Assembly (NCBI RefSeq): GCF_003428645.1
Contig: NZ_QVQH01000004.1
Coordinates: 62,001 to 126,000 of the forward strand
Length of the DNA: 64,000 nucleotides
Direction: 5' to 3'
DNA from: Geodermatophilus marinus
GTDB taxonomy: Bacteria > Actinomycetota > Actinomycetes > Mycobacteriales > Geodermatophilaceae
Every line of letters begins with the position of its first letter. The first letter of the stretch is position 1. This document shows, piece after piece, positions 1 through 64,000 of the stretch. A program made the position numbers and the translations under genes. The notes beneath the pieces were generated by a model, which was not told the DNA's origin, did not search any database, and saw nothing but the letters and a program-made list of their open reading frames with translations.

Positions 1-264
1 CCACCCGCCGTCGGCCACCGGGAGCACGAGCAGCAGCAGGAAGACGATGACGGCGAAGACGCCGAGGGTCCGGAACTGGCGGCGCAGGTACGCGGCCGCA
101 CCCTCCTGCACCGCCCGCGCGATGTCGCGCATCGTCGGCGTCCCCTGGTCCGCGGCCATGACCGCGCGCACCAGGTAGGCGGCGAAGGCGAGGGCGGCGA
201 TCGAGATGGCGAGGACGATCGTCACCAGGACGACGTCCCCGCCGGAGAGTGCGCTGTCCGGCAT
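1..264 (-). CDS. hppA: Membrane-bound proton-translocating pyrophosphatase, N-terminal part (cut by window edge)
   Basis: The first 88 codons are visible and the gene runs out of the window. HppA hydrolyses pyrophosphate at the cytoplasmic membrane and pumps protons. The visible part has a first transmembrane segment (residues about 10-33), then the conserved segment with EGAAAYLRRQFRTL, then a second membrane segment, which is the usual N-terminal layout of the family. The ATG at 264 follows a good ribosome site (GGAGGG, about 6 bases upstream). The first upstream gene is the divergent helicase. K+ dependence cannot be judged because the diagnostic residues lie outside the window. Confidence 0.9.
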   Translation of the reverse strand, partial: MPDSALSGGDVVLVTIVLAISIAALAFAAYLVRAVMAADQGTPTMRDIARAVQEGAAAYLRRQFRTLGVFAVIVFLLLLVLPVADGGW

Positions 265-374
265 GTGTTCCCTCCAAGTGGGTCGACAGCCCCCGGGGCA
301 CGCGCGCTCCGGTCGGCGGAAGTGGGCGTCCAGCCGCCCGGGGCGGCTTCCCGAGCGCCTGGGTGCCGCGTGAG

Positions 375-390
375 TGTAAGGGAGATCACA
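375..390. promoter_or_regulatory. Candidate Crp/Rv3676-type cAMP receptor protein site
   Basis: The 16-mer TGTAAGGGAGATCACA differs at one position from the consensus TGTGA-N6-TCACA. It lies in the 210-bp space between hppA (minus) and the helicase (plus), 111 bases upstream of the hppA start. A TACACT hexamer on the minus strand overlaps it and could be the hppA -10 box. Seen by eye only. Confidence 0.4.
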
Positions 391-474
391 CCGTGTGTCG
401 TCGTCCCGCCGGACGTCCGGTGGCGGCGGGCCGCGCGCCCGCGCGGGGTTGCCCCGCGGTGTGACAGTGGTGGG

Positions 475-3102
475 GTGACCACGCTCCACCCGGTCCGCTC
501 GGCTCCCCCCGGCGCGGACCCCCTTCCCCCGGGTGGCCCCCTCCCGACGGGTCCCGCGCTGCCCGGCGCGGACCTGCTCGCCGACGTCCTCGCCGGCACG
601 CCCGAGGAGGAGCACCCGGTCACCCACGTCCACCGCGTCCGCGCCCGCCCCAGCCGCACGGCCCCCTGGCCGGAGTGGGTGCCCCCGGCGCTGCGCGAGC
701 GCCTCGCCGCCACCGGGGTCGGCCGCCCGTGGCGCCACCAGGTCGAGGCGGCCCGGCTGGCCCGCGAGGGCCGGCACGTGGTGGTGGCGACCGGCACCGC
801 CTCCGGGAAGTCGCTGGCCTACCAGGTCCCCGCCCTGACCCGGCTGGCCGAGGACCCGCGCGCCTGCGTGCTCTACCTCGCCCCGACCAAGGCCCTCGCC
901 CGGGACCAGCTCGCCGCGGTGACCGCCCTGGCCGACCCCTCGGTGCGGCCCGCCGCCTACGACGGCGACACCCCGGCCGAGGAGCGGGACTGGGTGCGCC
1001 GGCACTCGCGGTGGATCGTCACCAACCCGGACATGCTGCACCGCGGCGTGCTCCCGGCCCACCAGCGCTGGTCGAGCACGCTGCGCCGGGTCGCCTACGT
1101 CGTCGTCGACGAGTGCCACGCCTACCGCGGCGTGTTCGGCTCGCACGTGGCGCACGTGCTGCGCCGGCTGCGGCGGATCTGCCGCCGCTACGGCGCCGAA
1201 CCGGTGTTCCTGCTGGCCTCGGCGACCGTGGCCGAGCCGGCGGAGGCCGCCGGCCGCCTGGTGGGTGCGCCGGTGGTCGCCGTGACCGACGACGGCTCGC
1301 CCCGGCCCGGCGCCACCTTCGCCCTGTGGGAGCCGCCGCTGACCGAGCGCACCGGCGAGCACGGCGCCCCGCTGCGCCGCTCGGCGGCCGCGGACGCCGC
1401 CACCCTGCTGGCCGACCTGGTCGAGCGGGGCGCGCGGACGCTGGCCTTCGTCCGCTCGCGGCGCAGCGCCGAGTCCGTGGCCGACCAGGCGCGGCGGGTG
1501 CTCCTCGACCGCGGCCGCGGCGACCTGGCCCGCCGGGTGGACAGCTACCGCGGCGGCTACCTGCCCGAGGAGCGGCGGGAGCTCGAGCGGGCCCTCTCCG
1601 CGGGAGAGCTGCTCGGGGTGGCCACCACCAACGCCCTCGAGCTCGGCATCGACATCGCCGGCCTGGACGCCGTCGTCCTCGCCGGCTACCCCGGCACGCT
1701 GGCCTCGCTCTGGCAGCAGGCGGGTCGGGCGGGCCGGGCCCAGCGCGAGTCGCTCGTGGTCTTCGTCGCCCGCGACGACCCGCTGGACCACTACCTCGCC
1801 CACCACCCGCGGGCGGTCTTCGGGCGGCCGGTCGAGGCCACGGTCACCGACCCGGCCAACCCGCACGTGCTCGGCCCGCAGCTGTGCTGCGCCGCCGCGG
1901 AGCTCCCGCTCGTCCCGGCCGACCTGCCCGACTTCGGCGGGCCGGCGGCCGAGGCCCGGCTGGCGGAACTGGTCGTCGAGGGCCTCGTCCGCCGCCGCCC
2001 GACCGGCTGGTACTGGGCCGGCCGCGGCCGGCCCGACGTGGACATCCGCGGCAGCGGGCTGGAGCCGGTCTCCATCATCGAGGGGGGCACCGGCCGCCTC
2101 CTCGGGACCGTCGACGGGGGCGCGGCGCACGCCACGGTCCACACCGGCGCCCTCTACGTCCACCGCGGCGAGACCTACGTGGTCGACGAGTTCTGCGTGG
2201 AGGACGCCTGCGCCGTCGTGCACGCCGACACCCCGGAGTGGACGACGGTGGCCCGGGACGTCACCGACCTCTCCATCGTGGGCACCGACCGGTCACGGCG
2301 GCTCGGCGCCGTGACCGCGCACACCGGCACCGTCGACGTCACCAACCAGGTGGTGGCCTACCAGCGGCGGCGGCAGGGCACCGGCGAGGTGCTGGCCGAG
2401 TTCCCGCTCGACCTGCCCCCGCGGCAGCTGCGCACCCGCGCGGTGTGGCTGACCCTCGACCACCGGGCGGTCGAGCGCGCCGAGGTCGACGACGCCGCGC
2501 TGCCCGGGTCCCTGCACGCGGCCGAGCACGCGGCGATCGGCATCCTGCCGCTGCTGGCCACCTGCGACCGCTGGGACCTCGGCGGACTGTCGACGGCGCT
2601 GCACCCCGACACGGGCACCGCGGCGGTGTTCGTCTACGACGGCCACCCCGGGGGCGCCGGTTTCGCCGACCGCGGGTTCGACGCCCTCCGCCGCTGGCTG
2701 CAGGCCACCCGGGCGACCGTGGCCAGCTGCGAGTGCGAGAGCGGCTGCCCCTCCTGCGTGCAGTCCCCGAAGTGCGGCAACGGCAACGACCCGCTGGACA
2801 AGGACGGCGCGGTCCGCGTGCTCGACGTGGTCCTCGACGAGCTCGCCGCCGCGGCGGAGCGGGGGACCGGGGACGGCGAGGACGTCGCGGCGGAGGGGCG
2901 CGCGGTCGGCGAGGCGCCCGACGGCGAGGCGTCCGACGGCGAGGCGCCCGACGGCGAGGCGCCCGACGGCGAGGCGCCCGACGGCGAGGCGCCCGACGGC
3001 GAGGCGCCCGACGGCGAGGCGCCCGACGGCGAGGTGCCCGCCGCCCCGCCGTCCGGGCCGGAGCGCCCGCCCGACGCGGAGGAGGACGATCTGGTGTTCT
3101 GA
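475..3102 (+). CDS. DECH-box helicase of the helicase/secretion neighbourhood (Rv3649-like)
   Basis: An 875-residue superfamily 2 helicase. Walker A (GTASGKS, about residue 107), DECH motif II (VVVDECHAY, about 209-217), SAT motif III (about 247) and QQAGRAGR motif VI (about 413) are all present, so it should be an active ATP-dependent nucleic acid translocase. The C-terminal DUF1998-like region carries a Cys cluster (CECESGCPSCVQSPKC, about 752-767), likely a metal site. The family (MrfA/YprA-like, DECH_helic) is named for lying beside a Tad cluster in Actinobacteria; here a 4.3-kb block separates them. GTG 475 was chosen because the upstream in-frame codons read as non-coding. The C-terminus ends in a GEAPD repeat. 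Confidence 0.9.
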   Translation: MTTLHPVRSAPPGADPLPPGGPLPTGPALPGADLLADVLAGTPEEEHPVTHVHRVRARPSRTAPWPEWVPPALRERLAATGVGRPWRHQVEAARLAREGRHVVVATGTASGKSLAYQVPALTRLAEDPRACVLYLAPTKALARDQLAAVTALADPSVRPAAYDGDTPAEERDWVRRHSRWIVTNPDMLHRGVLPAHQRWSSTLRRVAYVVVDECHAYRGVFGSHVAHVLRRLRRICRRYGAEPVFLLASATVAEPAEAAGRLVGAPVVAVTDDGSPRPGATFALWEPPLTERTGEHGAPLRRSAAADAATLLADLVERGARTLAFVRSRRSAESVADQARRVLLDRGRGDLARRVDSYRGGYLPEERRELERALSAGELLGVATTNALELGIDIAGLDAVVLAGYPGTLASLWQQAGRAGRAQRESLVVFVARDDPLDHYLAHHPRAVFGRPVEATVTDPANPHVLGPQLCCAAAELPLVPADLPDFGGPAAEARLAELVVEGLVRRRPTGWYWAGRGRPDVDIRGSGLEPVSIIEGGTGRLLGTVDGGAAHATVHTGALYVHRGETYVVDEFCVEDACAVVHADTPEWTTVARDVTDLSIVGTDRSRRLGAVTAHTGTVDVTNQVVAYQRRRQGTGEVLAEFPLDLPPRQLRTRAVWLTLDHRAVERAEVDDAALPGSLHAAEHAAIGILPLLATCDRWDLGGLSTALHPDTGTAAVFVYDGHPGGAGFADRGFDALRRWLQATRATVASCECESGCPSCVQSPKCGNGNDPLDKDGAVRVLDVVLDELAAAAERGTGDGEDVAAEGRAVGEAPDGEASDGEAPDGEAPDGEAPDGEAPDGEAPDGEAPDGEVPAAPPSGPERPPDAEEDDLVF
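2908..3042 (+). repeat. 15-bp tandem repeat, nine copies, in the helicase gene
   Basis: Nine head-to-tail 15-bp units (GGCGAGGCGCCCGAC) encode GEAPD repeats in an acidic tail. Copy 2 has Ser for Pro and copy 9 is degenerate (GEVPA). Being a multiple of three, copy number can change without frameshift. Confidence 0.95.
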
Positions 3103-3114
3103 CCCCGGCGGCAG

Positions 3115-3792
3115 TCAGGCCTCGACGTCGAAGGCCACCGCGCGGACCGGGGCGCCGTCGGCACCGGCCAGGCGCAGCGGCAGCACGCTGACGATCGGGT
3201 CGGACCCGGCGAGGGCGTCCAGCCCGCGCAGGTTCTCCACGATGACCCCGCCGGCGCCCAGCACCGCCAGGTGGGCGGCGAACCCCTCCGCCGGCTCCCC
3301 GCCGACCACGGTCTCGTCCAGGCTCAGCGCGTCCAGCCCCACCGTCCGCACCCCGGCGGCCACGAGGCGCTCGGCCGCCTCCCCGGTCAGGAAGGGGTGG
3401 TCGAGGTAGGCGTCGGTGCCCCAGTGCCGGTCCCAGCCGGTCCACAGCAGGAGCATGCGGCCGGGGGCCAGGCGCTCGGCGCAGGGGGCGAGGTCGGCCC
3501 ACCCGATGCGGCCGTGCGGCGGCTTGCCGCGGACGTCGGCGACGACGGCCGGGCCGAGGAACAGCTCCAGCGGCAGCTCGTCGATGCGGGCGCCGTCCTC
3601 GAGGAAGTGGTACGGGGCGTCGACGTGGGTGCCGGTCTGGGAGCCCATGCGCACGTGCAGCACGTTGTAGCCCTCCACCGCGAGCGTCGCGGCCGGGCGG
3701 AGGCGGGCGACCGGGTCCCCCGGGTAGACGGGGGTGGCGTCCTCCAGCGGGTGGGAGAGGTCGACGACCCGCCCGATGCGCGGCCCGGTCAC
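3115..3792 (-). CDS. Cyclase-family (kynurenine formamidase-like) metal-dependent hydrolase
   Basis: A 225-residue member of the cyclase family (PF04199), which hydrolyses amide or cyclic amide bonds with a divalent metal. The signature HxGTHxDxPxH appears as GTHVDAPYHF, and DLSHPL near the N-terminus is also typical. GTG 3792 overlaps the stop of the upstream regulator by 4 bases (GTGA), so it is translationally coupled; an ATG at 3813 is possible. Neighbours (NCS1 permease, ureohydrolase) suggest a role in breaking down an N-containing compound. Substrate unknown: family members act on N-formylkynurenine, isatin and others. Confidence 0.8.
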   Translation of the reverse strand: MTGPRIGRVVDLSHPLEDATPVYPGDPVARLRPAATLAVEGYNVLHVRMGSQTGTHVDAPYHFLEDGARIDELPLELFLGPAVVADVRGKPPHGRIGWADLAPCAERLAPGRMLLLWTGWDRHWGTDAYLDHPFLTGEAAERLVAAGVRTVGLDALSLDETVVGGEPAEGFAAHLAVLGAGGVIVENLRGLDALAGSDPIVSVLPLRLAGADGAPVRAVAFDVEA

Positions 3793-4373
3793 GGGGCGGG
3801 GGTGAGGGCCCACAGGACCTCGCAGCGCTCGATGTCCGACGGGTTGACCCAGGTGTGCGGCGTCGCGCCGGGCATCGTGAAGGCGTCCCCCTCGCCGAGC
3901 TCCACCGACTCACCCGGCAGCACCAGGCGCAGCCGCCCGCGCAGCACGTGGACGAACTCCACCGCGCAGGCCAGCGAGTAGAGCTCCGCACCCCCTCCGC
4001 CGCCGGGTTCCACCGTCGACCGGATGACCTGGAGCTCGCGCTGGGTGCCCGCCGTGAGCAGCACCTCCCGGAGCCCCTGCCCGCCGAAGTGGATCGGCGG
4101 CGCCTCGGCGGCACGCACCAGCGAGGTCTCCGGCGGCTGGAACAGCTGCCCCACCCCGATGCCGAGGACGCCGCAGACCGTGACCAGCGAGGCGACCGAC
4201 GGTGAGACCTCGTCCCGCTCGAGCCGGCTGAGGAAGCCCTTGGTCAGGCCGGCCTGCGCCGCGACCGCCGCGAGGGTGAGCCCGGCCGCCTGCCGCGCCG
4301 CTCGCAGCCGCGCCCCGACCAACGCGTCCGCCGGGTCGTGCGGCCGCGCCAGCCGCCGGACCTCCCCTGCCAT
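3789..4373 (-). CDS. XRE-family regulator with C-terminal cupin domain
   Basis: A 194-residue protein. Residues about 20-75 form a Cro/CI-type helix-turn-helix (AGLTLAAVAAQAGLTKGFLS). Residues about 110-190 form a single cupin barrel that probably binds the inducer. Divergent from the NCS1 permease across 146 bp and co-transcribed with the cyclase-family hydrolase. By family precedent (PuuR-like), it would control the permease-ureohydrolase genes and itself. Confidence 0.85.
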   Translation of the reverse strand: MAGEVRRLARPHDPADALVGARLRAARQAAGLTLAAVAAQAGLTKGFLSRLERDEVSPSVASLVTVCGVLGIGVGQLFQPPETSLVRAAEAPPIHFGGQGLREVLLTAGTQRELQVIRSTVEPGGGGGAELYSLACAVEFVHVLRGRLRLVLPGESVELGEGDAFTMPGATPHTWVNPSDIERCEVLWALTPAP

Positions 4374-4441
4374 CCCCCACCCCTCGCTGCCGTGATCGTG
4401 CCCACTCCAGCATGCCGGACGTGAAGACCGCGAAACTTCTG

Positions 4442-4470
4442 TTGTCTGACAGGAAACCGCCCTCTAGCCT
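4442..4470 (+). promoter_or_regulatory. Promoter of the NCS1 permease operon
   Basis: A TTGTCT -35 box (4442-4447) and a TAGCCT -10 box (4465-4470) are separated by 17 bp, 50 bases upstream of the permease start. A partly symmetrical element (CTGT-TGTCTG-ACAG core, flanked by two GAAAC motifs) overlaps the -35 box and is a reasonable operator for the divergent XRE-cupin regulator. Confidence 0.6.
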
Positions 4471-4519
4471 CGGCGCACCGCGGTGGGTGTGTCCACCGCC
4501 TCACCCCCCGGAGGAGCGC

Positions 4520-6097
4520 ATGAGCGGGAGCGAGGTCGCCGGTCTGGCGGCCGCGCGGCGACCACGGGTCACCGAGGTCGAGCAGCACGGCATCGACACC
4601 ATCCCGGCCGCCGAGCGCACCTCGCGGCCCTTCGACCTGTTCCGCATCCAGTTCGGCGGCGCGAACACCTTCGCCACCGTCATCCTGGGCACCTTCCCGG
4701 TGCTCCTGGGGCTGTCCCTGGTCGAGGCGGTCGCGGCCACCGTGACCGGCGTGGTGGTCGGCGCGCTGATCCTCATGCCGATGGGGCTCTTCGGCCCGCG
4801 CACCGGCACCAACAACGCGGTGTCCTCCGGGGCGCACTTCGGCGTCCGCGGCCGGGTGCTCGGGTCCTTCCTCTCCCTGTTGACCGCGATCTCGTTCTAC
4901 TCGATCTCGGTGTGGGTCAGCGGTGACGCCCTCGTCGGGGCCGCCACCCGGCTGTTCGGGACGGGCGACTCCGACCTGCTCCGCGGCGTCGTCTACGCCG
5001 TCCTCGGCGCGCTGGTGATCCTGGTGGTCGTCTACGGCTACCAGCTGATGCTGCTGGTCAACAAGGTCGTCGTCCTGGCCAACACCGCGCTGATGCTGCT
5101 GGGGCTGGTGGCCTACGCCTCGCTGGTCGACCTGGGCTACGACCCGGGCCCGGACGCCTACGCCCTCGGCAGCTTCTGGCCCACCTTCGTGCTGTCCGCC
5201 CTGATCGTCATGGGCAACCCGATCAGCTTCGGCGCCTTCCTCGGCGACTGGTCGCGCTACATCCCGGCCGACACCCCGCCCCCGCGGCTGCTCACGGCCA
5301 CCTTCCTCGGCCAGCTGGCCACCCTGGTGCCGTTCCTGTTCGGGGTCGGGACGGCGACGCTCGTGGCCGGCGAGGTCGACTACGTCGTCGCGCTCATCCA
5401 GGTGTCCCCGCTCTGGTACGCCGTCCTGCTCATGGTGGTGGCCTTCCTCGGCGGCATGTCCACCGGCGTGACCTCCCTCTACGGCACCGGGCTCGACTTC
5501 TCCTCGGTGTTCCCCCGCCTCAACCGGGTGCAGGCGTCGCTGGTCATCGGGACGCTGGCCTTCGTCTTCATCCTGGTCGGCCGCCTGGTCTTCGACCTGC
5601 TGGCCAGCGTCAACGCCTTCATCGGTGCGATCGTCATCTGCACCACGCCCTGGATGATCATCATGATGATCGGCTACTGGGTGCGCCGCGGGTACTACTC
5701 CGCCGCGGACGTCCAGGTCTTCAACCAGGGCCGGGTCGGCGGCCGTTACTGGGCCAGCGGCGGGTTCAACTGGCGCGGGATGGCCGCGTGGATCCCCGCC
5801 GCGGTCGTCGGCCTGCTGTTCGCCAACTACCCGCCGCTGATCGAGGGCCCGCTGCGCGACGCCGCCGGCGGGGTGGACGTCAGCCTGCCCATGTCGATCG
5901 GCCTGGCCGCGGTCGTGTACCTGGCCCTGCTGTTCGCCTTCCCGGAGCCGCGGTACGTCTTCGCACCGGCCGGCCCCCGGTTCGTCCCGGCCGCGGACGC
6001 ACCGCTGCCCCCGGTGACCGACGACCCCCGCGCCTCGGTGCACCGCTCCGCCCGGCGCACCCCTCCCGAGAGCACCCAGGAGCCCCTCCCCCGATGA
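4520..6097 (+). CDS. NCS1-family cytosine/purine/allantoin-type permease
   Basis: A 525-residue membrane protein with about twelve hydrophobic segments. It matches the nucleobase:cation symporter-1 family, including the early [16 protein letters not shown] segment and the [18 protein letters not shown] segment. ATG 4520 has a strong ribosome site (GGAGGAG at 4510-4516). Its stop overlaps the ureohydrolase start (ATGA), so uptake and hydrolysis are coupled. Members of the family import cytosine, purines, hydantoins, allantoin or thiamine; here the partner enzyme suggests a guanidino or related N-rich substrate (inference). Confidence 0.9.
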
Positions 6098-7053
6098 CCC
6101 CGCGCATCACCCACGACGGCCACGTCGGCCAGGTGGACGCCACCGTCGTCCCCCGCTTCGCCGGCCCGGCCACGTTCGCCCGCCTGCCCCGCATCGACGA
6201 GGTGTCCGACGTGGACGTGGCGGTCGTCGGCGTCCCGTTCGACTCCGGCGTCAGCTACCGACCCGGGGCGCGGTTCGGCCCGGCGCACGTGCGGGAGTCC
6301 TCCCGCCTGCTGCGGCCCTACAACCCCGCCCAGGACGTCGAGCCCTTCGCCCGTGCCCAGGTGGTCGATGCCGGCGACCTGGCGGTGAACCCCTTCGCCG
6401 TCGAGGAGGCCATCGGCCAGGTGCGGGCGGGGGCGACCGCGCTGCTCGAGCGGGCCGGCCGGCTCATGACCATCGGCGGTGACCACACCATCGCCCTCCC
6501 GCTCCTGCGCGCGCTGCACGCGGTGCACGGGCCGGTGGCGGTCGTGCACTTCGACGCCCACCTCGACACGTGGGACACCTACTTCGGGGCCGACTTCACC
6601 CACGGCACCCCGTTCCGGCGCGCCTCCGAGGAGGGGCTGCTCGACCGGAGCGGCTGCTTGCACGTGGGGATCCGGGGGCCGCTGTACTCGGCGCGCGACC
6701 TCGTCGAGGACGCCGAGCTGGGCTTCCAGGTGGTGCACGCCCGGGAGATGGACGACATCGGCGTCCGGGGCGTGGTGGAGCGCATCCGCGCGCGGGTCGA
6801 GGAGCGGCCGGTCTACGTCTCGGTGGACATCGACGTGCTCGACCCGGCCTTCGCGCCCGGCACCGGGACGCCGGAGGCCGGGGGGCTGACCAGCCGGGAG
6901 CTCCTCGCCGTGCTGCGGTCCTTCGCCGACCTGGACCTCGTGGGGGCCGACCTGGTCGAGGTCGCCCCCGCCTACGACCACGCGGAGATCACCGGCATCG
7001 CCGCCTCGCACGCCGCCTACGAGCTGGTCTCGGCCATGGCGAGCCGCTCGTGA
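6094..7053 (+). CDS. Agmatinase/arginase-family ureohydrolase
   Basis: A 319-residue dinuclear-metal ureohydrolase. The metal ligands are all present: H131 in GGDHT, D154/H156/D158 in DAHLD, and D245/D247 in SVDIDVLDP. The reaction would be hydrolysis of a guanidino compound to urea plus an amine. Translation is coupled to the permease upstream (ATGA) and to the SnoaL-like gene downstream (GTGA). Proteins annotated as SpeB include agmatinases, guanidinobutyrases, guanidinopropionases and guanidine hydrolases; the sequence read by eye does not separate them. Confidence 0.88.
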
Positions 7054-7451
7054 GCGCCGAGCAGGAGGTGCGGCAGGCGGCGTCCGCCCTCGTCGAGGCG
7101 TTCGGCCGCGGGGACGTCGACCGCTACCTCGGGGCCTTCGCCCCCGACGCCTCCTTCCTGTTCCACGGCACCGACCGGCTGCTCACCTCCCGCGAGGAGT
7201 ACCGGCAGGAGTGGGCGACCTGGGTCCGCGAGGACGACTTCCGCGTGCTGGGCTGCAGCACGAGCGGCACCCGGGTCCAGGTGCTCGGCGACACCGCCGT
7301 CCTCACCCACGCCGTGCGCACCACCGTCGCGACCCGGGCCGGCCGGGAGGAGCTGCGCGAGCGGGAGACCATCGTCTTCGCCCGCGGCACCGGCGGCCGC
7401 TGGCTGGCCGTGCACGAGCACCTCTCGCCCGACCCCGGCGCAGCCGGGTAG
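7050..7451 (+). CDS. SnoaL-like / NTF2-superfamily small protein
   Basis: A 133-residue cone-shaped alpha+beta barrel protein. The pattern of an N-terminal helix ([30 protein letters not shown]) and the C-terminal WLAVHEHLS strand matches the SnoaL/DUF4440 group. GTG 7050 overlaps the ureohydrolase stop by 4 bases. Its role is unclear; as the third gene of the permease-ureohydrolase operon it may act on the same substrate. Confidence 0.75.
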
Positions 7452-7458
7452 CCGGCGC

Positions 7459-7815
7459 TCACGGCGGCACGGGGCCGGCGCGCGCCCGTGCCGCCGCCGG
7501 CCGCACCCCGAGCGGCCCCAGCCGGACGTCGACCTCCACCGCCACGTCGACGACCGCACCGCCGGCCACCGCGCAGGAACGCAGCCGGGCCCCGTTGGCG
7601 CCGGCCACCGCAGCGGCGGCGGCGCACGCCTCGGGGTCGCCGCGCACGGCCCGGGCCGCGGCGGCGAGGGCGGCCAGGTCGGCGGCCGCTCCCGCCCGGT
7701 GCCGCGCGCCCGCTGCCGCGCCCACCAGCACGACGGCCAGCGTCAGCGCCGCGAGCACACCGGCCAGCGCCACCACCCACACGGTCGCCGACCCGCGCTC
7801 CGGGTGCCGGGTCAC
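7459..7815 (-). CDS. TadE-like protein of the helicase/secretion neighbourhood (Rv3654c-like)
   Basis: A 118-residue protein with a short N-terminus ending in ERGSATVW, a single transmembrane helix (about 13-35), and a small extracytoplasmic domain with two Cys. This is the pseudopilin-like layout of Rv3654c. GTG 7815 overlaps the preceding gene's stop (GTGA). Last gene of the tad operon. Confidence 0.8.
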   Translation of the reverse strand: MTRHPERGSATVWVVALAGVLAALTLAVVLVGAAAGARHRAGAAADLAALAAAARAVRGDPEACAAAAAVAGANGARLRSCAVAGGAVVDVAVEVDVRLGPLGVRPAAARARAGPVPP

Positions 7816-8180
7816 CCGCCGGGCTCCCGGACCGCCACGGCCTCCGCGACGACGGGCACCCGGAGCGGGGCCGGCCCCAGCGGTTCGACCTCCACGGCCA
7901 CCCGCACCACGACCTCCTCCGCCCCGGCCCCGACGGTGACCTCCGCGCCACCGGGCGCGGCCCGCCGGGCCAGCGCCACCACGACGGCCTCGTCCTCGCC
8001 CCGCGCGGCGGCCCGGGCGCCCTCCCGCGCGGCGTCGACGCAGCGCAGGTGCGCCGCCAGGACGGTCACCGCCGCCACCGCGCCGGCCAGGACGACCAGG
8101 AGCACGGGCAGGACCACGGCGGTCTCCGCGGTCACCATCCCCGCCTCGCGCCGCCGGCGCCGCGCGTCCCGACCGGCCAC
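7812..8180 (-). CDS. TadE-family pilus assembly protein
   Basis: A 122-residue TadE-type protein: basic N-terminus (RDARRRRREAG), the motif MVTAETAVVLPVLL leading into one membrane helix, then a periplasm-side domain. GTG 8180 keeps the basic segment expected before the helix; ATG 8138 is an alternative giving 108 residues. It corresponds in position to Rv3655c. Two bases separate it from the upstream DUF4244 gene. Confidence 0.8.
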   Translation of the reverse strand: MAGRDARRRRREAGMVTAETAVVLPVLLVVLAGAVAAVTVLAAHLRCVDAAREGARAAARGEDEAVVVALARRAAPGGAEVTVGAGAEEVVVRVAVEVEPLGPAPLRVPVVAEAVAVREPGG

Positions 8181-8182
8181 GG

Positions 8183-8458
8183 TCAGGACAGCGTGGCCAG
8201 CGCGTCGGCGACCAGGGCGCCGAGCGCGTCGACGACCGACCCGCCCGTGACCACCCGGTAGAGCACCGCGGCGAAGGCGCACGCGGCAACGGTGCCGACC
8301 GCGTACTCCGCGGTGCTCATCCCGGCCTCCCCGGCCGCCCGCAGCCGGGCCCACCGGCCCGCCGGGCGGGGGGTCGACCGGACGGCCCCGGGCGCCGGCG
8401 GCGGGGCCGCACCGGTCGCCGGGGCCGGTCGCGGGTGCTCGTCCTGCTGGTGGCTCAC
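8183..8458 (-). CDS. DUF4244 protein, Flp-pilin-like (Rv3656c-like)
   Basis: A 91-residue protein with a Pro/Arg-rich N-terminus followed by GMSTAEYAVGTVAACAFAAVL, the Flp-pilin-like signature: a Glu at +5 of a possible processing site and then a hydrophobic helix. It is the candidate pilin subunit of the cluster. GTG 8458 has a strong ribosome site (GAGGAGGAC). The 118-bp space before it is the largest gap in the operon, and pilin is usually the most abundant product. Confidence 0.8.
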   Translation of the reverse strand: MSHQQDEHPRPAPATGAAPPPAPGAVRSTPRPAGRWARLRAAGEAGMSTAEYAVGTVAACAFAAVLYRVVTGGSVVDALGALVADALATLS

Positions 8459-8576
8459 GGGTCCTCCTCGGTCGCGGCCCGCCGTCGGGGCCGTCTCGGG
8501 AGAGCCTGGGGCGGCACGTGGGGACGCGGGGCGCACCGCCCGCGGCTGTGGAGGGCGACGCGGGCTGTGGACGGCC

Positions 8577-9308
8577 TCAGCCCAGGACGTCCCCGGCGAT
8601 GCCGATGACCAGCGGCACCACGCCGAGGCAGAGGAAGGCGGGCAGGAAGCAGACCCCGAGCGGGGCCAGGACCCACACCCCGGCCCGCCGGACGGCGGCG
8701 TCGGCCCGGCTGCGCTCCCCCGCCCGGACGTCGGCGGACAGCGCCCGCAGGGCGGGCACGACCGCGGACCCGGACTCCCCGGCCCGCACGACGGCCCGGC
8801 GCAGCCCGGCGAGCTCCTCCGGCACGGCCTCCCACGCCTGCCGCGGTGGTGCGCCCAGGCGCTGCAGCGCGGCGACGGCCCCCAGCTCCCGGCCCACCGG
8901 GCCGGGCAGCGCCGCGGCGACGGCGGCGAGGGCGCCGGGGACGGGCAGGCCGGTGCCGAGGCACACCGCGAGCAGGTCGCAGGCCACCGGCAGGTCCCGG
9001 CGCAGCGCGGCGGCGTCCCCCTCGCCCCGGCCGCCCCGCGCCCGCAGCAGGCGCTCGGCCGCCACGGTCCCGACGGCGGCCACGACGGGGCCCGCCGTGC
9101 CACCGACCAGCGCCCCGGCCGCGAGGCCCGCCGCGGCGGCGAGCAGCCACCGCCCGCGCGTCCCCGCGACCGCCGACCCCCGGGGCCGCGGGGGTGCGGG
9201 CCCCGGCCCGGCCAGCGCGCGCAGCCGCGCCCGGACCGCCGGGGCCCGGGACGGCCACACCGCCACCGCCGCGGCCAGGCAGAGCAGCAGCGGGGCCGCG
9301 CCGCTCAC
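8577..9308 (-). CDS. TadC-like type II secretion F-family membrane protein
   Basis: A 243-residue inner-membrane platform protein with a GspF-type domain (about residues 100-220) and membrane helices at about 55-85 and at the C-terminus. It pairs with the TadB-like gene just upstream (GTGA overlap), as in Rv3657c/Rv3658c. It would anchor the TadA ATPase and pilin extrusion. Confidence 0.85.
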   Translation of the reverse strand: MSGAAPLLLCLAAAVAVWPSRAPAVRARLRALAGPGPAPPRPRGSAVAGTRGRWLLAAAAGLAAGALVGGTAGPVVAAVGTVAAERLLRARGGRGEGDAAALRRDLPVACDLLAVCLGTGLPVPGALAAVAAALPGPVGRELGAVAALQRLGAPPRQAWEAVPEELAGLRRAVVRAGESGSAVVPALRALSADVRAGERSRADAAVRRAGVWVLAPLGVCFLPAFLCLGVVPLVIGIAGDVLG

Positions 9309-10162
9309 CGCAGCGCCCGCCGGACCAGCCGCGCGGTCCAGGCCAGACCGACCGCCTCCAGGCCCGCCCCGGCGAGCAGCAGGATCTGGCCCGTGACCGT
9401 GCCGGTCAGCACCCCCCAGGGGTCGGCGCCGATCCCGGACCCCATCGCCAGCCCGAGCAGCGGCAGACCCGCGAGCACCGCGGCGCTGGCACGGGCACCC
9501 GCCGTCGCGGCCCGGAGCTCACCGGTCAGGCGCCGGCGGGCCCGCAGGTCGTCCTCGACCGCCGCGAGCACCGCGGCCAGCGAGCACCCGGTCCGCACGC
9601 TGAGCGCGACGGCGGCCGCGATGCGCTCGAGCGCGGCCCGCGGGGGCTCCTCCCCCGCAGGCGGGCCGGTGGCCCGTCGTTCCGCACCCCCCGCGGACCG
9701 GCTCGCGCCCCCAGGGGGAGCGGCCGCAGTCCCCGGGGAGCGGACGGCGGTCGCCAGGGCCCGGCCGCTCCCCGCGTCGGCGCAGAGGGCCACGGCGCTC
9801 GCGGTCGCGGCCTCCAGCGGGCGCCCGGCCCGGAGCTCCGCGGACAGCGCGCCCAGCGCCTCGGCGAGCGCGGCCAGCCGGTGCTCCGCCGCCCGGTCGG
9901 CCTGCCGCCGGAGCACGGCCCGGGCGGCGCCCCCTGCTCCGGCCCCGGCCAGCACGGCCACGACCGGCGGGGCGACCAGCGCGGCGGCCGCGGTGACCAG
10001 CGCGACCACCACCGCCGGCCGCGGCGGCCGGGCCGGCCGCAGGCGGGTCCTGCGCCGGCCCGGCTCACCCGGGAACCGGGCGCCCGCCAGCCGGTCGGCC
10101 GCCGCGGTGGCCCGGGGCCAGGCCGCCACGGCGGCGGCGAGGGCGAGCAGCGCCGCGGTCAT
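9305..10162 (-). CDS. TadB-like type II secretion F-family membrane protein
   Basis: A 285-residue membrane protein with two N-terminal helices, a GspF-type cytoplasmic domain, and C-terminal helices (about 205-265). A low-complexity insert lies in the middle (about 140-170). ATG 10162 overlaps the TadA stop (ATGA). It is the second half of the TadB/TadC platform. Confidence 0.85.
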   Translation of the reverse strand: MTAALLALAAAVAAWPRATAAADRLAGARFPGEPGRRRTRLRPARPPRPAVVVALVTAAAALVAPPVVAVLAGAGAGGAARAVLRRQADRAAEHRLAALAEALGALSAELRAGRPLEAATASAVALCADAGSGRALATAVRSPGTAAAPPGGASRSAGGAERRATGPPAGEEPPRAALERIAAAVALSVRTGCSLAAVLAAVEDDLRARRRLTGELRAATAGARASAAVLAGLPLLGLAMGSGIGADPWGVLTGTVTGQILLLAGAGLEAVGLAWTARLVRRALR

Positions 10163-11298
10163 CCCGGCCGGCCCACCAGGGCGCGCAGCCGCCCGGCCGC
10201 CGGGCAGGGCCCGCCGTCGGCCCGCCAGCCCGGCTCGACGGTGACCAGCGGCCCCACCCGGCTGACCACGCCCAGCTCCTCGACCCGGCGGCCGGTGCCC
10301 GTCCGCCGCAGGTGCACGACCACGGCGAGCGCGGCCGCCGCCTGGCTGTGCACCGCCGCCCGCTCGAGCCCCGCGGCCACGCCGAGGGCCTCCAGCCGGG
10401 CCGGCACCTCCGCGGCCCGGTTGGCGTGCAGGGTGCCGCAGCCGCCGTCGTGCCCGGTGTTGAGCGCGGCCAGCAGGTCGGTGACCTCCGCTCCCCGCAC
10501 CTCGCCGACGACGAGCCGGTCCGGCCGCATCCGCAGGGCCTGGCGGACGAGGTCGCGCAGGGTCACCTCACCGACCCCCTCGACGTTCGGCGGCCGGGTG
10601 GCCAGCCGCACCACGTGCGGGTGGGCGGGAGCCAGCTCCGGCGCGTCCTCGCAGAGGACCAGGCGCTCGGTCGCCGGCACCTGCCCCAGCAGCGCGGCCA
10701 GCAGCGTCGTCTTGCCCGAGCCGGTGCCGCCGGTGACCAGGAAGGCCAGCCGGGTCGCCAGCACGGCGCGCAGCAGGTCGCCCGCCTCCCCGGGCAGCGT
10801 GCCGCGGCGGTCGAGGTCGTCGAGGCCGAGCGCGGCCCGGCGCAGCACCCGCAGCGACAGGCACGTCCCCGTGGCCGCCACCGGGGGCAGCACGGCGTGC
10901 AGGCGCGTGCCGTCGGGGAGGCCGACGTCCACCCACGGCGCGGCGTCGTCGAGCCGCCGGCCGGCGGCCGCGGCGAGCCGGACGGCCAGCCGTCGGACGG
11001 CGTCCTCGTCCGGGAAGCGCACCGGCGCGCGCTCGAGGCCCGTCCCGCGGTCCACCCAGACCTCGTCCGGCCCGTTCACCAGGACGTCGGTCACCCCGGG
11101 TGCGCGCAGCAGGGGCTCCAGCGGACCCGCGCCGGCCAGCTCGTCCACCGCGGCCCGCACCGCCCGCAGCACCTCGTCGTCGCCGAGCAGGCCCCCGGCC
11201 TCCTCCCGCACCAGCGCCGCCACCGCGGTCCGCGTCGGCGGCCCGGGGTCGGTGGCCAGCCGCGCCCGGACCCGCTCGACCAGCGCGAGCTCCGTCAT
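10159..11298 (-). CDS. tadA: TadA/CpaF secretion ATPase
   Basis: A 379-residue secretion ATPase. Walker A is GGTGSGKTT (about residues 188-196), followed by the Asp box (LCEDAPEL) and Walker B region (LVVGEVRGAEVTDLL), then the GCGTLHANRA His box. It powers pilus assembly at the inner membrane. ATG 11298 overlaps the upstream CpaE-like stop. Family: TadA of the helicase/secretion neighbourhood (Rv3659c-like). Confidence 0.93.
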   Translation of the reverse strand: MTELALVERVRARLATDPGPPTRTAVAALVREEAGGLLGDDEVLRAVRAAVDELAGAGPLEPLLRAPGVTDVLVNGPDEVWVDRGTGLERAPVRFPDEDAVRRLAVRLAAAAGRRLDDAAPWVDVGLPDGTRLHAVLPPVAATGTCLSLRVLRRAALGLDDLDRRGTLPGEAGDLLRAVLATRLAFLVTGGTGSGKTTLLAALLGQVPATERLVLCEDAPELAPAHPHVVRLATRPPNVEGVGEVTLRDLVRQALRMRPDRLVVGEVRGAEVTDLLAALNTGHDGGCGTLHANRAAEVPARLEALGVAAGLERAAVHSQAAAALAVVVHLRRTGTGRRVEELGVVSRVGPLVTVEPGWRADGGPCPAAGRLRALVGRPG

Positions 11299-12392
11299 GC
11301 CGCCTCCTCAGGCGCGGCCAGCTCCGCGCAGAGCCGGCGGGCGAGCCGGCCCACCGGCGTGCGGGTTCCCGCGGCCGGGGGCAGGCCGCGCTCCCCGCGG
11401 TCGGCGGTGCCGCGGTCGTGCCCCAGCTCGGCGAACACCGGCCGGCCGACCGCGGCCGCGACCTCGGCCGCGCCCAGGCCGCCGGGGACCCGGCGCAGCA
11501 CCACCCTCGCCGGCGCCCAGGCCGGCGGAGCGCCCGGACCGGCACCGGCACCCAGCAGCATGCGGGCCGCGGTGGCGGACCGGACCCGGCCGGCCACGAG
11601 CAGCACGGCCAGGTCGGCCTCGGCGAGCACGCGGTCCTCGACGTCCCGGCCGGCCGCGCGGTGCAGGTCGACGACCACCGGGCAGCCGGCCGACCGGGCC
11701 GCGTCGACGGCCGCCACCACGGCCTCGGGGTCGACCGGCTGCACAGCACCCCGGGAGCAGGCGAGCACGCCGACCCCGCCGACCTCCGGCAGGGCCGCGA
11801 GCAGGGCCTCCCCACCGACCCGGCCGCGCAGCCCGGACAGCTCGGGCCAGCGCGACCCCTCGCGCCCCTCGGCGCCCAGCACGAGGTCGAGCCCGCCGCC
11901 GGCGGCGTCGGTGTCGACCAGCAGCGCCCGCCCCGCGACCCCGGCGAGGGCCGCTGCAGCGGCGGTGGCCAGCGTGCTCGCTCCGGCACCCCCGCTGCTG
12001 GCCCCGACCACGAGCAGCGGCCCGCGCTGGACCGGCCCGCGCCCGGCAGCCGCGGCGCGGGCGAGCAGCCACTCCTCGTCGTCCGGGAGGACGGCGACCC
12101 GCTCCGCGCCCCGCTCGACGGCGGCGGCCCAGCACCGGGCCGGCAGCTCCGACCGGGCCACGACGACCAGACCGGGCCGCCGGGGCAGCGCGCGCACCGC
12201 CGCCGCCGTGAGCAGGTCGGCGCCCAGCAGCACCAGGGACGCCTCCCGGTGCGCGCGGCGCAGCGCGGGCCCGCCGGTGGCCAGCTCCGGATCGGTGCCG
12301 GCGGCGGCGAGGACGCGGAGCAGGTCGTCGAGCAGGTCCTCGTCGGCGCTGACGACGAGCGGGCGCACCGGCGGGGTGCGGGCGGCGGTCAC
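11295..12392 (-). CDS. ssd: CpaE-like / septum-site-determining protein Ssd
   Basis: A 365-residue protein with a receiver-like N-terminal half and a MinD/ParA-like C-terminal half. The P-loop is altered: GASSGGAGASTLA lacks the canonical deviant-Walker Lys pair. It is the first gene of the tad operon, like Rv3660c (Ssd), which affects septation and localisation. GTG 12392 starts divergently from the HAD hydrolase gene across 125 bp. Confidence 0.82.
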   Translation of the reverse strand: MTAARTPPVRPLVVSADEDLLDDLLRVLAAAGTDPELATGGPALRRAHREASLVLLGADLLTAAAVRALPRRPGLVVVARSELPARCWAAAVERGAERVAVLPDDEEWLLARAAAAGRGPVQRGPLLVVGASSGGAGASTLATAAAAALAGVAGRALLVDTDAAGGGLDLVLGAEGREGSRWPELSGLRGRVGGEALLAALPEVGGVGVLACSRGAVQPVDPEAVVAAVDAARSAGCPVVVDLHRAAGRDVEDRVLAEADLAVLLVAGRVRSATAARMLLGAGAGPGAPPAWAPARVVLRRVPGGLGAAEVAAAVGRPVFAELGHDRGTADRGERGLPPAAGTRTPVGRLARRLCAELAAPEEAA

Positions 12393-12503
12393 CGGGGAAG
12401 CCCACCCGCCCGGACCGCCCCCGGCCAGGGCCGCGGCCGGTCTGTGGATGACCCGTTGGGGTGTGGAGCCGCTGAGATGACCGTCACCCCGGCGGAGTCC
12501 ACC

Positions 12504-12509
12504 TACAGT
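12504..12509 (+). promoter_or_regulatory. -10 box of a leaderless promoter (HAD gene)
   Basis: TACAGT lies 8 bases before the GTG start, which would place the transcription start at or next to the start codon. No ribosome site precedes the GTG. Confidence 0.45.
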
Positions 12510-12517
12510 CGTGAACC

Positions 12518-13360
12518 GTGACCCGCGCGGCGGCGTTCTTCGACCTGGACAAGACGGTCATCGCCAAGTCCAGCACCCTGGCCTTCGGCCGGCCGTTCTT
12601 CCAGGGCGGGCTGATCAACCGGCGCGCGGTCCTAAAAGGGGCCTACGCGCAGTTCGTGTTCTCCCTCTCGGGCGCCGACGCCCAGCAGATGGAGCGGATG
12701 CGCGACCAGATCACCCGGATGTGCACCGGGTGGGACGTCGCCACCGTGCACGACATCGTCCGTGAGACGCTGCACGACATCGTCGACCCGCTGGTCTACG
12801 CCGAGGCGGCCGACCTGATCGAGGAGCACCGGGCCGCCGGCCGGGAGATCGTCATCGTCTCCAGCAGCGGCGCCGAGATGGTGGAGCCGATCGGCGAGCT
12901 GCTCGGGGTCGACCGGGTGGTGGCCACCCGCATGGTGACCGTGGACGGCCGCTACACCGGGGAGATCGACTTCTACGCCTACGGCGAGCACAAGGCCGAG
13001 GCGCTGCGCGAGGTCGCCGCCGAGATGGGCTACGACCTGGCCGACTGCTACGCCTACAGCGACTCGGTCACCGACCTGCCGATGCTCTCGGCGGTCGGCC
13101 ACCCGACCGCGGTGAACCCCGACCGGGCCCTGCGCCGCGCGGCGGCCGAGCAGGGCTGGCCGGTGCTGGAGTTCACCCGGCCGGTCTCGATGCGCTCCCG
13201 CTTCCCGGCGCCCCCCGGTCCGGTCGTGACGAGCGCGGCGGTGGGCGTCGGTGCCGCCGTCGCCGGCCTGGCCTGGTACGCCCGCCGGCGGGCGCTGCGG
13301 GAGGCCACGGGCACCCCGCCGGCACCGGTACCCGGGCGACGCCGCCGCCGCGGCGCCTGA
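12518..13360 (+). CDS. HAD-IB family phosphatase, SerB-like (Rv3661-like)
   Basis: A 280-residue HAD phosphatase. Motif I is FFDLDKTVI (nucleophile Asp about residue 9), motif II IVSSSG, and motif III/IV YSDSVTDLPML. A hydrophobic C-terminal helix (VVTSAAVGVGAAVAGLAWYA) followed by Arg-rich residues suggests membrane attachment. Rv3661 occupies the same place beside ssd in mycobacteria. The substrate is unknown; SerB activity is not assured. Confidence 0.85.
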   Translation: MTRAAAFFDLDKTVIAKSSTLAFGRPFFQGGLINRRAVLKGAYAQFVFSLSGADAQQMERMRDQITRMCTGWDVATVHDIVRETLHDIVDPLVYAEAADLIEEHRAAGREIVIVSSSGAEMVEPIGELLGVDRVVATRMVTVDGRYTGEIDFYAYGEHKAEALREVAAEMGYDLADCYAYSDSVTDLPMLSAVGHPTAVNPDRALRRAAAEQGWPVLEFTRPVSMRSRFPAPPGPVVTSAAVGVGAAVAGLAWYARRRALREATGTPPAPVPGRRRRRGA

Positions 13361-13410
13361 GCGCACCGGGGGCCGGGGGCCCCTCGCCGGCGCCGTCATC
13401 CCTGCCTCTC

Positions 13411-13527
13411 GTGATCATGGGGATCTGGCAGGCGACACGGCAGGACACGCCGCCGCGGCCGGCACGATCCCCATGATCACCGCGGCACCGCGGCGGGTGA
13501 TCACCCCGGCACGATCCCCATGATCAC
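13411..13527. repeat. Intergenic palindromic repeats (GTGATCATGGGGATC and inverse)
   Basis: One copy of GTGATCATGGGGATC (13411-13425) is followed by two exact inverse copies (13466-13480, 13513-13527). The latter sit inside larger partial duplications of the segment ACCGCGGCACCGCGGCGGGT. The 215-bp space between two convergent genes holds nothing else that can be identified. Confidence 0.85.
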
Positions 13528-13575
13528 CGCGGCGGGTGATCACCGCGGCACCGCGGCGGGCGGCGGGCCCGCGGG

Positions 13576-14565
13576 TCACCGCCCCAGGCGCTCGCGGGCG
13601 TCGTCGATGCGCTCGCGCACCCCGTCGACCAGCGTGCGGGCCGCCGACAGCGGGCGGAAGGCGCGGGCCGCACCGGTCAGCGCCGCCACCTCGTCGTCGG
13701 CCAGCTGCAGCTCCCCGGCGGCCGCGTTGGCCTCGACCTGGGCCACGCTCGAGGCGCCCGGGATGACCACCACCCGGGGCTGGGCCACCAGCCAGGCCAG
13801 CGCCACCTGCGCCGGTTGCACGCCGTGCCCGGCGGCCACCTCCCGCAGGGTGCCGAGCAGCGGCTCGGCCCGTCGCAGGTTCTCGGTGCCGAACAGCGGG
13901 TTCACCGCCCGCACCCCGCCGGGCCGGTTCTCCGCCGAGTACCGGCCGCCGAGCAGCCCCTGGGCCAGCGGGCTGTAGGCGATCACCACCCGGCGCTCCC
14001 GCTCGGCGAAGGGCACGAGGTCCTCGAGCGGTCCGGGGTGGGCCAGGGAGAACTGCACCTGGTTGCTGATCACCGGCCGGCCGAGGGCGGCGTCGGCCGC
14101 CCGCCAGCGGTCCAGGGAGTAGTTGGAGACGCCGACCGCGCCGATCCGGCCGGCGTCGAGCAGGTCGCGCATCGCCGGCATGGGCACCGAGTCGGGGACG
14201 ACGGGGTTGGGCTGGTGGATCTGGTAGAGCGGTACCCGCGGCAGGCCGAGGCGCCGGGCGCTGCCGGCCAGCCGGTGGCGTACCAGCTTCGGGAAGGGCG
14301 CGACCGGGAAGATCTTGGTGGCGACGACGACGTCCGCGCGCTCGTCGCCCAGCGCCTCGCCGAGGATCCGCTCGCTGCGGCCGAGGCCGTACACCTCCGC
14401 GGTGTCGAACAGCGTGATGCCGAGCTCGCGGGCCCGGCGCACGATGTCCCGCGCGGCGCCGGAGGCGTACTCCTCGCCGTAGCCCCACTCCCGCGAGCCG
14501 AACTGCCAGGTGCCCAGGCCGATCCGGCTGACCGGCCCCAGGCCGTCGACGTCGAGGACTCGCAT
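13576..14565 (-). CDS. Aldo/keto reductase
   Basis: A 329-residue NADPH-dependent oxidoreductase of the AKR superfamily. The catalytic tetrad is visible: D54 and Y59 in FDTAEVYG, K84 in VVVATKI, H117 in LYQIHQPN. The C-terminal cofactor segment (VVIPGASSVAQVEAN) is also normal. It stands alone, convergent with the HAD gene. It lies between the Rv3661- and Rv3662c-like genes, which are adjacent in mycobacteria, so it is likely inserted relative to that order. Substrate unknown. Confidence 0.9.
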   Translation of the reverse strand: MRVLDVDGLGPVSRIGLGTWQFGSREWGYGEEYASGAARDIVRRARELGITLFDTAEVYGLGRSERILGEALGDERADVVVATKIFPVAPFPKLVRHRLAGSARRLGLPRVPLYQIHQPNPVVPDSVPMPAMRDLLDAGRIGAVGVSNYSLDRWRAADAALGRPVISNQVQFSLAHPGPLEDLVPFAERERRVVIAYSPLAQGLLGGRYSAENRPGGVRAVNPLFGTENLRRAEPLLGTLREVAAGHGVQPAQVALAWLVAQPRVVVIPGASSVAQVEANAAAGELQLADDEVAALTGAARAFRPLSAARTLVDGVRERIDDARERLGR

Positions 14566-14614
14566 GCCCGCCAGTCTCGCCGCCGACGGCCCGGCGCGCA
14601 GACCCGCGTGCCGG

Positions 14615-15412
14615 TCAGCCGCGGAGCAGGCTCTCGCAGACCGCGAGCCCCTCCTGCGCCCCGTGCGCGGTGGCCCGGCAGCAGTGGACCAGCCAGGCGG
14701 CGACCCCCTCGGGCCGACCGGACGCGTAGCCGGCCAGCGCGTCCCGGTAGGCGTCGCGGCCCAGCTCGGCGAAGCCGACCTCGGGGACCGACACCGCCTT
14801 GGGGTCCAGGCCCCGGGCGATCACGGTCAGCCGGGACGCCGCCCGGGCGACGATGCCGTCGGCGGAGCCGAACGGCGCCAGCGCGGCGAGCTCGCCGTGC
14901 ACCACCGCGGCCTGCACCACCGCGGGCACCGCCGTCCCGCCGGTGAGCAGGCCGAACAGCCCCGCCAGCCGCGGCCCGGCCGGGCCCGCGGGGCGGCCCA
15001 GCCGCTCGCGGTCGACCAGGTCGGCGGCGGCGAGCACGTGCAGCCGGGCCAGGACCTGCCCCGGCGCCCGCGACCAGGTCTCCACCAGCCCGCCGAGCGC
15101 GCCGGAGGTCCGCAGGGCGCCCTGGACGACGGGGTCGTCGACCTCGCCGGCGCGCAGCTCGGCGAGCGGGACGTCGACCCCCTCCAGGGCCGCCGACGCG
15201 CGCGCCCCGCGCAGGGCCGACTCCGCGCTCACCCGGCCGGACTCCCGCCGCAGCACCCGGTGCCCGAGCAGGCGGTCCACGGCGCCGCGGGCCCCGTCGG
15301 CGGCCGCGCGGACGCCGGGGAGGTCCAGCAGCGGGGCGAGCGGGTCCGGGGCGGTCGGGCGGGTCGCCGCGGGACCGGGACGGCCGGCTCCGGGGCGCAC
15401 GGGGATGGTCAC
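14615..15412 (-). CDS. Conserved protein, Rv3662c-like (often annotated oxidoreductase)
   Basis: A 265-residue protein with ESALRGARASAALEGVDVPLAELRAG near residue 60, a segment shared with Rv3662c-type proteins and resembling the N-terminal part of Fic-related proteins. No HPFx(D/E)GNGR AMPylation motif is present. GTG 15412 was chosen as the first good start; no ribosome site is obvious. Its place near ssd and the HAD gene matches mycobacterial order. Function unknown. Confidence 0.7.
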   Translation of the reverse strand: MTIPVRPGAGRPGPAATRPTAPDPLAPLLDLPGVRAAADGARGAVDRLLGHRVLRRESGRVSAESALRGARASAALEGVDVPLAELRAGEVDDPVVQGALRTSGALGGLVETWSRAPGQVLARLHVLAAADLVDRERLGRPAGPAGPRLAGLFGLLTGGTAVPAVVQAAVVHGELAALAPFGSADGIVARAASRLTVIARGLDPKAVSVPEVGFAELGRDAYRDALAGYASGRPEGVAAWLVHCCRATAHGAQEGLAVCESLLRG

Positions 15413-15495
15413 GACGACGACGGTACGAGGGGCGCGGGCCGGCCCTCCGCGCGGCCGGGACGACGGGAGCCCGCCGGGCCCGCGACCTGCCCGGT

Positions 15496-15501
15496 TACCC
15501 T
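15496..15501 (+). promoter_or_regulatory. -10 box of a leaderless promoter (cobC-like gene)
   Basis: TACCCT lies 10 bases before ATG 15512, with no ribosome site between them. Confidence 0.4.
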
Positions 15502-15511
15502 CGCGATCACC

Positions 15512-16063
15512 ATGTCCGCCCCCCTCACCCTGCTGTTCGTCCGCCACGGCCAGAGCGAGTGGAACGCCGCAGGGCTCATGCAGGGGCAGACCGACGGCAT
15601 CCCGCTGACCGGGCTGGGCCACGCCCAGGCCGCCCGGGCCGCCGAGGAGCTGGCCGCGCTGCGCCCGGGGGCGCTGCTCTCCAGCGACCTGCGCCGGGCG
15701 GTGCAGACCGCCGAGCACTGCGCCCGCGCCACCGGGTTGCCGGTGACCACGACACCCGCGCTGCGCGAGCAGGCCTACGGCGCCCTGGAGGGCCGGCCCT
15801 CGCGGGAGCTGTGGGACGTCGTCGACTGGACCGACCCGCACTGGGCCGCCGAGGGCGGGGAGAGCCTGGCCGAGCTGCACGGCCGGGTCGCCGCCTACCT
15901 CGCCCACCTGTGCGCCGAGCCGCCCGCCGCGGTGATCGGGCTGGTGACCCACGGGGACACCATCCGCGCCGCCCGGGCCGTCGTCGCCGGGCTCGGGCCG
16001 GACGCGCTGCCGGTGGTCACCCCGCCCAACGGGTCGGTGACCCGGCTCGAGGTGGTGCCGTGA
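15512..16063 (+). CDS. cobC: Histidine phosphatase, probable alpha-ribazole phosphatase (CobC-like)
   Basis: A 183-residue branch-1 histidine phosphatase with the phosphorylated His in FVRHGQSEWN (R11, H12) and the second His in TLVTHGDT-type VTHGDTIR. Its stop overlaps the cobU start (GTGA), and cobS follows. That operon position suggests removal of the phosphate of alpha-ribazole-5'-phosphate or of adenosylcobalamin phosphate. The family also includes phosphoglycerate mutases and general phosphatases, so the role rests on context. Confidence 0.75.
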   Translation: MSAPLTLLFVRHGQSEWNAAGLMQGQTDGIPLTGLGHAQAARAAEELAALRPGALLSSDLRRAVQTAEHCARATGLPVTTTPALREQAYGALEGRPSRELWDVVDWTDPHWAAEGGESLAELHGRVAAYLAHLCAEPPAAVIGLVTHGDTIRAARAVVAGLGPDALPVVTPPNGSVTRLEVVP

Positions 16064-16584
16064 GCCGCGTGCTCGTGCTGGGCGGCTCGCGCTCGGGGAA
16101 GTCGGCGCACGCCGAGGCCCTGGTCGCCGGCCGGGAGCCGGTGACGTACCTGGCCGCCTCCGCCCCCACCGACCCGTCGGACGCCGACTGGGCCGCCCGC
16201 GTCGCCGCCCACCGGGCCCGCCGACCGCGGAGCTGGCGCACGCTCGAGAGCACCGACCCGGGCGACCTGCACCGCACCGGCACGGTCCTGGTGGACAGCG
16301 TGACCACCTGGGTGGCCGCCCTCCTCGACGCCTCCGGGGTCTGGGACGACGCCCCGGGGGCGCCGGACCGGCTCGCCGCTGCCTGCGACGACCTCGTGGC
16401 GGCCTTCGCCACGACCCCCGCGCACGTGGTCGCCGTCTCCGACGAGGTCGGGCTGGGCGTGGTGCCGGAGACCCGTTCCGGGCGGCTGTTCCGGGACACC
16501 CTGGGAACCGTCAACCAGCGCCTGGCCGCCACCGCCGACGAGGTCTGGTTCGTCGTCGCCGGGCTGCCGCAGCGGCTGCGGTGA
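16060..16584 (+). CDS. cobU: Adenosylcobinamide kinase / guanylyltransferase
   Basis: A 174-residue bifunctional enzyme that phosphorylates adenosylcobinamide and then transfers GMP to it. The P-loop GGSRSGKS (residues 8-15), the segment VLVDSVTTWV, and SDEVGLGVVPETRSGRLFRD are diagnostic. GTGA overlaps link it to the phosphatase before it and cobS after it. Confidence 0.93.
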   Translation: MSRVLVLGGSRSGKSAHAEALVAGREPVTYLAASAPTDPSDADWAARVAAHRARRPRSWRTLESTDPGDLHRTGTVLVDSVTTWVAALLDASGVWDDAPGAPDRLAAACDDLVAAFATTPAHVVAVSDEVGLGVVPETRSGRLFRDTLGTVNQRLAATADEVWFVVAGLPQRLR

Positions 16585-17351
16585 GCAGGCGCCCGCGGTG
16601 GGCGGGGCCGCTGGAGTCCGTCGCGCTGCTCACCGTGCTCCCGGTGCCGGCGCGGGCGGCGGCGGGGACGGCCGGCGTGCTGCCGTGGGCGCCGCTGGTC
16701 GGGCTGCTCCTGGGGATCCCCGCGACAGCGGTCGGGGTCGGCGCCGCGGCGCTGGTCTCACCCCTGACCGGGGCGGTGCTGGCCGTGACCACGCTGGCCG
16801 TCCTCACGCGGGGCCTGCACCTGGACGGCCTGGCCGACACCGCGGACGGGCTCGGGCCGCTGCGCGGCCGGGAGCGCGCGCTGCAGGTCATGCGCCAGGG
16901 GGACGTGGGCCCCTTCGGGGTGACGGCGCTGCTGCTCGTCGTCCTGCTGCAGGTGGCCTGCCTGGCCGAGCTGCTCGCGGCCGACGGCGGGTGGCCGGCG
17001 CTGGGAGCGGCGGTCGTCACCGCGCGGCTGGCGATGGCGCGCACGGGCCTGCCCGGCGTCCCGGCGGCGGAGGGCTCCGCCCTGGGCCGGGCGGTCGCCG
17101 GGACGGTGCGCCCGTCCTGGCTGATCGGCTGGTGCGCCGTCGTCGCCGCGCTGCTGGTCGTCGCCACCTCCGGCGACTGGCCCCGGGCCGGTCAGCTGGC
17201 CGGCAGCGCCGCGGCCGGGCTGGCGGCGGCGGAGTGGGTGCTCCGGCGCGCCCGGGCCCGTCTGGGCGGGGTCACCGGCGACGTCATGGGGGCGATGGGG
17301 GAGACCGCGGCCGCGACCACCCTGCTGGTGGCCGCGGCCGCGATGTCCTGA
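16581..17351 (+). CDS. cobS: Adenosylcobinamide-GDP ribazoletransferase (cobalamin synthase)
   Basis: A 256-residue polytopic membrane enzyme that joins adenosylcobinamide-GDP with alpha-ribazole (phosphate). The signature GLHLDGLADTADGL followed by MRQGDVGPFGV is clear, as is the C-terminal GDVMGAMGE segment. Starts with GTG overlapping the cobU stop. No cobT (DMB phosphoribosyltransferase) follows. Confidence 0.95.
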   Translation: MSRRPRWAGPLESVALLTVLPVPARAAAGTAGVLPWAPLVGLLLGIPATAVGVGAAALVSPLTGAVLAVTTLAVLTRGLHLDGLADTADGLGPLRGRERALQVMRQGDVGPFGVTALLLVVLLQVACLAELLAADGGWPALGAAVVTARLAMARTGLPGVPAAEGSALGRAVAGTVRPSWLIGWCAVVAALLVVATSGDWPRAGQLAGSAAAGLAAAEWVLRRARARLGGVTGDVMGAMGETAAATTLLVAAAAMS

Positions 17352-17371
17352 GGTGGTGCCCCGAGGTCCTC

Positions 17372-17602
17372 TCAGTGGCGGCGCAGGAGGCCGGAGACCA
17401 TCCGGCCGAGGCCTCCGCCCGATGCGGGCACCGGGGCCCGGCCCCTCGTCCCCGTGCCGCGGGTGCCCATGCCCCGCCCGGTCGCCGGGCGGCCCGTGCC
17501 ACGCGTCGGGCGGGCGGCGGTCCGGCCGCCCCGGGCCGCACCCCGCGCGGCGCCCCGCGTCGCCGACTCCGCCGTGCCCATCAGTCGTCCGAGGATGCTC
17601 AT
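17372..17602 (-). CDS. Small basic low-complexity protein
   Basis: A possible 76-residue protein starting MSILGRLMGTAESATRG, rich in Arg, Gly and Thr, and ending GRMVSGLLRRH. The hydrophobic-basic ends are plausible for a small actinobacterial protein downstream of cobN, but the ribosome site is weak and composition bias is high. No family recognised. Confidence 0.4.
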   Translation of the reverse strand: MSILGRLMGTAESATRGAARGAARGGRTAARPTRGTGRPATGRGMGTRGTGTRGRAPVPASGGGLGRMVSGLLRRH

Positions 17603-17696
17603 GGCGTTCGGGTACCCCGCCTCGCACGGGACATGACGAACGGATGACGGCGCCCGGAGCGCCGCAACGCGGTACACACGACCGGTCGCGCTGCGC

Positions 17697-20600
17697 TCAG
17701 GATCGGGCACCTTCCTGGGCCGGCGACCCACCGCCCTCGAGGTCCCCCTCGGTGTCCAGGTAGGCCTGCTGCAGCTCGGCGAGCAGGGCCGGGTCCGGCT
17801 CCGCCCACATCTCCCGGTCGACGGCCTCGAGCAGGCGCTCCGCGATGCCGTGCAGGGCCCACGGGTTCGACCGCTCCATGAACTCCCGGTTCTCCGGGTC
17901 CAGGACGTAGGTCCGGGCGAGCTTCTCGTACATCCAGTCGGCGACCACCCCGGTCGTGGCGTCGTAGCCGAACAGGTAGTCGACGGTGGCGGCCAGCTCG
18001 AAGGCGCCCTTGTAGCCGTGCCGGCGCATCGCCTCCAGCCACTTCGGGTTGACCACGCGAGCGCGGAAGACGCGGGCGGTCTCCTCGCCCAGCGACCGGG
18101 TGCGCACCTGCTCGGGCCGGGTGGAGTCGCCGATGTAGGCGACCGGCGCCCGCCCGGTCAGCACGCGGACGGTCGCCACCATGCCGCCGTGGTACTGGAA
18201 GTAGTCGTCGGAGTCGGCGATGTCGTGCTCGCGGGTGTCGACGTTCTTCGCCGCCACGGCGATCCGCTCGTACGCCGCCTCCATGTCCGGCCGCGCCGGC
18301 ACGCCGTCCAGGTCGCGGCCGTAGGCGTAGCCGCCCCACACCGCGTAGACCTCGGCGAGGTCGGCGTCACCGCGCCAGTCGCGGGAGTCGATCAGCGAGA
18401 GGAGCCCGGCGCCGTAGGCGCCCGGCTTGGAGCCGAACACCCGGGTGGTGGCCCGGCGGCGGTCGCCGTGGACGGCCTCGTCGGCATCGGCGTGCGCCTT
18501 CACGAAGTTCTGCCCGGCCGGCTCGTCGAGGCCGGCGACCAGGGTCACCGCGTCGTCGAGCATGGTCACCACGTGCGGGAAGGCGTCGCGGAAGAAGCCG
18601 GAGATGCGCACGGTCACGTCGATCCGCGGCCGGCCCAGCTCCTCCAGCGGCACCGGCTCCAGCGACGTCACCCGCCGCGAGGCGTCGTCCCAGACGGGGC
18701 GGACGCCGAGCAGCGCGAGCACCTCGGCGACGTCGTCGCCCGAGGTGCGCATCGCCGAGGTGCCCCAGACCGACAGGCCCACGGACGCCGGGTACGAGCC
18801 GGTGTCGGCGAGGTAGCGGGCGACCAGCGACTCCGCCATCGCCTGCCCCGTCTCCCACGCCAGCCGGGAGGGCACCGCACGCGGGTCGACGGAGTAGAAG
18901 TTCCGCCCGGTCGGCAGGACGTTCACCAGCCCGCGCAGCGGCGAGCCCGACGGCCCGGCCGGCACGTAGCCGCCCTCGAGGGCGTGCAGCGTGGCGTCGA
19001 GCTCGTCGGTGGTGCGCTCCAGCCGGGGCACCACCTCGTCGACGGCGAACCGCAGCACCGCGGCGACCGCCTCGTCGTCCCGGTCCAGCACCTCGCGGAC
19101 GACCTCGGGGACGGCGGGCGCCGTCCAGCCCCGCGCCTCCATGCCGCCCACCAGCGCGGCGGCGAGCTCCTCCACCCGGTCGGTCTCGCGCAGCCCCGCC
19201 GAGCCGTCCTCGGCCAGGCCGAGCGCCTCCCGCAGCCCCGGCAGCGCCACCGCGCCGCCCCAGATCTGCCGGGCGCGCAGCACCGCCAGCACCAGGTCGA
19301 CCCGGTCCCGCCCGGACGGCGGGGTGCCGAGCACGTGCAGGCCGTCGCGGATCTGGGAGTCCTTGATCTCGCACAGCCACCCGTCGACGTGCAGGATCAT
19401 CTCGTCGAAGTGCTCGTCGGCCGGCCGCTCGTCGAGCCCCAGGTCGGCGTCGAGCCTGGCCGCCTGCAGCAACGTCCAGATCTGCGCCCGGACGGCGGGC
19501 AGCTTGGCCGGGTCCATCGCCGCGACGTTGGCGTGCTCGTCGAGCAGCTGCTCCAGCCGGGCGATGTCGCCGTAGCTGTCCGCCCGCGCCATCGGCGGCA
19601 CCATGTGGTCGATCAGGGTGGCGTGCGCCCGGCGCTTGGCCTGCGAGCCCTCCCCCGGGTCGTTGACCAGGAACGGGTAGACCAGCGGGACGTCGCCGAT
19701 CGCGGCGTCCGGCCCGCACGAGGCCGACATGCCCACCGTCTTGCCGGGCAGCCACTCCACGTTGCCGTGCTTGCCGACGTGCACGATCGCGTGCGCGCCG
19801 AAGGAGGACCGCAGCCAGCGGTAGGCGGCCAGGTAGTGGTGCGACGGCGGCAGGTCCGGGTCGTGGTAGATCGCGATGGGGTTCTCGCCGAAGCCGCGCG
19901 GCGGCTGCACCATCACCACGACGTTGCCCGCCCGCAGGGCCGCGAGGACGATCGCCCCGTCGGACCCGTCGACGAACAGGGACCCGGGCGCGGGGCCCCA
20001 GTGCTCCTCCACCGCCTCGCGCAGGTCGGCCGGCAGGGTGTCGAAGAAGGCCCGGTACTCCGCGGCCGGGATGCGCACCGGGTTGCCCGACAACTGCTCC
20101 TCGGTGAGCCAGTTCTCGTCCTGCCCGCCGGCGGCGATCAGCGCGTGCACGAGCGCGTCGCCGTCCAGGTCGGCGACGCCGGGCAGCGCGCCGGGCCCGT
20201 CGAACGGGCCGACGTCGTAGCCGGCGCCGTGCATCGCGGCCAGCAGCCGGACCACCGACGCCGGGGTGTCCAGCCCGACGGCGTTGCCGATGCGGGCGTG
20301 CTTGGTCGGGTAGGCCGACAGCATCACGACGATCCGCCGCTGCTGCGGCGGGGTGTGCCGCAGCCGGGCGTGCGCGACGGCGGTGCCGGCCACCCGGGCG
20401 GCCCGCTCGGGGTCGGGCACGTAGCGGGTCAGCCCGTGCTCGTCGGTCTCCTTGAAGGAGAACGGCACGCTGATCAACCGGCCGTCGAACTCCGGGATGG
20501 CGACCTGGTTGCCGACGTCCAGCGGCGAGAGGCCGTCGTCGTCGGCCAGCCACTCCTCGCGGGAGCGGGTCAGGCACAGCCCCTGGACCACCGGCACGTC

Positions 20601-21317
20601 GAGCTCGGCGAGCGCGCCGACGTCCCACGCCCCGTCGTCCCCGCCGGCCTGCGCCGTGGCCGGCCGCGAGCCGCCGGCGGCGAGCACGGTGACCACGAGG
20701 GCATCGGCCGTGCGCAGCGTCTCGAGCAGGTCCACGGGCACGGTGCGCAGCGAGCTGACGAAGACCGGCATCGCGCGGCCGCCGGCGTCCTCGATCGCGG
20801 CGCAGAGGGCCTCGACGAACGCGGTGTTCCCCGCCAGGTGGTGCGCCCGGTAGTAGAGGACGGCGACGACCGGCCCCTCGGTCCGCCGCGGGGCGCGCTC
20901 CAGCAGCCCCCATTCGGGCGCGACCGACGGCGGCTCGAAGCCCTCGCCGGTGAGCAGCACGGTGTCGGAGAGGAAGCGGTGCAGCTGGACGAGGTTGTCG
21001 GGCCCGCCCTGGGCCAGGTAGCCGTGCGCCTCGGTGGCCACCCCCATCGGGACGGTGGACAGCTCCATCAGCTCGGCGTCGGGCACCTGCTCCCCGCCGA
21101 GGACGACGACCGGCGCCGGCCCGGCCAGCAGCGGGGCGAGCAGCTCCTCGTACTGCCGGCGCACGCCGAGGATGCGGACGACGACCAGCGCGCTGCCCTC
21201 GGCGAGCGCGGCCACGCCGCCGGCGTCGAGGCGGGCCGGGTTGCCCAGCCGCCACTCGGCGCCGCTGGCGCGGGCGGAGAGCAGGTCGGTGTCGCTGGTG
21301 GAGAGCAGGGTGAACAC
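17697..21317 (-). CDS. cobN: Cobaltochelatase subunit CobN
   Basis: A 1206-residue protein, the normal length for the large, tetrapyrrole-binding subunit of the aerobic cobalt chelatase. It inserts Co2+ into hydrogenobyrinic acid a,c-diamide with an ATPase partner. Segments such as GNPVRIPAAEYRAFFDTL, HVGKHGNVEWLPGK and DYLFGYDATTGVVADWMYE are family hallmarks. GTG 21317 has an ideal ribosome site (GGGAGG, 6 bases upstream); the open frame upstream of it is leader. The likely partner here is the ChlI-ChlD fusion at 60075. The transcript leader holds a candidate cobalamin riboswitch. Confidence 0.95.
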   Translation of the reverse strand: MFTLLSTSDTDLLSARASGAEWRLGNPARLDAGGVAALAEGSALVVVRILGVRRQYEELLAPLLAGPAPVVVLGGEQVPDAELMELSTVPMGVATEAHGYLAQGGPDNLVQLHRFLSDTVLLTGEGFEPPSVAPEWGLLERAPRRTEGPVVAVLYYRAHHLAGNTAFVEALCAAIEDAGGRAMPVFVSSLRTVPVDLLETLRTADALVVTVLAAGGSRPATAQAGGDDGAWDVGALAELDVPVVQGLCLTRSREEWLADDDGLSPLDVGNQVAIPEFDGRLISVPFSFKETDEHGLTRYVPDPERAARVAGTAVAHARLRHTPPQQRRIVVMLSAYPTKHARIGNAVGLDTPASVVRLLAAMHGAGYDVGPFDGPGALPGVADLDGDALVHALIAAGGQDENWLTEEQLSGNPVRIPAAEYRAFFDTLPADLREAVEEHWGPAPGSLFVDGSDGAIVLAALRAGNVVVMVQPPRGFGENPIAIYHDPDLPPSHHYLAAYRWLRSSFGAHAIVHVGKHGNVEWLPGKTVGMSASCGPDAAIGDVPLVYPFLVNDPGEGSQAKRRAHATLIDHMVPPMARADSYGDIARLEQLLDEHANVAAMDPAKLPAVRAQIWTLLQAARLDADLGLDERPADEHFDEMILHVDGWLCEIKDSQIRDGLHVLGTPPSGRDRVDLVLAVLRARQIWGGAVALPGLREALGLAEDGSAGLRETDRVEELAAALVGGMEARGWTAPAVPEVVREVLDRDDEAVAAVLRFAVDEVVPRLERTTDELDATLHALEGGYVPAGPSGSPLRGLVNVLPTGRNFYSVDPRAVPSRLAWETGQAMAESLVARYLADTGSYPASVGLSVWGTSAMRTSGDDVAEVLALLGVRPVWDDASRRVTSLEPVPLEELGRPRIDVTVRISGFFRDAFPHVVTMLDDAVTLVAGLDEPAGQNFVKAHADADEAVHGDRRRATTRVFGSKPGAYGAGLLSLIDSRDWRGDADLAEVYAVWGGYAYGRDLDGVPARPDMEAAYERIAVAAKNVDTREHDIADSDDYFQYHGGMVATVRVLTGRAPVAYIGDSTRPEQVRTRSLGEETARVFRARVVNPKWLEAMRRHGYKGAFELAATVDYLFGYDATTGVVADWMYEKLARTYVLDPENREFMERSNPWALHGIAERLLEAVDREMWAEPDPALLAELQQAYLDTEGDLEGGGSPAQEGARS

Positions 21318-21394
21318 GTGCGGCCTCCCTCGGGGTCCGCGCCCCGGGTCGTCGGGCACGGCAGCCGGGGTGCCCGGCTCGCCCGGGGCCGGGT

Positions 21395-21500
21395 TCACGG
21401 TGGTCTGCTGCAGACGCTACCGGGCGGCGCGGCGCGGGCTCACCGGCTTCCCGGCCACCACGGCAGCGGGACGGCACGGAGCGCGGACCCGTCCGGCCCA
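21395..21500 (-). promoter_or_regulatory. Candidate cobalamin riboswitch (short variant) in the cobN leader
   Basis: On the minus strand the leader contains GCCGGGAAGCCGGTGAGCCC followed by a GCGCCGCGC stretch and then GCAGCAGACCACC. This follows the order of the GGGAA-n3-GGTG core, the GCGG(T)C segment and a B12-box-like end of short actinobacterial cobalamin riboswitches. It is less canonical than the element at 59828. About 80 bases separate it from the cobN start. Covariance-model scoring was not possible. Confidence 0.5.
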
Positions 21501-21767
21501 CCGCGCACCCCTCCGCCCGGTCGACCGGCTCCGGGTCGACGGCGTCCGTGACGCGGCGGAGGACGTCGCGGGCGGCGGTGCACAGGCTCACCACGATCGC
21601 CGCGGTGACGAGCGGATCGGCCAGCGGGGTCGCCCGACCCGCCCGCGGTCACGACGGGCCCCCGGGGCGACACTCCGACGGCGCGGGCGGGGACGGGCCG
21701 TCATCCGCCCCCGGCCGGCCCGCGGACGGCCAGGTGAGAACGGCCGAACACGCCCGTGACCTGCAGG

Positions 21768-21784
21768 TTAGGTCAGCCTCGGCT
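21768..21784. promoter_or_regulatory. Candidate IdeR/DtxR iron box upstream of the DUF1540 gene
   Basis: TTAGGTCAGCCTCGGCT matches the iron-box core TTAGGTTAGSCTAACCT at about 13-14 of 17 positions, with its left half nearly perfect. It lies 40 bases before the DUF1540 start, where a repressor would block transcription. Confidence 0.5.
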
Positions 21785-21823
21785 TGCTGGCGGGCGTCGC
21801 GCGGAGCTGTCAGCCTGGGGCCC

Positions 21824-22114
21824 ATGACGTCGCTCCAGGAACTGCCCCAGGTCCAGAACTGCGCCGTGAGCAGCTGCTCCTACAACGCCGACTCGGCGTG
21901 CCACGCCGGCGCCATCACCATCACCGCCGACCACGCGCACTGCGGCACGTTCGTCGAGATCTCCTTCCGCGGCGGCCTCGACCGCAGCGGGCTCGTCGGC
22001 GCCTGCCACCGCTCGGACTGCAGGCACAACGACAAGCTCGAGTGCACCGCCCCGGGCGTGCAGGTCGGCCCCGGCGCGGACGCCGCCGACTGCCTGACCT
22101 ACGAGGCCAGGTAG
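21824..22114 (+). CDS. DUF1540 cysteine-rich small protein
   Basis: A 96-residue protein with eight Cys, beginning with the DUF1540-type pattern NCAVSSCSYNADSACHAGAI, then HCGTF, ACHRSDCRHNDKLEC and DCL. The Cys spacing suggests metal or Fe-S binding. ATG 21824 lacks a clear ribosome site. An iron box upstream and a convergent partner that also has an iron box suggest a function in iron limitation. Molecular role unknown. Confidence 0.8.
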   Translation: MTSLQELPQVQNCAVSSCSYNADSACHAGAITITADHAHCGTFVEISFRGGLDRSGLVGACHRSDCRHNDKLECTAPGVQVGPGADAADCLTYEAR

Positions 22115-22120
22115 CCCACC

Positions 22121-22139
22121 CCTGGCCTACGAGGCCAGG
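22121..22139. terminator. Hairpin between convergent iron-box genes
   Basis: CCTGGCCT-ACG-AGGCCAGG forms a perfect 8-bp stem with a 3-base loop, overlapping the stop codon of the minus-strand gene and lying 7 bases after the plus-strand stop. It could end transcription from both sides. CCTACGAGGCCAGG-like sequence also occurs at 22098-22111, the end of the DUF1540 gene, so part of the hairpin is a direct duplication. Confidence 0.5.
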
Positions 22140-22555
22140 AAGTCCAGGTCGGCCACGGGCTCGGCGCGGACACCGCCCGACGGGTCGGCGCGCAGCGCGC
22201 CGTCGGCCACCGAGAGCGCGGCCACCGGGTCGGTGTCGTCGACGAGGACGGCCCGGCCCGGGGCCGCCATGCCCCGGACCGCGTCGAGCACGGCCCGCCG
22301 CTCGGCCGCCGCCAGCCCGTCGGTCACCCGCTCGACCAGCACGATCGACGCCGGGCCCCGCCCGGCCGTCTCCAGCGCGGCGAGCCGCTCCGCCACGTCC
22401 TGCTCCGCCGCTGCGGTGAGCCGTTCCACGGGCACCGATCCGTGACCGGTCGCGCAGCGGCCCGTCGTGTCGTCCAGCGCCGCCATGACCGCACGGCGTG
22501 CGCCGTCCGGACCCAGCAGCACCGTCACGCCGCCGAGCGCCAACCGCAGCCCCAT
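22127..22555 (-). CDS. Degenerate ABC-ATPase-like protein
   Basis: A 142-residue protein that resembles a shortened ABC ATPase without catalytic residues. The Walker A position reads LLGPDGARR instead of GxxGxGKST, the Walker B end reads SIVLVERVTDGL instead of LLLDEPTDGL, and the H-loop position lacks His (VLVDDTDP). D-loop-like and following helices (AAERRAVLDAVRGMA) remain. ATG 22555 has a strong GGGAGGG ribosome site. An iron box lies just upstream. Convergent with the DUF1540 gene. Probably a non-hydrolysing regulator or scaffold; unproven. Confidence 0.65.
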   Translation of the reverse strand: MGLRLALGGVTVLLGPDGARRAVMAALDDTTGRCATGHGSVPVERLTAAAEQDVAERLAALETAGRGPASIVLVERVTDGLAAAERRAVLDAVRGMAAPGRAVLVDDTDPVAALSVADGALRADPSGGVRAEPVADLDFLAS

Positions 22556-22574
22556 CTGCCCTCCCTCGATCGAG

Positions 22575-22593
22575 TAAGGGAAGGCTAACCTCC
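22575..22593. promoter_or_regulatory. Candidate IdeR/DtxR iron box upstream of the ABC-like gene
   Basis: TAAGGGAAGGCTAACCTCC matches the 19-bp IdeR consensus at 14 positions, including an unbroken GGCTAACCT half. It lies about 20 bases upstream of the ATG on the minus strand. Confidence 0.6.
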
Positions 22594-22741
22594 CGTCGGC
22601 GCACCCGTCCAGGGCCGATGGTCCCGTCCCCGGCCGCACCGGACCCCGCCCGCGTCACGGGATCGTCACATCGCCGGGCTGCCGAGAGAGCCGGACCCCG
22701 CTAGCGTGCCCGCAACGACCGCCGGAGACAGGGGCCAGCCC

Positions 22742-23179
22742 ATGTCCAGTTCGATCGTGGTGGGGCTCGACGGCAGCGAGTCCAGCACGCGCGCCGCGCA
22801 CGCGGCGGCCGACGCCGCGCGCCGGCACGGGCTGAGGCTCGTCCTGGCCTACGTCGTCCCCTGGTCGCCGTTCGAGATCCACACCGCCGAGGAGAACGAG
22901 CGGCGCTCGATCGACAGGCGCCAGGAGATCGCCACGGCGCAGGAGAAGTTCCTCGACCCGGTGCTGCAGCAGCTCTCCACCGGCGGTGACCTCCAGGTGG
23001 AGAGCGTGGTCCGGCACGGCCACGCCGCCGAGACGCTGGTGGCCCTGGCCCGCGAGCACGACGCGGCGTGGATCACCGTCGGCCGGGTGGGCCAGAGCCG
23101 GGTGCGCACCCTCCTCTTCGGCTCCACCCCGAGCAGCCTCATCCAACTGTCCCCCGTCCCGGTGCTGGTGGTCCCGTGA
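22742..23179 (+). CDS. Universal stress protein (UspA family, ATP-binding type)
   Basis: A 145-residue single-domain USP. It has the N-terminal VVGLDGSESS and the ATP-binding pattern G-2x-G-9x-G-(S/T) (GRVGQSRVRTLLFGST), so it belongs to the nucleotide-binding class. A TAGCGT -10 box precedes it with a short leader. Its stop overlaps the symporter start by 4 bases (GTGA), implying co-translation. Confidence 0.9.
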   Translation: MSSSIVVGLDGSESSTRAAHAAADAARRHGLRLVLAYVVPWSPFEIHTAEENERRSIDRRQEIATAQEKFLDPVLQQLSTGGDLQVESVVRHGHAAETLVALAREHDAAWITVGRVGQSRVRTLLFGSTPSSLIQLSPVPVLVVP

Positions 23180-24681
23180 ACGAGTCGTCCGACCTGCTGG
23201 CCGCCACCTTCGACGAGAGCGTCAACGCGTTCTTCGAGCCCATCTCGACCGCGATCTCCACGGTCGTCTTCTACGCCATCCCGCTCGACTTCCTCGGCGA
23301 GGGCGTGGAGCTGCCGCTGATCGTCGTGTGGCTCGTCATCGCCGGGGCGTTCTTCACCGTCTACCTGCGCGGCTTCCAGTTCCGCGCGTTCGGCCAGGCG
23401 GTCCGGCTCATCCGGGGCCGGTACGACGACCCGCGCGACGCCGGCGAGGTCACCCACTTCCAGGCGCTCGCCACGGCGGTCTCGGGCACCGTCGGGCTGG
23501 GCAACATCGCCGGCGTCGCGGTGGCCATCTCGCTCGGCGGGCCCGGCGCCACCTTCTGGATGATCATCGCCGGGCTGCTCGGCATGTGCACCAAGGGCGT
23601 GGAGTGCACGCTCGGGGTGAAGTACCGCAACGAGTACCCCGACGGCCGGGTCTCCGGCGGCCCGATGTACTACCTGACCAAGGGGCTCCGGGAGAAGAGC
23701 CCGCGGCTGGGCACCCTCGGCAAGGTCCTCGCCGTCCTGTTCTGCATCTTCACCCTGGGCGGCGCCGTCGGCGGCGGGAACATGTTCCAGGCCAACCAGG
23801 CCTTCAGCCAGGCGCAGTCGGTGACCGGCGGGGACGACGGACCGCTCGGGTTCGGCGCCGCCGGTGCGGTGTTCGGCCTGGTGCTGGCGCTGCTCGTCGG
23901 CGCGGTGATCATCGGCGGGATCCGCAGCATCGCCCGGGTCACCGACAAGCTGGTGCCGTTCATGGCCGTCTTCTACGTGGTCGCCTGCCTGACGGTGCTG
24001 TTCGTCAACATCGACCAGGTCCCCGAGGCCCTGGCGAGCATCGTCACCGAGGCGTTCAGCCCGGAGGCCGGCTACGGCGGGCTCGTCGGCGTGCTGATCC
24101 AGGGCTTCCGCCGGGCGGCCTTCAGCAACGAGGCCGGCCTGGGCTCCGCGGCCATCGCGCACTCCGCGGTCAAGACCAACGAGCCGGCCACCGAGGGCCA
24201 CGTCGCCGTCCTCGAGCCGTTCATCGACACCGTCGTCATCTGCACGATGACCGCGCTGGCGATCGTGATCACCGGGACCTACGCCGACGAGTCCAGCGCC
24301 CCGGGCGTGGAGACCACCTCGGCGGCCTTCGAGACCGTCGTCGGGTGGTTCCCGGTCGTGCTGGCGATCGCGGTGATCCTCTTCGCCTACTCGACCATGC
24401 TGGCCTGGAGCTACTACGGGCTGAAGGCCGCGACCTACCTCTTCGGTGAGTCGATGCTCGTCGACCGCACCTGGAAGCTCATCTTCTGCGTCTTCGTGAT
24501 CATCGGCGCGTCGTCGACGCTCGACTCGGTGATCGGCTTCTCCGACAGCATGATCTTCCTGATGGCGCTACCGAACATCGTCGGGCTCTACATCCTGGCC
24601 CGGGTGGTGAAGCGGGAGATCAACGGCTACCGCGAGCGGCTGGCCAGCGGCGAGATCCTCCCGGTGGCCGAGCGCCGCTGA
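23176..24681 (+). CDS. AGCS-family sodium:alanine/glycine symporter
   Basis: A 501-residue transporter with about eleven membrane segments. Family signatures include ALATAVSGTVGLGNIAGVA near residue 100, GGPMYYLTKGL, and RAAFSNEAGLGSAAIAHS near 315. It imports alanine or glycine with Na+. GTG 23176 overlaps the USP stop, an uncommon pairing that hints at USP control of the transporter. Confidence 0.93.
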   Translation: MNESSDLLAATFDESVNAFFEPISTAISTVVFYAIPLDFLGEGVELPLIVVWLVIAGAFFTVYLRGFQFRAFGQAVRLIRGRYDDPRDAGEVTHFQALATAVSGTVGLGNIAGVAVAISLGGPGATFWMIIAGLLGMCTKGVECTLGVKYRNEYPDGRVSGGPMYYLTKGLREKSPRLGTLGKVLAVLFCIFTLGGAVGGGNMFQANQAFSQAQSVTGGDDGPLGFGAAGAVFGLVLALLVGAVIIGGIRSIARVTDKLVPFMAVFYVVACLTVLFVNIDQVPEALASIVTEAFSPEAGYGGLVGVLIQGFRRAAFSNEAGLGSAAIAHSAVKTNEPATEGHVAVLEPFIDTVVICTMTALAIVITGTYADESSAPGVETTSAAFETVVGWFPVVLAIAVILFAYSTMLAWSYYGLKAATYLFGESMLVDRTWKLIFCVFVIIGASSTLDSVIGFSDSMIFLMALPNIVGLYILARVVKREINGYRERLASGEILPVAERR

Positions 24682-24845
24682 GCCGAGCCTCGCTGAGCCG
24701 AGCGCCCGCCGGTCCGGGGTCCCGGGGCGCCCCGCCTCCCCGGGCCGGTCCGACCCGCCGCGGGGCACTCCCGCACCGGGCCCTTCGTTGACCGGGTGCA
24801 GCCACACCGACGAGGGTCGGCGACCACGCGACGGAGGGCGGCCTC

Positions 24846-25562
24846 ATGGCGCGGAGGAGCGATCGCCAGCGCGCGACCACCACGGCCCGGTCACCGGCCG
24901 GGCAGGAGCGGACCGGGAGCCGGGTCCACCTCGTGCACCGGGCGGGCGCCGTCGTCATCGGCGTCGTCCTGCTCGTCTTCGCGGTGCTCGGGTTCGCCCG
25001 CGGCCTGGCGTTCTTCTCGACGAGCGGGCAGACCGTCCTGGGCCTGTCGACCAACGGCCTGCTGTCGACGATCTCCGTGGTCGTCGGCCTGGTCCTCATC
25101 GGGGCCGCCACGCTCGGGGGCCCGCGGACCGCCTCGACCGTGATGATCGTCGTCGGCATCCTGTTCCTGCTGTCGGCGCTGGCGAACCTCTTCGTGCTGC
25201 TCCTGGACGAGGACCTGAACATCCTGGCCTTCGAGTTCAACAACGTGGTGTTCTCGGTCGTCGTCGGCCTCGTGCTCCTGCTGCTCGGCGCCTACGGCCG
25301 GATCAGCGGCAACCTGCCGGACGAGAGCCCCTACCACCGGCCCACGGACACCGGCGGGGCCGGCAGCCGGCCGCTGTCCGAGGACCTGCCGCACAACGAG
25401 GCGGAGGCCGCGGCGGACGAGGCCCTGCGGGAGGCCGAGCGCGCCGTCGCCCAGGGCACCGCGACCGGCGAGCAGCGCCGCCGGGTGGAGGCCATGTCGC
25501 ACGTGAGCCGGCCGCAGGACCGCCGGCGGGTGTGGATGGAGTCCGGCGGGCCGCCGCGCTGA
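24846..25562 (+). CDS. DUF4383 four-helix membrane protein (paralogue 1)
   Basis: A 238-residue protein with a basic N-terminus, four membrane helices (about 35-160), and a hydrophilic tail ending VSRPQDRRRVWMESGGPPR. The segment FFSTSGQTVLGLSTNGLLSTIS and GAYGRISGNLPDESPYH are shared with the second copy at 26089. ATG 24846 follows GGAGG at the right distance. Function unknown. Confidence 0.85.
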   Translation: MARRSDRQRATTTARSPAGQERTGSRVHLVHRAGAVVIGVVLLVFAVLGFARGLAFFSTSGQTVLGLSTNGLLSTISVVVGLVLIGAATLGGPRTASTVMIVVGILFLLSALANLFVLLLDEDLNILAFEFNNVVFSVVVGLVLLLLGAYGRISGNLPDESPYHRPTDTGGAGSRPLSEDLPHNEAEAAADEALREAERAVAQGTATGEQRRRVEAMSHVSRPQDRRRVWMESGGPPR

Positions 25563-25596
25563 CCGCCCCGCGGCGCGCTCGGCCCGCCCCGGGCGC

Positions 25597-25926
25597 TCAG
25601 TCCGCCCCGAGCGCGTCGGCCATGCGGTGGTGCGGCACCGCCTCACCGGCCCGGCTCTGCCGCTCCAGCGTGCGGGCCAGGGCCCGGCGCGCCCAGCCGT
25701 TGGACGGCGCCAGCTCGACCAGCCGCCCCAGGGCCTCCTCGGCCCGGCCGAGCTGGGCCGAGCCGTAGTACGCGCGGGCCAGCGCCTCGAGCGCCGCCTC
25801 GTTCGCCGGCTCCGCCTCGACCAGCGGCTCGAGCACCCGGGCCGCCTCGATGGGCTGGCCCATCGCGAGGAAGAGGTCGGCGCGCAGGAACTCCGAGTGC
25901 AGGTCGTGGCCGGGGAACTGGGTCAT
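25597..25926 (-). CDS. Small TPR-repeat protein
   Basis: A 109-residue protein with about three tetratricopeptide repeats (for example AARVLEPLVEAEPANEAALEALARAYYGSAQLGRAEEAL, read as overlapping units). TPRs mediate protein contacts. It lies between the two DUF4383 genes, opposite in strand, and divergent from the second. Confidence 0.8.
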   Translation of the reverse strand: MTQFPGHDLHSEFLRADLFLAMGQPIEAARVLEPLVEAEPANEAALEALARAYYGSAQLGRAEEALGRLVELAPSNGWARRALARTLERQSRAGEAVPHHRMADALGAD

Positions 25927-26088
25927 GCCCGCGTCAACACCGCGCAGCCGCGAGGACTTCCGCCCCCGACGAGGGCACAAGATGGCGCGCGACTTTCTTG
26001 CCCCCGGCTGCATCCCGGGGGCCGATCCGGGGGAAGTACCGGGTGTCCCCGACCTCACACGGGTCGACCTCACACGAGGGAGCACGCC

Positions 26089-26901
26089 ATGGCCCTGCGT
26101 CCCCGCTCCCGTCCCCGGACGACGAGCAGCCCCCCCGCCCCCGACCGGCCCGCTGCCGCGGGCCGCCCCGCCGTGCCGGACCCACCCGCGCCGCGGGACG
26201 ACGCCGTCCCCGCCACCCGCGCCGGCGCCGCGGACAGCGGGGCCACCCCGCTCGGGGCCCGCGTCCCGGTGGTGCACCGCATCGGGGCGGTGGTGGTGGG
26301 CCTGGTCATCGGCACGTTCGGCGTGCTCGGCTTCGCCGGGGGCCTGGACTTCTTCTCCACCGAGGGCGAGCGCGTCCTCGGCCTGTCCTCGAACGGCCTG
26401 CTCTCGACCATCTCGGTCGTCACCGCGCTGGTCCTCCTCGGCGCCGCCGCGGCGGGCGCCCGCATCGCCTCGACCGTGATGATGGTCGTCGGGTCGCTGT
26501 TCCTGCTCTCGGCGCTGGCGAACCTGGCCGTGCTGCGGACCGACTACAACGTCCTGGCCTTCGAGTTCCGCAACGTCGTGTTCTCCGTCTGCGCCGGCCT
26601 GGTCCTGCTCCTCCTGGGCGCCTACGGCCGGGTCAGCGGTCACCTGCCGGCCGACAGCCCCTACGCCACGGCCGGGGTGGACGACGTCGAGGGGGACGAC
26701 CCCGGCGCGGAGTTCCCCTCGACGCCCGCCGAGTTCGCCGCCGAGCGGGCCATGCGCGAGGCCGAGATCGCCGTGGTGCAGCACCGGGCCACCGCCGACC
26801 AGTCGCGCCGGGTGGCGGCCATGGCCGAGGTGCACAGCCGCGCCGACCGCCGGCAGGTGTGGATGTCCTTCGACGAGACCCCCGGGCACGCGCCCGGGTG
26901 A
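26089..26901 (+). CDS. DUF4383 four-helix membrane protein (paralogue 2)
   Basis: A 270-residue homologue of the protein at 24846, with the same core (FFSTEGERVLGLSSNGLLSTIS; GAYGRVSGHLPADSPY) and tail (RADRRQVWMSFDETPG) but a longer Pro-rich N-terminus. ATG 26089 follows GAGGGAG. Two 11-bp direct repeats (GACCTCACACG) with a 15-bp period lie just upstream (26051-26076). Confidence 0.85.
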   Translation: MALRPRSRPRTTSSPPAPDRPAAAGRPAVPDPPAPRDDAVPATRAGAADSGATPLGARVPVVHRIGAVVVGLVIGTFGVLGFAGGLDFFSTEGERVLGLSSNGLLSTISVVTALVLLGAAAAGARIASTVMMVVGSLFLLSALANLAVLRTDYNVLAFEFRNVVFSVCAGLVLLLLGAYGRVSGHLPADSPYATAGVDDVEGDDPGAEFPSTPAEFAAERAMREAEIAVVQHRATADQSRRVAAMAEVHSRADRRQVWMSFDETPGHAPG

Positions 26902-26907
26902 CGGGGG

Positions 26908-26939
26908 GCGGCGGGCCGCGGGGCACCGCGGCCCGCCGC
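26908..26939 (+). terminator. Strong GC hairpin after DUF4383 gene
   Basis: A perfect 14-bp stem (GCGGCGGGCCGCGG / CCGCGGCCCGCCGC) with a 4-base loop starts 7 bases after the stop codon. It lacks a T-tract, as is usual for actinobacterial terminators. Confidence 0.65.
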
Positions 26940-27002
26940 GGGCACCCGATCCCGGGAGCCCGGACCGCCGGTCACCGGTCCCGCCCCGGCCGGGGCCGGC
27001 CG

Positions 27003-27008
27003 TAGGCT
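27003..27008 (+). promoter_or_regulatory. -10 box of the cobG promoter (leaderless)
   Basis: TAGGCT lies 10 bases before the cobG ATG; no ribosome site is seen. Confidence 0.45.
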
Positions 27009-27018
27009 GGCCGCAGCC

Positions 27019-28182
27019 ATGTCGACGCCAGCCGTGCCCGGCCCACCCGCCCGCTCCCGGCCGGACGCCTGCCCGGGGGCGCTGCAGACCCACCCCGCCG
27101 CCGACGGGTTCCTGGCCCGCGTCCGGGTGCCGGGCGGGCTGCTCACCGCCGACCGGCTGCGGGCGCTCGCCCGCGCGGCCGCCGAGCTCGGCGACGGCGC
27201 GCTGGAGTTGACCAGCCGGGGCAACGTGCAGCTGCGGGGCCTGGCCGACGGCACCGGGACCGAGCTCGCCGGCCGGCTGGGCGCCGCCGGGCTGCTGCCC
27301 AGCCCGGCGCACGACCGGGTGCGCAACGTGCTCGCCAGCGTGCTGACCGGCCGGGCCGGCGGGCTGGCCGACGTCCGGCCCTGGGTGCGCGCGGTGGACG
27401 CCGGCCTGTGCACCGACCCGCGGGCCGCCGAGCTGCCCGGCCGGTTCCTCGTCACGCTGGACGACGGCCGCGGCGACGTGGCCGGCGCCGGGGGGGACGC
27501 CGGCCTGCGGGTGCTGCCCGGCGGTCCGGTGGCGCTCACCCTCGCCGGCCGGGACAGCGGCCTGCGCTGCGGGTACGAGGAGGCCCCCGGCCTGGTCCTC
27601 GCCGCGATCTCCGCCTTCCTCGACGAGCACGCCGCGCAGGGCGGCACCGCCTGGCGGCTGGCCGAGCTGGCGGACGGCCCGCGCCGGGTCGCCGGGCGGC
27701 TCGGCGCGACCGGCGACCTGCCCGGCGCACCGGCCGCCGCTGCGGGCCCGCAGCCCGCCGGGGAGGTGCGCCAGGACGACGGCCGGACCGCGCTGGTCGC
27801 CGTCGTCCCCCTGGGCCGGCTGACCGCCGACCAGGCCGCCGCGGTGGCCGGGGTGGCCGCCGAGGTGCAGCTGACGCCCTGGCGCGGGGTGGCCGTCCCC
27901 GACCTCGACGCCCCGGCGGCCGCGGCCGCGGCCCTGACCGGCGCGGGCCTGGTGCTCGACCCGGGCAGCCCGTGGCTGCGGGTCACCGCCTGCACCGGGC
28001 GGCCGGGGTGCGCGCGGAGCCTGGCCGACGTCCGCGCCGACGCCGCGGCCGCCGTGGCCGCCGGGTCGCTGCCCGCCGGTGGCGCCCGGCAGCACTGGGC
28101 CGGCTGCGCGCGGCGCTGCGGCCGCCCCGCGGGGGACGTCGTCGACGTCGTGGCGACCGGCGGCGGGTACCGCGTCGGTTGA
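27019..28182 (+). CDS. cobG: Precorrin-3B synthase
   Basis: A 387-residue member of the nitrite/sulfite reductase family. CobG is an oxygen-dependent monooxygenase that makes precorrin-3B and marks the aerobic pathway. Two ferredoxin-like half domains are visible, and the 4Fe-4S Cys residues fall in [11 protein letters not shown] and [10 protein letters not shown] (about residues 325-366). It heads the cobG-cobH-cobIJ group. Confidence 0.9.
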
Positions 28183-28220
28183 GCGGCCCACCGGTGGGGA
28201 CGGCCCGCCCGCCGCCGACG

Positions 28221-28226
28221 TAGCCT
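28221..28226 (+). promoter_or_regulatory. -10 box upstream of the cobH leader ORF
   Basis: TAGCCT lies 9 bases before the ATG at 28236, giving a leaderless mini-ORF and a separate promoter for cobH-cobIJ inside the cobG-cobH group. Confidence 0.45.
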
Positions 28227-28235
28227 CCTCCCGCC

Positions 28236-28277
28236 ATGACTCCTGCCCCCGCCAGCGACCCCGCCGCGCGCCCGTGA
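28236..28277 (+). CDS. 13-residue leader peptide coupled to cobH
   Basis: ATG 28236 opens a short frame ([13 protein letters not shown]) whose TGA overlaps the cobH GTG in a GTGA. The cobH start has no ribosome site of its own, while the mini-ORF is preceded by a -10-like TAGCCT. Ribosomes finishing the mini-ORF could restart at cobH. It is not a longer cobH start: its frame differs. Confidence 0.5.
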
Positions 28278-28897
28278 GGTACGACTACGAGCGGGACGGC
28301 GCCGAGATCTACCGGCAGTCCTTCGCCACCATCCGCGCCGAGACCGACCTGACCGGCCTGCCCGAGGACCTCGCCCGCGTCGCCGTGCGCATGGTGCACG
28401 CCTGCGGCCAGGTCGACCTGGTCGCCGACCTCGGCTGGTCCGACGGCGTGGTCGCCCGCGCGCGGGCCGCGCTGGACGCCGGCGCTCCGGTGCTCTGCGA
28501 CGCGCACATGGTGGCCGCGGGCATCACCCGCCGGCGGCTGCCGGCCGGCAACGAGGTGGTCTGCACGCTGTCCGACCCGCGGACGCCCGGGCTGGCGGCC
28601 GGGCTCGGCACCACGAGGACGGCGGCCGCCCTGGAGCTGTGGCGCGACCGGCTGGCCGGGGCGGTCGTGGCCGTCGGCAATGCCCCGACGGCGCTGTTCC
28701 ACCTGCTCGAGATGGTGGCCGGCGGGGCGCCGCGGCCGGCCGCGGTGATCGGCGTCCCGGTGGGCTTCATCGGCGCCGCGGAGTCCAAGGAGGCCCTCGC
28801 CGCTTCCGACCTGCCGCACCTGGTCGTCCGCGGCCGGCGCGGCGGCAGCGCGATCACCGCGGCGGCCGTCAACGCGATCGCGAGCGACGCCGAGTGA
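28274..28897 (+). CDS. cobH: Precorrin-8X methylmutase
   Basis: A 207-residue enzyme that moves the C11 methyl to C12, giving hydrogenobyrinate. It follows CobH closely: [20 protein letters not shown] at the start, catalytic His at residue 42 (VRMVHACG), [34 protein letters not shown] and [17 protein letters not shown] 28274 is supported by homology; its stop overlaps the cobIJ start. Confidence 0.93.
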
Positions 28898-30516
28898 GCG
28901 GGCAGGGGCCTGGGCCTCGCGACGGGGTGCCGGCGGCGGACGGCCGGGGCGGCGGGAGCGGCCGGCTGTACGGGGTGGGGCTGGGCCCCGGCGACCCCGA
29001 GCTGGTCACCGTCAAGGCCGCCCGGCTGATCGGGGCGGCCGACGTGGTCGCCTTCCACGCCGCGCGGCACGGCCGCTCGGTCGCCCGCGCGCTGGCCGAG
29101 CCGTACCTGCGGCCCGGGCAGGTCGAGGAGCTGCTGGTCTACCCGGTCACGACCGAGGGCACCGACCACCCGGGCGGCTACCAGGGCGCGATCGACGAGT
29201 TCTACGAGGCCGCCGCGGCCCGCCTGGCCGCGCACCTGGACGCCGGCCGCGACGTCGTCGTCCTCGCCGAGGGGGACCCGTTCTTCTACGGGTCCTACAT
29301 GCACATGCACAAGCGGCTGGCCCACCGCTACCCGACCGAGGTGGTGCCGGGCGTGACCAGCGTCAGCGGCGCCGCCGCGGCCGTCGGCCGCCCCCTGGTC
29401 GAGCGGGACGAGGTCCTCACCCTGCTCCCGGGGACCCTGCCGGCCGACCGGCTCGCCGCGGAGCTGGCCCGGACCGACTCGGCCGCGGTGCTCAAGCTGG
29501 GCCGCACGTTCCCGCAGGTGCGCGCCGCCTTCGAGGCGGCCGGCGTCCTCGACCGGGCGCTCTACGTGGAGCGGGCGACCTCCGACCGGCAGCGCACCCT
29601 GCCGCTGGCCGAGGTCGACCCGGGGTCGGTGCCCTACTTCTCCCTCGCCCTGCTGCCCAGCCCGCTGACCGGCCCGGCGCCGGCGCCGGTCCCGCCGGGG
29701 TCCGCGGGAGCGCCGGCCGGGGAGGTCGTGGTGGTGGGCCTCGGCCCGGGGGCGCGGGCCTGGACCACCCCGGAGGCCGCCGACGCGCTGGCCGCGGCCG
29801 ACGACCTCGTCGGCTACGGCCCCTACCTGGACCGGGTCGCGGTCAACCCGCGGCAGCGCCGCCACCCCAGCGACAACCGGGTCGAGGCCGAGCGGGCCGC
29901 CCACGCCCTGCAGCTGGCGCGCTCCGGCCGGCGGGTGGCGGTGGTGTCCAGCGGCGACCCGGGGGTGTTCGCCATGGCCGCGGCGGTGCTCGAGGTGGCC
30001 GAGCGGCCCGAGTTCGCCGGCGTGCCGGTGCGGGTGGTGCCCGGGCTCACCGCGGCGCAGGCGGTGGCGGCGCGGGCGGGGGCGCCGCTCGGGCACGACT
30101 TCGCCGTCCTGAGCCTCTCCGACGTCCGCAAGCCGTGGGACGTCGTGGTCGACCGGCTGCGCCACGCCGCCGCCGCCGACCTGGTCATCGCGCTCTACAA
30201 CCCGCGCTCGCGGGCGCGGCCGCACCAGTTGGCCGAGGCCCGGCAGGTGCTGCTGGAGACCCGGGCGCCGGGGACGGTGGTCGTCGTGGGGCGGGACGTC
30301 GGCGGGCCGGAGGAGCGGGTCACGGTCACCACGCTCGGGGAGCTCGACCCGGGGACGGTCGACATGCGCTGCCTGGTGCTCGTCGGCTCCTCGCAGACGC
30401 GGGTCGGCCCCAGCGGGGCGGTCTGGACCCCCCGGACCCTCGAAGGACCCCGTCCCTCCCACCCCTCGCAGGCTCGGGGCGGCGCCCGGGACGGGGCCAC
30501 CGACGGGGGCCCGTGA
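28894..30516 (+). CDS. cobIJ: Fused precorrin-2 C20- and precorrin-3B C17-methyltransferase
   Basis: A 540-residue fusion of two SAM-dependent tetrapyrrole methylases. The CobI half (about 25-265) begins [16 protein letters not shown] and has [13 protein letters not shown]. The CobJ half (about 275-510) begins [16 protein letters not shown] and has [11 protein letters not shown] and ALYNPRS. The same fusion occurs in mycobacteria. The last ~25 residues ([17 protein letters not shown]) are encoded by a stem-loop element and may not be functional. Confidence 0.93.
30445..30498 (+). repeat. Inverted repeat inside the 3' end of cobIJ
   Basis: GGACCCCGTCCC (30445-30456) pairs with GGGACGGGGCC (30488-30498) with one bulged A; a smaller CCCCTCG/CTCGGGG pairing sits inside. 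It resembles a terminator or REP-like element but lies within the reading frame. Confidence 0.6.
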
Positions 30517-30616
30517 CACTCAGTGCCACGGGTGGCACCATGACCCGGACGTGGCGGGCGTCACCGGGTGCGGACCGGGTGCGCCGGCCGGACGGCAGCG
30601 GAGCCCGGAGGAGCCC

Positions 30617-31786
30617 ATGGCGAGCACGAAGGACTGGTTCGAGACCGTCGAGGAGGCCCGGTACCGCGCGAAGAAGCGGCTGCCGCGCTCGGTCTACATG
30701 GCGCTGGTCGCCGGGACCGAGAAGGGGCTCACCGCCGACGACAACGTCGCGGCCTTCGACGAGATCACCTGGCGCCCGCACGTGGCCGACCTGCACGCCA
30801 AGCGCGACACGGCCACCACCGTCATGGGCCAGGAGGTCTCCATGCCGGTCCTCATCTCGCCCACCGGCGTGCAGGCGGTGCACCCCGACGGCGAGGTGGC
30901 CGTGGCCCGCGCCGCCGCGGCCGAGGACGTCGCCATGGGCCTGTCCTCCTTCGCCAGCAAGCCGGTCGAGGAGTGCGGCGCCGCCCACTCCAAGCTGTTC
31001 TTCCAGATGTACTGGGTCGGCTCGCGGGAGACGATCCTGGCCCGCGCCGAGCGGGCCCGGGCCGCCGGCGCCAAGGGCCTGATCATGACCCTGGACTGGT
31101 CGTTCGCCTCGCGGCGCGACTGGGGCAGCCCGCCGATCCCGGAGAAGATCGACCTGCGGAACGCGGTCAAGTTCGCGCCCGAGGTGCTGCGCAGGCCGGC
31201 GTGGCTGGCCACCTACCTGCGCAGCGGCGGCATCCCCGAGCTCAGCGTGCCCAACCTGGCCCTCCACGGTCAGGAGCCGCCGAACTTCTTCGGCGCCTAC
31301 GGCGAGTGGATGGGCACCCCGCTGCCCCGCTGGGAGGACGTCGCCTGGCTGCGCGAGCAGTGGGGCGGGCCGTTCATGCTCAAGGGCATCACCCGCGTCG
31401 ACGACGCCCGCCGCGCGGTGGACGCCGGCGTCACGGCCATCTCCGTCTCCACCCACGGCGGCAACAACCTCGACAGCACCCCCGGCGCGATCCGCTCCCT
31501 GCCCGCGGTCGTCGAGGCCGTCGGCGACCAGGTCGAGGTGGTCATGGACGGCGGTGTCCGGCGCGGCGGCGACGTGGTCAAGGCCATGGCGCTGGGCGCC
31601 AGGGCGGTCATGATCGGCCGGGCCTACCTGTGGGGCATGGCCGCCAACGGCGAGCGCGGCGTGCAGAACGTGCTGACGATCATCCGGCAGGGGATCGACG
31701 AGGCGCTGCTGGGCCTGGGCAAGTCGTCGGTGCACGAGCTGACCCGGGAGGACGTCGTCCTGCCGGCCGGCTTCGAGCGCCGCTGA
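30617..31786 (+). CDS. FMN-dependent alpha-hydroxy-acid dehydrogenase, MftD-like
   Basis: A 389-residue TIM-barrel flavoenzyme very similar to MftD (pre-mycofactocin synthase, formerly LldD1, Rv0694) as recalled: WFETVEEARYRAKKRLPRSVY, DNVAAFDEI, VMGQEVSMPVLISPTGVQAV, GLSSFASKPVEE, FGAYGEWMGTPLPRWEDV, STHGGNNLDSTP and GRAYLWGMAANG. MftD oxidatively deaminates the mycofactocin precursor. No mftA, mftB, mftC or mftE lies nearby, so it may be a detached mftD or a lactate/hydroxyacid dehydrogenase paralogue. Ribosome site GGAGGAG precedes ATG 30617. Confidence 0.85.
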   Translation: MASTKDWFETVEEARYRAKKRLPRSVYMALVAGTEKGLTADDNVAAFDEITWRPHVADLHAKRDTATTVMGQEVSMPVLISPTGVQAVHPDGEVAVARAAAAEDVAMGLSSFASKPVEECGAAHSKLFFQMYWVGSRETILARAERARAAGAKGLIMTLDWSFASRRDWGSPPIPEKIDLRNAVKFAPEVLRRPAWLATYLRSGGIPELSVPNLALHGQEPPNFFGAYGEWMGTPLPRWEDVAWLREQWGGPFMLKGITRVDDARRAVDAGVTAISVSTHGGNNLDSTPGAIRSLPAVVEAVGDQVEVVMDGGVRRGGDVVKAMALGARAVMIGRAYLWGMAANGERGVQNVLTIIRQGIDEALLGLGKSSVHELTREDVVLPAGFERR

Positions 31787-31831
31787 CCGCCGCCGGGAAT
31801 GCCGACGCGGCGGGCGGGCTTGTCGGCTGAC

Positions 31832-33061
31832 GTGCCCTTCCGCCGCGTCCCCCGGGCCGTCTCCTTCTGGACGGCGGGCGCCCTGCTGGTCCTCGTGCTG
31901 GCCGCCTCCGGGATCCCCTCGCCGCTCTACCGCGTCTACCAGGAGCGGTTCGGGTTCTCCTCGGGCGTGCTGACGACGGTGTTCGGCATCTACGCCCTCG
32001 CCCTGCTGGCGGCGCTGCTCGTGGTGGGGGCGCTGTCCGACCACGTCGGGCGCCGCCCGGTCCTGGTCGCCGGCCTGCTGCTGCAGGCGGTGGCCAGCCT
32101 GCTGTTCCTGGCCGCGGACGGCGTCGGGTGGCTGCTGGCCGCCCGCGTCGTGCAGGGCCTGTCGGTGGGGTCGCTGACCGGCGCGCTGGGGGCCACCCTG
32201 CTGGACTTCCAGCGCAGCGACCGGCCGAAGGGCCCGCTGCTCAACAGCGCCTCGCCCGGGCTGGGGCTGGCCCTGGGCGCGGTCGCCGCCGGCATCGCCG
32301 TCGAGGTCCTGGCCGCACCGACCGACTGGGTCTTCGGCACCATGACCGCGCTCTTCGCCGGCGCCGCGCTGCTGGTGCTGGTGCTGCTCCCGGAGTCCTC
32401 GCCGCGGGTGCCGGGCGCGCTGGCCTCGCTGCGCCCGCGCGTGCGCGTCCCCCGCGCCCAGCGCGGGGCCTTCCTCGTCGCCGCCCCCTGCCTGGTGGCG
32501 CTGTGGGCGCTGGGCGGGCTCTACCTGTCCCTGGGCCCGTCGCTGGCCGCCGACGTGTTCGGCATCGAGGACCACGCCCTCGGCAGCCTGCTGCTCGTCG
32601 CGGTCAACGGCATGGGCGTGGTCGGCTCGGTGTCCCTGTGGCGGGCCCGCGCGGACACGGCCATGCTCACCGGCTGCCTGGTCTTCGCCGCGGGGGTGAC
32701 CGCCACGGTGGTCGCCGTGGCGGCCGGCAGCGTGGTCCTGCTCTACGCCTCCGCCGTGGTCTCCGGGTTCGGCTTCGGCGCGGCCTTCCTCGGCGCGATC
32801 GCCGTGGTCACGCGCGGCGCCGCGCCCGGTGAGCGCGGGGGGCTGCTGTCGGGCGTGTTCGTCGTCGGGTACCTGGCCTTCAGCGTCCCGGCCATCGGCG
32901 CCGGGCTGGCCGCGGGTGCGGTGGGGCTCGAGCGCACGACCGAGGTCTACGGCGCGCTGGTCGTCGTCCTCGCCCTGTCCGCGGCGGCCGGGCTGCTGCG
33001 GCGGCGCCGCGTCGAGCGCCGCGCCGCCGCACGACCGGAGGCGGTCCCGGCTCAGCTGTAG
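31832..33061 (+). CDS. MFS transporter
   Basis: A 409-residue transporter with about twelve membrane helices. The loop 2-3 motif reads GALSDHVGRRPVLVAGL, standard for the major facilitator superfamily. GTG 31832 puts the start just before the first helix; TTG 31820 and ATG 31799 (420 residues) are alternatives and none has a good ribosome site. The end overlaps the convergent flavodoxin gene by 10 bases. Substrate unknown; drug or metabolite efflux is usual for this type. Confidence 0.85.
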   Translation: MPFRRVPRAVSFWTAGALLVLVLAASGIPSPLYRVYQERFGFSSGVLTTVFGIYALALLAALLVVGALSDHVGRRPVLVAGLLLQAVASLLFLAADGVGWLLAARVVQGLSVGSLTGALGATLLDFQRSDRPKGPLLNSASPGLGLALGAVAAGIAVEVLAAPTDWVFGTMTALFAGAALLVLVLLPESSPRVPGALASLRPRVRVPRAQRGAFLVAAPCLVALWALGGLYLSLGPSLAADVFGIEDHALGSLLLVAVNGMGVVGSVSLWRARADTAMLTGCLVFAAGVTATVVAVAAGSVVLLYASAVVSGFGFGAAFLGAIAVVTRGAAPGERGGLLSGVFVVGYLAFSVPAIGAGLAAGAVGLERTTEVYGALVVVLALSAAAGLLRRRRVERRAAARPEAVPAQL

Positions 33062-33663
33062 GGGTGCTCCTTGAGCAGCCGGGCCAGGTGGGCGGCGTTG
33101 GCCGCCAGCGTGCTCGTGGTGGAGGCCACCGCCTCGGGCGTCTCGTCGAGGTCGAGGTAGTCGGTGCCGCCCATCGCCTGGTCGTTCCAGTAGGTGGCGG
33201 CCTGGGCCGGGATCGTGAAGCCGATGTCGTCGAGGCCCTGCATGAGGTCGGCGGAGATCTTGTGCGCGCCGTCCTCGTTGCCGACGACCGCCACGCAGGC
33301 CACCTTGCCGCTGATCAGCGGGCGACCGGAGTCGTCGGTCTCCGACAGCTCGCCGTCGAGGCGCTCGAGCACGCGCTGGGCGACACTGCTCATGTGGCCC
33401 ACCCAGGTCGGGGTGGCCACGACGAGGATGTCGGCGGCCATCATCCGCTCCCGGACGGCCGGCCACTCGTCGCCGTCCCCCATGTCCACCTCGACGCCGG
33501 GCCGGACGTCGTGGTCGACGACGCGGACCACGTCACCGGTCACGCCGTGCTCGCCGAGGGCGTCGAGCACCTCCCGGGCGAGCTTCTCGCTGCTGGAGGG
33601 CGCGGGGGAGGGCTTCAGGCTGCACACGAGGGCCAGTGCACGGAGGGACGCGGTCTCGGTCAT
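33052..33663 (-). CDS. NADPH-dependent FMN reductase / flavodoxin-fold protein
   Basis: A 203-residue protein with a flavodoxin fold: ALVCSLKPSPAPSSSEKLA for FMN phosphate binding, and TPTWVGHMSSVAQRVLERLDG for the isoalloxazine side. Reduces flavin or quinone-type substrates with NAD(P)H. Single gene starting at ATG 33663 with a 231-bp space to the next gene on the plus strand. Confidence 0.85.
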   Translation of the reverse strand: MTETASLRALALVCSLKPSPAPSSSEKLAREVLDALGEHGVTGDVVRVVDHDVRPGVEVDMGDGDEWPAVRERMMAADILVVATPTWVGHMSSVAQRVLERLDGELSETDDSGRPLISGKVACVAVVGNEDGAHKISADLMQGLDDIGFTIPAQAATYWNDQAMGGTDYLDLDETPEAVASTTSTLAANAAHLARLLKEHPYS

Positions 33664-33894
33664 GGGAACCGCCGTGCCCCATCCGGCCGCCCGTCACACG
33701 TCCCCGCGGCCGGACCCCTGGCGCGACCGGGCGCGGGCGTGCTCCCCTGACGACGCAGCCGTCCGCGCCCCGGACGGCGGACCCCGGTGCCGGGAGCGGG
33801 AGGCGACAGGCGGGAAGCGCGCGTCGAGGGCTCTGGCGCGTCTCCGCGGCAAGTGCTCCAATCTTCAAACAACCGCCGCCGTCCGGGAGCCGCC

Positions 33895-34284
33895 ATGACG
33901 CGCACCAACGACCCCGCCGCCCTCCCCCGTGCCGCCACCCTCCGCCCCGTGCAGGCCGCCGCCGTCCTCTCCGTGCTGGTGCTCGGCTGGCAGTTCCTCA
34001 CCGCCGGCCGGCTGCTCGGCGGCGCCGACGTGCTCACCGGCCACGGCGCGGGCGCGGTGGCGCTGCACGTGAGCACCGGGCTGCTGCTCGTCGCCGCCGC
34101 GCTGCACGGCCGCGCGACCCGCACGTGGTGGCCGGCGGCCGTCAGCGCGGCGGTCTTCGCGCTCACCTTCGTGCAGGCGGCCATCGGCAGCGCCGGCGAC
34201 ATGACCGTGCACGTGCCGCTGGCCCTCCTGCTCGCCGTGGGCATCGTCTGGGTCACGGCCTGGGCGTTCCGGCCGGCGGGCTGA
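33895..34284 (+). CDS. Small four-helix membrane protein (DUF6220-like)
   Basis: A 129-residue membrane protein with four predicted helices. His residues lie in helix 2 (ALHVSTGLLLVAAALHG) and helix 4 (VHVPLALLLAVG), a pattern like small b-type haem proteins or DUF6220. ATG 33895 was chosen because it precedes a short polar N-terminus and the first helix. Its 3' end overlaps the convergent cobK gene by 32 bases. Function unknown. Confidence 0.65.
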   Translation: MTRTNDPAALPRAATLRPVQAAAVLSVLVLGWQFLTAGRLLGGADVLTGHGAGAVALHVSTGLLLVAAALHGRATRTWWPAAVSAAVFALTFVQAAIGSAGDMTVHVPLALLLAVGIVWVTAWAFRPAG

Positions 34285-35053
34285 GGGTCGCGCGCACCCA
34301 GGCGAGCGCCTCACCCACCGTCGCCACCGTGGGCACCCCCGCCGGCAGCGGGGGCCGGCGCACGAGGACGACGGGCACGCCCAGCGCGCGGGCCGCGGCC
34401 AGCTTGGCGGCGGTCATCCCCCCGCCGCTGTCCTTGGTGACCAGCACCTCGACGCCGTGCTCGACCATCAGCGCCCGCTCCTCCTCGCGGGTGAAGGGGC
34501 CACGGGCGAGCACCACGGTGGTGCGGGCCGGCAGGGGCGGCGCCGGCGGGTCGACCGCCCGGACCAGGCAGCGCCCCGTCAGCCCGGCGAAGACGGCCAG
34601 GCCCTGGCGGCCGGTGGTGAGGAAGACCGAGCCGTACCCGCGCACGGCGGCGGCCGCCTCCTCCAGGGTGCCCACCCACCGCCAGTCGTCCCCGGGGCCC
34701 GCCGTCCAGCCGGGGCGCTGCAGCCGCAGCAGCGGGGTCCCGGTGGCCGCGGCGGCCGCGGCGGCGTGCGCGGTCACCGTCGCGGCGAACGGGTGGGTGG
34801 CGTCCACCAGGGCGGCGACCCCGCCGAGCTCGGCGGTCAGGCCCTCGACCCCGCCGAAGCCGCCGACCCGCACCGCGCCGTCCGGCAGCACCGGCGCGGC
34901 CACCCGGCCGGCCAGCGAGCTGGTGACCGCGATCCCCTGCTCGACCAGGCGCCCGGCCAGCCGCCGGGCTTCCCCCGTGCCCCCGAGCACCAGCACCCGC
35001 CCGGGGCGGAGTGGACCCGTCGGCGTGACACCCACGGATCCACTCCACCTCAT
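34253..35053 (-). CDS. cobK: Precorrin-6A reductase
   Basis: A 266-residue enzyme that reduces precorrin-6A with NADPH. The NADPH motif LGGTGEARRLA near residue 23, VDATHPFAATV, and LVTKDSGGGMTAAKLAAARALGVPV (read in parts) are family features. ATG 35053 overlaps the cobM stop (ATGA), although about 18 residues precede the usual beginning of the fold. Confidence 0.92.
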   Translation of the reverse strand: MRWSGSVGVTPTGPLRPGRVLVLGGTGEARRLAGRLVEQGIAVTSSLAGRVAAPVLPDGAVRVGGFGGVEGLTAELGGVAALVDATHPFAATVTAHAAAAAAATGTPLLRLQRPGWTAGPGDDWRWVGTLEEAAAAVRGYGSVFLTTGRQGLAVFAGLTGRCLVRAVDPPAPPLPARTTVVLARGPFTREEERALMVEHGVEVLVTKDSGGGMTAAKLAAARALGVPVVLVRRPPLPAGVPTVATVGEALAWVRATLSPPAGTPRP

Positions 35054-35790
35054 CGGGGGCGGGTGGTCGAGTAGAGGTGGCTGTCGGGGAACTGCGCGGC
35101 GCTGAGCACCGGGCCGACGACGACCACCGCCGTCCGGCGCACCCCCGCGGCCTCGACCTGCGCGGCGATGCCGCCGAGCGTGCCGCGCAGCACCAGCTCG
35201 TCGTCCCGGCTGGCGCGGGCCACCACCGCGACCGCGCCGTCGGCCCCGTAGTGCTCGGCCAGCTGCGGGGCGAGCTCGGCGATCCGCTGCACCGCCAGGT
35301 GCAGCACGATCGTGGCGCCGGTGGCCGCGTAGGCGGCCAGCTCCTCACCCGGGGGCATCGGCGTCGACCGCGCCGAGGTCCGCGTGAGGACGACGGTCTG
35401 CCCCACCCCGGGCACCGTCAGCTCCCGCTTCAGCGCCGCCGCGGCCGCGGCGAACGCCGGGACCCCGGGCACCACCTCGTAGGGCACCCCAGCCGCGTCG
35501 AGCCGGCGCATCTGCTCGGCCATCGCGCTCCAGATCGACGGGTCCCCGCTGTGCAGCCGGGCCACGTCCAGCCCCGCCCCGTGCGCGGCGACCAGCTCGG
35601 CGGTGATCGCGTCGAGGTCGAGGTCGGCGGTGTCGACCAGCCGGGCGCCGGGCGGGGCGGTGTCGAGCAGCTCCCGGGGCACCAGGGCACCGGCGTACAG
35701 GCAGACCGGGGCGGTGGCGATGATCCGCGCGGCCCGCAGGGTGACCAGGTCAGCGGCCCCCGGCCCCGCCCCGACGAAGAACACGGTCAC
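35050..35790 (-). CDS. cobM: Precorrin-4 C11-methyltransferase
   Basis: A 246-residue SAM-dependent tetrapyrrole methylase. Signatures: FFVGAGPGAADLVTLRA at the start, YAGALVPRELL, LHSGDPSIWSA and the VVPGVPAFAAAAAALKREL segment. GTG 35790 lies 27 bases from a block of 84-bp repeats that separates it from cobL upstream. Confidence 0.94.
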   Translation of the reverse strand: MTVFFVGAGPGAADLVTLRAARIIATAPVCLYAGALVPRELLDTAPPGARLVDTADLDLDAITAELVAAHGAGLDVARLHSGDPSIWSAMAEQMRRLDAAGVPYEVVPGVPAFAAAAAALKRELTVPGVGQTVVLTRTSARSTPMPPGEELAAYAATGATIVLHLAVQRIAELAPQLAEHYGADGAVAVVARASRDDELVLRGTLGGIAAQVEAAGVRRTAVVVVGPVLSAAQFPDSHLYSTTRPR

Positions 35791-35816
35791 GGCGACATCG
35801 TCGTCCTACCGGACGA

Positions 35817-36152
35817 CACCGCCTCCACGTGCCGTCCCCGGCCACCGCGGAGCCCGCCCGGTCCCTCGTCGGGGACCCTCCGGGCCCCGCTCCTCACGCC
35901 CACCGCCTCCACGTGCCGTCCCCGGCCACCGCGGAGCCCACCCGGCCCCTCGTCGGGGACCCTCCGGGCCCCGCTCCTCACGCCCACCGCCTCCACGTGC
36001 CGTCCTCGGCCACCGCGGAGCCCACCCGGCCCCTCGTCGGGGACCCTCCGGGCCCCGCTCCTCACGCCCACCGCCTCCACGTGCCGTCCCCGGCCACCGC
36101 GGAGCCCACCCGGCCCCTCGTCGGGGACCCTCCGGGCCCGGCCCGTCACGGC
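35817..36152. repeat. Four 84-bp tandem repeats between cobL and cobM
   Basis: Head-to-tail copies start at 35817, 35901, 35985 and 36069 (CACCGCCTCCACGTGCCGTC...). They differ at only a few positions; the last copy diverges in its final ~18 bases. Each unit has a CCCCTCGTCGGGG hairpin and a CACGTG. The repeat fills the whole 370-bp space; it is open in several frames because 84 is divisible by three, but none has a start or ribosome site that looks real. Confidence 0.97.
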
Positions 36153-36160
36153 CACGCCGC

Positions 36161-37366
36161 TCACTTCGCCACGGACCAGATCGTCACGGGCATCGCGGGC
36201 TTCCAGCCGGTGAACCCGCCGACCGGTTCGGCGCGGTGGACGGCGAGGCGCACCAGCTCCCCGCCGATCCGGGCGTGCCAGGCGGCGAGCACCGCCTCGC
36301 TCTCGACGGTGACCGCGTTGGCGGCCAGCCGCCCGCCCGGCGGCAGCACCTCCCAGCAGGCGTCGAGCAGCAGCGGGGTGGTCAGCCCGCCGCCGATGAA
36401 GACCGCGTCCGGGGCCGGGAGCCGGGTGAGCACCTCCGGGGCGTGGCCGTGCACCACCCGCAGGTACGGGACGCCGAGCCGCGCGGCGTTGCGGGCGATC
36501 CGCTCGGCCCGCTCCGCGGAGGCCTCCACGGCGATCGCGCGGGAGGTGGGGTGGGCCCGCATCCACTCGATGCCGATCGACCCGGACCCGGCGCCGACGT
36601 CCCACAGCAGCTGGCCGGGGACCGCGGCCAGGCGGGACAGGGTCACCGCCCGGACCTCCGAGCGGGTCAGCTGGCCGTCGGACTCGTAGGCGGCGTCGGG
36701 CAGCCCCGGCGTGGTGGGCAGCGGGAGCGTGCCCCGGTCGGCCCGGCACTCGACGGCGGTGACCACCAGCGCGGGGGCCGGCTGCGACCAGCCGGCCGCC
36801 GTGCCGGTGCGCACCTCCTCCTGCGGGCCGCCGAGCCCGCCGAGCACGGTGAGCCGGCTCTGCCCGTAGCCGCGCTCGGCCAGCAGCGCCGCCACCTGCG
36901 CCGGGGTGCCGCCGTCGGAGCCGAGGACCAGCAGCCGCCGGCCGGGCTGCACGTGCGGGTGCAGCAGCTCCACCGGCCGGCCGACCAGGCTGACGACGTC
37001 GGTCTCCTCGACCGCCCAGCCCAGCCGGGCGCAGGCCAGCGACACCGACGAGGGCGCGGGGAGCACCCGGACCCGGTCGTGCCCGAGCAGCCGGGTGAGG
37101 GTGGTGCCGATGCCGGAGAGCATGGGGTCACCGCTGGCCAGCACGACGACCGCGCGACCGGCGTGCTCCTCGACCAGCCCCGGCAGCGACTCGCTCAGCG
37201 GCGAGGGCCAGGGCACCCGCCGGGCGGTGACCGACGGCGGGACGAGGTCCAGCTGGCGGGCGCTGCCGAGCAGCACCTCGGCGCGCTCGACCTCCGCCCG
37301 GGACGCCGGGGCGAGCCCCTCCCAGCCGTCGGCCCCGATGCCCACCACGACCAGCGGGGTGCTCAC
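36161..37366 (-). CDS. cobL: Precorrin-6Y C5,15-methyltransferase (decarboxylating)
   Basis: A 401-residue bifunctional enzyme. The N-terminal tetrapyrrole methylase domain (about 5-190: VVGIGADGWEGL, LASGDPMLSGIGTTL) and C-terminal CbiT-like domain (about 225-400: DVGAGSGSIGIEWMR, FIGGGLTTPLLLDACWEVLPPGG read in parts) methylate C5 and C15 and remove the C12 acetate carboxyl. GTG 37366 overlaps the peptide deformylase stop. Confidence 0.94.
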   Translation of the reverse strand: MSTPLVVVGIGADGWEGLAPASRAEVERAEVLLGSARQLDLVPPSVTARRVPWPSPLSESLPGLVEEHAGRAVVVLASGDPMLSGIGTTLTRLLGHDRVRVLPAPSSVSLACARLGWAVEETDVVSLVGRPVELLHPHVQPGRRLLVLGSDGGTPAQVAALLAERGYGQSRLTVLGGLGGPQEEVRTGTAAGWSQPAPALVVTAVECRADRGTLPLPTTPGLPDAAYESDGQLTRSEVRAVTLSRLAAVPGQLLWDVGAGSGSIGIEWMRAHPTSRAIAVEASAERAERIARNAARLGVPYLRVVHGHAPEVLTRLPAPDAVFIGGGLTTPLLLDACWEVLPPGGRLAANAVTVESEAVLAAWHARIGGELVRLAVHRAEPVGGFTGWKPAMPVTIWSVAK

Positions 37367-37920
37367 GCCGGCAGCTCCCCCTCCGGGCCCGCCGCCTCGG
37401 CCAGCAGCCGTTCCCGCAGCTCGGCGGGCAGCCGGTCGACGTACACGGTGCCGTCGAGGTGGTCGACCTCGTGCTGGAGGCAGCGGGCGGCCATCCCGGT
37501 CGCCTCGATCGAGACCGGCAGGCCGGCGGCGTCCACGCCGTCCACCCGGGCGCGGAAGGCCCGCGGCAGCTCGGCGTACGGGCCGGGCACGGAGAGGCAG
37601 CCCTCTTCGGTGACCTCCTCGGCCGGCTCCCCCTCGTGCGGCTCGAGGACGGTGAGCTCCGGGTTGACGACGTAGCCGACGACGTCCTCCCCGCGGGCGT
37701 CGGGGCAGTCGATGACGAACACGCGGGCGTCGACGCCGATCTGGTTGGCCGCCAGGCCCACGCCGTCGGCGGCCTCCATCGAGGCGAACATGTCGAGGAC
37801 CAGGCGGCGCAGGTCCTTGCCGAAGTCGGTGACCGGCGCGCACGGCCGGTGCAGGACCGGGTCGCCGCCGTAGGTGACGATCGGCCGGGCAGTGCCGGAG
37901 TACCGGCCGGGCAGGCGCAT
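37363..37920 (-). CDS. def: Peptide deformylase
   Basis: A 185-residue metalloenzyme that removes N-formyl groups from nascent proteins. All three motifs are present: GVGLAANQIG (motif 1), EGCLSVP (motif 2, Cys ligand) and QHEVDHLDG (motif 3, HExxH type). It is probably leaderless, since TAGGAT lies 8 bases before ATG 37920. It is translationally coupled to cobL by a GTGA overlap, an odd partnership. Confidence 0.93.
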   Translation of the reverse strand: MRLPGRYSGTARPIVTYGGDPVLHRPCAPVTDFGKDLRRLVLDMFASMEAADGVGLAANQIGVDARVFVIDCPDARGEDVVGYVVNPELTVLEPHEGEPAEEVTEEGCLSVPGPYAELPRAFRARVDGVDAAGLPVSIEATGMAARCLQHEVDHLDGTVYVDRLPAELRERLLAEAAGPEGELPA

Positions 37921-37928
37921 GAGCGCCG

Positions 37929-37934
37929 ATCCTA
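37929..37934 (-). promoter_or_regulatory. -10 box of the def promoter (leaderless)
   Basis: TAGGAT on the minus strand, 8 bases from the def ATG. Confidence 0.45.
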
Positions 37935-37953
37935 GGGAGCCCCGGCGCGCCGC

Positions 37954-38028
37954 CCCACCGTGCACCTCCGCGGGTGCCTCGTGCTGTGCTTGCGCAGAGC
38001 ACGAGGTCACGGGGAGGTGCACGGTGGG
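37954..38028 (+). promoter_or_regulatory. Two-part perfect hairpin masking the cobD ribosome site and start
   Basis: Outer arms CCCACCGTGCACCTCC (37954-37969) and GGAGGTGCACGGTGGG (38013-38028) pair over 16 bp. Inner arms CCTCGTGCT (37977-37985) and AGCACGAGG (37998-38006) pair over 9 bp. The right outer arm contains the cobD ribosome site (GGGGAGG, 38011-38017) and the GTG start (38024). The left arm sits near the -35 region of the divergent def promoter. Confidence 0.85.
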
Positions 38029-39130
38029 CTCACCGACCGCGGCCGGGCTGGCCCTGGGGGCCCTGGCCGACCTGCTGCTCGCCGATCCCCGGCGCGGGCA
38101 CCCGGTCGCCGGCTTCGGCCGCCTGGCCGCTGCCCTGGAGCGCCGCGCCTGGCGGGACTCGCGGTCCGCCGGGGCCGGGTACGCCGCGCTCCTCGTGGGC
38201 GGGGCGGCCGGTGCGGGCCTGGTGCTGGACCGCGCCACCCGCGGCCGGCCGGTGCTGCGGACGGCGGTGACCGCCGCGGCCACCTGGACGGTGCTGGGCG
38301 GCACCTCGCTGGGCCGCGCGGCCGGGGCGCTGCACCGGGAGCTGGACGGCGGCGACCTGCCCGCGGCCCGGGTCCTCCTCCCGGCGCTCGCCGGCCGCGA
38401 CCCGAGCGCCCTCGACGCGGGCGAGCTGGCCCGGGCGACCGTCGAGTCGGTCGCGGAGAACACCTCCGACGCCGCCGTGGCGCCCCTGCTGTGGGGGGCC
38501 GTCGCGGGGCTGCCGGGCCTGCTGGGGTACCGCGCGGTCAACACCCTCGACGCCATGGTCGGCCACCGCTCCCCCCGGTACGCCCGGTTCGGCTGGGCCG
38601 CCGCGCGCGCCGACGACGTCGCCAACTGGCTGCCGGCCCGGGTGACCGCCGCCCTCACCGTGGCCGCGGCCCCGGTGGCAGGCGGGTCGGCGGCCGGGGC
38701 GCTGCGCACCTGGTGGCGGGACGGCGCGGCGCACCCGAGCCCGAACTCCGGCCGGTGCGAGGCCGGCCTGGCCGGGGCCCTCGGCCTGCGCCTGGGCGGC
38801 CGCAACGTCTACGGCGACCGGGTGGAGGAGCGGCCCGCGCTCGGCAGCGGCCGGCCCGCGGGCCCCGACGACGTGCCCCGCGCGGTGCGGCTGTCCCGGG
38901 CGGTGTGGCTGTCGGCCGCCGTCCTCGCCGCCGCGGTGCGCGCCGCCGCGGGCGCGCGGCGGCCCGCACCGGGTCAGCGGAGGGTGTCGGCGAGCGGCCG
39001 CGCCGGGGCCAGCCGCCACGCGTCCGGGACCGCCTCCGGGGCGGTCGCGGGGGCGTCGGTGGCCCGGCGCCGCGGCGCGACCGGTGCGAGGTCGAGGACC
39101 ATCCGGGTCGGCGCGAAGGCCTCGGCGTAG
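38024..39130 (+). CDS. cobD: Adenosylcobinamide-phosphate synthase (CobD/CbiB)
   Basis: A 368-residue membrane enzyme that attaches aminopropanol (or its phosphate) to adenosylcobyric acid. Signatures: GALADLLLADPRRGHPVAGFGR, ATVESVAENTSDAAVAPLLW (residues about 140-160) and RAVNTLDAMVGHRSPRY, PARVTA. GTG 38024 has the ribosome site GGGGAGG. The final ~50 residues are Arg/Ala/Ser-rich, extend past the usual family length and overlap the convergent PIG-L gene by 157 bases; either a real tail or a decayed stop. Confidence 0.9.
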   Translation: MGSPTAAGLALGALADLLLADPRRGHPVAGFGRLAAALERRAWRDSRSAGAGYAALLVGGAAGAGLVLDRATRGRPVLRTAVTAAATWTVLGGTSLGRAAGALHRELDGGDLPAARVLLPALAGRDPSALDAGELARATVESVAENTSDAAVAPLLWGAVAGLPGLLGYRAVNTLDAMVGHRSPRYARFGWAAARADDVANWLPARVTAALTVAAAPVAGGSAAGALRTWWRDGAAHPSPNSGRCEAGLAGALGLRLGGRNVYGDRVEERPALGSGRPAGPDDVPRAVRLSRAVWLSAAVLAAAVRAAAGARRPAPGQRRVSASGRAGASRHASGTASGAVAGASVARRRGATGARSRTIRVGAKASA

Positions 39131-39702
39131 CCGATCCGCGCCTGCGCGCCCCAGTGGCGGGCCGAGGCGACGACGGCGTCCGGCTCGACCATGGCCGACA
39201 GCTCCACCTGCGAGGCGTGCGCGCCGAGCGCGGCGAGCTTGCCGGAGAGGTAGGCGGTGACGTCGACGAACACCGACGGGGCGAAGGCCAGCGTCGAGGG
39301 GCTCTGGTAGTGCAGCACCCGGGAGAGCCGCCGGGCCGCCGAGAGGGTCACGGCCGCGACCGCGCGGTGGTCCTGGTGGCTGTCGTCGGGGGCGTGCACG
39401 TAGACCAGGTCGGCGCCGGTCTCCTCGATCGTTCGCTCCACGACGCGCACGGTGGCCGCGTCGGCGGTCACGAGGCAGTCGGTCTGCCCGCCCCACCGCA
39501 GCCGGGCACCGAGGGCGCGGGCGGCCTGCTCCTGCTCGGCGCGGCGGCCGGCCACCCGCCGGCTGTCGCCCGGGCCGTTCTCCCCGCCGGTCATCACCAG
39601 CACGGTGACCGCGTCGCCGGCGGCCGCGTGGGCCAGCAGGGTGGCGCCGCAGCCGAGCTCGACGTCGTCGGGGTGGGCCCCCACGGCGAGGACGTTACGC
39701 AT
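38974..39702 (-). CDS. PIG-L family deacetylase
   Basis: A 242-residue zinc-dependent N-acetylglucosaminyl-type deacetylase. Zn ligands appear in AHPDDVE near the N-terminus and in DSHQDHRAV near residue 115. The family includes MshB, mycothiol conjugate amidase and sugar deacetylases. ATG 39702 (rather than 39732) begins directly before the fold. It overlaps the secreted-protein gene upstream by 8 bases and ends the exosortase cluster, so a cell-surface or glycan substrate is plausible. Confidence 0.85.
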   Translation of the reverse strand: MRNVLAVGAHPDDVELGCGATLLAHAAAGDAVTVLVMTGGENGPGDSRRVAGRRAEQEQAARALGARLRWGGQTDCLVTADAATVRVVERTIEETGADLVYVHAPDDSHQDHRAVAAVTLSAARRLSRVLHYQSPSTLAFAPSVFVDVTAYLSGKLAALGAHASQVELSAMVEPDAVVASARHWGAQARIGYAEAFAPTRMVLDLAPVAPRRRATDAPATAPEAVPDAWRLAPARPLADTLR

Positions 39703-40255
39703 CGTCGCCGCCCGCCGGGGCCGCGGCCGCACCCCGCCGGCGGGACCGGTGCAGGGCGAACGCGCCGACCAGACCGGCCGCGGCCAGCGCGATGACCGGG
39801 CCGGTGCCGTTGCCGTCGGCCGGCATCTGCGTGGCCGACGGGCAGACCTTCGAGTACGTCATGGACGGCTGGTACCGCAGGGTCGTCCCGTCGAGGACCC
39901 AGCGCGCGTCGCCGTACAGGTCGGCGTTCGTGATCCGCACCGTGAACGCGCCGTGGTGCGTGCCCGGCTGGAAGGTCGTCGGCTGCACCCCCTGCAGCCG
40001 GGTCGGGTGGGCCTGGTTGCGGGAGCCGCGCGCGATGGTGACCGGCGCGCCGTACGTGCTGACGTAGCCGACGACGACGGTGTAGCTGCCGTCGCGGTGG
40101 TCGGTGTAGCAGTCCACGATGCCGCGCACGCCGCCGGTCGCCCCGGCCGTGCCCGGTGCGGCGACCAGCGCGACGGCGGCCAGGGCCGCGACCAGCAGGG
40201 CCCGGGCGAGGCGCGCGGTGGCGCGCGCGAGCGGGGTGTCCTGGGTGCCTTGCAT
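39695..40255 (-). CDS. Secreted protein with exosortase-type C-terminal sorting region
   Basis: A 186-residue exported protein. Residues about 18-40 form a signal peptide (basic start, ALLVAALAAVALVAAPGTAGA). The mature part has two Cys and a beta-rich character (GSYTVVVGYVSTYGAPVTI; AFTVRITNADLYG). The C-terminus has a polar linker (MPADGNGTGP), a hydrophobic helix (VIALAAAGLVGAFAL) and a basic stop (HRSRRRG): the three-part form of sortase/exosortase substrates. No LPxTG is present. It lies in one operon direction with the exosortase-like gene, the obvious candidate enzyme. Confidence 0.78.
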   Translation of the reverse strand: MQGTQDTPLARATARLARALLVAALAAVALVAAPGTAGATGGVRGIVDCYTDHRDGSYTVVVGYVSTYGAPVTIARGSRNQAHPTRLQGVQPTTFQPGTHHGAFTVRITNADLYGDARWVLDGTTLRYQPSMTYSKVCPSATQMPADGNGTGPVIALAAAGLVGAFALHRSRRRGAAAAPAGGDDA

Positions 40256-40400
40256 GGCGTCGTCCTCGTCTTCCCGGGGCGATCGGCCCGCCCCTCGGAA
40301 GGGGCATCGGCAGCGCGCCGTGCGCGGTCGAGCGCGGGGGCGGCGGGGTCACCCGGAGGGGGTGCGCCGGCCACCGGTGAGCGGGGTCCCGGGTGCCCGC

Positions 40401-41138
40401 TCAGACGGGGGCGGGCGACCCGGTGCCGGCGAGCACGGCCAGGGCGACCGCGGCCGCCGACGGCAGGTCGTCGACGACCGCCCACGCCCGCGGCTCGTCG
40501 GGGGCCGCGGCGTGCTCGCCCTGCCGGACCCGCACGGCGTGCGCGCCGACCGCGGCGGCGACCGCGACGTCCTTGGCCGGCCGGTCCCCGATCACCAGGA
40601 GCCGGTCCGCGGGCACGCCCAGCCGGGCGGCCAGGGCCCGCAGCCCGGCGGGGTGCGGCTTGCGGACCCCGCGCCCGCCGAGCGCGTCGGTGACCACCAC
40701 GGCCGGCAGCAGCGCGCCCAGGCCGGTGGCGGCGAGCTTGGCCGCCTGCATGGCGGGGTTGCCGTCGGTGAGGCAGCCGAGGGGCGCCGCGGCCGCCAGC
40801 GCGCGCAGCGCCGCCGCGACCCCCGGGTAGGGGGCGAGCCGGGCGGGGCGGTGCCCCGTGAAGGCGGCCACGAGCGCGGGCACGTGCTCGCCGAGCCGCC
40901 GGGCCGGGACGCCGGCGGCCAGCAGCGCGCGGTCGATCGTGCCGCCGGTGTCCGACCCGGCGGCCAGCTCGGCGGCCAGGGCGGCGTGCACCGCCTCCCC
41001 GTCCAGGCCGCGCGTGCCGGCCGCCCGGTCGACGGCGGCGGCGGCGCCGGCGAGGTAGCCGGCCTGGGGGAAGAGGGTGTCGTCGAGGTCGACGACCACC
41101 CCGAGCGGCGGCGGCCCCGGGAAGGGGGGCGGGGTCAC
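40401..41138 (-). CDS. HAD-family hydrolase
   Basis: A 245-residue haloacid dehalogenase-like phosphatase: motif I VVDLDDTLFP (about residue 15), a helical cap, motif II CLTDGNP, Lys in KPHPAGL, and motif IV VIGDRPAKDV. GTG 41138 overlaps the epimerase stop (GTGA). Substrate unknown; within this cluster it may dephosphorylate a sugar phosphate. Confidence 0.85.
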   Translation of the reverse strand: MTPPPFPGPPPLGVVVDLDDTLFPQAGYLAGAAAAVDRAAGTRGLDGEAVHAALAAELAAGSDTGGTIDRALLAAGVPARRLGEHVPALVAAFTGHRPARLAPYPGVAAALRALAAAAPLGCLTDGNPAMQAAKLAATGLGALLPAVVVTDALGGRGVRKPHPAGLRALAARLGVPADRLLVIGDRPAKDVAVAAAVGAHAVRVRQGEHAAAPDEPRAWAVVDDLPSAAAVALAVLAGTGSPAPV

Positions 41139-42298
41139 CACGGCAGCCGGCCGTCGGTGTGGTCGGGCTCCTCGAGGGCCAGGAGCGCGTCGGTGCGCGG
41201 GTCGGCGAGCACGGCGGCGACCCGCGCACCCGTCGTCCCGTCGCCGTAGGGGCAGGGCAGCGCGGCCGCGCGGGCCTGGCCCTCGGGGCTGGTGTGCGCC
41301 GCGGCGGCGGTGAGGACGGCGGCGGCCGCGCGGTCGTCGGTGAGCCCGGCCAGGGTGGTCGTCCCGGCCTCGACCCCCTCCCACCGCGGGGTGGAGCGGC
41401 GCAGCACCACGACCGGCACGCCCAGGTAGGCCGCCTCCTCCTGGATGCCGCCGGAGTCGGTGACCGCCAGGCGGGACCGGCCGAGGGCGGCGAGCAGGTC
41501 GTCGTGGCCGACCGGCCCCGACAGCGTGACCCCGGGGGCGTCGAGCTCCGCGGCCAGCCCCGCCGACGCGAGGCGGGCGGCGGTCCGGGGGTGCACGGGG
41601 AACGTGACCGGGCCGACCCGCTCGGCCAGCGCGCGGACGACGGCCACCAGCCGGGCCAGCCGCACCGGGTCGTCCACGTTCGTCGGGCGGTGCGCGGTCA
41701 CGAGCACGCCGCGCCGCTCGGCGACCGGCACCGGCCGCACCCCGCGGGCGACGAGGGTGTCGACGACGGGGTTGCCGACGACGAGGACCCGCTCGGCGGG
41801 CACCCCCTCGGCGGCCAGGAACGCCGCCGCCCGCTCGGTCGGCGCGAAGTGCAGCGACGCGACCGCGGCGGCGACCCGCCGGTTGACCTCCTCCACGCTG
41901 CGCGCGTTGAGGCTGCGCAGGCCCGCCTCCACGTGCGCGAAGGGCACGCCGGCGGCGCGGGCGGCCAGCGCGTAGGCGGGCACGGTGGCCGTGTCGCCGA
42001 GCGCCAGGACGACGTCCGGGGCGCAGGTCGCGACCGCCCGGGCGGCGTCGGCGTGCAGGGCCCCGGCGCGCGCGGCGGGGTCGGCGGTGGGCAGCTCGAA
42101 GCGCAGGGTCGGCGTGAGCCCGAGCGCCTCCTGGAGCCGGCGGCCCATGGCCGGGTCGGTGTGCTGGCCGGTGTCGACGACGTGCACCCGGTGCCCGGCC
42201 GCGGCGAGCGCGGCGACCACCGGGGCGAGCTTGACCACCTCGGGGCGGGTGCCGAAGGGCACCAGCACGCTGCGCCGGCGCGGCTCCCGCGGTGTCAC
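41135..42298 (-). CDS. wecB: UDP-N-acetylglucosamine 2-epimerase (WecB-like)
   Basis: A 387-residue non-hydrolysing epimerase that interconverts UDP-GlcNAc and UDP-ManNAc. Motifs: FGTRPEVVKLAPV, DTGQHTD, HVEAGLRSLN, VEEVNRRV, TAHRPTNVD (usually TxHRREN) and TDSGGIQEEA. Both overlaps (ATP-grasp before, HAD after) are GTGA. It would supply ManNAc units to the glycosyltransferase at the head of the operon (inference). Confidence 0.9.
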   Translation of the reverse strand: MTPREPRRRSVLVPFGTRPEVVKLAPVVAALAAAGHRVHVVDTGQHTDPAMGRRLQEALGLTPTLRFELPTADPAARAGALHADAARAVATCAPDVVLALGDTATVPAYALAARAAGVPFAHVEAGLRSLNARSVEEVNRRVAAAVASLHFAPTERAAAFLAAEGVPAERVLVVGNPVVDTLVARGVRPVPVAERRGVLVTAHRPTNVDDPVRLARLVAVVRALAERVGPVTFPVHPRTAARLASAGLAAELDAPGVTLSGPVGHDDLLAALGRSRLAVTDSGGIQEEAAYLGVPVVVLRRSTPRWEGVEAGTTTLAGLTDDRAAAAVLTAAAAHTSPEGQARAAALPCPYGDGTTGARVAAVLADPRTDALLALEEPDHTDGRLPW

Positions 42299-43347
42299 GC
42301 CCGCACCGCCACCGGCGCGCAGGGGTCGGCGACCGGGCGGCCGTCGTCGCTGGTGTAGGTCTCGGCGTGGTAGCGGCTCATCCGGACGCCGGGGGTGAAC
42401 CACAGCAGCGGCAGGTCGGCGTCCGGGTCGCGGACCCCGGTGAGGTAGGCGCTCACGACGTCCGCCCCCGCGGCCAGGGTGAGCGGCAGGCCGCCGGAGA
42501 AGCGCGGGTTGACCTCGACGACGGTCACCCGCCCGTCGTCGCCGACGAAGCCCTGCACGTTGGCCGGGCCGGTCAGCCCGACCGCGGCCAGCGCGTCGGC
42601 CACGACCGCGGTGACCGCGGCGGAGTCGAAGGTGCTGCCCTTGACCGAGATGCCGGCCCTGGTCTCCTCGCGCCAGCGCGGGACCACGGTGCGCAGCTCG
42701 CCGTCGCGGCCGACCAGCGCGTCGGCCGTCCACTCCCGGCCGGCCAGCCGGCTCTGCGCGACCAGGTCCGGGTCGGCCGCGAGCGCGGCGGCGACCTCGG
42801 CGGCGGTCGCGAGCAGCCGGACCCCGCGGCTGCCGCGCCCCGCGCGCGGCTTGACCACCCAGGGCCCGGGGACGCCGGGCAGGTCCGCCGCCCGGGCAGC
42901 GGTCGCCGGGTGCGGCACACCGGTCGCCCGCATCCGCTCGGCGAACCGGGCCTTGTCGCAGCACACCCGCACCGCCGCGGGCGGGGCCGGCCAGGTGGCG
43001 ACCCCGGCCGCGGCCAGCCGGGCGGCGCCGGCGGCCAGGGCCGGGAGCTCCTCGGCCACGGTCGGCACCAGGGCGTCGGCGCCGTAGGCGGTGGCCACCC
43101 CGATCAGCGCGTCCACGAAGCGCGGGTGGTCCGCGCGCGGCACGGTGACCGCGACGTCGGCCAGGGCGCCGCCGGCCGCCGTCCAGTCGGCGTCGGCGGC
43201 GACCACCCGGTGGCCGAGGGCGACCAGGCGGCGGACCACCGCGACCCCGGCCGGGCCGCCGGAGCCGGTCACCAGCACGGCGGGCGGCGTCCGGGGGCCG
43301 GCCGCGACCCGCGGGGCGGGCACGGCGGGGGCGGGCGAGCGGGTCAC
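42295..43347 (-). CDS. ATP-grasp enzyme (carbamoyl-phosphate-synthase-like)
   Basis: A 350-residue protein with an N-terminal Rossmann-like part (VLVTGSGGPAGVAVVRRLVALG) and an ATP-grasp domain (WVVKPRAGRGSRGVR near residue 170; VVEVNPRFSGGLPL near 295). Such enzymes join a carboxylate to an amine, thiol or similar group through an acyl phosphate. Coupled by GTGA overlaps to the exosortase-like gene and wecB. Substrate unknown; modification of a glycan or peptide is possible. Confidence 0.87.
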   Translation of the reverse strand: MTRSPAPAVPAPRVAAGPRTPPAVLVTGSGGPAGVAVVRRLVALGHRVVAADADWTAAGGALADVAVTVPRADHPRFVDALIGVATAYGADALVPTVAEELPALAAGAARLAAAGVATWPAPPAAVRVCCDKARFAERMRATGVPHPATAARAADLPGVPGPWVVKPRAGRGSRGVRLLATAAEVAAALAADPDLVAQSRLAGREWTADALVGRDGELRTVVPRWREETRAGISVKGSTFDSAAVTAVVADALAAVGLTGPANVQGFVGDDGRVTVVEVNPRFSGGLPLTLAAGADVVSAYLTGVRDPDADLPLLWFTPGVRMSRYHAETYTSDDGRPVADPCAPVAVRA

Positions 43348-44561
43348 GGGGCGTCCTGCGGGTGAGTGGGGCCGGGCTGCACCGGGCGGGCGAAGGAGGC
43401 GGGCCGGTCGCCGCGGGCGCGGTGCCGGCCGACCGCCGGGGTCCCGTCACCGGCCGGCGGCGGCGCGGGCGGGCCGCCCGGGACGGCGAGCCGCGGCGCC
43501 GGGAGGGTGCGCAGGGCGCCGGTCACCGGCTCGGCGGGGACGACGGGGCCGGGGCCCCTGGCGGAGCGGGCGAGCAGCCAGCCGCGCGCCCACAGGCGGA
43601 GCGCGGCGATGCGGTGCCCCGTCACCGGCTCCCACTGCCGGGCGGCGACCGCCTCGGCGAGGGCGTCCAGCACCGCCGGGTCCTCCTCGTAGGTGGCCAC
43701 CGCGACCAGCGAGGCGGTGTGCACCCCGAGCCCGTCGGCGGCCAGCTCCCGCACGCGTGCGGCCCGCAGGTCGGCGGGCAGGTGGCCGATCCGGTAGTCG
43801 ATCCGCGCGGCCTCGCGGCGGGCGGCCAGCCGCCGGGAGACACCGCGGGGCAGCAGGAACCGGTGCAGCAGGCCGGCGAGCCTCCTGCGGCCCCCACCGG
43901 CGCCGTCCCCGGTCTCGTCGACCCGGTAGCCCAGCCCCGGGCGGGCCCAGCCGTCGGGGCGCCGGGCGGTGTGCCGTCCGGCGGCGTCCTGCTCCGCCCG
44001 CTCCGGGGCGGGCAGCGCCACGTACACCAGGACGAGGAAGCCGCCCAGGGTGGCGGCGAGGTTCCACACGGTGCCGACCCAGTCGTGGAAGAGCACCAGC
44101 GCGCCGTCCCCCCACCACAACCCGGCCAGCGTCGAGAGCAGCAGCCGGAGGTGGTTGAGCAGCAGCACGAGCCCGACGGCGACCACGAGGCCGCCCAGCG
44201 CGTGCAGCGCGCGGCTGCGCAGGACCACGGCGGTCAGCGCGGTGAGGCCGAGCACCGAGAGCACCGACGAGCAGGAGGCGGTGACGACCGCGTCGATGAT
44301 GTACGGGGGGCTGTCGCGGAAGACGAGCACGTGCTGCGGCAGCACGCCCGAGACCTCCCCGATGCCGGCCAGCCGCAGGACGGCGACGACGCCGCGCGCC
44401 TCGACCGTCTGCAGCGGGCCCGCCAGGTACCGGAAGCCGAGCACGCAGATGGCCGCGGCCAGCCCCAGGTCGGCCAGCACGGGCAGGAGGCGCCGGGTGC
44501 TGCCCGGCGAGCGGCCGGAGCGCGCCGGGAGGGTGGCGCCGGAGGTGGTCGCGGCGGTCAC
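43344..44561 (-). CDS. Exosortase/archaeosortase-superfamily membrane transpeptidase with C-terminal domain
   Basis: A 405-residue protein. Residues about 28-185 hold the multi-helix exosortase core with the conserved triad: C97 in VVTASCSSVLS, R139 in LLLNHLRL, and H159 in VLFHDWVG. Residues about 240-350 form a soluble helical domain not typical of the family. By family precedent, it cleaves a C-terminal sorting signal and links the protein to a surface anchor. Coupled by GTGA overlaps to the GT2 gene before and the ATP-grasp gene after. Subfamily could not be assigned by eye. Confidence 0.82.
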   Translation of the reverse strand: MTAATTSGATLPARSGRSPGSTRRLLPVLADLGLAAAICVLGFRYLAGPLQTVEARGVVAVLRLAGIGEVSGVLPQHVLVFRDSPPYIIDAVVTASCSSVLSVLGLTALTAVVLRSRALHALGGLVVAVGLVLLLNHLRLLLSTLAGLWWGDGALVLFHDWVGTVWNLAATLGGFLVLVYVALPAPERAEQDAAGRHTARRPDGWARPGLGYRVDETGDGAGGGRRRLAGLLHRFLLPRGVSRRLAARREAARIDYRIGHLPADLRAARVRELAADGLGVHTASLVAVATYEEDPAVLDALAEAVAARQWEPVTGHRIAALRLWARGWLLARSARGPGPVVPAEPVTGALRTLPAPRLAVPGGPPAPPPAGDGTPAVGRHRARGDRPASFARPVQPGPTHPQDAP

Positions 44562-46018
44562 CGGCCCGCTCCCCCGCGGGGCGCCGCGGACGACCGCGGG
44601 TGGGCGGGCGGGGCGCCGGGTGCCGGGGCCGGCGGTTCGCGGCGCACGGTCGACGTCGCCCCGGACCGCGAGGTCTTCGCCCACGTGTAGGGCCGGCCGA
44701 GCATGCCGTCCAGGTAGGCCCGCGAGGTGATCCAGATGGACAGCGCGAAGGCCGGCAGGAAGCCCAGCAGCCGCCACGCCGAGCGCCGCTCGACCCGCCC
44801 GACCAGGAGGCCGACGCACAGCTCGGCCAGCGGGCCGACGAAGAGCAGCATCGACAGCGGCAGCAGCGCCACGAACGGCAGGTCACCGATGCCGGAGGCG
44901 CGCAGCGCGGTGAGCACCAGGCCCAGCCCGCAGAGCATCGGCACGTGGTAGACGAGCAGGAACAGCGTCGTCTCGACCTTCTCGAGCCAGGACAGGTGCG
45001 GTGAGCGCATCAGCGGCCACCAGTGGTCGCGGGCGCACTTCTGGTGGCCCCGGGCCCAGCGGTAGCGCTGCCGCCAGAAGCGCTGGGTGTTGAGCACCGC
45101 CTCCTCGAAGTCGATGGCCGAGACGTCGTAGCGCACCCGCTGGCCGGCGAGGAGCACCCGCAGCGTCAGGTCGGTGTCCTCGGTCACCGTCCCCGGGTCC
45201 CACCCGCCGAGCGCGCGCAGCGTGGACATCCGCACCGCGCAGTTGGCACCGCCGTAGGCCGGCAGCTCGAACAGCGCCTGCCGGCCGTACTCGTTGACCA
45301 GGTAGCCGGACAGGTAGTCGACGAAGACCGTGCCGGCCGTCGCGGAGTCGCGGCCGTTGCGGATGACGCAGCGACCCATCACCGCCCCCACGGCGGGGTC
45401 GCGGAAGTGCCGGACCAGCCGGCGCAGGGCGGAGGGCTCGGGCTCGTGGTCGGCGTCGAAGACCAGCACGACCTCGGCGTCGACCAGGGCGAGGGCGTCG
45501 TTCAGGGCGCCCGACTTGCCCCCGCCGGCCCCCGGCGGGCGGTGCAGCACCCGCAGCCGGGGCTCCGCCGCGGCCCAGGCGTCGAGCCGGGCGCCGGTGC
45601 CGTCGGCGGAGCCGTCGTCGACGACGACGAGGGCCAGCCGGTCGGCGGGGTAGTCCAGCGCGAGCAGTGCGGTCACCAGGCCGTCGACGACGAGCTCCTC
45701 GTCCTTGCAGCCGACCAGGACCGCCACCGACGGGGTGTACGTGCCCAGGCCCGCGTCGGCGGCGAGCAGGTCGCGCTCGGCCCAGCGGGCGGCGGCGACG
45801 GCGAAGGCCAGGTGCCGGCAGAAGTAGACCGCGAAGACGACGTTGAGGACGCCGGCGAGCACCCCGAGGGTGGGGTCCACGCCGAAGGCGGCCAGCGCCG
45901 CGGCCAGGGCGACGGCGTAGCCGAGGAGGACCAGCGGCCGGCCCTCGGGCCGGGGCCCGGGGCCCGGAGCGGCCGGGGCGGGGACGCCGGGAGGCCCGGG
46001 GAGCGCCGTCACCGACAC
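44558..46018 (-). CDS. Membrane GT2 glycosyltransferase (cellulose/poly-GlcNAc-synthase-like)
   Basis: A 486-residue processive-type glycosyltransferase. Two N-terminal membrane helices (about 28-75), then the GT-A domain with VDDGSADGT, FDADHEP, VTEDTDLTLR and the QRYRWARG motif, then three or four C-terminal helices (about 340-450). It would polymerise or transfer an activated amino sugar across the membrane. GTG 46018 follows a strong ribosome site (GGGGAGGAGG). It heads the exosortase operon, and a perfect hairpin lies in its leader. Confidence 0.9.
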   Translation of the reverse strand: MSVTALPGPPGVPAPAAPGPGPRPEGRPLVLLGYAVALAAALAAFGVDPTLGVLAGVLNVVFAVYFCRHLAFAVAAARWAERDLLAADAGLGTYTPSVAVLVGCKDEELVVDGLVTALLALDYPADRLALVVVDDGSADGTGARLDAWAAAEPRLRVLHRPPGAGGGKSGALNDALALVDAEVVLVFDADHEPEPSALRRLVRHFRDPAVGAVMGRCVIRNGRDSATAGTVFVDYLSGYLVNEYGRQALFELPAYGGANCAVRMSTLRALGGWDPGTVTEDTDLTLRVLLAGQRVRYDVSAIDFEEAVLNTQRFWRQRYRWARGHQKCARDHWWPLMRSPHLSWLEKVETTLFLLVYHVPMLCGLGLVLTALRASGIGDLPFVALLPLSMLLFVGPLAELCVGLLVGRVERRSAWRLLGFLPAFALSIWITSRAYLDGMLGRPYTWAKTSRSGATSTVRREPPAPAPGAPPAHPRSSAAPRGGAGR

Positions 46019-46037
46019 GCCGCCTCCTCCCCGCCGG

Positions 46038-46073
46038 ACCGGACGGGCGGGCCTCGGGGCCCGCCCGTCCGGT
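46038..46073 (-). promoter_or_regulatory. 15-bp hairpin in the leader of the exosortase operon
   Basis: ACCGGACGGGCGGGC and its exact complement flank a 6-base loop, starting 20 bases upstream of the GT2 start. It may terminate the upstream small gene's transcript or attenuate the operon. Confidence 0.6.
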
Positions 46074-46149
46074 CATCGGCAGGTCGGTGGCGATCCTGTA
46101 GCGCAGCACCCGCCCGCGCCCGGGACGGCGGGTGCCGGGGTGGTGCGGA

Positions 46150-46407
46150 TCACCGCAGCACCGGCCGCCGGGCCGGCAGCCGGCGGGCCCGCCGCGGCGC
46201 GCCGCCGCGGGCCGGCCGCCGGCGGCGCGGGGCCAGCGCGCCCCGCGGCTCGGCGAGCACCGGGAAGCCGGCGGGGTCGGTGCGCGGCCGGCTCGCCGGC
46301 GGGTCGCCGGGGCCCCGGCCACCGCGCAGGGTGACGACGAGGGTGGCGATCGACAGCCAGGCCAGTCCGAGCATGGTCAGGGTCACGGCGAGGATCCCGA
46401 GGGTCAT
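46150..46407 (-). CDS. Small single-helix membrane protein
   Basis: A possible 85-residue protein: MTLGILAVTLTMLGLAWLSI begins a membrane helix, followed by a basic Pro/Arg-rich cytoplasmic tail. It is divergent from the MocR regulator across 61 bp and upstream of the GT2 operon. The ribosome site is weak. No family recognised. Confidence 0.5.
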   Translation of the reverse strand: MTLGILAVTLTMLGLAWLSIATLVVTLRGGRGPGDPPASRPRTDPAGFPVLAEPRGALAPRRRRPARGGAPRRARRLPARRPVLR

Positions 46408-46432
46408 GGGCAGAGAGTGGCACCATCGGGGC

Positions 46433-46449
46433 TGGACGATCCCGGTCCA
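46433..46449. promoter_or_regulatory. Candidate MocR operator
   Basis: TGGAC-N7-GTCCA is centred in the 61-bp space between the small membrane gene and the mocR gene. A second symmetrical pair (GTGGCACCAT near 46418 and ATGGTGGC near 46457) overlaps both starts. GntR/MocR regulators commonly bind such divergent spaces. Confidence 0.4.
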
Positions 46450-46468
46450 CTGCGGCATGGTGGCCTGC

Positions 46469-47917
46469 ATGCCACCCCGGCCCGACCAGTCCACTCCCGC
46501 GGTCGAGCTGGCCGCCCTCCTGGGGCCGGTGGAGGAGGTGCCCGGCCCGCGGTACGCGGCGCTGGCCCGCCGGGTCCGCGAGCTGCTCACCTCCGGCGCC
46601 CTCCCCGTGGGCAGCCGGCTGCCGGCCGAACGCGAGCTGGCCGCCGTCCTGGGGGCCAGCCGGGTGACCGTCGCCTCGGCCTACCGGCAGCTGCGCGAGG
46701 AGGGCTACGCCGTCACCCGGCACGGTTCCGGGACGGTCACCGAGCTGCCCGCGGCGGGGTCGGTGTGGCACCTCCCCACGACCGACCCCGGGCTGCTCGA
46801 CCTGGCGCACGCCGCCCCGGAGGCGGCGCCCCAGCTGGTGGCGGCCTACGCGGCCGCGCTCGCCGCGCTCCCCGCCCACGTCGCCGGCCACGGGTACGCC
46901 CCCGGTGGGCTCCCCGAGCTGCGCGCGGCCGTGGCCGAGCGGTTCACCGCCCGCGGCCTGCCGACCGACCCCGCCCAGGTCGTGGTCACCGCCGGCACCG
47001 GCGACGCCACCGCGCTGGTGGTCGAGGCCCTGCTGCAACCCGGTGACCGGGTGCTGGTCGAGCACCCGACCTACCCCGGGGCGGTGGAGCTGGTCGCGGC
47101 GGCGGGCGGCCGGTGCGTGCCGGCCGCGGTCGACCCGGACCGGCCGGACGACCTGGTGGGCACCGCCGCCCTCGTGGCCCGGCAGAGCAGCCCGCGGCTG
47201 GCCTTCCTCATGCCGGACTGGTCCAACCCCACGGGGGCGCGGCTGTCGGCGGCGGGCCGCCGCCGGCTGTCGGCGACGCTGTGGCAGCACGGCGTCCTGG
47301 CCGTCGTCGACGAGGTCACCGCCGAGCTGCACCTGGACGGTGACCCGCTGCCGCCGTTCGCGGCCGGGCTGCCCGACGCCGCGACGGTGACCGTGGGCGG
47401 GCTGTCCAAGGCCGTGTGGGGTGGCCTGCGGATCGGCTGGGTCCGGACCGACACCGCCCTGGCCGGCCGGCTGGCCGAGTCGCTGGGCCGCCGCCAGCTG
47501 TCGGTGGGCGTGCTCGACCAGCTGGCGGCCACCTCGCTGGTCCGCGACCTGGACACCGTGCTCGGGGAGCGGCGGCGGCTGCTGCGGGAGCGGCGCGCGG
47601 TCCTCCTCGAGGAGCTCGACCGCCGGCTGCCGGAGTGGCGCCCCACCCGGCCCGGCGGCGGCCTCTCCCTGTGGTGCCGGCTGCCGGCCGGCACCAGCTC
47701 CGCCGCCCTCGCCGCGGCCGCCGCGCCCCGGGGCCTGGTCCTCGCCGAGGGCGCGGCGTTCGGCACCGGGCACGCCTTCGACGACCACCTGCGGCTGCCG
47801 TTCACCCTCCCGGCACCGCGGCTCCGGGAGGCGGTGGCGCTCCTGGCCGAGGTCGACGCCGAGGTCCGCCGCCGGCCGGGTGGGGTCCTCCGCAGCCGGC
47901 CCGTGACCGTCGTGTGA
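46469..47917 (+). CDS. MocR-type regulator (GntR HTH plus aminotransferase domain)
   Basis: A 482-residue regulator. The GntR winged helix lies at about 25-95 (GSRLPAERELAAVLGASRVTVASAYRQLREEGY, read in parts). The fold-type I aminotransferase-like domain follows, with the PLP Lys in GGLSKAVWGGLRIGW (about residue 315) and DWSNPTGARLS. Such proteins sense PLP or amino acids. ATG 46469 was preferred; ATG 46457 adds four residues. Confidence 0.9.
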   Translation: MPPRPDQSTPAVELAALLGPVEEVPGPRYAALARRVRELLTSGALPVGSRLPAERELAAVLGASRVTVASAYRQLREEGYAVTRHGSGTVTELPAAGSVWHLPTTDPGLLDLAHAAPEAAPQLVAAYAAALAALPAHVAGHGYAPGGLPELRAAVAERFTARGLPTDPAQVVVTAGTGDATALVVEALLQPGDRVLVEHPTYPGAVELVAAAGGRCVPAAVDPDRPDDLVGTAALVARQSSPRLAFLMPDWSNPTGARLSAAGRRRLSATLWQHGVLAVVDEVTAELHLDGDPLPPFAAGLPDAATVTVGGLSKAVWGGLRIGWVRTDTALAGRLAESLGRRQLSVGVLDQLAATSLVRDLDTVLGERRRLLRERRAVLLEELDRRLPEWRPTRPGGGLSLWCRLPAGTSSAALAAAAAPRGLVLAEGAAFGTGHAFDDHLRLPFTLPAPRLREAVALLAEVDAEVRRRPGGVLRSRPVTVV

Positions 47918-48073
47918 CGGCCGCGGGCGCGGACGTGCGGCGCTCCCCCGGTCGTCGTACCGTCACGGCAACGGAGCGTCCCGGCGGCCCTGCGGGGTCC
48001 GGTCACGATGGGTCCAACACGCGGCCTGCGCGCTCCGCGCCGACGTGGTCGGCCGCAGCAGGTGGAGAGCTCC

Positions 48074-48772
48074 ATGACCTCGACCCGGTCCCCTGCCCTC
48101 TCCCGCCCCCACCCGCCCGCGGTGGTGGCGGCGCCCGGCCGGGCCGTGCGCCGTGCCGCCGGGCGCTGGCACCACGACCTGCGCACCGGCCGCTGGTCCT
48201 GGTCGCCGGAGACCGCCGCCCTGCTGGGCCTGCCCCCCGGCGGGCGGCCCTGCGGCGAGCTGCTGGTGCACGCGGTGCACCCGGCCGACCGGCCCCGCGC
48301 CGGCGCGGCCCTGGCCGGCGCGGAGCGCGGCCGGCCGTTCAGCCTCCAGGTGCGCCTCTGCGGGCGGCACGGCCTCGCGCAGGCCGCCGTGCTCATCGGC
48401 GAGCCGTGGGTGGACGAGACCGGCCGGACGGAGGCCGTCGACGGCCTGGTCGCCGTGCTGAGCACCTCGCCGCCGCGGCCCTCCGGCGACGACGACCGGG
48501 CGGCCGACCTGGAGCTCGAGGTCGAGCAGCTGCGCACCGCCATGGCGAGCCGGGCCCCGATCGAGCAGGCCAAGGGCATCCTCATGCTGCTCACCGGGTG
48601 CGGGGACCGGGTCGCCTTCGACCTCCTGGCGCACATCTCCAGCAACAGCCACCGGAAGGTGCGGGACGTGGCGCTGGCCATCGCCCGGTCGGCCTCCGGG
48701 CAGGAGCCGCTGCCGGAGGACGTGCGGGCGCTGATGCGCGACGTCTGCCCGCCGGCACGCACCGGGCGCTGA
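48074..48772 (+). CDS. PAS-ANTAR RNA-binding regulator
   Basis: A 232-residue protein. A PAS-like domain (about 30-130: WHHDLRTGRWSWSPETAALLGL) is followed by a short coiled segment (ADLELEVEQLRTAMASRAPIEQAKG) and an ANTAR domain (AKGILMLLTGCGDRVAFDLLAHISSNSHRKVRDVA). ANTAR domains bind paired hexaloop RNA hairpins to prevent termination. ATG 48074 follows GGTGGAG. The targets are not evident here. Confidence 0.88.
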   Translation: MTSTRSPALSRPHPPAVVAAPGRAVRRAAGRWHHDLRTGRWSWSPETAALLGLPPGGRPCGELLVHAVHPADRPRAGAALAGAERGRPFSLQVRLCGRHGLAQAAVLIGEPWVDETGRTEAVDGLVAVLSTSPPRPSGDDDRAADLELEVEQLRTAMASRAPIEQAKGILMLLTGCGDRVAFDLLAHISSNSHRKVRDVALAIARSASGQEPLPEDVRALMRDVCPPARTGR

Positions 48773-48887
48773 GGACGGGCCGGGCCGTCCCGGCGCACCC
48801 CGGGCGGAGGGCGGCGGCCGGGCGCGGGAGGATGCGGCTGTCGCCGGCGGCCGCCGGTGAGCCCCCGAGCCGAGAGGGCAGCCCGGC

Positions 48888-49553
48888 GTGCTCTACCTCC
48901 TCGTCCGGTTCCTGCTGCGCCCGCTGTTCCGCGTCGCGCTGCGCATGCGCGTCACCGGTACCGGGAACGTGCCGCCGACCGGGCCGGTCATCCTGGCCAG
49001 CAACCACCTGTCGTTCATCGACAGCATGGTCATCCCCCTCGCCGCACCCCGGCGGGTGCACTACCTGGCCAAGGCCGAGTACTTCACCGCGCCCGGCGTC
49101 GGCGGGTGGCTGACCCGGACCCTGTTCACCGCGCTCGGCGCGATGCCGGTCGAGCGGCAGACCCACCGCGCGGCGCAGGAGGCCCTCGACACCGCCCTGG
49201 CCGTGCTCCGGGACGGCGAGGGCTTCGGCATCTACCCCGAGGGCACGCGCTCGCGCGACGGCCGGCTGGCGCGCGGGAAGACGGGGGTGGCGTGGTTGGC
49301 GCTGACCGCCGACTGCCCCGTCGTCCCCGTGGCCGTGGCGGGGACCGACCGGGTGCAGCCGGTGGACTCGCGCTGGCCGCGCCCGCACCGGGTGTCGGTC
49401 ACCTTCGGGCAACCGCTGACCTTCCCCGAGCACCGGGGGATGGCCGGCAACGGCCGGGCCCGGCGGGCGGTGACCGACGAGATCATGGTGGCCATCGCCG
49501 AGCTGTCCGGCCAGGAGAAGGCCGGCTGGGGCCGGCCGCGCGAGGTCGCGTGA
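48888..49553 (+). CDS. plsC: 1-acyl-sn-glycerol-3-phosphate acyltransferase (PlsC family)
   Basis: A 221-residue acyltransferase. Motif NHLSFID (NHx4D) near residue 40 and the [10 protein letters not shown] motif near 115 are diagnostic. It would acylate lysophosphatidate in the membrane. GTG 48888 follows GAGAGGG. Its stop overlaps the cobQ GTG start (GTGA), coupling lipid synthesis to cobalamin synthesis for no obvious reason. Confidence 0.9.
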
Positions 49554-51049
49554 ACGGCGCCCTCCTCGTCGCCGGGACCACCTCGGACGCGGGCAAGTCC
49601 CTGGTCACCGCAGGGCTGTGCCGGTGGCTGGTGCGCCAGGGGGTGTCGGTCGCGCCGTTCAAGGCGCAGAACATGAGCAACAACGCCGGGGTGACCGCCG
49701 ACGGCGCCGAGATCGGCCGGGCGCAGATCGCGCAGGCCGCGGCGGCCCGGGTCGAGCCCGAGGCGGCGATGAACCCGGTGCTGCTCAAGCCCGGCGGGGA
49801 GGACTCCAGCCAGGTCGTCGTCCTCGGCCGGCCGGTGGCCGAGGTCACCGCGCTGTCCTACCGGCCGATGAAGGCGGCGCTGCTGGAGCAGGTGCTGGCC
49901 TGCCTGGCCGACCTGCGATCGCGCTTCGACGTGGTGGTCTGCGAGGGCGCGGGCTCCCCCACCGAGATCAACCTGCGCGCCGACGACATCGCCAACATGG
50001 GGCTGGCCACCGCGGCGCGGCTGCCGGTGGTCGTCGTCGGCGACATCGACCGCGGCGGGGTGTTCCCCGCGCTGTACGGCACCCTCGCGCTCATGCCGCC
50101 GGCCGACCAGCGCCTGGTCGCCGGCTTCCTGGTGAACAAGTTCCGCGGCGACGTCCGGCTGCTGCGGCCGGGCCTGGAGACGCTGAGCGGGCTGACCGGG
50201 CGCCCGGTGCTCGGCGTCCTGCCGTGGCTGCCCGGGCCGGCGCTCGACGTCGAGGACTCCCTCGGCCTGGACGCCGCCCTCGGCGCGGCGGGCGCCCCGC
50301 ACGGGGCGGACGTGCTGCGCGTCGCCGTGGCGCGGCTGCCCCGGCTGTCCAACTCCACCGACCTCGACGCGCTGGCCGCCGAGCCGGGGGTGCTCCTCCG
50401 CTTCGCGACCCGGCCGGAGGACCTCGCCGACGCCGACCTCGTCGTGCTGCCCGGCAGCCGCGCGACGGTCGCCGACCTGCGGTGGCTGCGGGCGACGGGG
50501 CTGGCCGCGGCGGTCGCCCGGCACGCCGCCGGCGGGCGCCCGGTGCTCGGCGTCTGCGGCGGTCACCAGATGCTCGCCCGGAGCATCACCGACGAGGTCG
50601 AGTCGCGGGCCGGCACCGTCCCCGGCCTCGGGTTGCTGCCCACCGACGTCCGGTTCGCGCGGGAGAAGACGCTGGGCCGCCCGTCCGGCTCGGCGCTCGG
50701 GGAGCCGGTGCACGGCTACGAGATCCACCACGGGGTGGTGACCGTGGAGGCCGGCTCCGGCGAGCCGTTCCTCGACGGGGTGCGGGCCGGGGCGGTGTTC
50801 GGGACGAGCTGGCACGGGGCGCTGGAGAACGACGGCTTCCGGCGGGCGTTCCTCGCGCTGGTGGCGCGCCTGGCCGGCCGCGCGTTCGTGCCCGCCCCCG
50901 GCACCGACTTCGCCGCCGTCCGGGAGGCCCGGCTGGACCGGCTCGGCGACCTGGTGGCCGAGCACGCCGACACCGCCGCGCTGTGGCGGCTGGTCGAGTC
51001 CGGGGCGCCGCCGGACCTGCCGCTGCTGCCGCCCGGCGGCTCGCGCTGA
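49550..51049 (+). CDS. cobQ: Cobyric acid synthase
   Basis: A 499-residue glutamine-dependent amidotransferase that amidates four carboxyls of adenosylcobyrinic acid a,c-diamide. The N-terminal ATPase part has GTTSDAGKS (residues 9-17) and [10 protein letters not shown]; the type 1 glutaminase part has GVCGGHQML (Cys about 334) and HGYEIHHG (His about 388). Complete length. Confidence 0.95.
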
Positions 51050-51078
51050 CCCTCCCGGCGCGGTGCCAGGATGCAGCC

Positions 51079-51402
51079 GTGGACGGTGCGGGCACGAGCG
51101 GCGCGGCCGGGGGCCGGGACGACGTCCCCGAGGTGAGCGCCCTGGCGATCAACGTGACCATCCCGGAGGCCCTCCGCTGGACCGACACCCGGCGCGGTGC
51201 GGAGTTCCGGCTGACCACGCTCAACGTCCGGCTCCTCCCGGACGGGCACCTCGCGGCGAAGGCCTACGGCCGGCCGACCGCGGGCGGGCGCGGCACGTAC
51301 GTCTCGTTCCCCGTGCCCGACCGGGCCGAGCTGAGGGCCCTGGTGGCCGCGGCCGCCGGCCGCGCCGCGGAGCTGTGGGCCGCCCACCGCGGTCCCGGCT
51401 GA
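51079..51402 (+). CDS. Small conserved hypothetical protein
   Basis: A 107-residue protein: AINVTIPEALRWTDTRRGAEFRLTTLNVRLLPDGHLAAKAYGRP (read in parts), a short beta-rich domain, then a helix near the C-terminus (AELRALVAAAAGRAAELWAAHRG). GTG 51079 with no ribosome site suggests a leaderless start. No family recognised. Confidence 0.6.
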   Translation: MDGAGTSGAAGGRDDVPEVSALAINVTIPEALRWTDTRRGAEFRLTTLNVRLLPDGHLAAKAYGRPTAGGRGTYVSFPVPDRAELRALVAAAAGRAAELWAAHRGPG

Positions 51403-51439
51403 CCCGGCGCCCGCGCGGGCCGGCCGGCCCGGGGCGGGG

Positions 51440-51829
51440 TCAGCCCGAGGCGAGCCGCTCCCGGACGTCGTCCGGCCACGGCTCGGGTGCGCCGTCGCGG
51501 ACGCAGACGTACGTGGTGCGGACGACGCAGCAGACCCGCTCGCCCACCCGGACGGTGAACCGGACGGTCGCGCTGGTGCGCCCGACCGCCTCCGTCCCCG
51601 CGTCCACGGTGACGGTGTCGCCCCAGCGCGCGGACGACGACCACTCGAGGGTGCTGGCCTTCACCACGGGGTCGATGCGGCGCTCGACCAGCTCCGCCCA
51701 GGACAGCCCCATCGACGCCCACCACCCGTTGGAGGCCTCGTCGGCCCACGTGAGGTAGTGGGCGTTGAAGACGATGCCCTGCTGGTCGCACTCGACGTAC
51801 CGGACCGGGGAGCTCCACCGTGCAGTCAC
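51440..51829 (-). CDS. Hotdog-fold acyl-CoA thioesterase (4HBT family)
   Basis: A 129-residue thioesterase. The active-site region YVECDQQGIVFNAHYLTW, with Asp and an adjacent His/Tyr, matches 4-hydroxybenzoyl-CoA thioesterase/YbgC-type proteins. GTG 51829 is divergent from the PPOX gene across 33 bp. Substrate unknown. Confidence 0.87.
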   Translation of the reverse strand: MTARWSSPVRYVECDQQGIVFNAHYLTWADEASNGWWASMGLSWAELVERRIDPVVKASTLEWSSSARWGDTVTVDAGTEAVGRTSATVRFTVRVGERVCCVVRTTYVCVRDGAPEPWPDDVRERLASG

Positions 51830-51850
51830 GGCGGGCAACCGTAGCCGGGC

Positions 51851-51856
51851 TACCGT
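51851..51856 (+). promoter_or_regulatory. -10 box of a leaderless promoter (PPOX gene)
   Basis: TACCGT lies 6 bases before ATG 51863, inside the 33-bp divergent space. Confidence 0.45.
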
Positions 51857-51862
51857 GCGGGC

Positions 51863-52462
51863 ATGGAGACCGCGCCCGATGTGCTCGCCGGCTACCGACC
51901 GCCGTCCCGGCTCGTGCAGGACAAGGTGATCGACCACGTCGACCGGCACTGCGCGGCCTTCATCGCCCTGTCGCCGTTCGCCACGCTGGCCACGGCCGAC
52001 GCGGAGGGGTGGCCCGACGTCTCCCCGCGCGGCGGTGACCCGGGCTTCGTGCGGGTGCTCGACGAGCACCGGCTGGCCCTGCCCGACCGGCCGGGCAACA
52101 ACCGGGTCGACAGCCTCCGCAACGTCGCGGCCAACCCCCGGGTCGCCCTGCTCTTCCTCGTGCCCGGCATCGAGGAGACGCTGCGGGTGTTCGGGACGGC
52201 GACCGTGGTGCCGGCCGGGTCGCTCGGCGTGGACCTCACCGAGTTCGGCCGGGAGCCGCGCTCGGTCCTGGTCGTGGAGGTGGACCGGGCCTACTTCCAG
52301 TGCGCCAAGTCGGTCATGCGCTCGGGCCTCTGGGACCCCGAGCGGCGGGTGGAGCGGACGGCCTTCGCGCCGATGCGCGAGGTGTTCGCCGACCACTGCC
52401 GGCTCACCACGCCGCTGCCGGACGACGCCGTGATGCGGGCCGGGCTGGCCGAGGAGCTGTAG
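51863..52462 (+). CDS. Pyridoxamine 5'-phosphate oxidase-family flavoprotein (MSMEG_1061-like)
   Basis: A 199-residue split-barrel flavoprotein. The segments FATLATADAEGWPDVSPRGGDPGFV, LALPDRPGNNRVDSLRNVAANP (read in parts), and FQCAKSVMRSGLWDP fit the FMN- or F420-binding MSMEG_1061 family of uncharacterised reductases. Single gene with a leaderless promoter. Confidence 0.85.
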   Translation: METAPDVLAGYRPPSRLVQDKVIDHVDRHCAAFIALSPFATLATADAEGWPDVSPRGGDPGFVRVLDEHRLALPDRPGNNRVDSLRNVAANPRVALLFLVPGIEETLRVFGTATVVPAGSLGVDLTEFGREPRSVLVVEVDRAYFQCAKSVMRSGLWDPERRVERTAFAPMREVFADHCRLTTPLPDDAVMRAGLAEEL

Positions 52463-52481
52463 GACCGTCGGTGGGTGGGCC

Positions 52482-52487
52482 TACGGT
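52482..52487 (+). promoter_or_regulatory. -10 box of a leaderless promoter (VOC gene)
   Basis: TACGGT lies 7 bases before GTG 52495. Confidence 0.45.
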
Positions 52488-52494
52488 CCGCACC

Positions 52495-52920
52495 GTGGCG
52501 ACCGACGTGCAGATCGTGGTGGACTGCGCCGACCCGCACGGGCTGGCGGACTGGTGGGCCGAGGCGCTCGGCTGGCAGGTGGAGCCGCAGGACGAGTCGG
52601 TGATCCGCGGCGCCGTGGCGGCCGGGGCGGCGACCGAGGAGGAGACGAGCACGCACCGCGGCGCGCTGGTCTGGCGGTCGGGCGCGGCCCTGCGCTCCCC
52701 CGACCCGGGGCGGCCCCGGGTGCTGTTCCAGCTCGTCCCGGAGGCCAAGACGGTCAAGAACCGGGTGCACCTGGACCTGCACGTGGGCGAGGACCGCCGG
52801 GAGCCGGAGGTGGCCCGCCTGGTGGCCGCGGGGGCGACGGAGCTGCACCGCGCGTCGCAGGGGCCGTTCTCGTGGGTGACGCTCGCCGACCCGGAGGGCA
52901 ACGAGTTCTGCGTGGCGTGA
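52495..52920 (+). CDS. VOC-family (glyoxalase-like) protein
   Basis: A 141-residue vicinal oxygen chelate-fold protein with two beta-alpha-beta-beta-beta modules: IVVDCADPHGLADWWAEALGW and VHLDLHVGEDRR...WVTLADPEGNEFCV. Could be a glyoxalase, dioxygenase or binding/resistance protein; metal ligands cannot be assigned confidently. Confidence 0.85.
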   Translation: MATDVQIVVDCADPHGLADWWAEALGWQVEPQDESVIRGAVAAGAATEEETSTHRGALVWRSGAALRSPDPGRPRVLFQLVPEAKTVKNRVHLDLHVGEDRREPEVARLVAAGATELHRASQGPFSWVTLADPEGNEFCVA

Positions 52921-52994
52921 GGCCCGGGTGCGGGCCGCGGGTGGGCGGGTCGCGGGGGGTGCCGGGGGTGTGCGGGCCGCCGCGCCCCTACGGC

Positions 52995-53192
52995 TCAGCT
53001 GGCCAGGACGTCCCGGGCCAGGCGGCGGTAGGCCACCGCGCGCTCGGCGAGCGCCCGGCGGCGCTCCTGCCGGCTGCGCCGGTCGGTGCCCAGGTAGCGC
53101 GCGTCCTCCACGAGCTGGAAGGCGGCCAGGACGCTCGCCTTCACCTCGCGTCCCCGTGGTGCCGCCGGGGGAACCGGCTCGGCCGAGGTCAT
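52995..53192 (-). CDS. Small helical protein, unknown function
   Basis: A 65-residue protein with a Pro-rich start and a charged helical remainder (VLAAFQLVEDARYLGTDRR, then RRRALAERAVAYRRLARDVL). ATG 53192 follows a strong GAGGGGGG ribosome site. Divergent from the PemK/MazF-like gene across 171 bp. It does not look like a known antitoxin DNA-binding domain. Confidence 0.6.
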   Translation of the reverse strand: MTSAEPVPPAAPRGREVKASVLAAFQLVEDARYLGTDRRSRQERRRALAERAVAYRRLARDVLAS

Positions 53193-53288
53193 CGCGACCC
53201 CCCTCTCCCCGGGGCGCGACAGTTTCACCCCGTGTCGACATGGTGCCCCCATATCGGCAGGTCGAACCCCAGCGGCGCCCGATTGGTG

Positions 53289-53303
53289 CCCGTGTGACAC
53301 GGG
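53289..53303. promoter_or_regulatory. Perfect 7-bp palindrome in divergent space
   Basis: CCCGTGT-G-ACACGGG lies upstream of the PemK/MazF-like gene, about 46 bases before its TACGGT -10 box (53350-53355). It is a possible operator. Confidence 0.35.
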
Positions 53304-53349
53304 TGACAGGCGGTGCGGCCCGCCGCGTCCGGGAACCGGGACGGACCCG

Positions 53350-53355
53350 TACGGT
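53350..53355 (+). promoter_or_regulatory. -10 box of a leaderless promoter (PemK/MazF-like gene)
   Basis: TACGGT lies 8 bases before GTG 53364, which has no ribosome site. Confidence 0.45.
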
Positions 53356-53363
53356 CTGCTTCC

Positions 53364-53951
53364 GTGGCGAGCACCGGGCGGCGACTGGTCGGACTGCTGC
53401 GCGCGGCGCTGGGGCCGGCGGTGCGCGCCGCCCGGGACGCCGCACCCCGGCCCGCGGGGGGCGTACGGCGCCGCAGCGCCCGCCGCGCACCGGGACCGGT
53501 GCCGCCGGTCCCCGCGGGCGGCTCGAGGCCGGGCGGCGTCCGCGACCTCGACGGGCCGCTCGGCGCGGCGGACCTCTCCTACCGCCCGCGGGACGACGGC
53601 CGCCCCGACCCCGGTGAGGTCGTGTGGGCGTGGGTCCCCTACGACGAGGCCGACGGGCGGGGCAAGGACCGCCCCGTCCTCGTGCTCGGCCGCCGCGGCG
53701 CCGACCTGGTGGGGCTCATGCTCTCCAGCCAGGACCACGACCGCGACGCCGCCGACGAGGCCCGTCACGGGCGCTACTGGATGGACGTCGGCCGCGGGGG
53801 CTGGGACCCCCGGGGCCGGCCGAGCGAGGCCCGCCTCGACCGCCCGCTCCTGCTGCCCGCCGGGGCAACCCGCCGTGAGGGTGCCGCGCTGGACCGGGAG
53901 CGCTTCACCGCCGTGCTGGAGGCCGCCCTGGCCCTCGACCGCCGCCGCTGA
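53364..53951 (+). CDS. PemK/MazF-like protein with long basic N-terminus
   Basis: A 195-residue protein. The C-terminal ~120 residues fit a MazF/PemK beta-barrel: GEVVWAWVPYDEADGRGKDRPVLVLGRRGADLVGLMLSS (read in parts) corresponds to the conserved start of these RNA-cleaving toxins. The first ~70 residues are rich in Arg, Ala and Pro, unusual for toxins of about 110 residues. No antitoxin gene precedes it in the same direction. It may be a solitary housekeeping homologue rather than a toxin. Confidence 0.75.
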   Translation: MASTGRRLVGLLRAALGPAVRAARDAAPRPAGGVRRRSARRAPGPVPPVPAGGSRPGGVRDLDGPLGAADLSYRPRDDGRPDPGEVVWAWVPYDEADGRGKDRPVLVLGRRGADLVGLMLSSQDHDRDAADEARHGRYWMDVGRGGWDPRGRPSEARLDRPLLLPAGATRREGAALDRERFTAVLEAALALDRRR

Positions 53952-54033
53952 CCGGAGCGCGGCCACGCCACGACCCGACTTCTCGCCTTGCGCCCCTCAC
54001 CTTCGCCGGCCCGCCTCCCGCCCCCGCTGCGGG

Positions 54034-54067
54034 TCGCCGGTCGCCGGTCGCCGGTCGCCGGTCGCCG
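54034..54067. repeat. 7-bp tandem repeat (TCGCCGG, about 4.9 copies)
   Basis: Simple head-to-tail repeat in the 408-bp space between the PemK/MazF-like gene and the HNH gene. Apart from the SOS-type box near the right end, nothing else in this space is recognised. Confidence 0.9.
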
Positions 54068-54317
54068 CGATGCTGCTGTTCGCCGGCGGGCCACGCCCGC
54101 GGGATCAACCTCCTGTCGCAGCGCCCCGCCGACGTGCACCCACGTGTCGCGACCTCGACCGACCTGGACCTGGCCGCTGCCACCGGCCGGACCGCGGGGC
54201 CGTCGCCGGTCTCTCGACCGGCGCTCACGAGTGCCCGTCAAGGCCTCGCCGAGATCTGTGGACGGCTCGCTGAGCTGCGGATTCACGGTGCGGTGACCAC
54301 CGACCGGCAGTACTATT

Positions 54318-54331
54318 CGTACACGTGTTCG
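54318..54331. promoter_or_regulatory. Candidate LexA (SOS) box
   Basis: CGTACACGTGTTCG matches the actinobacterial LexA consensus CGAACRNNYGTTCG at all but one position. It lies 29 bases before the HNH gene start in an unusually AT-rich stretch. Confidence 0.65.
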
Positions 54332-54359
54332 AGAAGGTGGGTGGGGAGGTGGGCGGCCG

Positions 54360-55571
54360 GTGGAGGACCTGTCGGCGGCACTCGACGAGCTGGCCGGGGC
54401 CGGGCTGGCCTCGGCGTTCGGCCCGGAGCTGCTGGAACGGCTCGGCCGCTTGCTGGTCGCCCAGCACCGGATCGCCGCCGAGGTGGCCCGCACCGTGCGC
54501 GCCTGCGAGCTGGCCGGGGCGGCGGAGGTCGACGGGCTGAAGACCATGGCCGCGTGGCTGCGCGGGCACGGGCGGATGAGCCACTCCGCCGCGGCCGGGC
54601 TGGTCCGCGCCGGGCGGGCGCTGGAGCACCTGCCCGCGCTGGCGGAGGCGCACGCCGCCGGCGCGGTCAGCGCCGAGGCCGTGGCCACGATCGCCCCGAT
54701 CACCCGGGAGGAGCACCTGGCCGCCGCCGAAGCCTGCGGGGTGGACCTCGCGGAGGTCGACCGGCTGCTCACCGACCTGGCCGCCGCGCGGCCGCACGCC
54801 GACCTGGTGCAGGTGGTGCGGCACTACCTGGCCGGCCTGGACCCCGACGGCCCCGAGCCCGACCCCACCGAGGGCCGCCGCCTGGCCTGGGTCCGGCACG
54901 CCGACGGCTCGCTCACCGGCCGGCTGGAGCTGGACGCCGCCGGCGGGGAGAGGCTGCAGGCCGCCCTGGAGAGCCTCCTGCAGGCCGGGCGGTGCGCCGG
55001 CGACGAGCGCACCCGCCCCCAGGCGCAGGCCGACGCCCTCGTCCAGCTGTGTGATCTCCAGCTCGCCGCCGGGCGGTTGCCCACCCTGCGCACGGTCAAG
55101 CCGCACGTGGCCGTGGTCATCGACGCCGCCGACCTGGTCGACCCCGGCACCGGCCCGGGTGCGGCGGAGCTGGGCTTCGGCGCCACCATCTCCGCCGCCC
55201 GGGCCCGCTGGCTGGCCTGCGACGGCGCGGTCACCCGCATCGTGCTGGGCCCCGACGGGGCACCGCTGGATGTGGGGCGCACCCACCGGGTGGTGCCCCC
55301 GCACCTGCGCCGGGCGGTGGAGCGGCGCGACCGGGGCTGCGTGTTCACCGGCTGCGGCGCCCCGACCCACTGGTGCGACGTGCACCACCTGCTCGAGTGG
55401 GCCCTGGGCGGGGAAACCTCCCTGGCCAACTCGGCGCTGCTGTGCGAGCGGCACCACACGAAGGTCCACCACGGCTTCCGCGTCGAACGCCGACCCGACG
55501 GCCGATGGCGCACCTGGCGCCCCGACGGCACCGAGATCCACATCCTCGCCCCACCCCTGGCCGCAGCCTGA
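54360..55571 (+). CDS. DUF222/HNH endonuclease-domain protein (13E12 family)
   Basis: A 403-residue protein. An N-terminal DUF222 domain (about 10-250) is followed by a C-terminal HNH motif: CVFTGCGAPTHWCDVHHLLEWALGGETSLANSALLCERHHTKVHH (read in parts; HH, N and H residues at about 345-380). GTG 54360 follows GGGGAGG. These proteins are multicopy in many Actinobacteria and several mycobacterial members have LexA sites; this one does too. The target is unknown. Confidence 0.92.
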   Translation: MEDLSAALDELAGAGLASAFGPELLERLGRLLVAQHRIAAEVARTVRACELAGAAEVDGLKTMAAWLRGHGRMSHSAAAGLVRAGRALEHLPALAEAHAAGAVSAEAVATIAPITREEHLAAAEACGVDLAEVDRLLTDLAAARPHADLVQVVRHYLAGLDPDGPEPDPTEGRRLAWVRHADGSLTGRLELDAAGGERLQAALESLLQAGRCAGDERTRPQAQADALVQLCDLQLAAGRLPTLRTVKPHVAVVIDAADLVDPGTGPGAAELGFGATISAARARWLACDGAVTRIVLGPDGAPLDVGRTHRVVPPHLRRAVERRDRGCVFTGCGAPTHWCDVHHLLEWALGGETSLANSALLCERHHTKVHHGFRVERRPDGRWRTWRPDGTEIHILAPPLAAA

Positions 55572-55806
55572 ACCCAGCAGACCCGAGGGCCACACCCGGG
55601 GCTGGAGTCGCAACCGCACACCGGCCGACCCGGCGCACCCACCGTGCGCCGGGCACTCGGCGTGCCCGGCGGCCGGACGCGCAGACAGCGGGCCGCTCGA
55701 CGAACCCCTACCAGGAGGCGGCCGCCTGGATCCAGCTCCGGGGGCCGCTCGACGGCCGCCGGAAAGCGCTCGACGGCGCGGTGCGGCACCCGGCACGCTC
55801 CCCGCG

Positions 55807-56544
55807 ATGGACGCCGCCGCGGTCTTCTGGGCCTTGCACAGCGACCTCCCGCGCGAGGCCCCCGGGTCGGCCGCCACGACGCGCGCGCTGCTCGACCTGG
55901 CCGGTCCGCTGCCACCCGGCGCCCGGGCCGTCGACATCGGGTGCGGTCCCGGCCGCTCCGCGGAGGTCCTGGCCGAGGCCGGGCTGCGGGTGACCGCCGT
56001 CGACCTGCACGAGCCGTTCCTCCGGCGGGCTCGCCGGGCCGGTACGGGCACCTTCCCGGTGGCCGTGGTCCGCGCCGACATGGCCGCGCTCCCCCTCCGG
56101 GAGGGCAGTGCCGACCTGGTGTGGTCCGAGGGCGCCGCCTATCTCATGGGGGTCGACGCCGCCCTGCGGTCCTGGCGGCGACTGCTGCGGCCGGGTGGCG
56201 TCCTCGTCCTCACCGACGCGGTCTGGACCACCGCCGCACCGTCAGCGGCGGCACGCGCGTTCTGGGCCGCCTACGCCGGGATGCGCGACGTCCCCGCGCT
56301 CGTCGCCGCGGCCCGCGCGACCGGCTACGACGTCCTGGCCGAGCGGCTGCTGCCCGACTCCGACTGGGCCGGGTACTACGACCCGCTCGCCGCGGCCATC
56401 GCCGCCTGGCCCGACCCGGACGAGGAGACGGCGGTCGCGCTGGCCGGAGCCCGGGCCGAGATCGACCTGCGGCGCGCGCACGCCGACGAGTACGGCTACG
56501 CCGCCGTCGTCCTCCGGCGGGGCGGGCAGCAGGTCACTCGCTGA
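55807..56544 (+). CDS. SAM-dependent methyltransferase (class I)
   Basis: A 245-residue methyltransferase. Motif I is AVDIGCGPGRSAEVLAEAG (about 40-58), the acidic residue of motif II is in VTAVDLHEPF, and motif IV is ADLVWSEGAAYLMG. Substrate unknown. The 235-bp space before it shows no clear regulatory signal. It overlaps the convergent small gene by 11 bases. Confidence 0.87.
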   Translation: MDAAAVFWALHSDLPREAPGSAATTRALLDLAGPLPPGARAVDIGCGPGRSAEVLAEAGLRVTAVDLHEPFLRRARRAGTGTFPVAVVRADMAALPLREGSADLVWSEGAAYLMGVDAALRSWRRLLRPGGVLVLTDAVWTTAAPSAAARAFWAAYAGMRDVPALVAAARATGYDVLAERLLPDSDWAGYYDPLAAAIAAWPDPDEETAVALAGARAEIDLRRAHADEYGYAAVVLRRGGQQVTR

Positions 56545-56797
56545 CGACACCGTCCCGCACCGACGGCCGCGGCCGGACGTGGTAGACCCCGGCGGTCTCG
56601 CTCCACGAGGTGAGGTCGTAGCGGTGCACGACCTTCGGGCCGCCGTGCAGGTGCACGTGGGTGATCGTCGGCAGCGGCTGCCCGTGCCGGGCGTGCCGGA
56701 TCTCGACCCGCCCGTCCAGCGGACCGCCCACGAACAGCAGCACGGCGTCCTCCGTGCCGATCGGCTCCTCGGTCAGCTCGCTCCCCTCCCTGCGCAC
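56534..56797 (-). CDS. Small hypothetical protein
   Basis: An 87-residue protein with LLFVGGPLDGRVEIR and VVHRYDLTSWSETAGVYHV, a compact beta-rich protein seen as hypothetical in Actinobacteria. GTG 56797 is supported by a TACCCT -10 box 7 bases upstream (56810-56805), again leaderless. Function unknown. Confidence 0.6.
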   Translation of the reverse strand: MRREGSELTEEPIGTEDAVLLFVGGPLDGRVEIRHARHGQPLPTITHVHLHGGPKVVHRYDLTSWSETAGVYHVRPRPSVRDGVVSE

Positions 56798-56848
56798 CCC
56801 GGCCAGGGTAGGCGCGTCCCGCGCCGGGTGACGGGGAACTGGCCCTGC

Positions 56849-57922
56849 TCAGGCCGCGGAGGCCTCCCCACCGGCGATCGGCGGGGAGCCCCGCCGGACC
56901 CACAGCTCGTGCGCCGCCGCCGACGCCGCGGCGGTCAGCGGCACGAACAGCAGCGCACCGGCCAGCCCCCACAGCAGCCCGCCGGCGGTGACGGCGACGA
57001 GGACCGTCGCCGCGTTCACGGGCAGCCGGCGGCGCATCACCCACGGCTCGACGACGTCGTTGCCCACCTGCTGCACGACCAGGACCAGCGCCGCCACCAG
57101 GGCGGCGTCCACCAGCCCACCCGAGCCGTAGGCCACCACGACGGCCACCGCGCCGGCGACGAAGGCACCGATGGTGGGGATGTAGGAGGCGAGGAACTGC
57201 AGGGCCGCGAGCGTCAGGGCCAGCGGCACGCCGATCAGCAGCAGCCCCACCCCGATGCCGACCGCGTCGAAGAGCGCCACGACCGTGAGCCCGCGGACGT
57301 AGTTGCCCGTGGTCCGCCAGGCGGCCCGCCCGGCGCCGTCGACGTCCTCGCGCACCCGCCCGCCGAACTTGCCGAGCAGCCACTGCCACATCCCCCGCCC
57401 GCTGACGAGGAAGAGGAACGCCAGCGCCAGCGCGAGGAAGGCCGCGATGAGCACCTCGCCGGCCGTGCGCAGCGGGCCCAGCAGGTCCCCGACCGCCGTC
57501 GAGCCGCCGGACCCCTGCTCACCGCCCGAGCCGCCGAGCGACGGCAGCTGGACGCCGAAGCGCTGCGACAGGTCGGCGGAGATGGTCGTCAGCTGCTCGC
57601 GCAACTGCGGGAGCTGCTCGGCGATGCGGGTGCCCAGGCCCAGGGCCGCACCGGCCAGGGCCAGCACCAGCAGGCCCACCGCGACGGCGGCCGACACCGT
57701 GCGCGGCACCCCGCGCCGGTCGGCCCACTGCACCGCGGGGGTCGCGACCCCGGCCAGCAGCAGGCCGACGAGGACGGCGACCACCAGCGCGGTCAGCTTC
57801 ACGGCCAGCCCGGCGAGCAGCCAGACCAGGACGGCGAGCACCAGGAGCCGGCCGCCGACGGCGGCGGAGCGCACCAGCCAGGCCGGGGCCCCGTTCGGGG
57901 CGGGGTCGGGAACCAACGGCAT
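56849..57922 (-). CDS. AI-2E (PerM/YdiK) family membrane transporter
   Basis: A 357-residue protein with about eight membrane helices, an extracytoplasmic loop after helix 3 (LPQLREQLTTISADLSQRFG), and the late segment GNDVVEPWVMRRRLPVN typical of this family. Members export autoinducer-2, act as Na+/H+ antiporters, or are unassigned. ATG 57922 was chosen as the nearest start in frame; GAGGA lies about 12 bases upstream. Confidence 0.88.
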   Translation of the reverse strand: MPLVPDPAPNGAPAWLVRSAAVGGRLLVLAVLVWLLAGLAVKLTALVVAVLVGLLLAGVATPAVQWADRRGVPRTVSAAVAVGLLVLALAGAALGLGTRIAEQLPQLREQLTTISADLSQRFGVQLPSLGGSGGEQGSGGSTAVGDLLGPLRTAGEVLIAAFLALALAFLFLVSGRGMWQWLLGKFGGRVREDVDGAGRAAWRTTGNYVRGLTVVALFDAVGIGVGLLLIGVPLALTLAALQFLASYIPTIGAFVAGAVAVVVAYGSGGLVDAALVAALVLVVQQVGNDVVEPWVMRRRLPVNAATVLVAVTAGGLLWGLAGALLFVPLTAAASAAAHELWVRRGSPPIAGGEASAA

Positions 57923-57939
57923 CCACCATGGGTTCCTCG

Positions 57940-59025
57940 CTACGCCGCGGCGGACACATCCCGACCGCCCCGTCGCAGCCAGCGGGCCAGCAGCGGGGCG
58001 CTCAGCAGCATCACGAACAGCCGCAGCACCTGCACGGCGAGCACGAACGTGGCGTCGGCGCCGCTGTCCCGAGCGGTCGCCAGGACGGCGTAGAGGCCAC
58101 CGGGCGTGGTGGCGAGGTAGGCGTCCAGCGCGCCGGCCGAGGTGGTGACCGTGAGCAGCGCGCCGAGCCCGGCGCAGCCGACGACCAGCCCGAGGACGAC
58201 GACGAGCGCCAGCGGCAGCGCCCGCCCGATGGTGCGCAGGCTCTCCCGCGTGACGTTGAGCCCGACCACCAGGCCGACGACCAGGAACGCCGCCTGCTCG
58301 AGCGGGACCGGCAGCCGCGCGCCCTGCGCGAGGCCGGTGACGTCGAGGACGGCGGCGACCACGAGCGGGCCGAGCAGCGCCGGCACGGGCACCCGCAGCA
58401 GCCGGGCGAGCGCCACGCCGGCGACCGCGCAGACCGCCGCGAACAGCAGCCCGGCCGGCCACCCGGGGCCGGTGTCGGCCACCACGGGGCCACCCGCGCC
58501 GGGCCGGGCCCCGTAGAGGACCGTCGCCGCCACCGGCATGAGGAGCACGATCAGCAGCACCCGCAGGTACTGCAGGACGGCGACCATCCGGTCGTCGGCG
58601 CCGAGCTCCCGCGACATCGCGGTGATGCCGGACGCCCCGCCGGCGATCATGGCGAACGCGCCGGTCACCGGGGTGATCCCCGGCTGCAGCCGCAGCAGCA
58701 GGCCGGCCAGCACGCTGAGCGCGAGCGTCCCCACGGTGACCAGCAGCACCGGCAGCCAGTCGGCGCCGAGCGCCGCCAGGGTGTCCAGGTCGACCAGCGA
58801 CCCGACGGAGACCCCGATCAGCGCCTGCGCCGCGGTCATGCCCGCGCGGGGCACCGCCAGCCGCCGCCGGCCGGCCAGCCCGCGGACCAGACCGGCCAGC
58901 AGGCCGCCGAACAGCGCCGGCGAGGGCAGGTCCGCGACGTCGAAGGCGAGCGTGGCCGCCAGCGCGCCGGTGACCACCAGGGCGCCGTCACCCAGCCGGG
59001 CGAGCCGCTCTCCCCGGCCGCTCAC
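57940..59025 (-). CDS. AbrB-family transporter (putative ammonia monooxygenase family)
   Basis: A 361-residue membrane protein built of two homologous ~5-helix halves, the AbrB-duplication layout (GVSVGSLVDLDTLAALG; AFAMIAGGASGITAMSRELGADDRMVAVLQYLRVL read in parts). Despite its old name it is not a monooxygenase; aminobenzoate or other small-molecule export has been suggested. GTG 59025 overlaps the regulator stop. Confidence 0.87.
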   Translation of the reverse strand: MSGRGERLARLGDGALVVTGALAATLAFDVADLPSPALFGGLLAGLVRGLAGRRRLAVPRAGMTAAQALIGVSVGSLVDLDTLAALGADWLPVLLVTVGTLALSVLAGLLLRLQPGITPVTGAFAMIAGGASGITAMSRELGADDRMVAVLQYLRVLLIVLLMPVAATVLYGARPGAGGPVVADTGPGWPAGLLFAAVCAVAGVALARLLRVPVPALLGPLVVAAVLDVTGLAQGARLPVPLEQAAFLVVGLVVGLNVTRESLRTIGRALPLALVVVLGLVVGCAGLGALLTVTTSAGALDAYLATTPGGLYAVLATARDSGADATFVLAVQVLRLFVMLLSAPLLARWLRRGGRDVSAAA

Positions 59026-59315
59026 CCGCCGGTGATCCGGCGCAGCTCGGCCACGTGCGCGTCGAACGCCGCCCGCCCGGCCCGCGTCAGCGCGAGGCTG
59101 GTGCGCACCCGCGAGGCGATCGTCGCCTTGCCGATCCGCAGGTAGCCGGCCTCCTCGAGCTGCCTGACGTGCTTGGAGAGGACCGAGTCGCTCACCCCGA
59201 GCCGGTCGCGGATCGCGGCGAACTCCATGCTGTCGACGGCGGCGAGCAGCCCGCAGATCTGCAGCCGCGGCGGCGGGTGGATCACCGCGTCGAAGCGCGG
59301 GGCCACGGCGGTCAC
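59022..59315 (-). CDS. Winged-helix regulator (MarR/ArsR-like, DUF2087-type size)
   Basis: A 97-residue DNA-binding protein: RLQICGLLAAVDSMEFAAIRDRLGVSDSVLSKHVRQLEEAGYLRI (read in parts) is a complete winged helix. GTG 59315 overlaps the membrane-protein stop (GTGA). In this family the regulator is often paired with a small membrane protein. It probably represses the three-gene operon. Confidence 0.87.
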   Translation of the reverse strand: MTAVAPRFDAVIHPPPRLQICGLLAAVDSMEFAAIRDRLGVSDSVLSKHVRQLEEAGYLRIGKATIASRVRTSLALTRAGRAAFDAHVAELRRITGG

Positions 59316-59758
59316 AGCGACCGGCGCAGCTCGGCGGCCAGGGCCCTGCCCCAGTACCGGCTGAGGGCGGCGGCGGCCAGGCCCAGCACGGCCCCGGCCA
59401 CCACCATGGCCCAGCGCTGGTCGAAGCCCTCGGCCAGCACGAAGGCCGTGATCAGCACGGGCAGCACGACGGCACACCAGAGCGCCATCCCGCGGCCGTC
59501 GATGGTCACCCAGAAGCCGGTGATCCGGCGGTAGGCGGCCACCAGGGCACCGAGCCCGGCGCAGAAGACCACGAGCGCCGGGAAGGTCACCCACAGCGAG
59601 TCGAGGGCGTAGGAGGACAGGAAGCCGAACAGCAGCAGCCCCAGCAGCACGTCGTACCACCACGGCTGCAGCGCCCGCTCGGCCAGCGCCGACCGGTCGG
59701 CCCGCAGCGCGGCGAGCTGCGCGGCGGCAGCGTCCCGGTCGAGCGCGTCACTTTCCAT
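59312..59758 (-). CDS. Small four-helix membrane protein, operon leader
   Basis: A 148-residue protein with a helical N-terminus and four membrane helices. It heads the operon with the winged-helix regulator and AbrB transporter. ATG 59758 follows a TTGACG -35 box and a CAGGCT -10 box 18 bp apart. Function unknown. Confidence 0.75.
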   Translation of the reverse strand: MESDALDRDAAAAQLAALRADRSALAERALQPWWYDVLLGLLLFGFLSSYALDSLWVTFPALVVFCAGLGALVAAYRRITGFWVTIDGRGMALWCAVVLPVLITAFVLAEGFDQRWAMVVAGAVLGLAAAALSRYWGRALAAELRRSL

Positions 59759-59786
59759 GGCGGAAAGCCTGCACTGCGACTTTCCG
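59751..59786. promoter_or_regulatory. Operator candidate: triple GGAAAG/CTTTCC motif
   Basis: CTTTCC (59751-59756), GGAAAG (59762-59767) and CTTTCC (59780-59785) form two overlapping inverted repeats across the promoter and start codon of the membrane gene. The longer one is CGGAAAG-N12-CTTTCCG. Likely site for the regulator encoded downstream. Confidence 0.5.
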
Positions 59787-59827
59787 ATCCGTCAAGTCAA
59801 GGGTCCCTGTCGGCGGGCCGGGGACGC

Positions 59828-59998
59828 GTGGTGTGATGACCCGGCCACAGCGACGGCAGTGGAGGAAGCCCGGTGCGATTCCGGCGCGGTCCCGCCACTG
59901 TGACCGGGGAGCCCGATCCCAGGCTCCGCCACTGCTCCCCCGGGAGCGGGAAGGCGGGGAGCGGGCGTTGATCCGGGAGCCAGGAGACTCCCGCCGTC
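59828..59998 (+). promoter_or_regulatory. Cobalamin (AdoCbl) riboswitch
   Basis: All core parts appear in order: GGAAGCCCGGTGCGATTCC (59872-59890), GCGCGGTCCCGCCACTGTGA (59884-59903) and the B12 box with GGGAGCCAGGAGACTCCC (59975-59992). It controls the ChlI-ChlD/cobO/cobB operon, and high cobalamin should repress it. The boundaries are approximate. Confidence 0.93.
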
Positions 59999-60057
59999 GT
60001 CCACTGCCACTCCGGGCCACCGCGGATGTACGGACACCCGGGGAGAGGACGCGTTCC

Positions 60058-60078
60058 ATGCGCGGTCGACCCGCATGA
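60058..60078 (+). CDS. Six-codon leader peptide coupled to the chelatase gene
   Basis: ATG 60058 opens MRGRPA, whose TGA overlaps the chelatase ATG (ATGA). The good ribosome site GGGGAGAGGA (60040-60049) is placed 8 bases before this ATG, but 25 before the chelatase start, so the mini-ORF is the likely first cistron. Confidence 0.6.
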   Translation: MRGRPA

Positions 60079-62165
60079 CCTACCCCTTCGGCGCCGTCGT
60101 CGGCATGGACGACCTGCGGCTGGCGCTGCTGCTCAACGCGGTCTCCCCCGCCGTCGGCGGCGTCCTGGTGCGCGGCGAGAAGGGGACGGCGAAGTCGACG
60201 ACGGTGCGTGCGCTGGCCGCCGTCCTGCCCCCCGTCGACGTCGTCCCCGGCTGCCGGTTCGCCTGCGACCCGGCTGCCCCGGACCCCGCCTGCCCAGACG
60301 GCCCGCACGACGCCGGCGCCCGGGGCACCCGCCGCCCGGCGCGGCTGGTCGAGCTGCCGGTCGGTGCCAGCGAGGACCGCGTCGTCGGGTCGCTGGACCT
60401 CGAGCGGGCGCTCACCGAGGGGGTCAAGGCCTTCGAGCCCGGGCTCCTGGCGGCCGCGCACCGCGGCGTCCTGTACGTCGACGAGGTCAACCTGCTGCAC
60501 GACCACCTCGTCGACCTGCTGCTCGACGCTGCCGCCCTGGGCACCGCCTACGTCGAGCGCGAGGGGGTGTCGGTCCGGCACGCGGCCCGGTTCCTCCTGG
60601 TCGGGACGATGAACCCCGAGGAGGGCGAGCTCCGCCCCCAGCTGCTGGACCGGTTCGGCCTCACCGTCGAGGTCGCCGCCCCGCGCGACCCGGGGGTGCG
60701 CGCCGAGGTGGTCCGCCGGCGGTTCGCCTTCGACGCCGACCCGGCCGGCTTCACCGCGGCGTGGGCCGACGAGGAGGCCGGGCTGGCGCGCCGCATCGCC
60801 GACGCCCGCGCCCGGCTGCCGCACGTGGTGCTCGGCGACGGCGCGCTGCGCCAGGTCACCGCCGTCTGCGCCGCCTTCGACGTGGACGGGCTGCGCGCGG
60901 ACCTGGTCACCGCGCGGGCGGCCGTCGCGCACGCCGCGTGGTCCGGCCGCGAGGAGGTCACCGAGGACGACGTGCGGGTCGCCGCCCGGCTGGCCCTCCC
61001 CCACCGCCGCCGCCGCAACCCCTTCGACGCGCCCGGCCTGGACGACGAGACCCTCGAGCAGGCGCTCACCGACGCCCGCCCCGACGACGACCCGCCGCCC
61101 CCCGAGGGCGGCCCCGGGGACCCGGACGACGGCCCGGACGACGACAGCCCGGACGACGGCGTCCCGGGCGACCCGGACGCCCCAGGCATCCCGGGCGACC
61201 CGGGCACAGGGAGCAATGTCCACGGATCCGGCGCCGATACGGGGGAAAAGCCTCCTGTGCCGGGGGGTGGCGCCGCCACGACCGCACCCCGCGGCGAGGG
61301 CGGCGGCCGCGCCGGGAGCGCGCCGGCACCCGAGCGCGCCGCGGCCGCGCCGTCCGACCCGTTCCGCACCCGGCGGCTCGAGGTGCCCGGCATCGGCGCC
61401 GGCGCGGCCGGCCGCCGCTCGCGGGCCCGCTCCGAGCGCGGCCGCGTGGTCGGCGCGACCCGCCCCACGGGCACGGTGACCCGGCTGCACCTCCCCGGCA
61501 CCGTGCTCGCCGCGGCACCGCACCAGGTCGCGCGCGGCCGCACCGGCCCGGGGCTGCGGCTCGAGCGCGGCGACCTGCGCCAGGCCTCGCTGGAGGGCCG
61601 CGAGGGCAACCTCGTGCTCTTCGTCGTCGACGCCAGCGGGTCGATGGGCTCGCGGGCGCGGATGGCCGCCGTGAAGGGCGCCGTCCTGTCGCTCCTGCTC
61701 GACGCCTACCAGCGGCGGGACAAGGTCGGCCTGATCACCTTCCGCGGCACGGGTGCCGACCTGGCGCTGCCGCCCACCTGGTCGGTGGAGGCCGCCGCGG
61801 CCCGGCTGCGCGAGCTGCCCACCGGCGGCCGCACCCCGCTGGCCGCCGGCCTGCTCCGGGCCCACGACACGCTGCGCGTCGAGCGGCTGCGCGACCCCCG
61901 GCGCCGGCCGCTGCTGGTGGTCGTCACCGACGGCCGGGCCACCGGCGCGCGCGGCGGCGACCACGTCGGGGAGGCCCGCCGCGCCGCCGGGCTGCTGGCC
62001 GCGGCCGGCACGGCGGGGGTGGTGGTGGACTGCGAGTCCGGCCCGGTGCGGCTCGGGCTGGCCGCCCGGCTCGGGACGGCCCTCGGCGCGCGGACCCTGC
62101 GCCTCGAGGAGCTGGCCGCCGAGGCGCTCGCGGCCACCGTCCGCGGCGCCCGCGAGGCGGCCTAG
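60075..62165 (+). CDS. ChlI-ChlD fusion, probable ATPase partner of cobaltochelatase
   Basis: A 696-residue protein. The AAA+ part (about 5-320) has Walker A GEKGTAKST (34-42), Walker B VLYVDEVNL (132-140) and arginine-finger region PQLLDRFGL. A Pro/Asp-rich linker (about 330-480) leads to a VWA domain with the MIDAS motif DASGSMGS at 519-526. It resembles Mg-chelatase I and D subunits fused together. With a riboswitch upstream, cobO/cobB downstream and CobN elsewhere in the window, cobalt insertion is the likely job, replacing CobS/CobT-type subunits. Confidence 0.9.
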   Translation: MTYPFGAVVGMDDLRLALLLNAVSPAVGGVLVRGEKGTAKSTTVRALAAVLPPVDVVPGCRFACDPAAPDPACPDGPHDAGARGTRRPARLVELPVGASEDRVVGSLDLERALTEGVKAFEPGLLAAAHRGVLYVDEVNLLHDHLVDLLLDAAALGTAYVEREGVSVRHAARFLLVGTMNPEEGELRPQLLDRFGLTVEVAAPRDPGVRAEVVRRRFAFDADPAGFTAAWADEEAGLARRIADARARLPHVVLGDGALRQVTAVCAAFDVDGLRADLVTARAAVAHAAWSGREEVTEDDVRVAARLALPHRRRRNPFDAPGLDDETLEQALTDARPDDDPPPPEGGPGDPDDGPDDDSPDDGVPGDPDAPGIPGDPGTGSNVHGSGADTGEKPPVPGGGAATTAPRGEGGGRAGSAPAPERAAAAPSDPFRTRRLEVPGIGAGAAGRRSRARSERGRVVGATRPTGTVTRLHLPGTVLAAAPHQVARGRTGPGLRLERGDLRQASLEGREGNLVLFVVDASGSMGSRARMAAVKGAVLSLLLDAYQRRDKVGLITFRGTGADLALPPTWSVEAAAARLRELPTGGRTPLAAGLLRAHDTLRVERLRDPRRRPLLVVVTDGRATGARGGDHVGEARRAAGLLAAAGTAGVVVDCESGPVRLGLAARLGTALGARTLRLEELAAEALAATVRGAREAA

Positions 62166-62167
62166 CC

Positions 62168-62782
62168 GTGCCGAAGGGCCAGGTCACCACGGTCCCGGAC
62201 GACGGGCTGACCACGCGGGCGCGGCGCACCCAGCCCCTGCTGGCGGTCCACACCGGCGAGATGAAGGGCAAGTCCACCGCCGCCTTCGGCATGGCGATGC
62301 GCGCGTGGACCCAGGGCTGGCCGATCGCGGTCTACCAGTTCGTCAAGAGCGCGAAGTGGAAGGTCGGTGAGGAGACCGCGCTGACCGCGCTCGGCCGGCT
62401 GCACGAGCAGACCGGGGAGGGCGGCCCCGTCGTCTGGCACAAGATGGGCAGCGGCTGGAGCTGGTCGCGCCGCCAGGGCACCGAGGTCGACCACGCCGCC
62501 GACGCCGCCGAGGGCTGGGCCCAGATCAAGCGCGACCTCGCCGCCGAGGCGCACCGCTTCTACGTGCTCGACGAGTTCACCTACCCCCTGACGTGGGGCT
62601 GGGTGGACGTCACCGACGTCGTCGAGACCCTGGCGCACCGCCCGGGCACCCAGCACGTGGTGATCACCGGCCGGGACGCACCGCCGGAGCTGGTGCAGGC
62701 CGCCGACCTGGTCGTCGAGATGACCAAGGTCAAGCACCCGATGGACGCCGGCCGCAAGGGCCAGCGGGGCATCGAGTGGTGA
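62168..62782 (+). CDS. cobO: Cob(I)yrinic acid a,c-diamide adenosyltransferase
   Basis: A 204-residue CobA/CobO-type corrinoid adenosyltransferase. The P-loop HTGEMKGKSTAAFG near residue 30 and FYVLDEFTYPLTWGWVD near 140 are signatures, and the end EMTKVKHPMDAGRKGQRGIEW (read in parts) is exact for the family. GTG 62168 lies 2 bases after the chelatase stop; its stop overlaps cobB (GTGA). Confidence 0.95.
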   Translation: MPKGQVTTVPDDGLTTRARRTQPLLAVHTGEMKGKSTAAFGMAMRAWTQGWPIAVYQFVKSAKWKVGEETALTALGRLHEQTGEGGPVVWHKMGSGWSWSRRQGTEVDHAADAAEGWAQIKRDLAAEAHRFYVLDEFTYPLTWGWVDVTDVVETLAHRPGTQHVVITGRDAPPELVQAADLVVEMTKVKHPMDAGRKGQRGIEW

Positions 62783-64000
62783 CCACCGTGCCGCGGGTGG
62801 TGCTCGCCGCCCCCACCAGCAACGCGGGCAAGACCTCCGTCGCCACCGGGCTGGTCGCCGCGCTCACCGCGCGGGGGCACGCCGTCTCCCCGCACAAGGT
62901 CGGCCCCGACTACATCGACCCCGGCTACGCCGGGCTCGCCGCCGGACGGCCGGGCCGCAACCTCGACCCGGTGCTGGTCGGCGAGGAGCGGGTCGTCCCG
63001 CTGTTCCTGCACGGCGCCCGGGGTGCCGACGTCGCCGTCGTCGAGGGCGTGATGGGACTCTTCGACGGCGCCACCCGGCCGGGCCTGGAGCCGGGGTTCG
63101 CCTCCACCGCGCACGTGGCCCGGCTGCTGCGCGCGCCGGTCGTGCTCGTCGTGGACGTCTCGGCACAGGCGCAGAGCGTGGCCGCGCTGGTGCACGGGTT
63201 CGCCACGTACGACCCGCGGGTGCGCCTGGGCGGCGTCGTCCTCAACCGGGTCGGCAGCGACCGGCACGAGCAGATCGCGCGGGACGCGCTGGAGTCCACC
63301 GGCGTCCCCGTGCTCGGCGCGGTGCGCCGGCTGGACCGGCTGGCCACCCCGTCGCGCCACCTGGGGCTCGTCCCCGCCGCCGAGCGGTCGGCCGACGCGC
63401 TGGCCGGCGTCCGGGCCCTCGGCGAGGTGGTGGCCGGCTCGGTCGACCTCGACGCCGTCCTCCGGGTCGCCCGGTCCGCCCCGGCCCTGGACGGCGCGCC
63501 GTGGGACCCCGCCGCCGAGGTCGCCCGGGTGCCGGGCCGGCCGCGGGTCGCCGTGGCCGGCGGCGCCGCCTTCACCTTCGGCTACGCCGAGAACGCCGAG
63601 CTGCTCGAGGCCGCCGGCGCCGAGGTCGTGACCATCGACCCGCTGCGCGACGAGGCCCTCCCGGACGGCACCGCGGGCCTGGTCATCGGCGGGGGCTTCC
63701 CCGAGGTGCACGCCACGGAGTTGTCGGCCAACACCGCGCTGCGCGCCGAGGTGGCCGCGCTCGCGGCCCGCGGCGGCCCCGTCGCCGCCGAGTGCGCCGG
63801 GTTGCTCTACCTGGCGCGCAGCCTCGAGGGGCTGCCGATGTGCGGCGTCCTGGACGCCGAGGCGGTCATGTCCCCGCGGCTGACCCTGGGCTACCGCGAG
63901 GCCGTCGCGCTCACCGACTCCGCGCTGGCCCCCGTCGGCACCCGCGTCCACGGCCACGAGTTCCACCGCACCGTCGCCACCCCCGCCGCCGGCGCCACAC
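62779..64000 (+). CDS. cobB: Hydrogenobyrinic/cobyrinic acid a,c-diamide synthase (cut by window edge)
   Basis: At least 407 codons are visible and the frame is open at the end. The ATPase part begins VLAAPTSNAGKTSVATGL and has HKVGPDYIDPGY and VVEGVMGLFDG. The type 1 glutaminase part has GGGFPEVHA and the catalytic Cys in AAECAGLLYL (about 338), with HGHEFHRT near the end. It amidates the a and c carboxyls before cobalt insertion. GTG 62779 overlaps the cobO stop. Confidence 0.95.
   Translation, partial: MTTVPRVVLAAPTSNAGKTSVATGLVAALTARGHAVSPHKVGPDYIDPGYAGLAAGRPGRNLDPVLVGEERVVPLFLHGARGADVAVVEGVMGLFDGATRPGLEPGFASTAHVARLLRAPVVLVVDVSAQAQSVAALVHGFATYDPRVRLGGVVLNRVGSDRHEQIARDALESTGVPVLGAVRRLDRLATPSRHLGLVPAAERSADALAGVRALGEVVAGSVDLDAVLRVARSAPALDGAPWDPAAEVARVPGRPRVAVAGGAAFTFGYAENAELLEAAGAEVVTIDPLRDEALPDGTAGLVIGGGFPEVHATELSANTALRAEVAALAARGGPVAAECAGLLYLARSLEGLPMCGVLDAEAVMSPRLTLGYREAVALTDSALAPVGTRVHGHEFHRTVATPAAGAT

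Follow-up and report, generated by a model that had tools for sequence, protein, structure and literature searches.

Described Exosortase Systems

The exosortase family was reportedly proposed in 2006. A gene cassette in Geodermatophilus marinus, found in a 64,000-nucleotide stretch of DNA (the window), now offers a way to learn what exosortases attach to their protein substrates. The system is small and closed: the window genome has a single short substrate, and candidate acceptor-making enzymes are encoded beside the exosortase or fused to it.

Several described systems resemble the cassette in part. EpsH (XrtA-type; PMC1569441) is likewise a Cys/Arg/His membrane transpeptidase-like enzyme accompanied by polysaccharide genes, and its substrates also bear a signal peptide plus a motif-helix-Arg tail. 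However, the EpsH system is Gram-negative, with a PEP motif, many substrates, and a larger 8TM enzyme, and its locus has FemAB/CE4-type genes where the cassette has ATP-grasp and PIG-L. The XrtG system of Firmicutes (TIGR03110/TIGR03111; L. plantarum, PMC12854382) shares a Gram-positive exosortase adjoining a GT2-type glycosyltransferase and one CTERM protein, but in L. plantarum there are two glycosyltransferases, and the description of that system includes no PIG-L, ATP-grasp, WecB, or repeat domain. The best-scoring named subfamilies for the cassette clade are exosortases S, R, and P (NF033767, NF012138, and NF012139, respectively). XrtP, too, has an associated GT2 model (NF053846); unlike the cassette, loci that score 41-72 bits to the XrtS/R/P models are without ATP-grasp, PIG-L, and the repeat domain. 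The first-pass annotation of this DNA had envisaged a Gram-positive counterpart of exosortase/EPS systems. The pairing of an exosortase with glycan genes stands, but the notion is not itself new, because the XrtG and XrtP exosortase/glycosyltransferase systems are already catalogued.

Two further systems bear on attachment chemistry. Archaeosortase ArtA (PMC7157517) belongs to the same superfamily, and its proposed thioester is likewise resolved by an amine; its substrates are proposed to be attached to an amine lipid, made by PssA/PssD in the absence of a glycan cassette. The Wbp/Vim system of P. gingivalis and T. forsythia (PMC7468200) is a functional analogy: a deacetylase and amino-acid transfer yield a linking sugar for protein C termini, which in P. 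gingivalis is deacetylated and then aminoacylated. Its enzymes are unrelated (CE4 VimE, GNAT/FemAB-like VimA, and PorU), it serves outer-membrane A-LPS, and it has no exosortase; with PIG-L and ATP-grasp in place of the VimE deacetylase and VimA transferase, the cassette is not a member. The authors of the linking-sugar study speculated that the same chemistry operates at exosortase loci (PMC7468200).

A Seven-Gene Cluster

The cluster comprises seven minus-strand genes, running from 46018 to 38974:

44558..46018, minus strand: GT2, membrane processive-type family 2 glycosyltransferase (PF13641, 83.5 bits)
43344..44561, minus strand: XRT, exosortase (TIGR04178, 32.3 bits)
42295..43347, minus strand: ATPG, ATP-grasp ligase, PRK12767-like (PF02655, PF15632)
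41135..42298, minus strand: WecB, non-hydrolysing UDP-GlcNAc 2-epimerase (TIGR00236, 237.7 bits)
40401..41138, minus strand: HAD-superfamily hydrolase with a DLDDT motif (PF00702, 61.3 bits)
39695..40255, minus strand: SUB, secreted substrate with signal peptide, small beta domain, and sorting tail (30-row alignment, AlphaFold)
39695..39827, minus strand: sorting tail of SUB, comprising MPADGNGTG, hydrophobic helix, and RSRRR (tail profile)
38974..39702, minus strand: PIG-L/LmbE de-N-acetylase (PF02585, 84.6 bits)

All open reading frames were confirmed in position and strand, and family models agree with the series originally read from the DNA. Also borne out are its four GTGA overlaps: GT2/exosortase, exosortase/ATP-grasp, ATP-grasp/WecB, and WecB/HAD. 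A gap of about 145 bp separates HAD from the secreted protein gene, the last 8 bp of which are shared with the beginning of PIG-L. Promoter and terminator scans detected none.

The Exosortase and the Helical-Repeat Domain

The window exosortase exceeds the cut-off of the superfamily model TIGR04178 (32.3 versus 23 bits), as do distant cassette exosortases (34-46 bits); scores across the cassette clade are low (32-46 bits) yet over the cut-off. The proposed catalytic residues Cys97, Arg139, and His159 do not vary among 28 homologues. At the subfamily level, however, scoring placed the enzyme nowhere: XrtS (NF033767), 36.8 bits, cut-off 145; XrtR (NF012138), 20.2 bits, cut-off 150; XrtP (NF012139), 12 bits, cut-off 200; and Pfam EpsH, 19.9 bits, cut-off 25.7. 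It matched neither the XrtG model (TIGR03110, cut-off 102.75) nor the EpsH/PEP-CTERM model (TIGR02602), and the tail motif is PxxGNG, not PEP. Membership in the XrtS, R, P, G, or EpsH subfamilies was rejected, since every named cut-off was missed. In a tree of exosortase cores the cassette members cluster, but on long branches. By model score, the invariant Cys/Arg/His set, and the co-occurring tail, the predicted enzyme belongs to the exosortase/archaeosortase superfamily.

Its architecture is a membrane core (residues ~20-185) carrying the three residues, followed by a helical-repeat domain (residues ~228-334). Hydrophobic helices span residues 22-64, 100-113, 118-150, and 152-182. The AlphaFold model has pLDDT mostly 82-97 in the core, and places helices at 228-334. 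The repeat domain is likely HEAT-like, judging by sequence pattern and helices only; a fold search of the PDB with the AlphaFold exosortase and substrate models gave no match below E = 0.001.

This repeat domain bridges the exosortase and ATP-grasp: it is fused to the exosortase in the window, and elsewhere is fused to ATP-grasp or encoded separately. The exosortase-repeat fusion is family-wide, and repeat-ATP-grasp fusions occur in, for example, L076, L077, and L084. Four loci (L060, L068, L074, and L075) encode exosortase, repeat, and ATP-grasp in a single chain. (L072, with an exosortase split by a frame change, was left out of this count.) These fusions through the helical-repeat domain show that the predicted exosortase and ATP-grasp are coupled.

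Tails and Their Distribution

The substrate beta domain has two invariant cysteines, C49 and C138, in a 30-row alignment; AlphaFold models the domain at pLDDT 95-97, with a terminal helix at 152-177. The substrate profile matched no solved structure in a sequence search. Key tail residues are P145, N149, and G150, and the consensus among cassettes of the window's order is (M/L)P-x-x-(G/A)NG. Distant cassettes have a second tail class, P-x-G-x-x-GG, partly on "choice-of-anchor P" proteins; distant substrates score 112-130 bits against that model (cut-off 27). Among the NCBIfam models found, none covers either signature; the two would allow surface-protein annotation across Actinomycetota. The window genome has one full tail, in keeping with the "one dedicated protein" first suggested, but the description does not extend to relatives with two tail proteins, tandem or unlinked, or to a distant genome with nine.

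Enzyme-tail co-occurrence had been set beforehand as a refutation test, as had a hit to an exosortase model; both results favour the first-pass interpretation. Thirty genomes of the window's order were compared, 14 exosortase-positive and 16 negative. The tail profile at full length was found in 13 of the 14 positive genomes and none of the 16 negative (Fisher p = 1.2e-7, kinship uncorrected), and ATP-grasp orthologues (at least 53%) in exactly the same 14. One genome, G057, has no substrate beside the cassette; the tail protein sits on another contig. This distribution shows that the predicted tail is dependent on the exosortase.

The tail is tripartite like LPXTG tails, and that of L084 weakly resembles a sortase-dependent tail model (19.5 bits, cut-off 27). 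It might, then, be held by an ordinary LPXTG-type sortase or as a plain membrane anchor, with the exosortase acting elsewhere. Ordinary sortases are indeed available in all 30 genomes, but for that very reason they fail to explain a tail that tracks the exosortase; moreover, unlinked tail proteins are found only alongside the cassette. The ordinary sortase substrate was rejected on this distribution, and the broader reading is very improbable.

One scan across Actinomycetota yielded 47 cassette loci; ATP-grasp and GT2 are each present in 46 of them, and PIG-L in 44. The one locus lacking GT2, the one lacking ATP-grasp, and two of the three lacking PIG-L are at contig edges; L080 has no PIG-L seen near the cassette. 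An even survey of the phylum (397 genomes) added two carriers of the cassette exosortase clade. Both have ATP-grasp, PIG-L, and a repeat domain; all three are missing from the remaining exosortase loci that were inspected. Since its parts are individually common gene families, the neighbourhood could be a chance or merely metabolic grouping. That is scarcely credible, because the same cassette recurs in dozens of genomes and in several unrelated flank contexts; with the gene fusions, this recurrence led to rejection of chance grouping. The predicted exosortase, tail protein, GT2, PIG-L, ATP-grasp, WecB, and HAD genes are evidently inherited as one unit. In four Acidimicrobiaceae-type loci, WecB and HAD are absent and ATP-grasp has lost its catalytic residues, so ATP-grasp chemistry is not essential to sorting everywhere.

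Candidate Acceptor Enzymes

GT2 carries the motifs D135, DAD188-190, ED280-281, and QRYRW317-321, at least 97% conserved in 56 rows. Against the PgaC/IcaA poly-GlcNAc synthase model (TIGR03937) it scores 114.6 bits, below the cut-off of 422.3, sharing the processive GT2 motifs only; it also falls short of the XrtG-associated (TIGR03111, 42.7 bits, cut-off 363.95) and XrtP-associated (NF053846, 89 bits, cut-off 520) models. WecB exceeds the TIGR00236 cut-off of 210.15 and has conserved active-site columns; the HAD catalytic residues are conserved. PIG-L is a member of its family (PF02585, cut-off 28.2), with motifs HPDD10-13 (H10, P11, D12, D13) and HxDH109-112 (H109, D111, H112), and is related to solved diacetylchitobiose deacetylase and BshB-type enzymes. 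ATP-grasp has invariant columns K132, K166, E278, and N280. Its nearest solved relative is 2pn1 (itself named by similarity only), followed by carbamoyl-phosphate synthase, VanA/Ddl, and L-amino acid ligase; it probably elaborates an amino sugar.

A scheme can be drawn from these parts. The secreted protein would be exported via its signal peptide and retained by its C-terminal helix. Exosortase Cys97 would attack near the P-x-x-G-N-G motif to form a thioester, to be resolved by an amine, so that the C terminus of the protein would end up in an amide bond. WecB would supply a ManNAc/GlcNAc donor, from which GT2 may build or cap a short amino-sugar glycan. PIG-L would strip an N-acetyl group, exposing an amine to which ATP-grasp, membrane-held beside the exosortase, may attach an amino acid or a comparable acyl group; HAD probably acts in this branch too, as a phosphatase. 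The end product would be a protein joined C-terminally to a surface glycan or glycolipid. The amine-acceptor chemistry is proposed by analogy with ArtA (PMC7157517) and the P. gingivalis linking sugar (PMC7468200).

A sorting role is well supported by the comparative genomics; we infer the cleavage step, the amide linkage, and the chemistry of the sugar. On balance we favour, with moderate confidence, a complete, dedicated Actinomycetota exosortase sorting system that would join a protein C terminus to a cassette-made surface amino-sugar.

Alternatively, the exosortase might link its protein to a membrane lipid amine, the neighbouring glycan genes making a separate, merely co-regulated capsule-like polymer. 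ArtA, a distant member of the superfamily, is thought to use an ethanolamine lipid (PMC7157517), and GT2 resembles the polymer-forming PgaC type. But the cassette has no lipid-amine synthesis gene, and tight translational coupling, the fusions that join exosortase, repeat, and ATP-grasp, and a co-inheritance that is nearly universal bind the sugar and ligase genes to the sorting enzyme more closely than co-regulation requires; we regard this arrangement as unlikely. Unlikely, too, is an exosortase that serves as a processing protease only, releasing a protein that binds glycan non-covalently through its beta domain. Domains of a binding type do appear in some substrates (an F5/8 type C domain in L029, fn3 in L084), but the PIG-L and ATP-grasp genes and the fusions would go unexplained, and EpsH has been proposed to act as a transpeptidase through this very Cys/Arg/His set (PMC1569441).

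The sorting system favoured here may be extended to a more tentative, rather doubtful proposal: a new exosortase subfamily, whose enzyme would pair with an ATP-grasp ligase in a complex at the membrane, the ligase generating a dedicated aminoacylated amino-sugar acceptor right beside the transpeptidase, so that proteins in Gram-positive bacteria become C-terminally joined to a dedicated glycan. If true, this would add another C-terminal anchoring chemistry to those based on lipid II (sortase) and amine lipids (archaeosortase and rhombosortase).

The literature on exosortases with ATP-grasp or on Geodermatophilus, covered mostly outside subscription papers, yielded no description of the cassette, which is apparently widely conserved and uncatalogued. 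The first-pass annotation had not included the helical-repeat bridge, the fusions of exosortase with ATP-grasp, the second class of tail, or the occurrence of the cassette outside the family. The host is a soil actinobacterium, and cassette carriers include culturable soil and rock actinobacteria.

An exosortase cassette outside the named subfamilies

One minus-strand cassette in the window encodes an exosortase among enzymes of probable amino-sugar chemistry:

46018-38974, minus strand: GT2 glycosyltransferase, exosortase, ATP-grasp enzyme, UDP-GlcNAc 2-epimerase (WecB), HAD hydrolase, tail-bearing secreted protein (the presumed substrate) and PIG-L deacetylase

All seven genes named in the first-pass annotation are present, the GTGA overlaps that it noted at four successive junctions were confirmed, and each enzyme class that it assigned is backed by family models. 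(GC content of the window is very high: 72-83%.) The exosortase passes the superfamily model TIGR04178 (32.3 bits against a cut-off of 23) and is the only such match in the genome. It falls below the cut-off of every named subfamily; the best, XrtS, gives 36.8 bits against 145. Its proposed catalytic residues, C97, R139 and H159, are invariant across 28 homologues with identity down to about 30%.

Exosortase systems with glycosyltransferases are already known from Gram-positive bacteria, as XrtG (PMC12854382). Existing models for XrtP also cover an exosortase system with a glycosyltransferase. The cassette differs from both in its PIG-L, ATP-grasp, WecB and HAD genes, in a helical-repeat, HEAT-like domain, and in two classes of substrate tail. 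No description of it was found in the open-access papers searched.

Distribution and specificity

Queried against 200 genomes of the order, the exosortase matched 14 genomes besides that of the window, with a patchy spread inside genera. Weak matches in genome G158 and to a second copy in G106 represent a different exosortase type; at the remaining matches GT2, ATP-grasp, WecB and HAD genes all adjoin, with PIG-L at either end. A wider scan, with one genome per species and some species shared with the first search, yielded 47 cassette loci. Hosts include family-level relatives (Geodermatophilus, Blastococcus, Modestobacter, Klenkia, and Trujillonella) and, newly, Micromonospora, Pseudonocardia, and Catenulispora, along with metagenome-assembled genomes (MAGs) of Acidothermus, Streptosporangiaceae, and Acidimicrobiaceae. 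ATP-grasp and GT2 are each present in 46 of the 47 loci, and PIG-L in 44. Contig ends break the locus without ATP-grasp (L070), that without GT2 (L091), and two without PIG-L (L048 and again L091); in L080, PIG-L was not found near the cassette although flanking sequence exists on both sides. The flanks of the cassette within the Geodermatophilaceae are of several unrelated kinds, a pattern suggesting that it travels, or is maintained, as a unit. Four Blastococcus loci (L047, L049, L050, and L053; at 12.7-15.0 kb) have another PIG-L gene immediately after the first.

Across the phylum, an evenly drawn survey of 397 genomes found exosortases in 21. Two others among these, G424 and G384, belong to the cassette clade (192 and 175 bits on a profile of the clade, where none of the rest exceeds 34), and both have the ATP-grasp, PIG-L, and repeat domain. 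None of the three was seen in the other exosortase neighbourhoods examined, some of which lie on short contigs. Cassette members cluster in an exosortase-core tree (2 label changes versus 9.9 with shuffled labels), but its branches are too long for a single origin to be claimed. Another exosortase class, distinct from that of the cassette, occurs in five genomes from the same family as the window (loci L032, L033, L043, L044, and L045), where WecB and GT2 adjoin; the two loci scored gave 41-54 bits to XrtP, XrtR, and XrtS, below cut-offs.

Core genes, a catalytic branch, and gene fusions

Exosortase, GT2, PIG-L, and the helical-repeat protein look like the core of the cassette. Four Acidimicrobiaceae-type loci (L079, L081, L082, and L084) lack WecB and HAD, and in exactly these the ATP-binding KPRxGRGSR loop and the E-x-N metal ligands are gone from the ATP-grasp protein. 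Because all are lost together, catalytic ATP-grasp, WecB, and HAD look like a single biochemical branch.

In the window exosortase the repeat domain makes up the C-terminal third (residues ~228-334, helical in the AlphaFold model). In distant loci it either stands alone as a membrane-anchored ORF or forms the N-terminal region of the ATP-grasp protein. Four loci encode exosortase, repeat, and ATP-grasp in a single frame: L060 and L068 (Geodermatophilus), L074 (a MAG), and L075 (Micromonospora). Gene fusions of this kind suggest that the exosortase and ATP-grasp act side by side. The four pseudo-ATP-grasp proteins retain the repeat-domain fusion beside the exosortase, which points to a structural role for ATP-grasp as well.

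Blastococcus-type genomes that lack the cassette exosortase (loci L035, at 8147-11481, and L036-L038) group a PIG-L fused to a response regulator, a processive GT2, and an ATP-grasp with 41-44% identity to that of the cassette; the trio thus also occurs as an exosortase-free module.

Two classes of substrate tail

The substrate is the fastest-evolving member of the set, with 38-49% identity among same-family relatives versus mostly 70-87% for the other cassette enzymes. It nevertheless keeps its signal peptide, two cysteines, and a tail comprising (M/L)P-x-x-(G/A)NG, a hydrophobic helix, and RR. The AlphaFold model contains a small β domain (residues 41-140, confident) and a C-terminal helix (152-177); neither sequence-profile nor model searches of known structures found a solved relative. 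One locus (L029, 13928-15614) encodes a tandem pair of substrates; in the second, an additional F5/8 type C (discoidin-like) domain precedes the tail domain.

The co-occurrence of enzyme and tail expected from the first-pass annotation is borne out: full-length matches to a profile of the tail alone (E < 1e-7) occur in 13 of 14 exosortase-positive and 0 of 16 exosortase-negative genomes (Fisher p = 1.2e-7, kinship ignored; single genera include both positives and negatives). Since tails next to cassettes served to build the profile, the independent evidence here consists of its lack of matches in the 16 negatives and of three unlinked copies: a tail protein in G057 on a different contig from a cassette without an adjoining substrate, and additional copies in G164 and G176. 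ATP-grasp orthologues (at least 53% identity) occur in precisely the same 14 of the 30 genomes. Ordinary sortases fail to explain the tail pattern, because all 30 genomes have them.

Distant cassettes adjoin secreted proteins with a second tail: P-x-G-x-x-GG, a hydrophobic helix, and QRRR. One carries fn3, and several match NCBI 'choice-of-anchor P' (112-130 bits; cut-off 27), a family name used for domains that occur with alternative C-terminal anchors. Searching with a profile of this tail turned up more unlinked copies in genomes with the cassette, including nine ORFs in G587 (the genome of L082) and, in G588, one protein from outside the building set. Cassette-free control genomes each yielded at most one marginal match; there was none in the window genome, whose tail is of the other class. 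These unlinked tails suggest that some cassette members sort several proteins, and that of G587 perhaps many.

A proposed acceptor

For the archaeosortase ArtA, the proposed mechanism is a thioester at Cys, which an ethanolamine lipid resolves through its amine (PMC7157517). In P. gingivalis, a linking sugar is thought to be deacetylated by VimE and then to receive serine or glycine from VimA; this sugar is the attachment point for the C terminus of the protein, and the authors suggested that exosortase loci in which a deacetylase accompanies a FemAB-like gene may work similarly (PMC7468200). The cassette offers candidates for the same two steps, PIG-L and ATP-grasp, but these are unrelated to the P. 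gingivalis enzymes. PIG-L relatives of known structure are diacetylchitobiose and BshB-type deacetylases; those of ATP-grasp include L-amino acid ligases and D-Ala ligases. Because the two proteins, with such relatives, fit the deacetylation and amino-acid steps, we infer by analogy that WecB, GT2, and PIG-L would make an amino-sugar acceptor, which ATP-grasp would then elaborate. Gene linkage, co-inheritance, fusions, conserved active sites, and the dependence of the tail on the exosortase are established by the comparisons above; the position of the cut, an amide bond, the kind of sugar, the acyl unit, and the role of HAD in this scheme are likewise putative.

Elsewhere in the window, a cobalamin-biosynthesis cluster contains four near-identical 84-bp tandem repeats (35817-36155; 96% matches), which would encode a repeated 28-residue unit if in frame.
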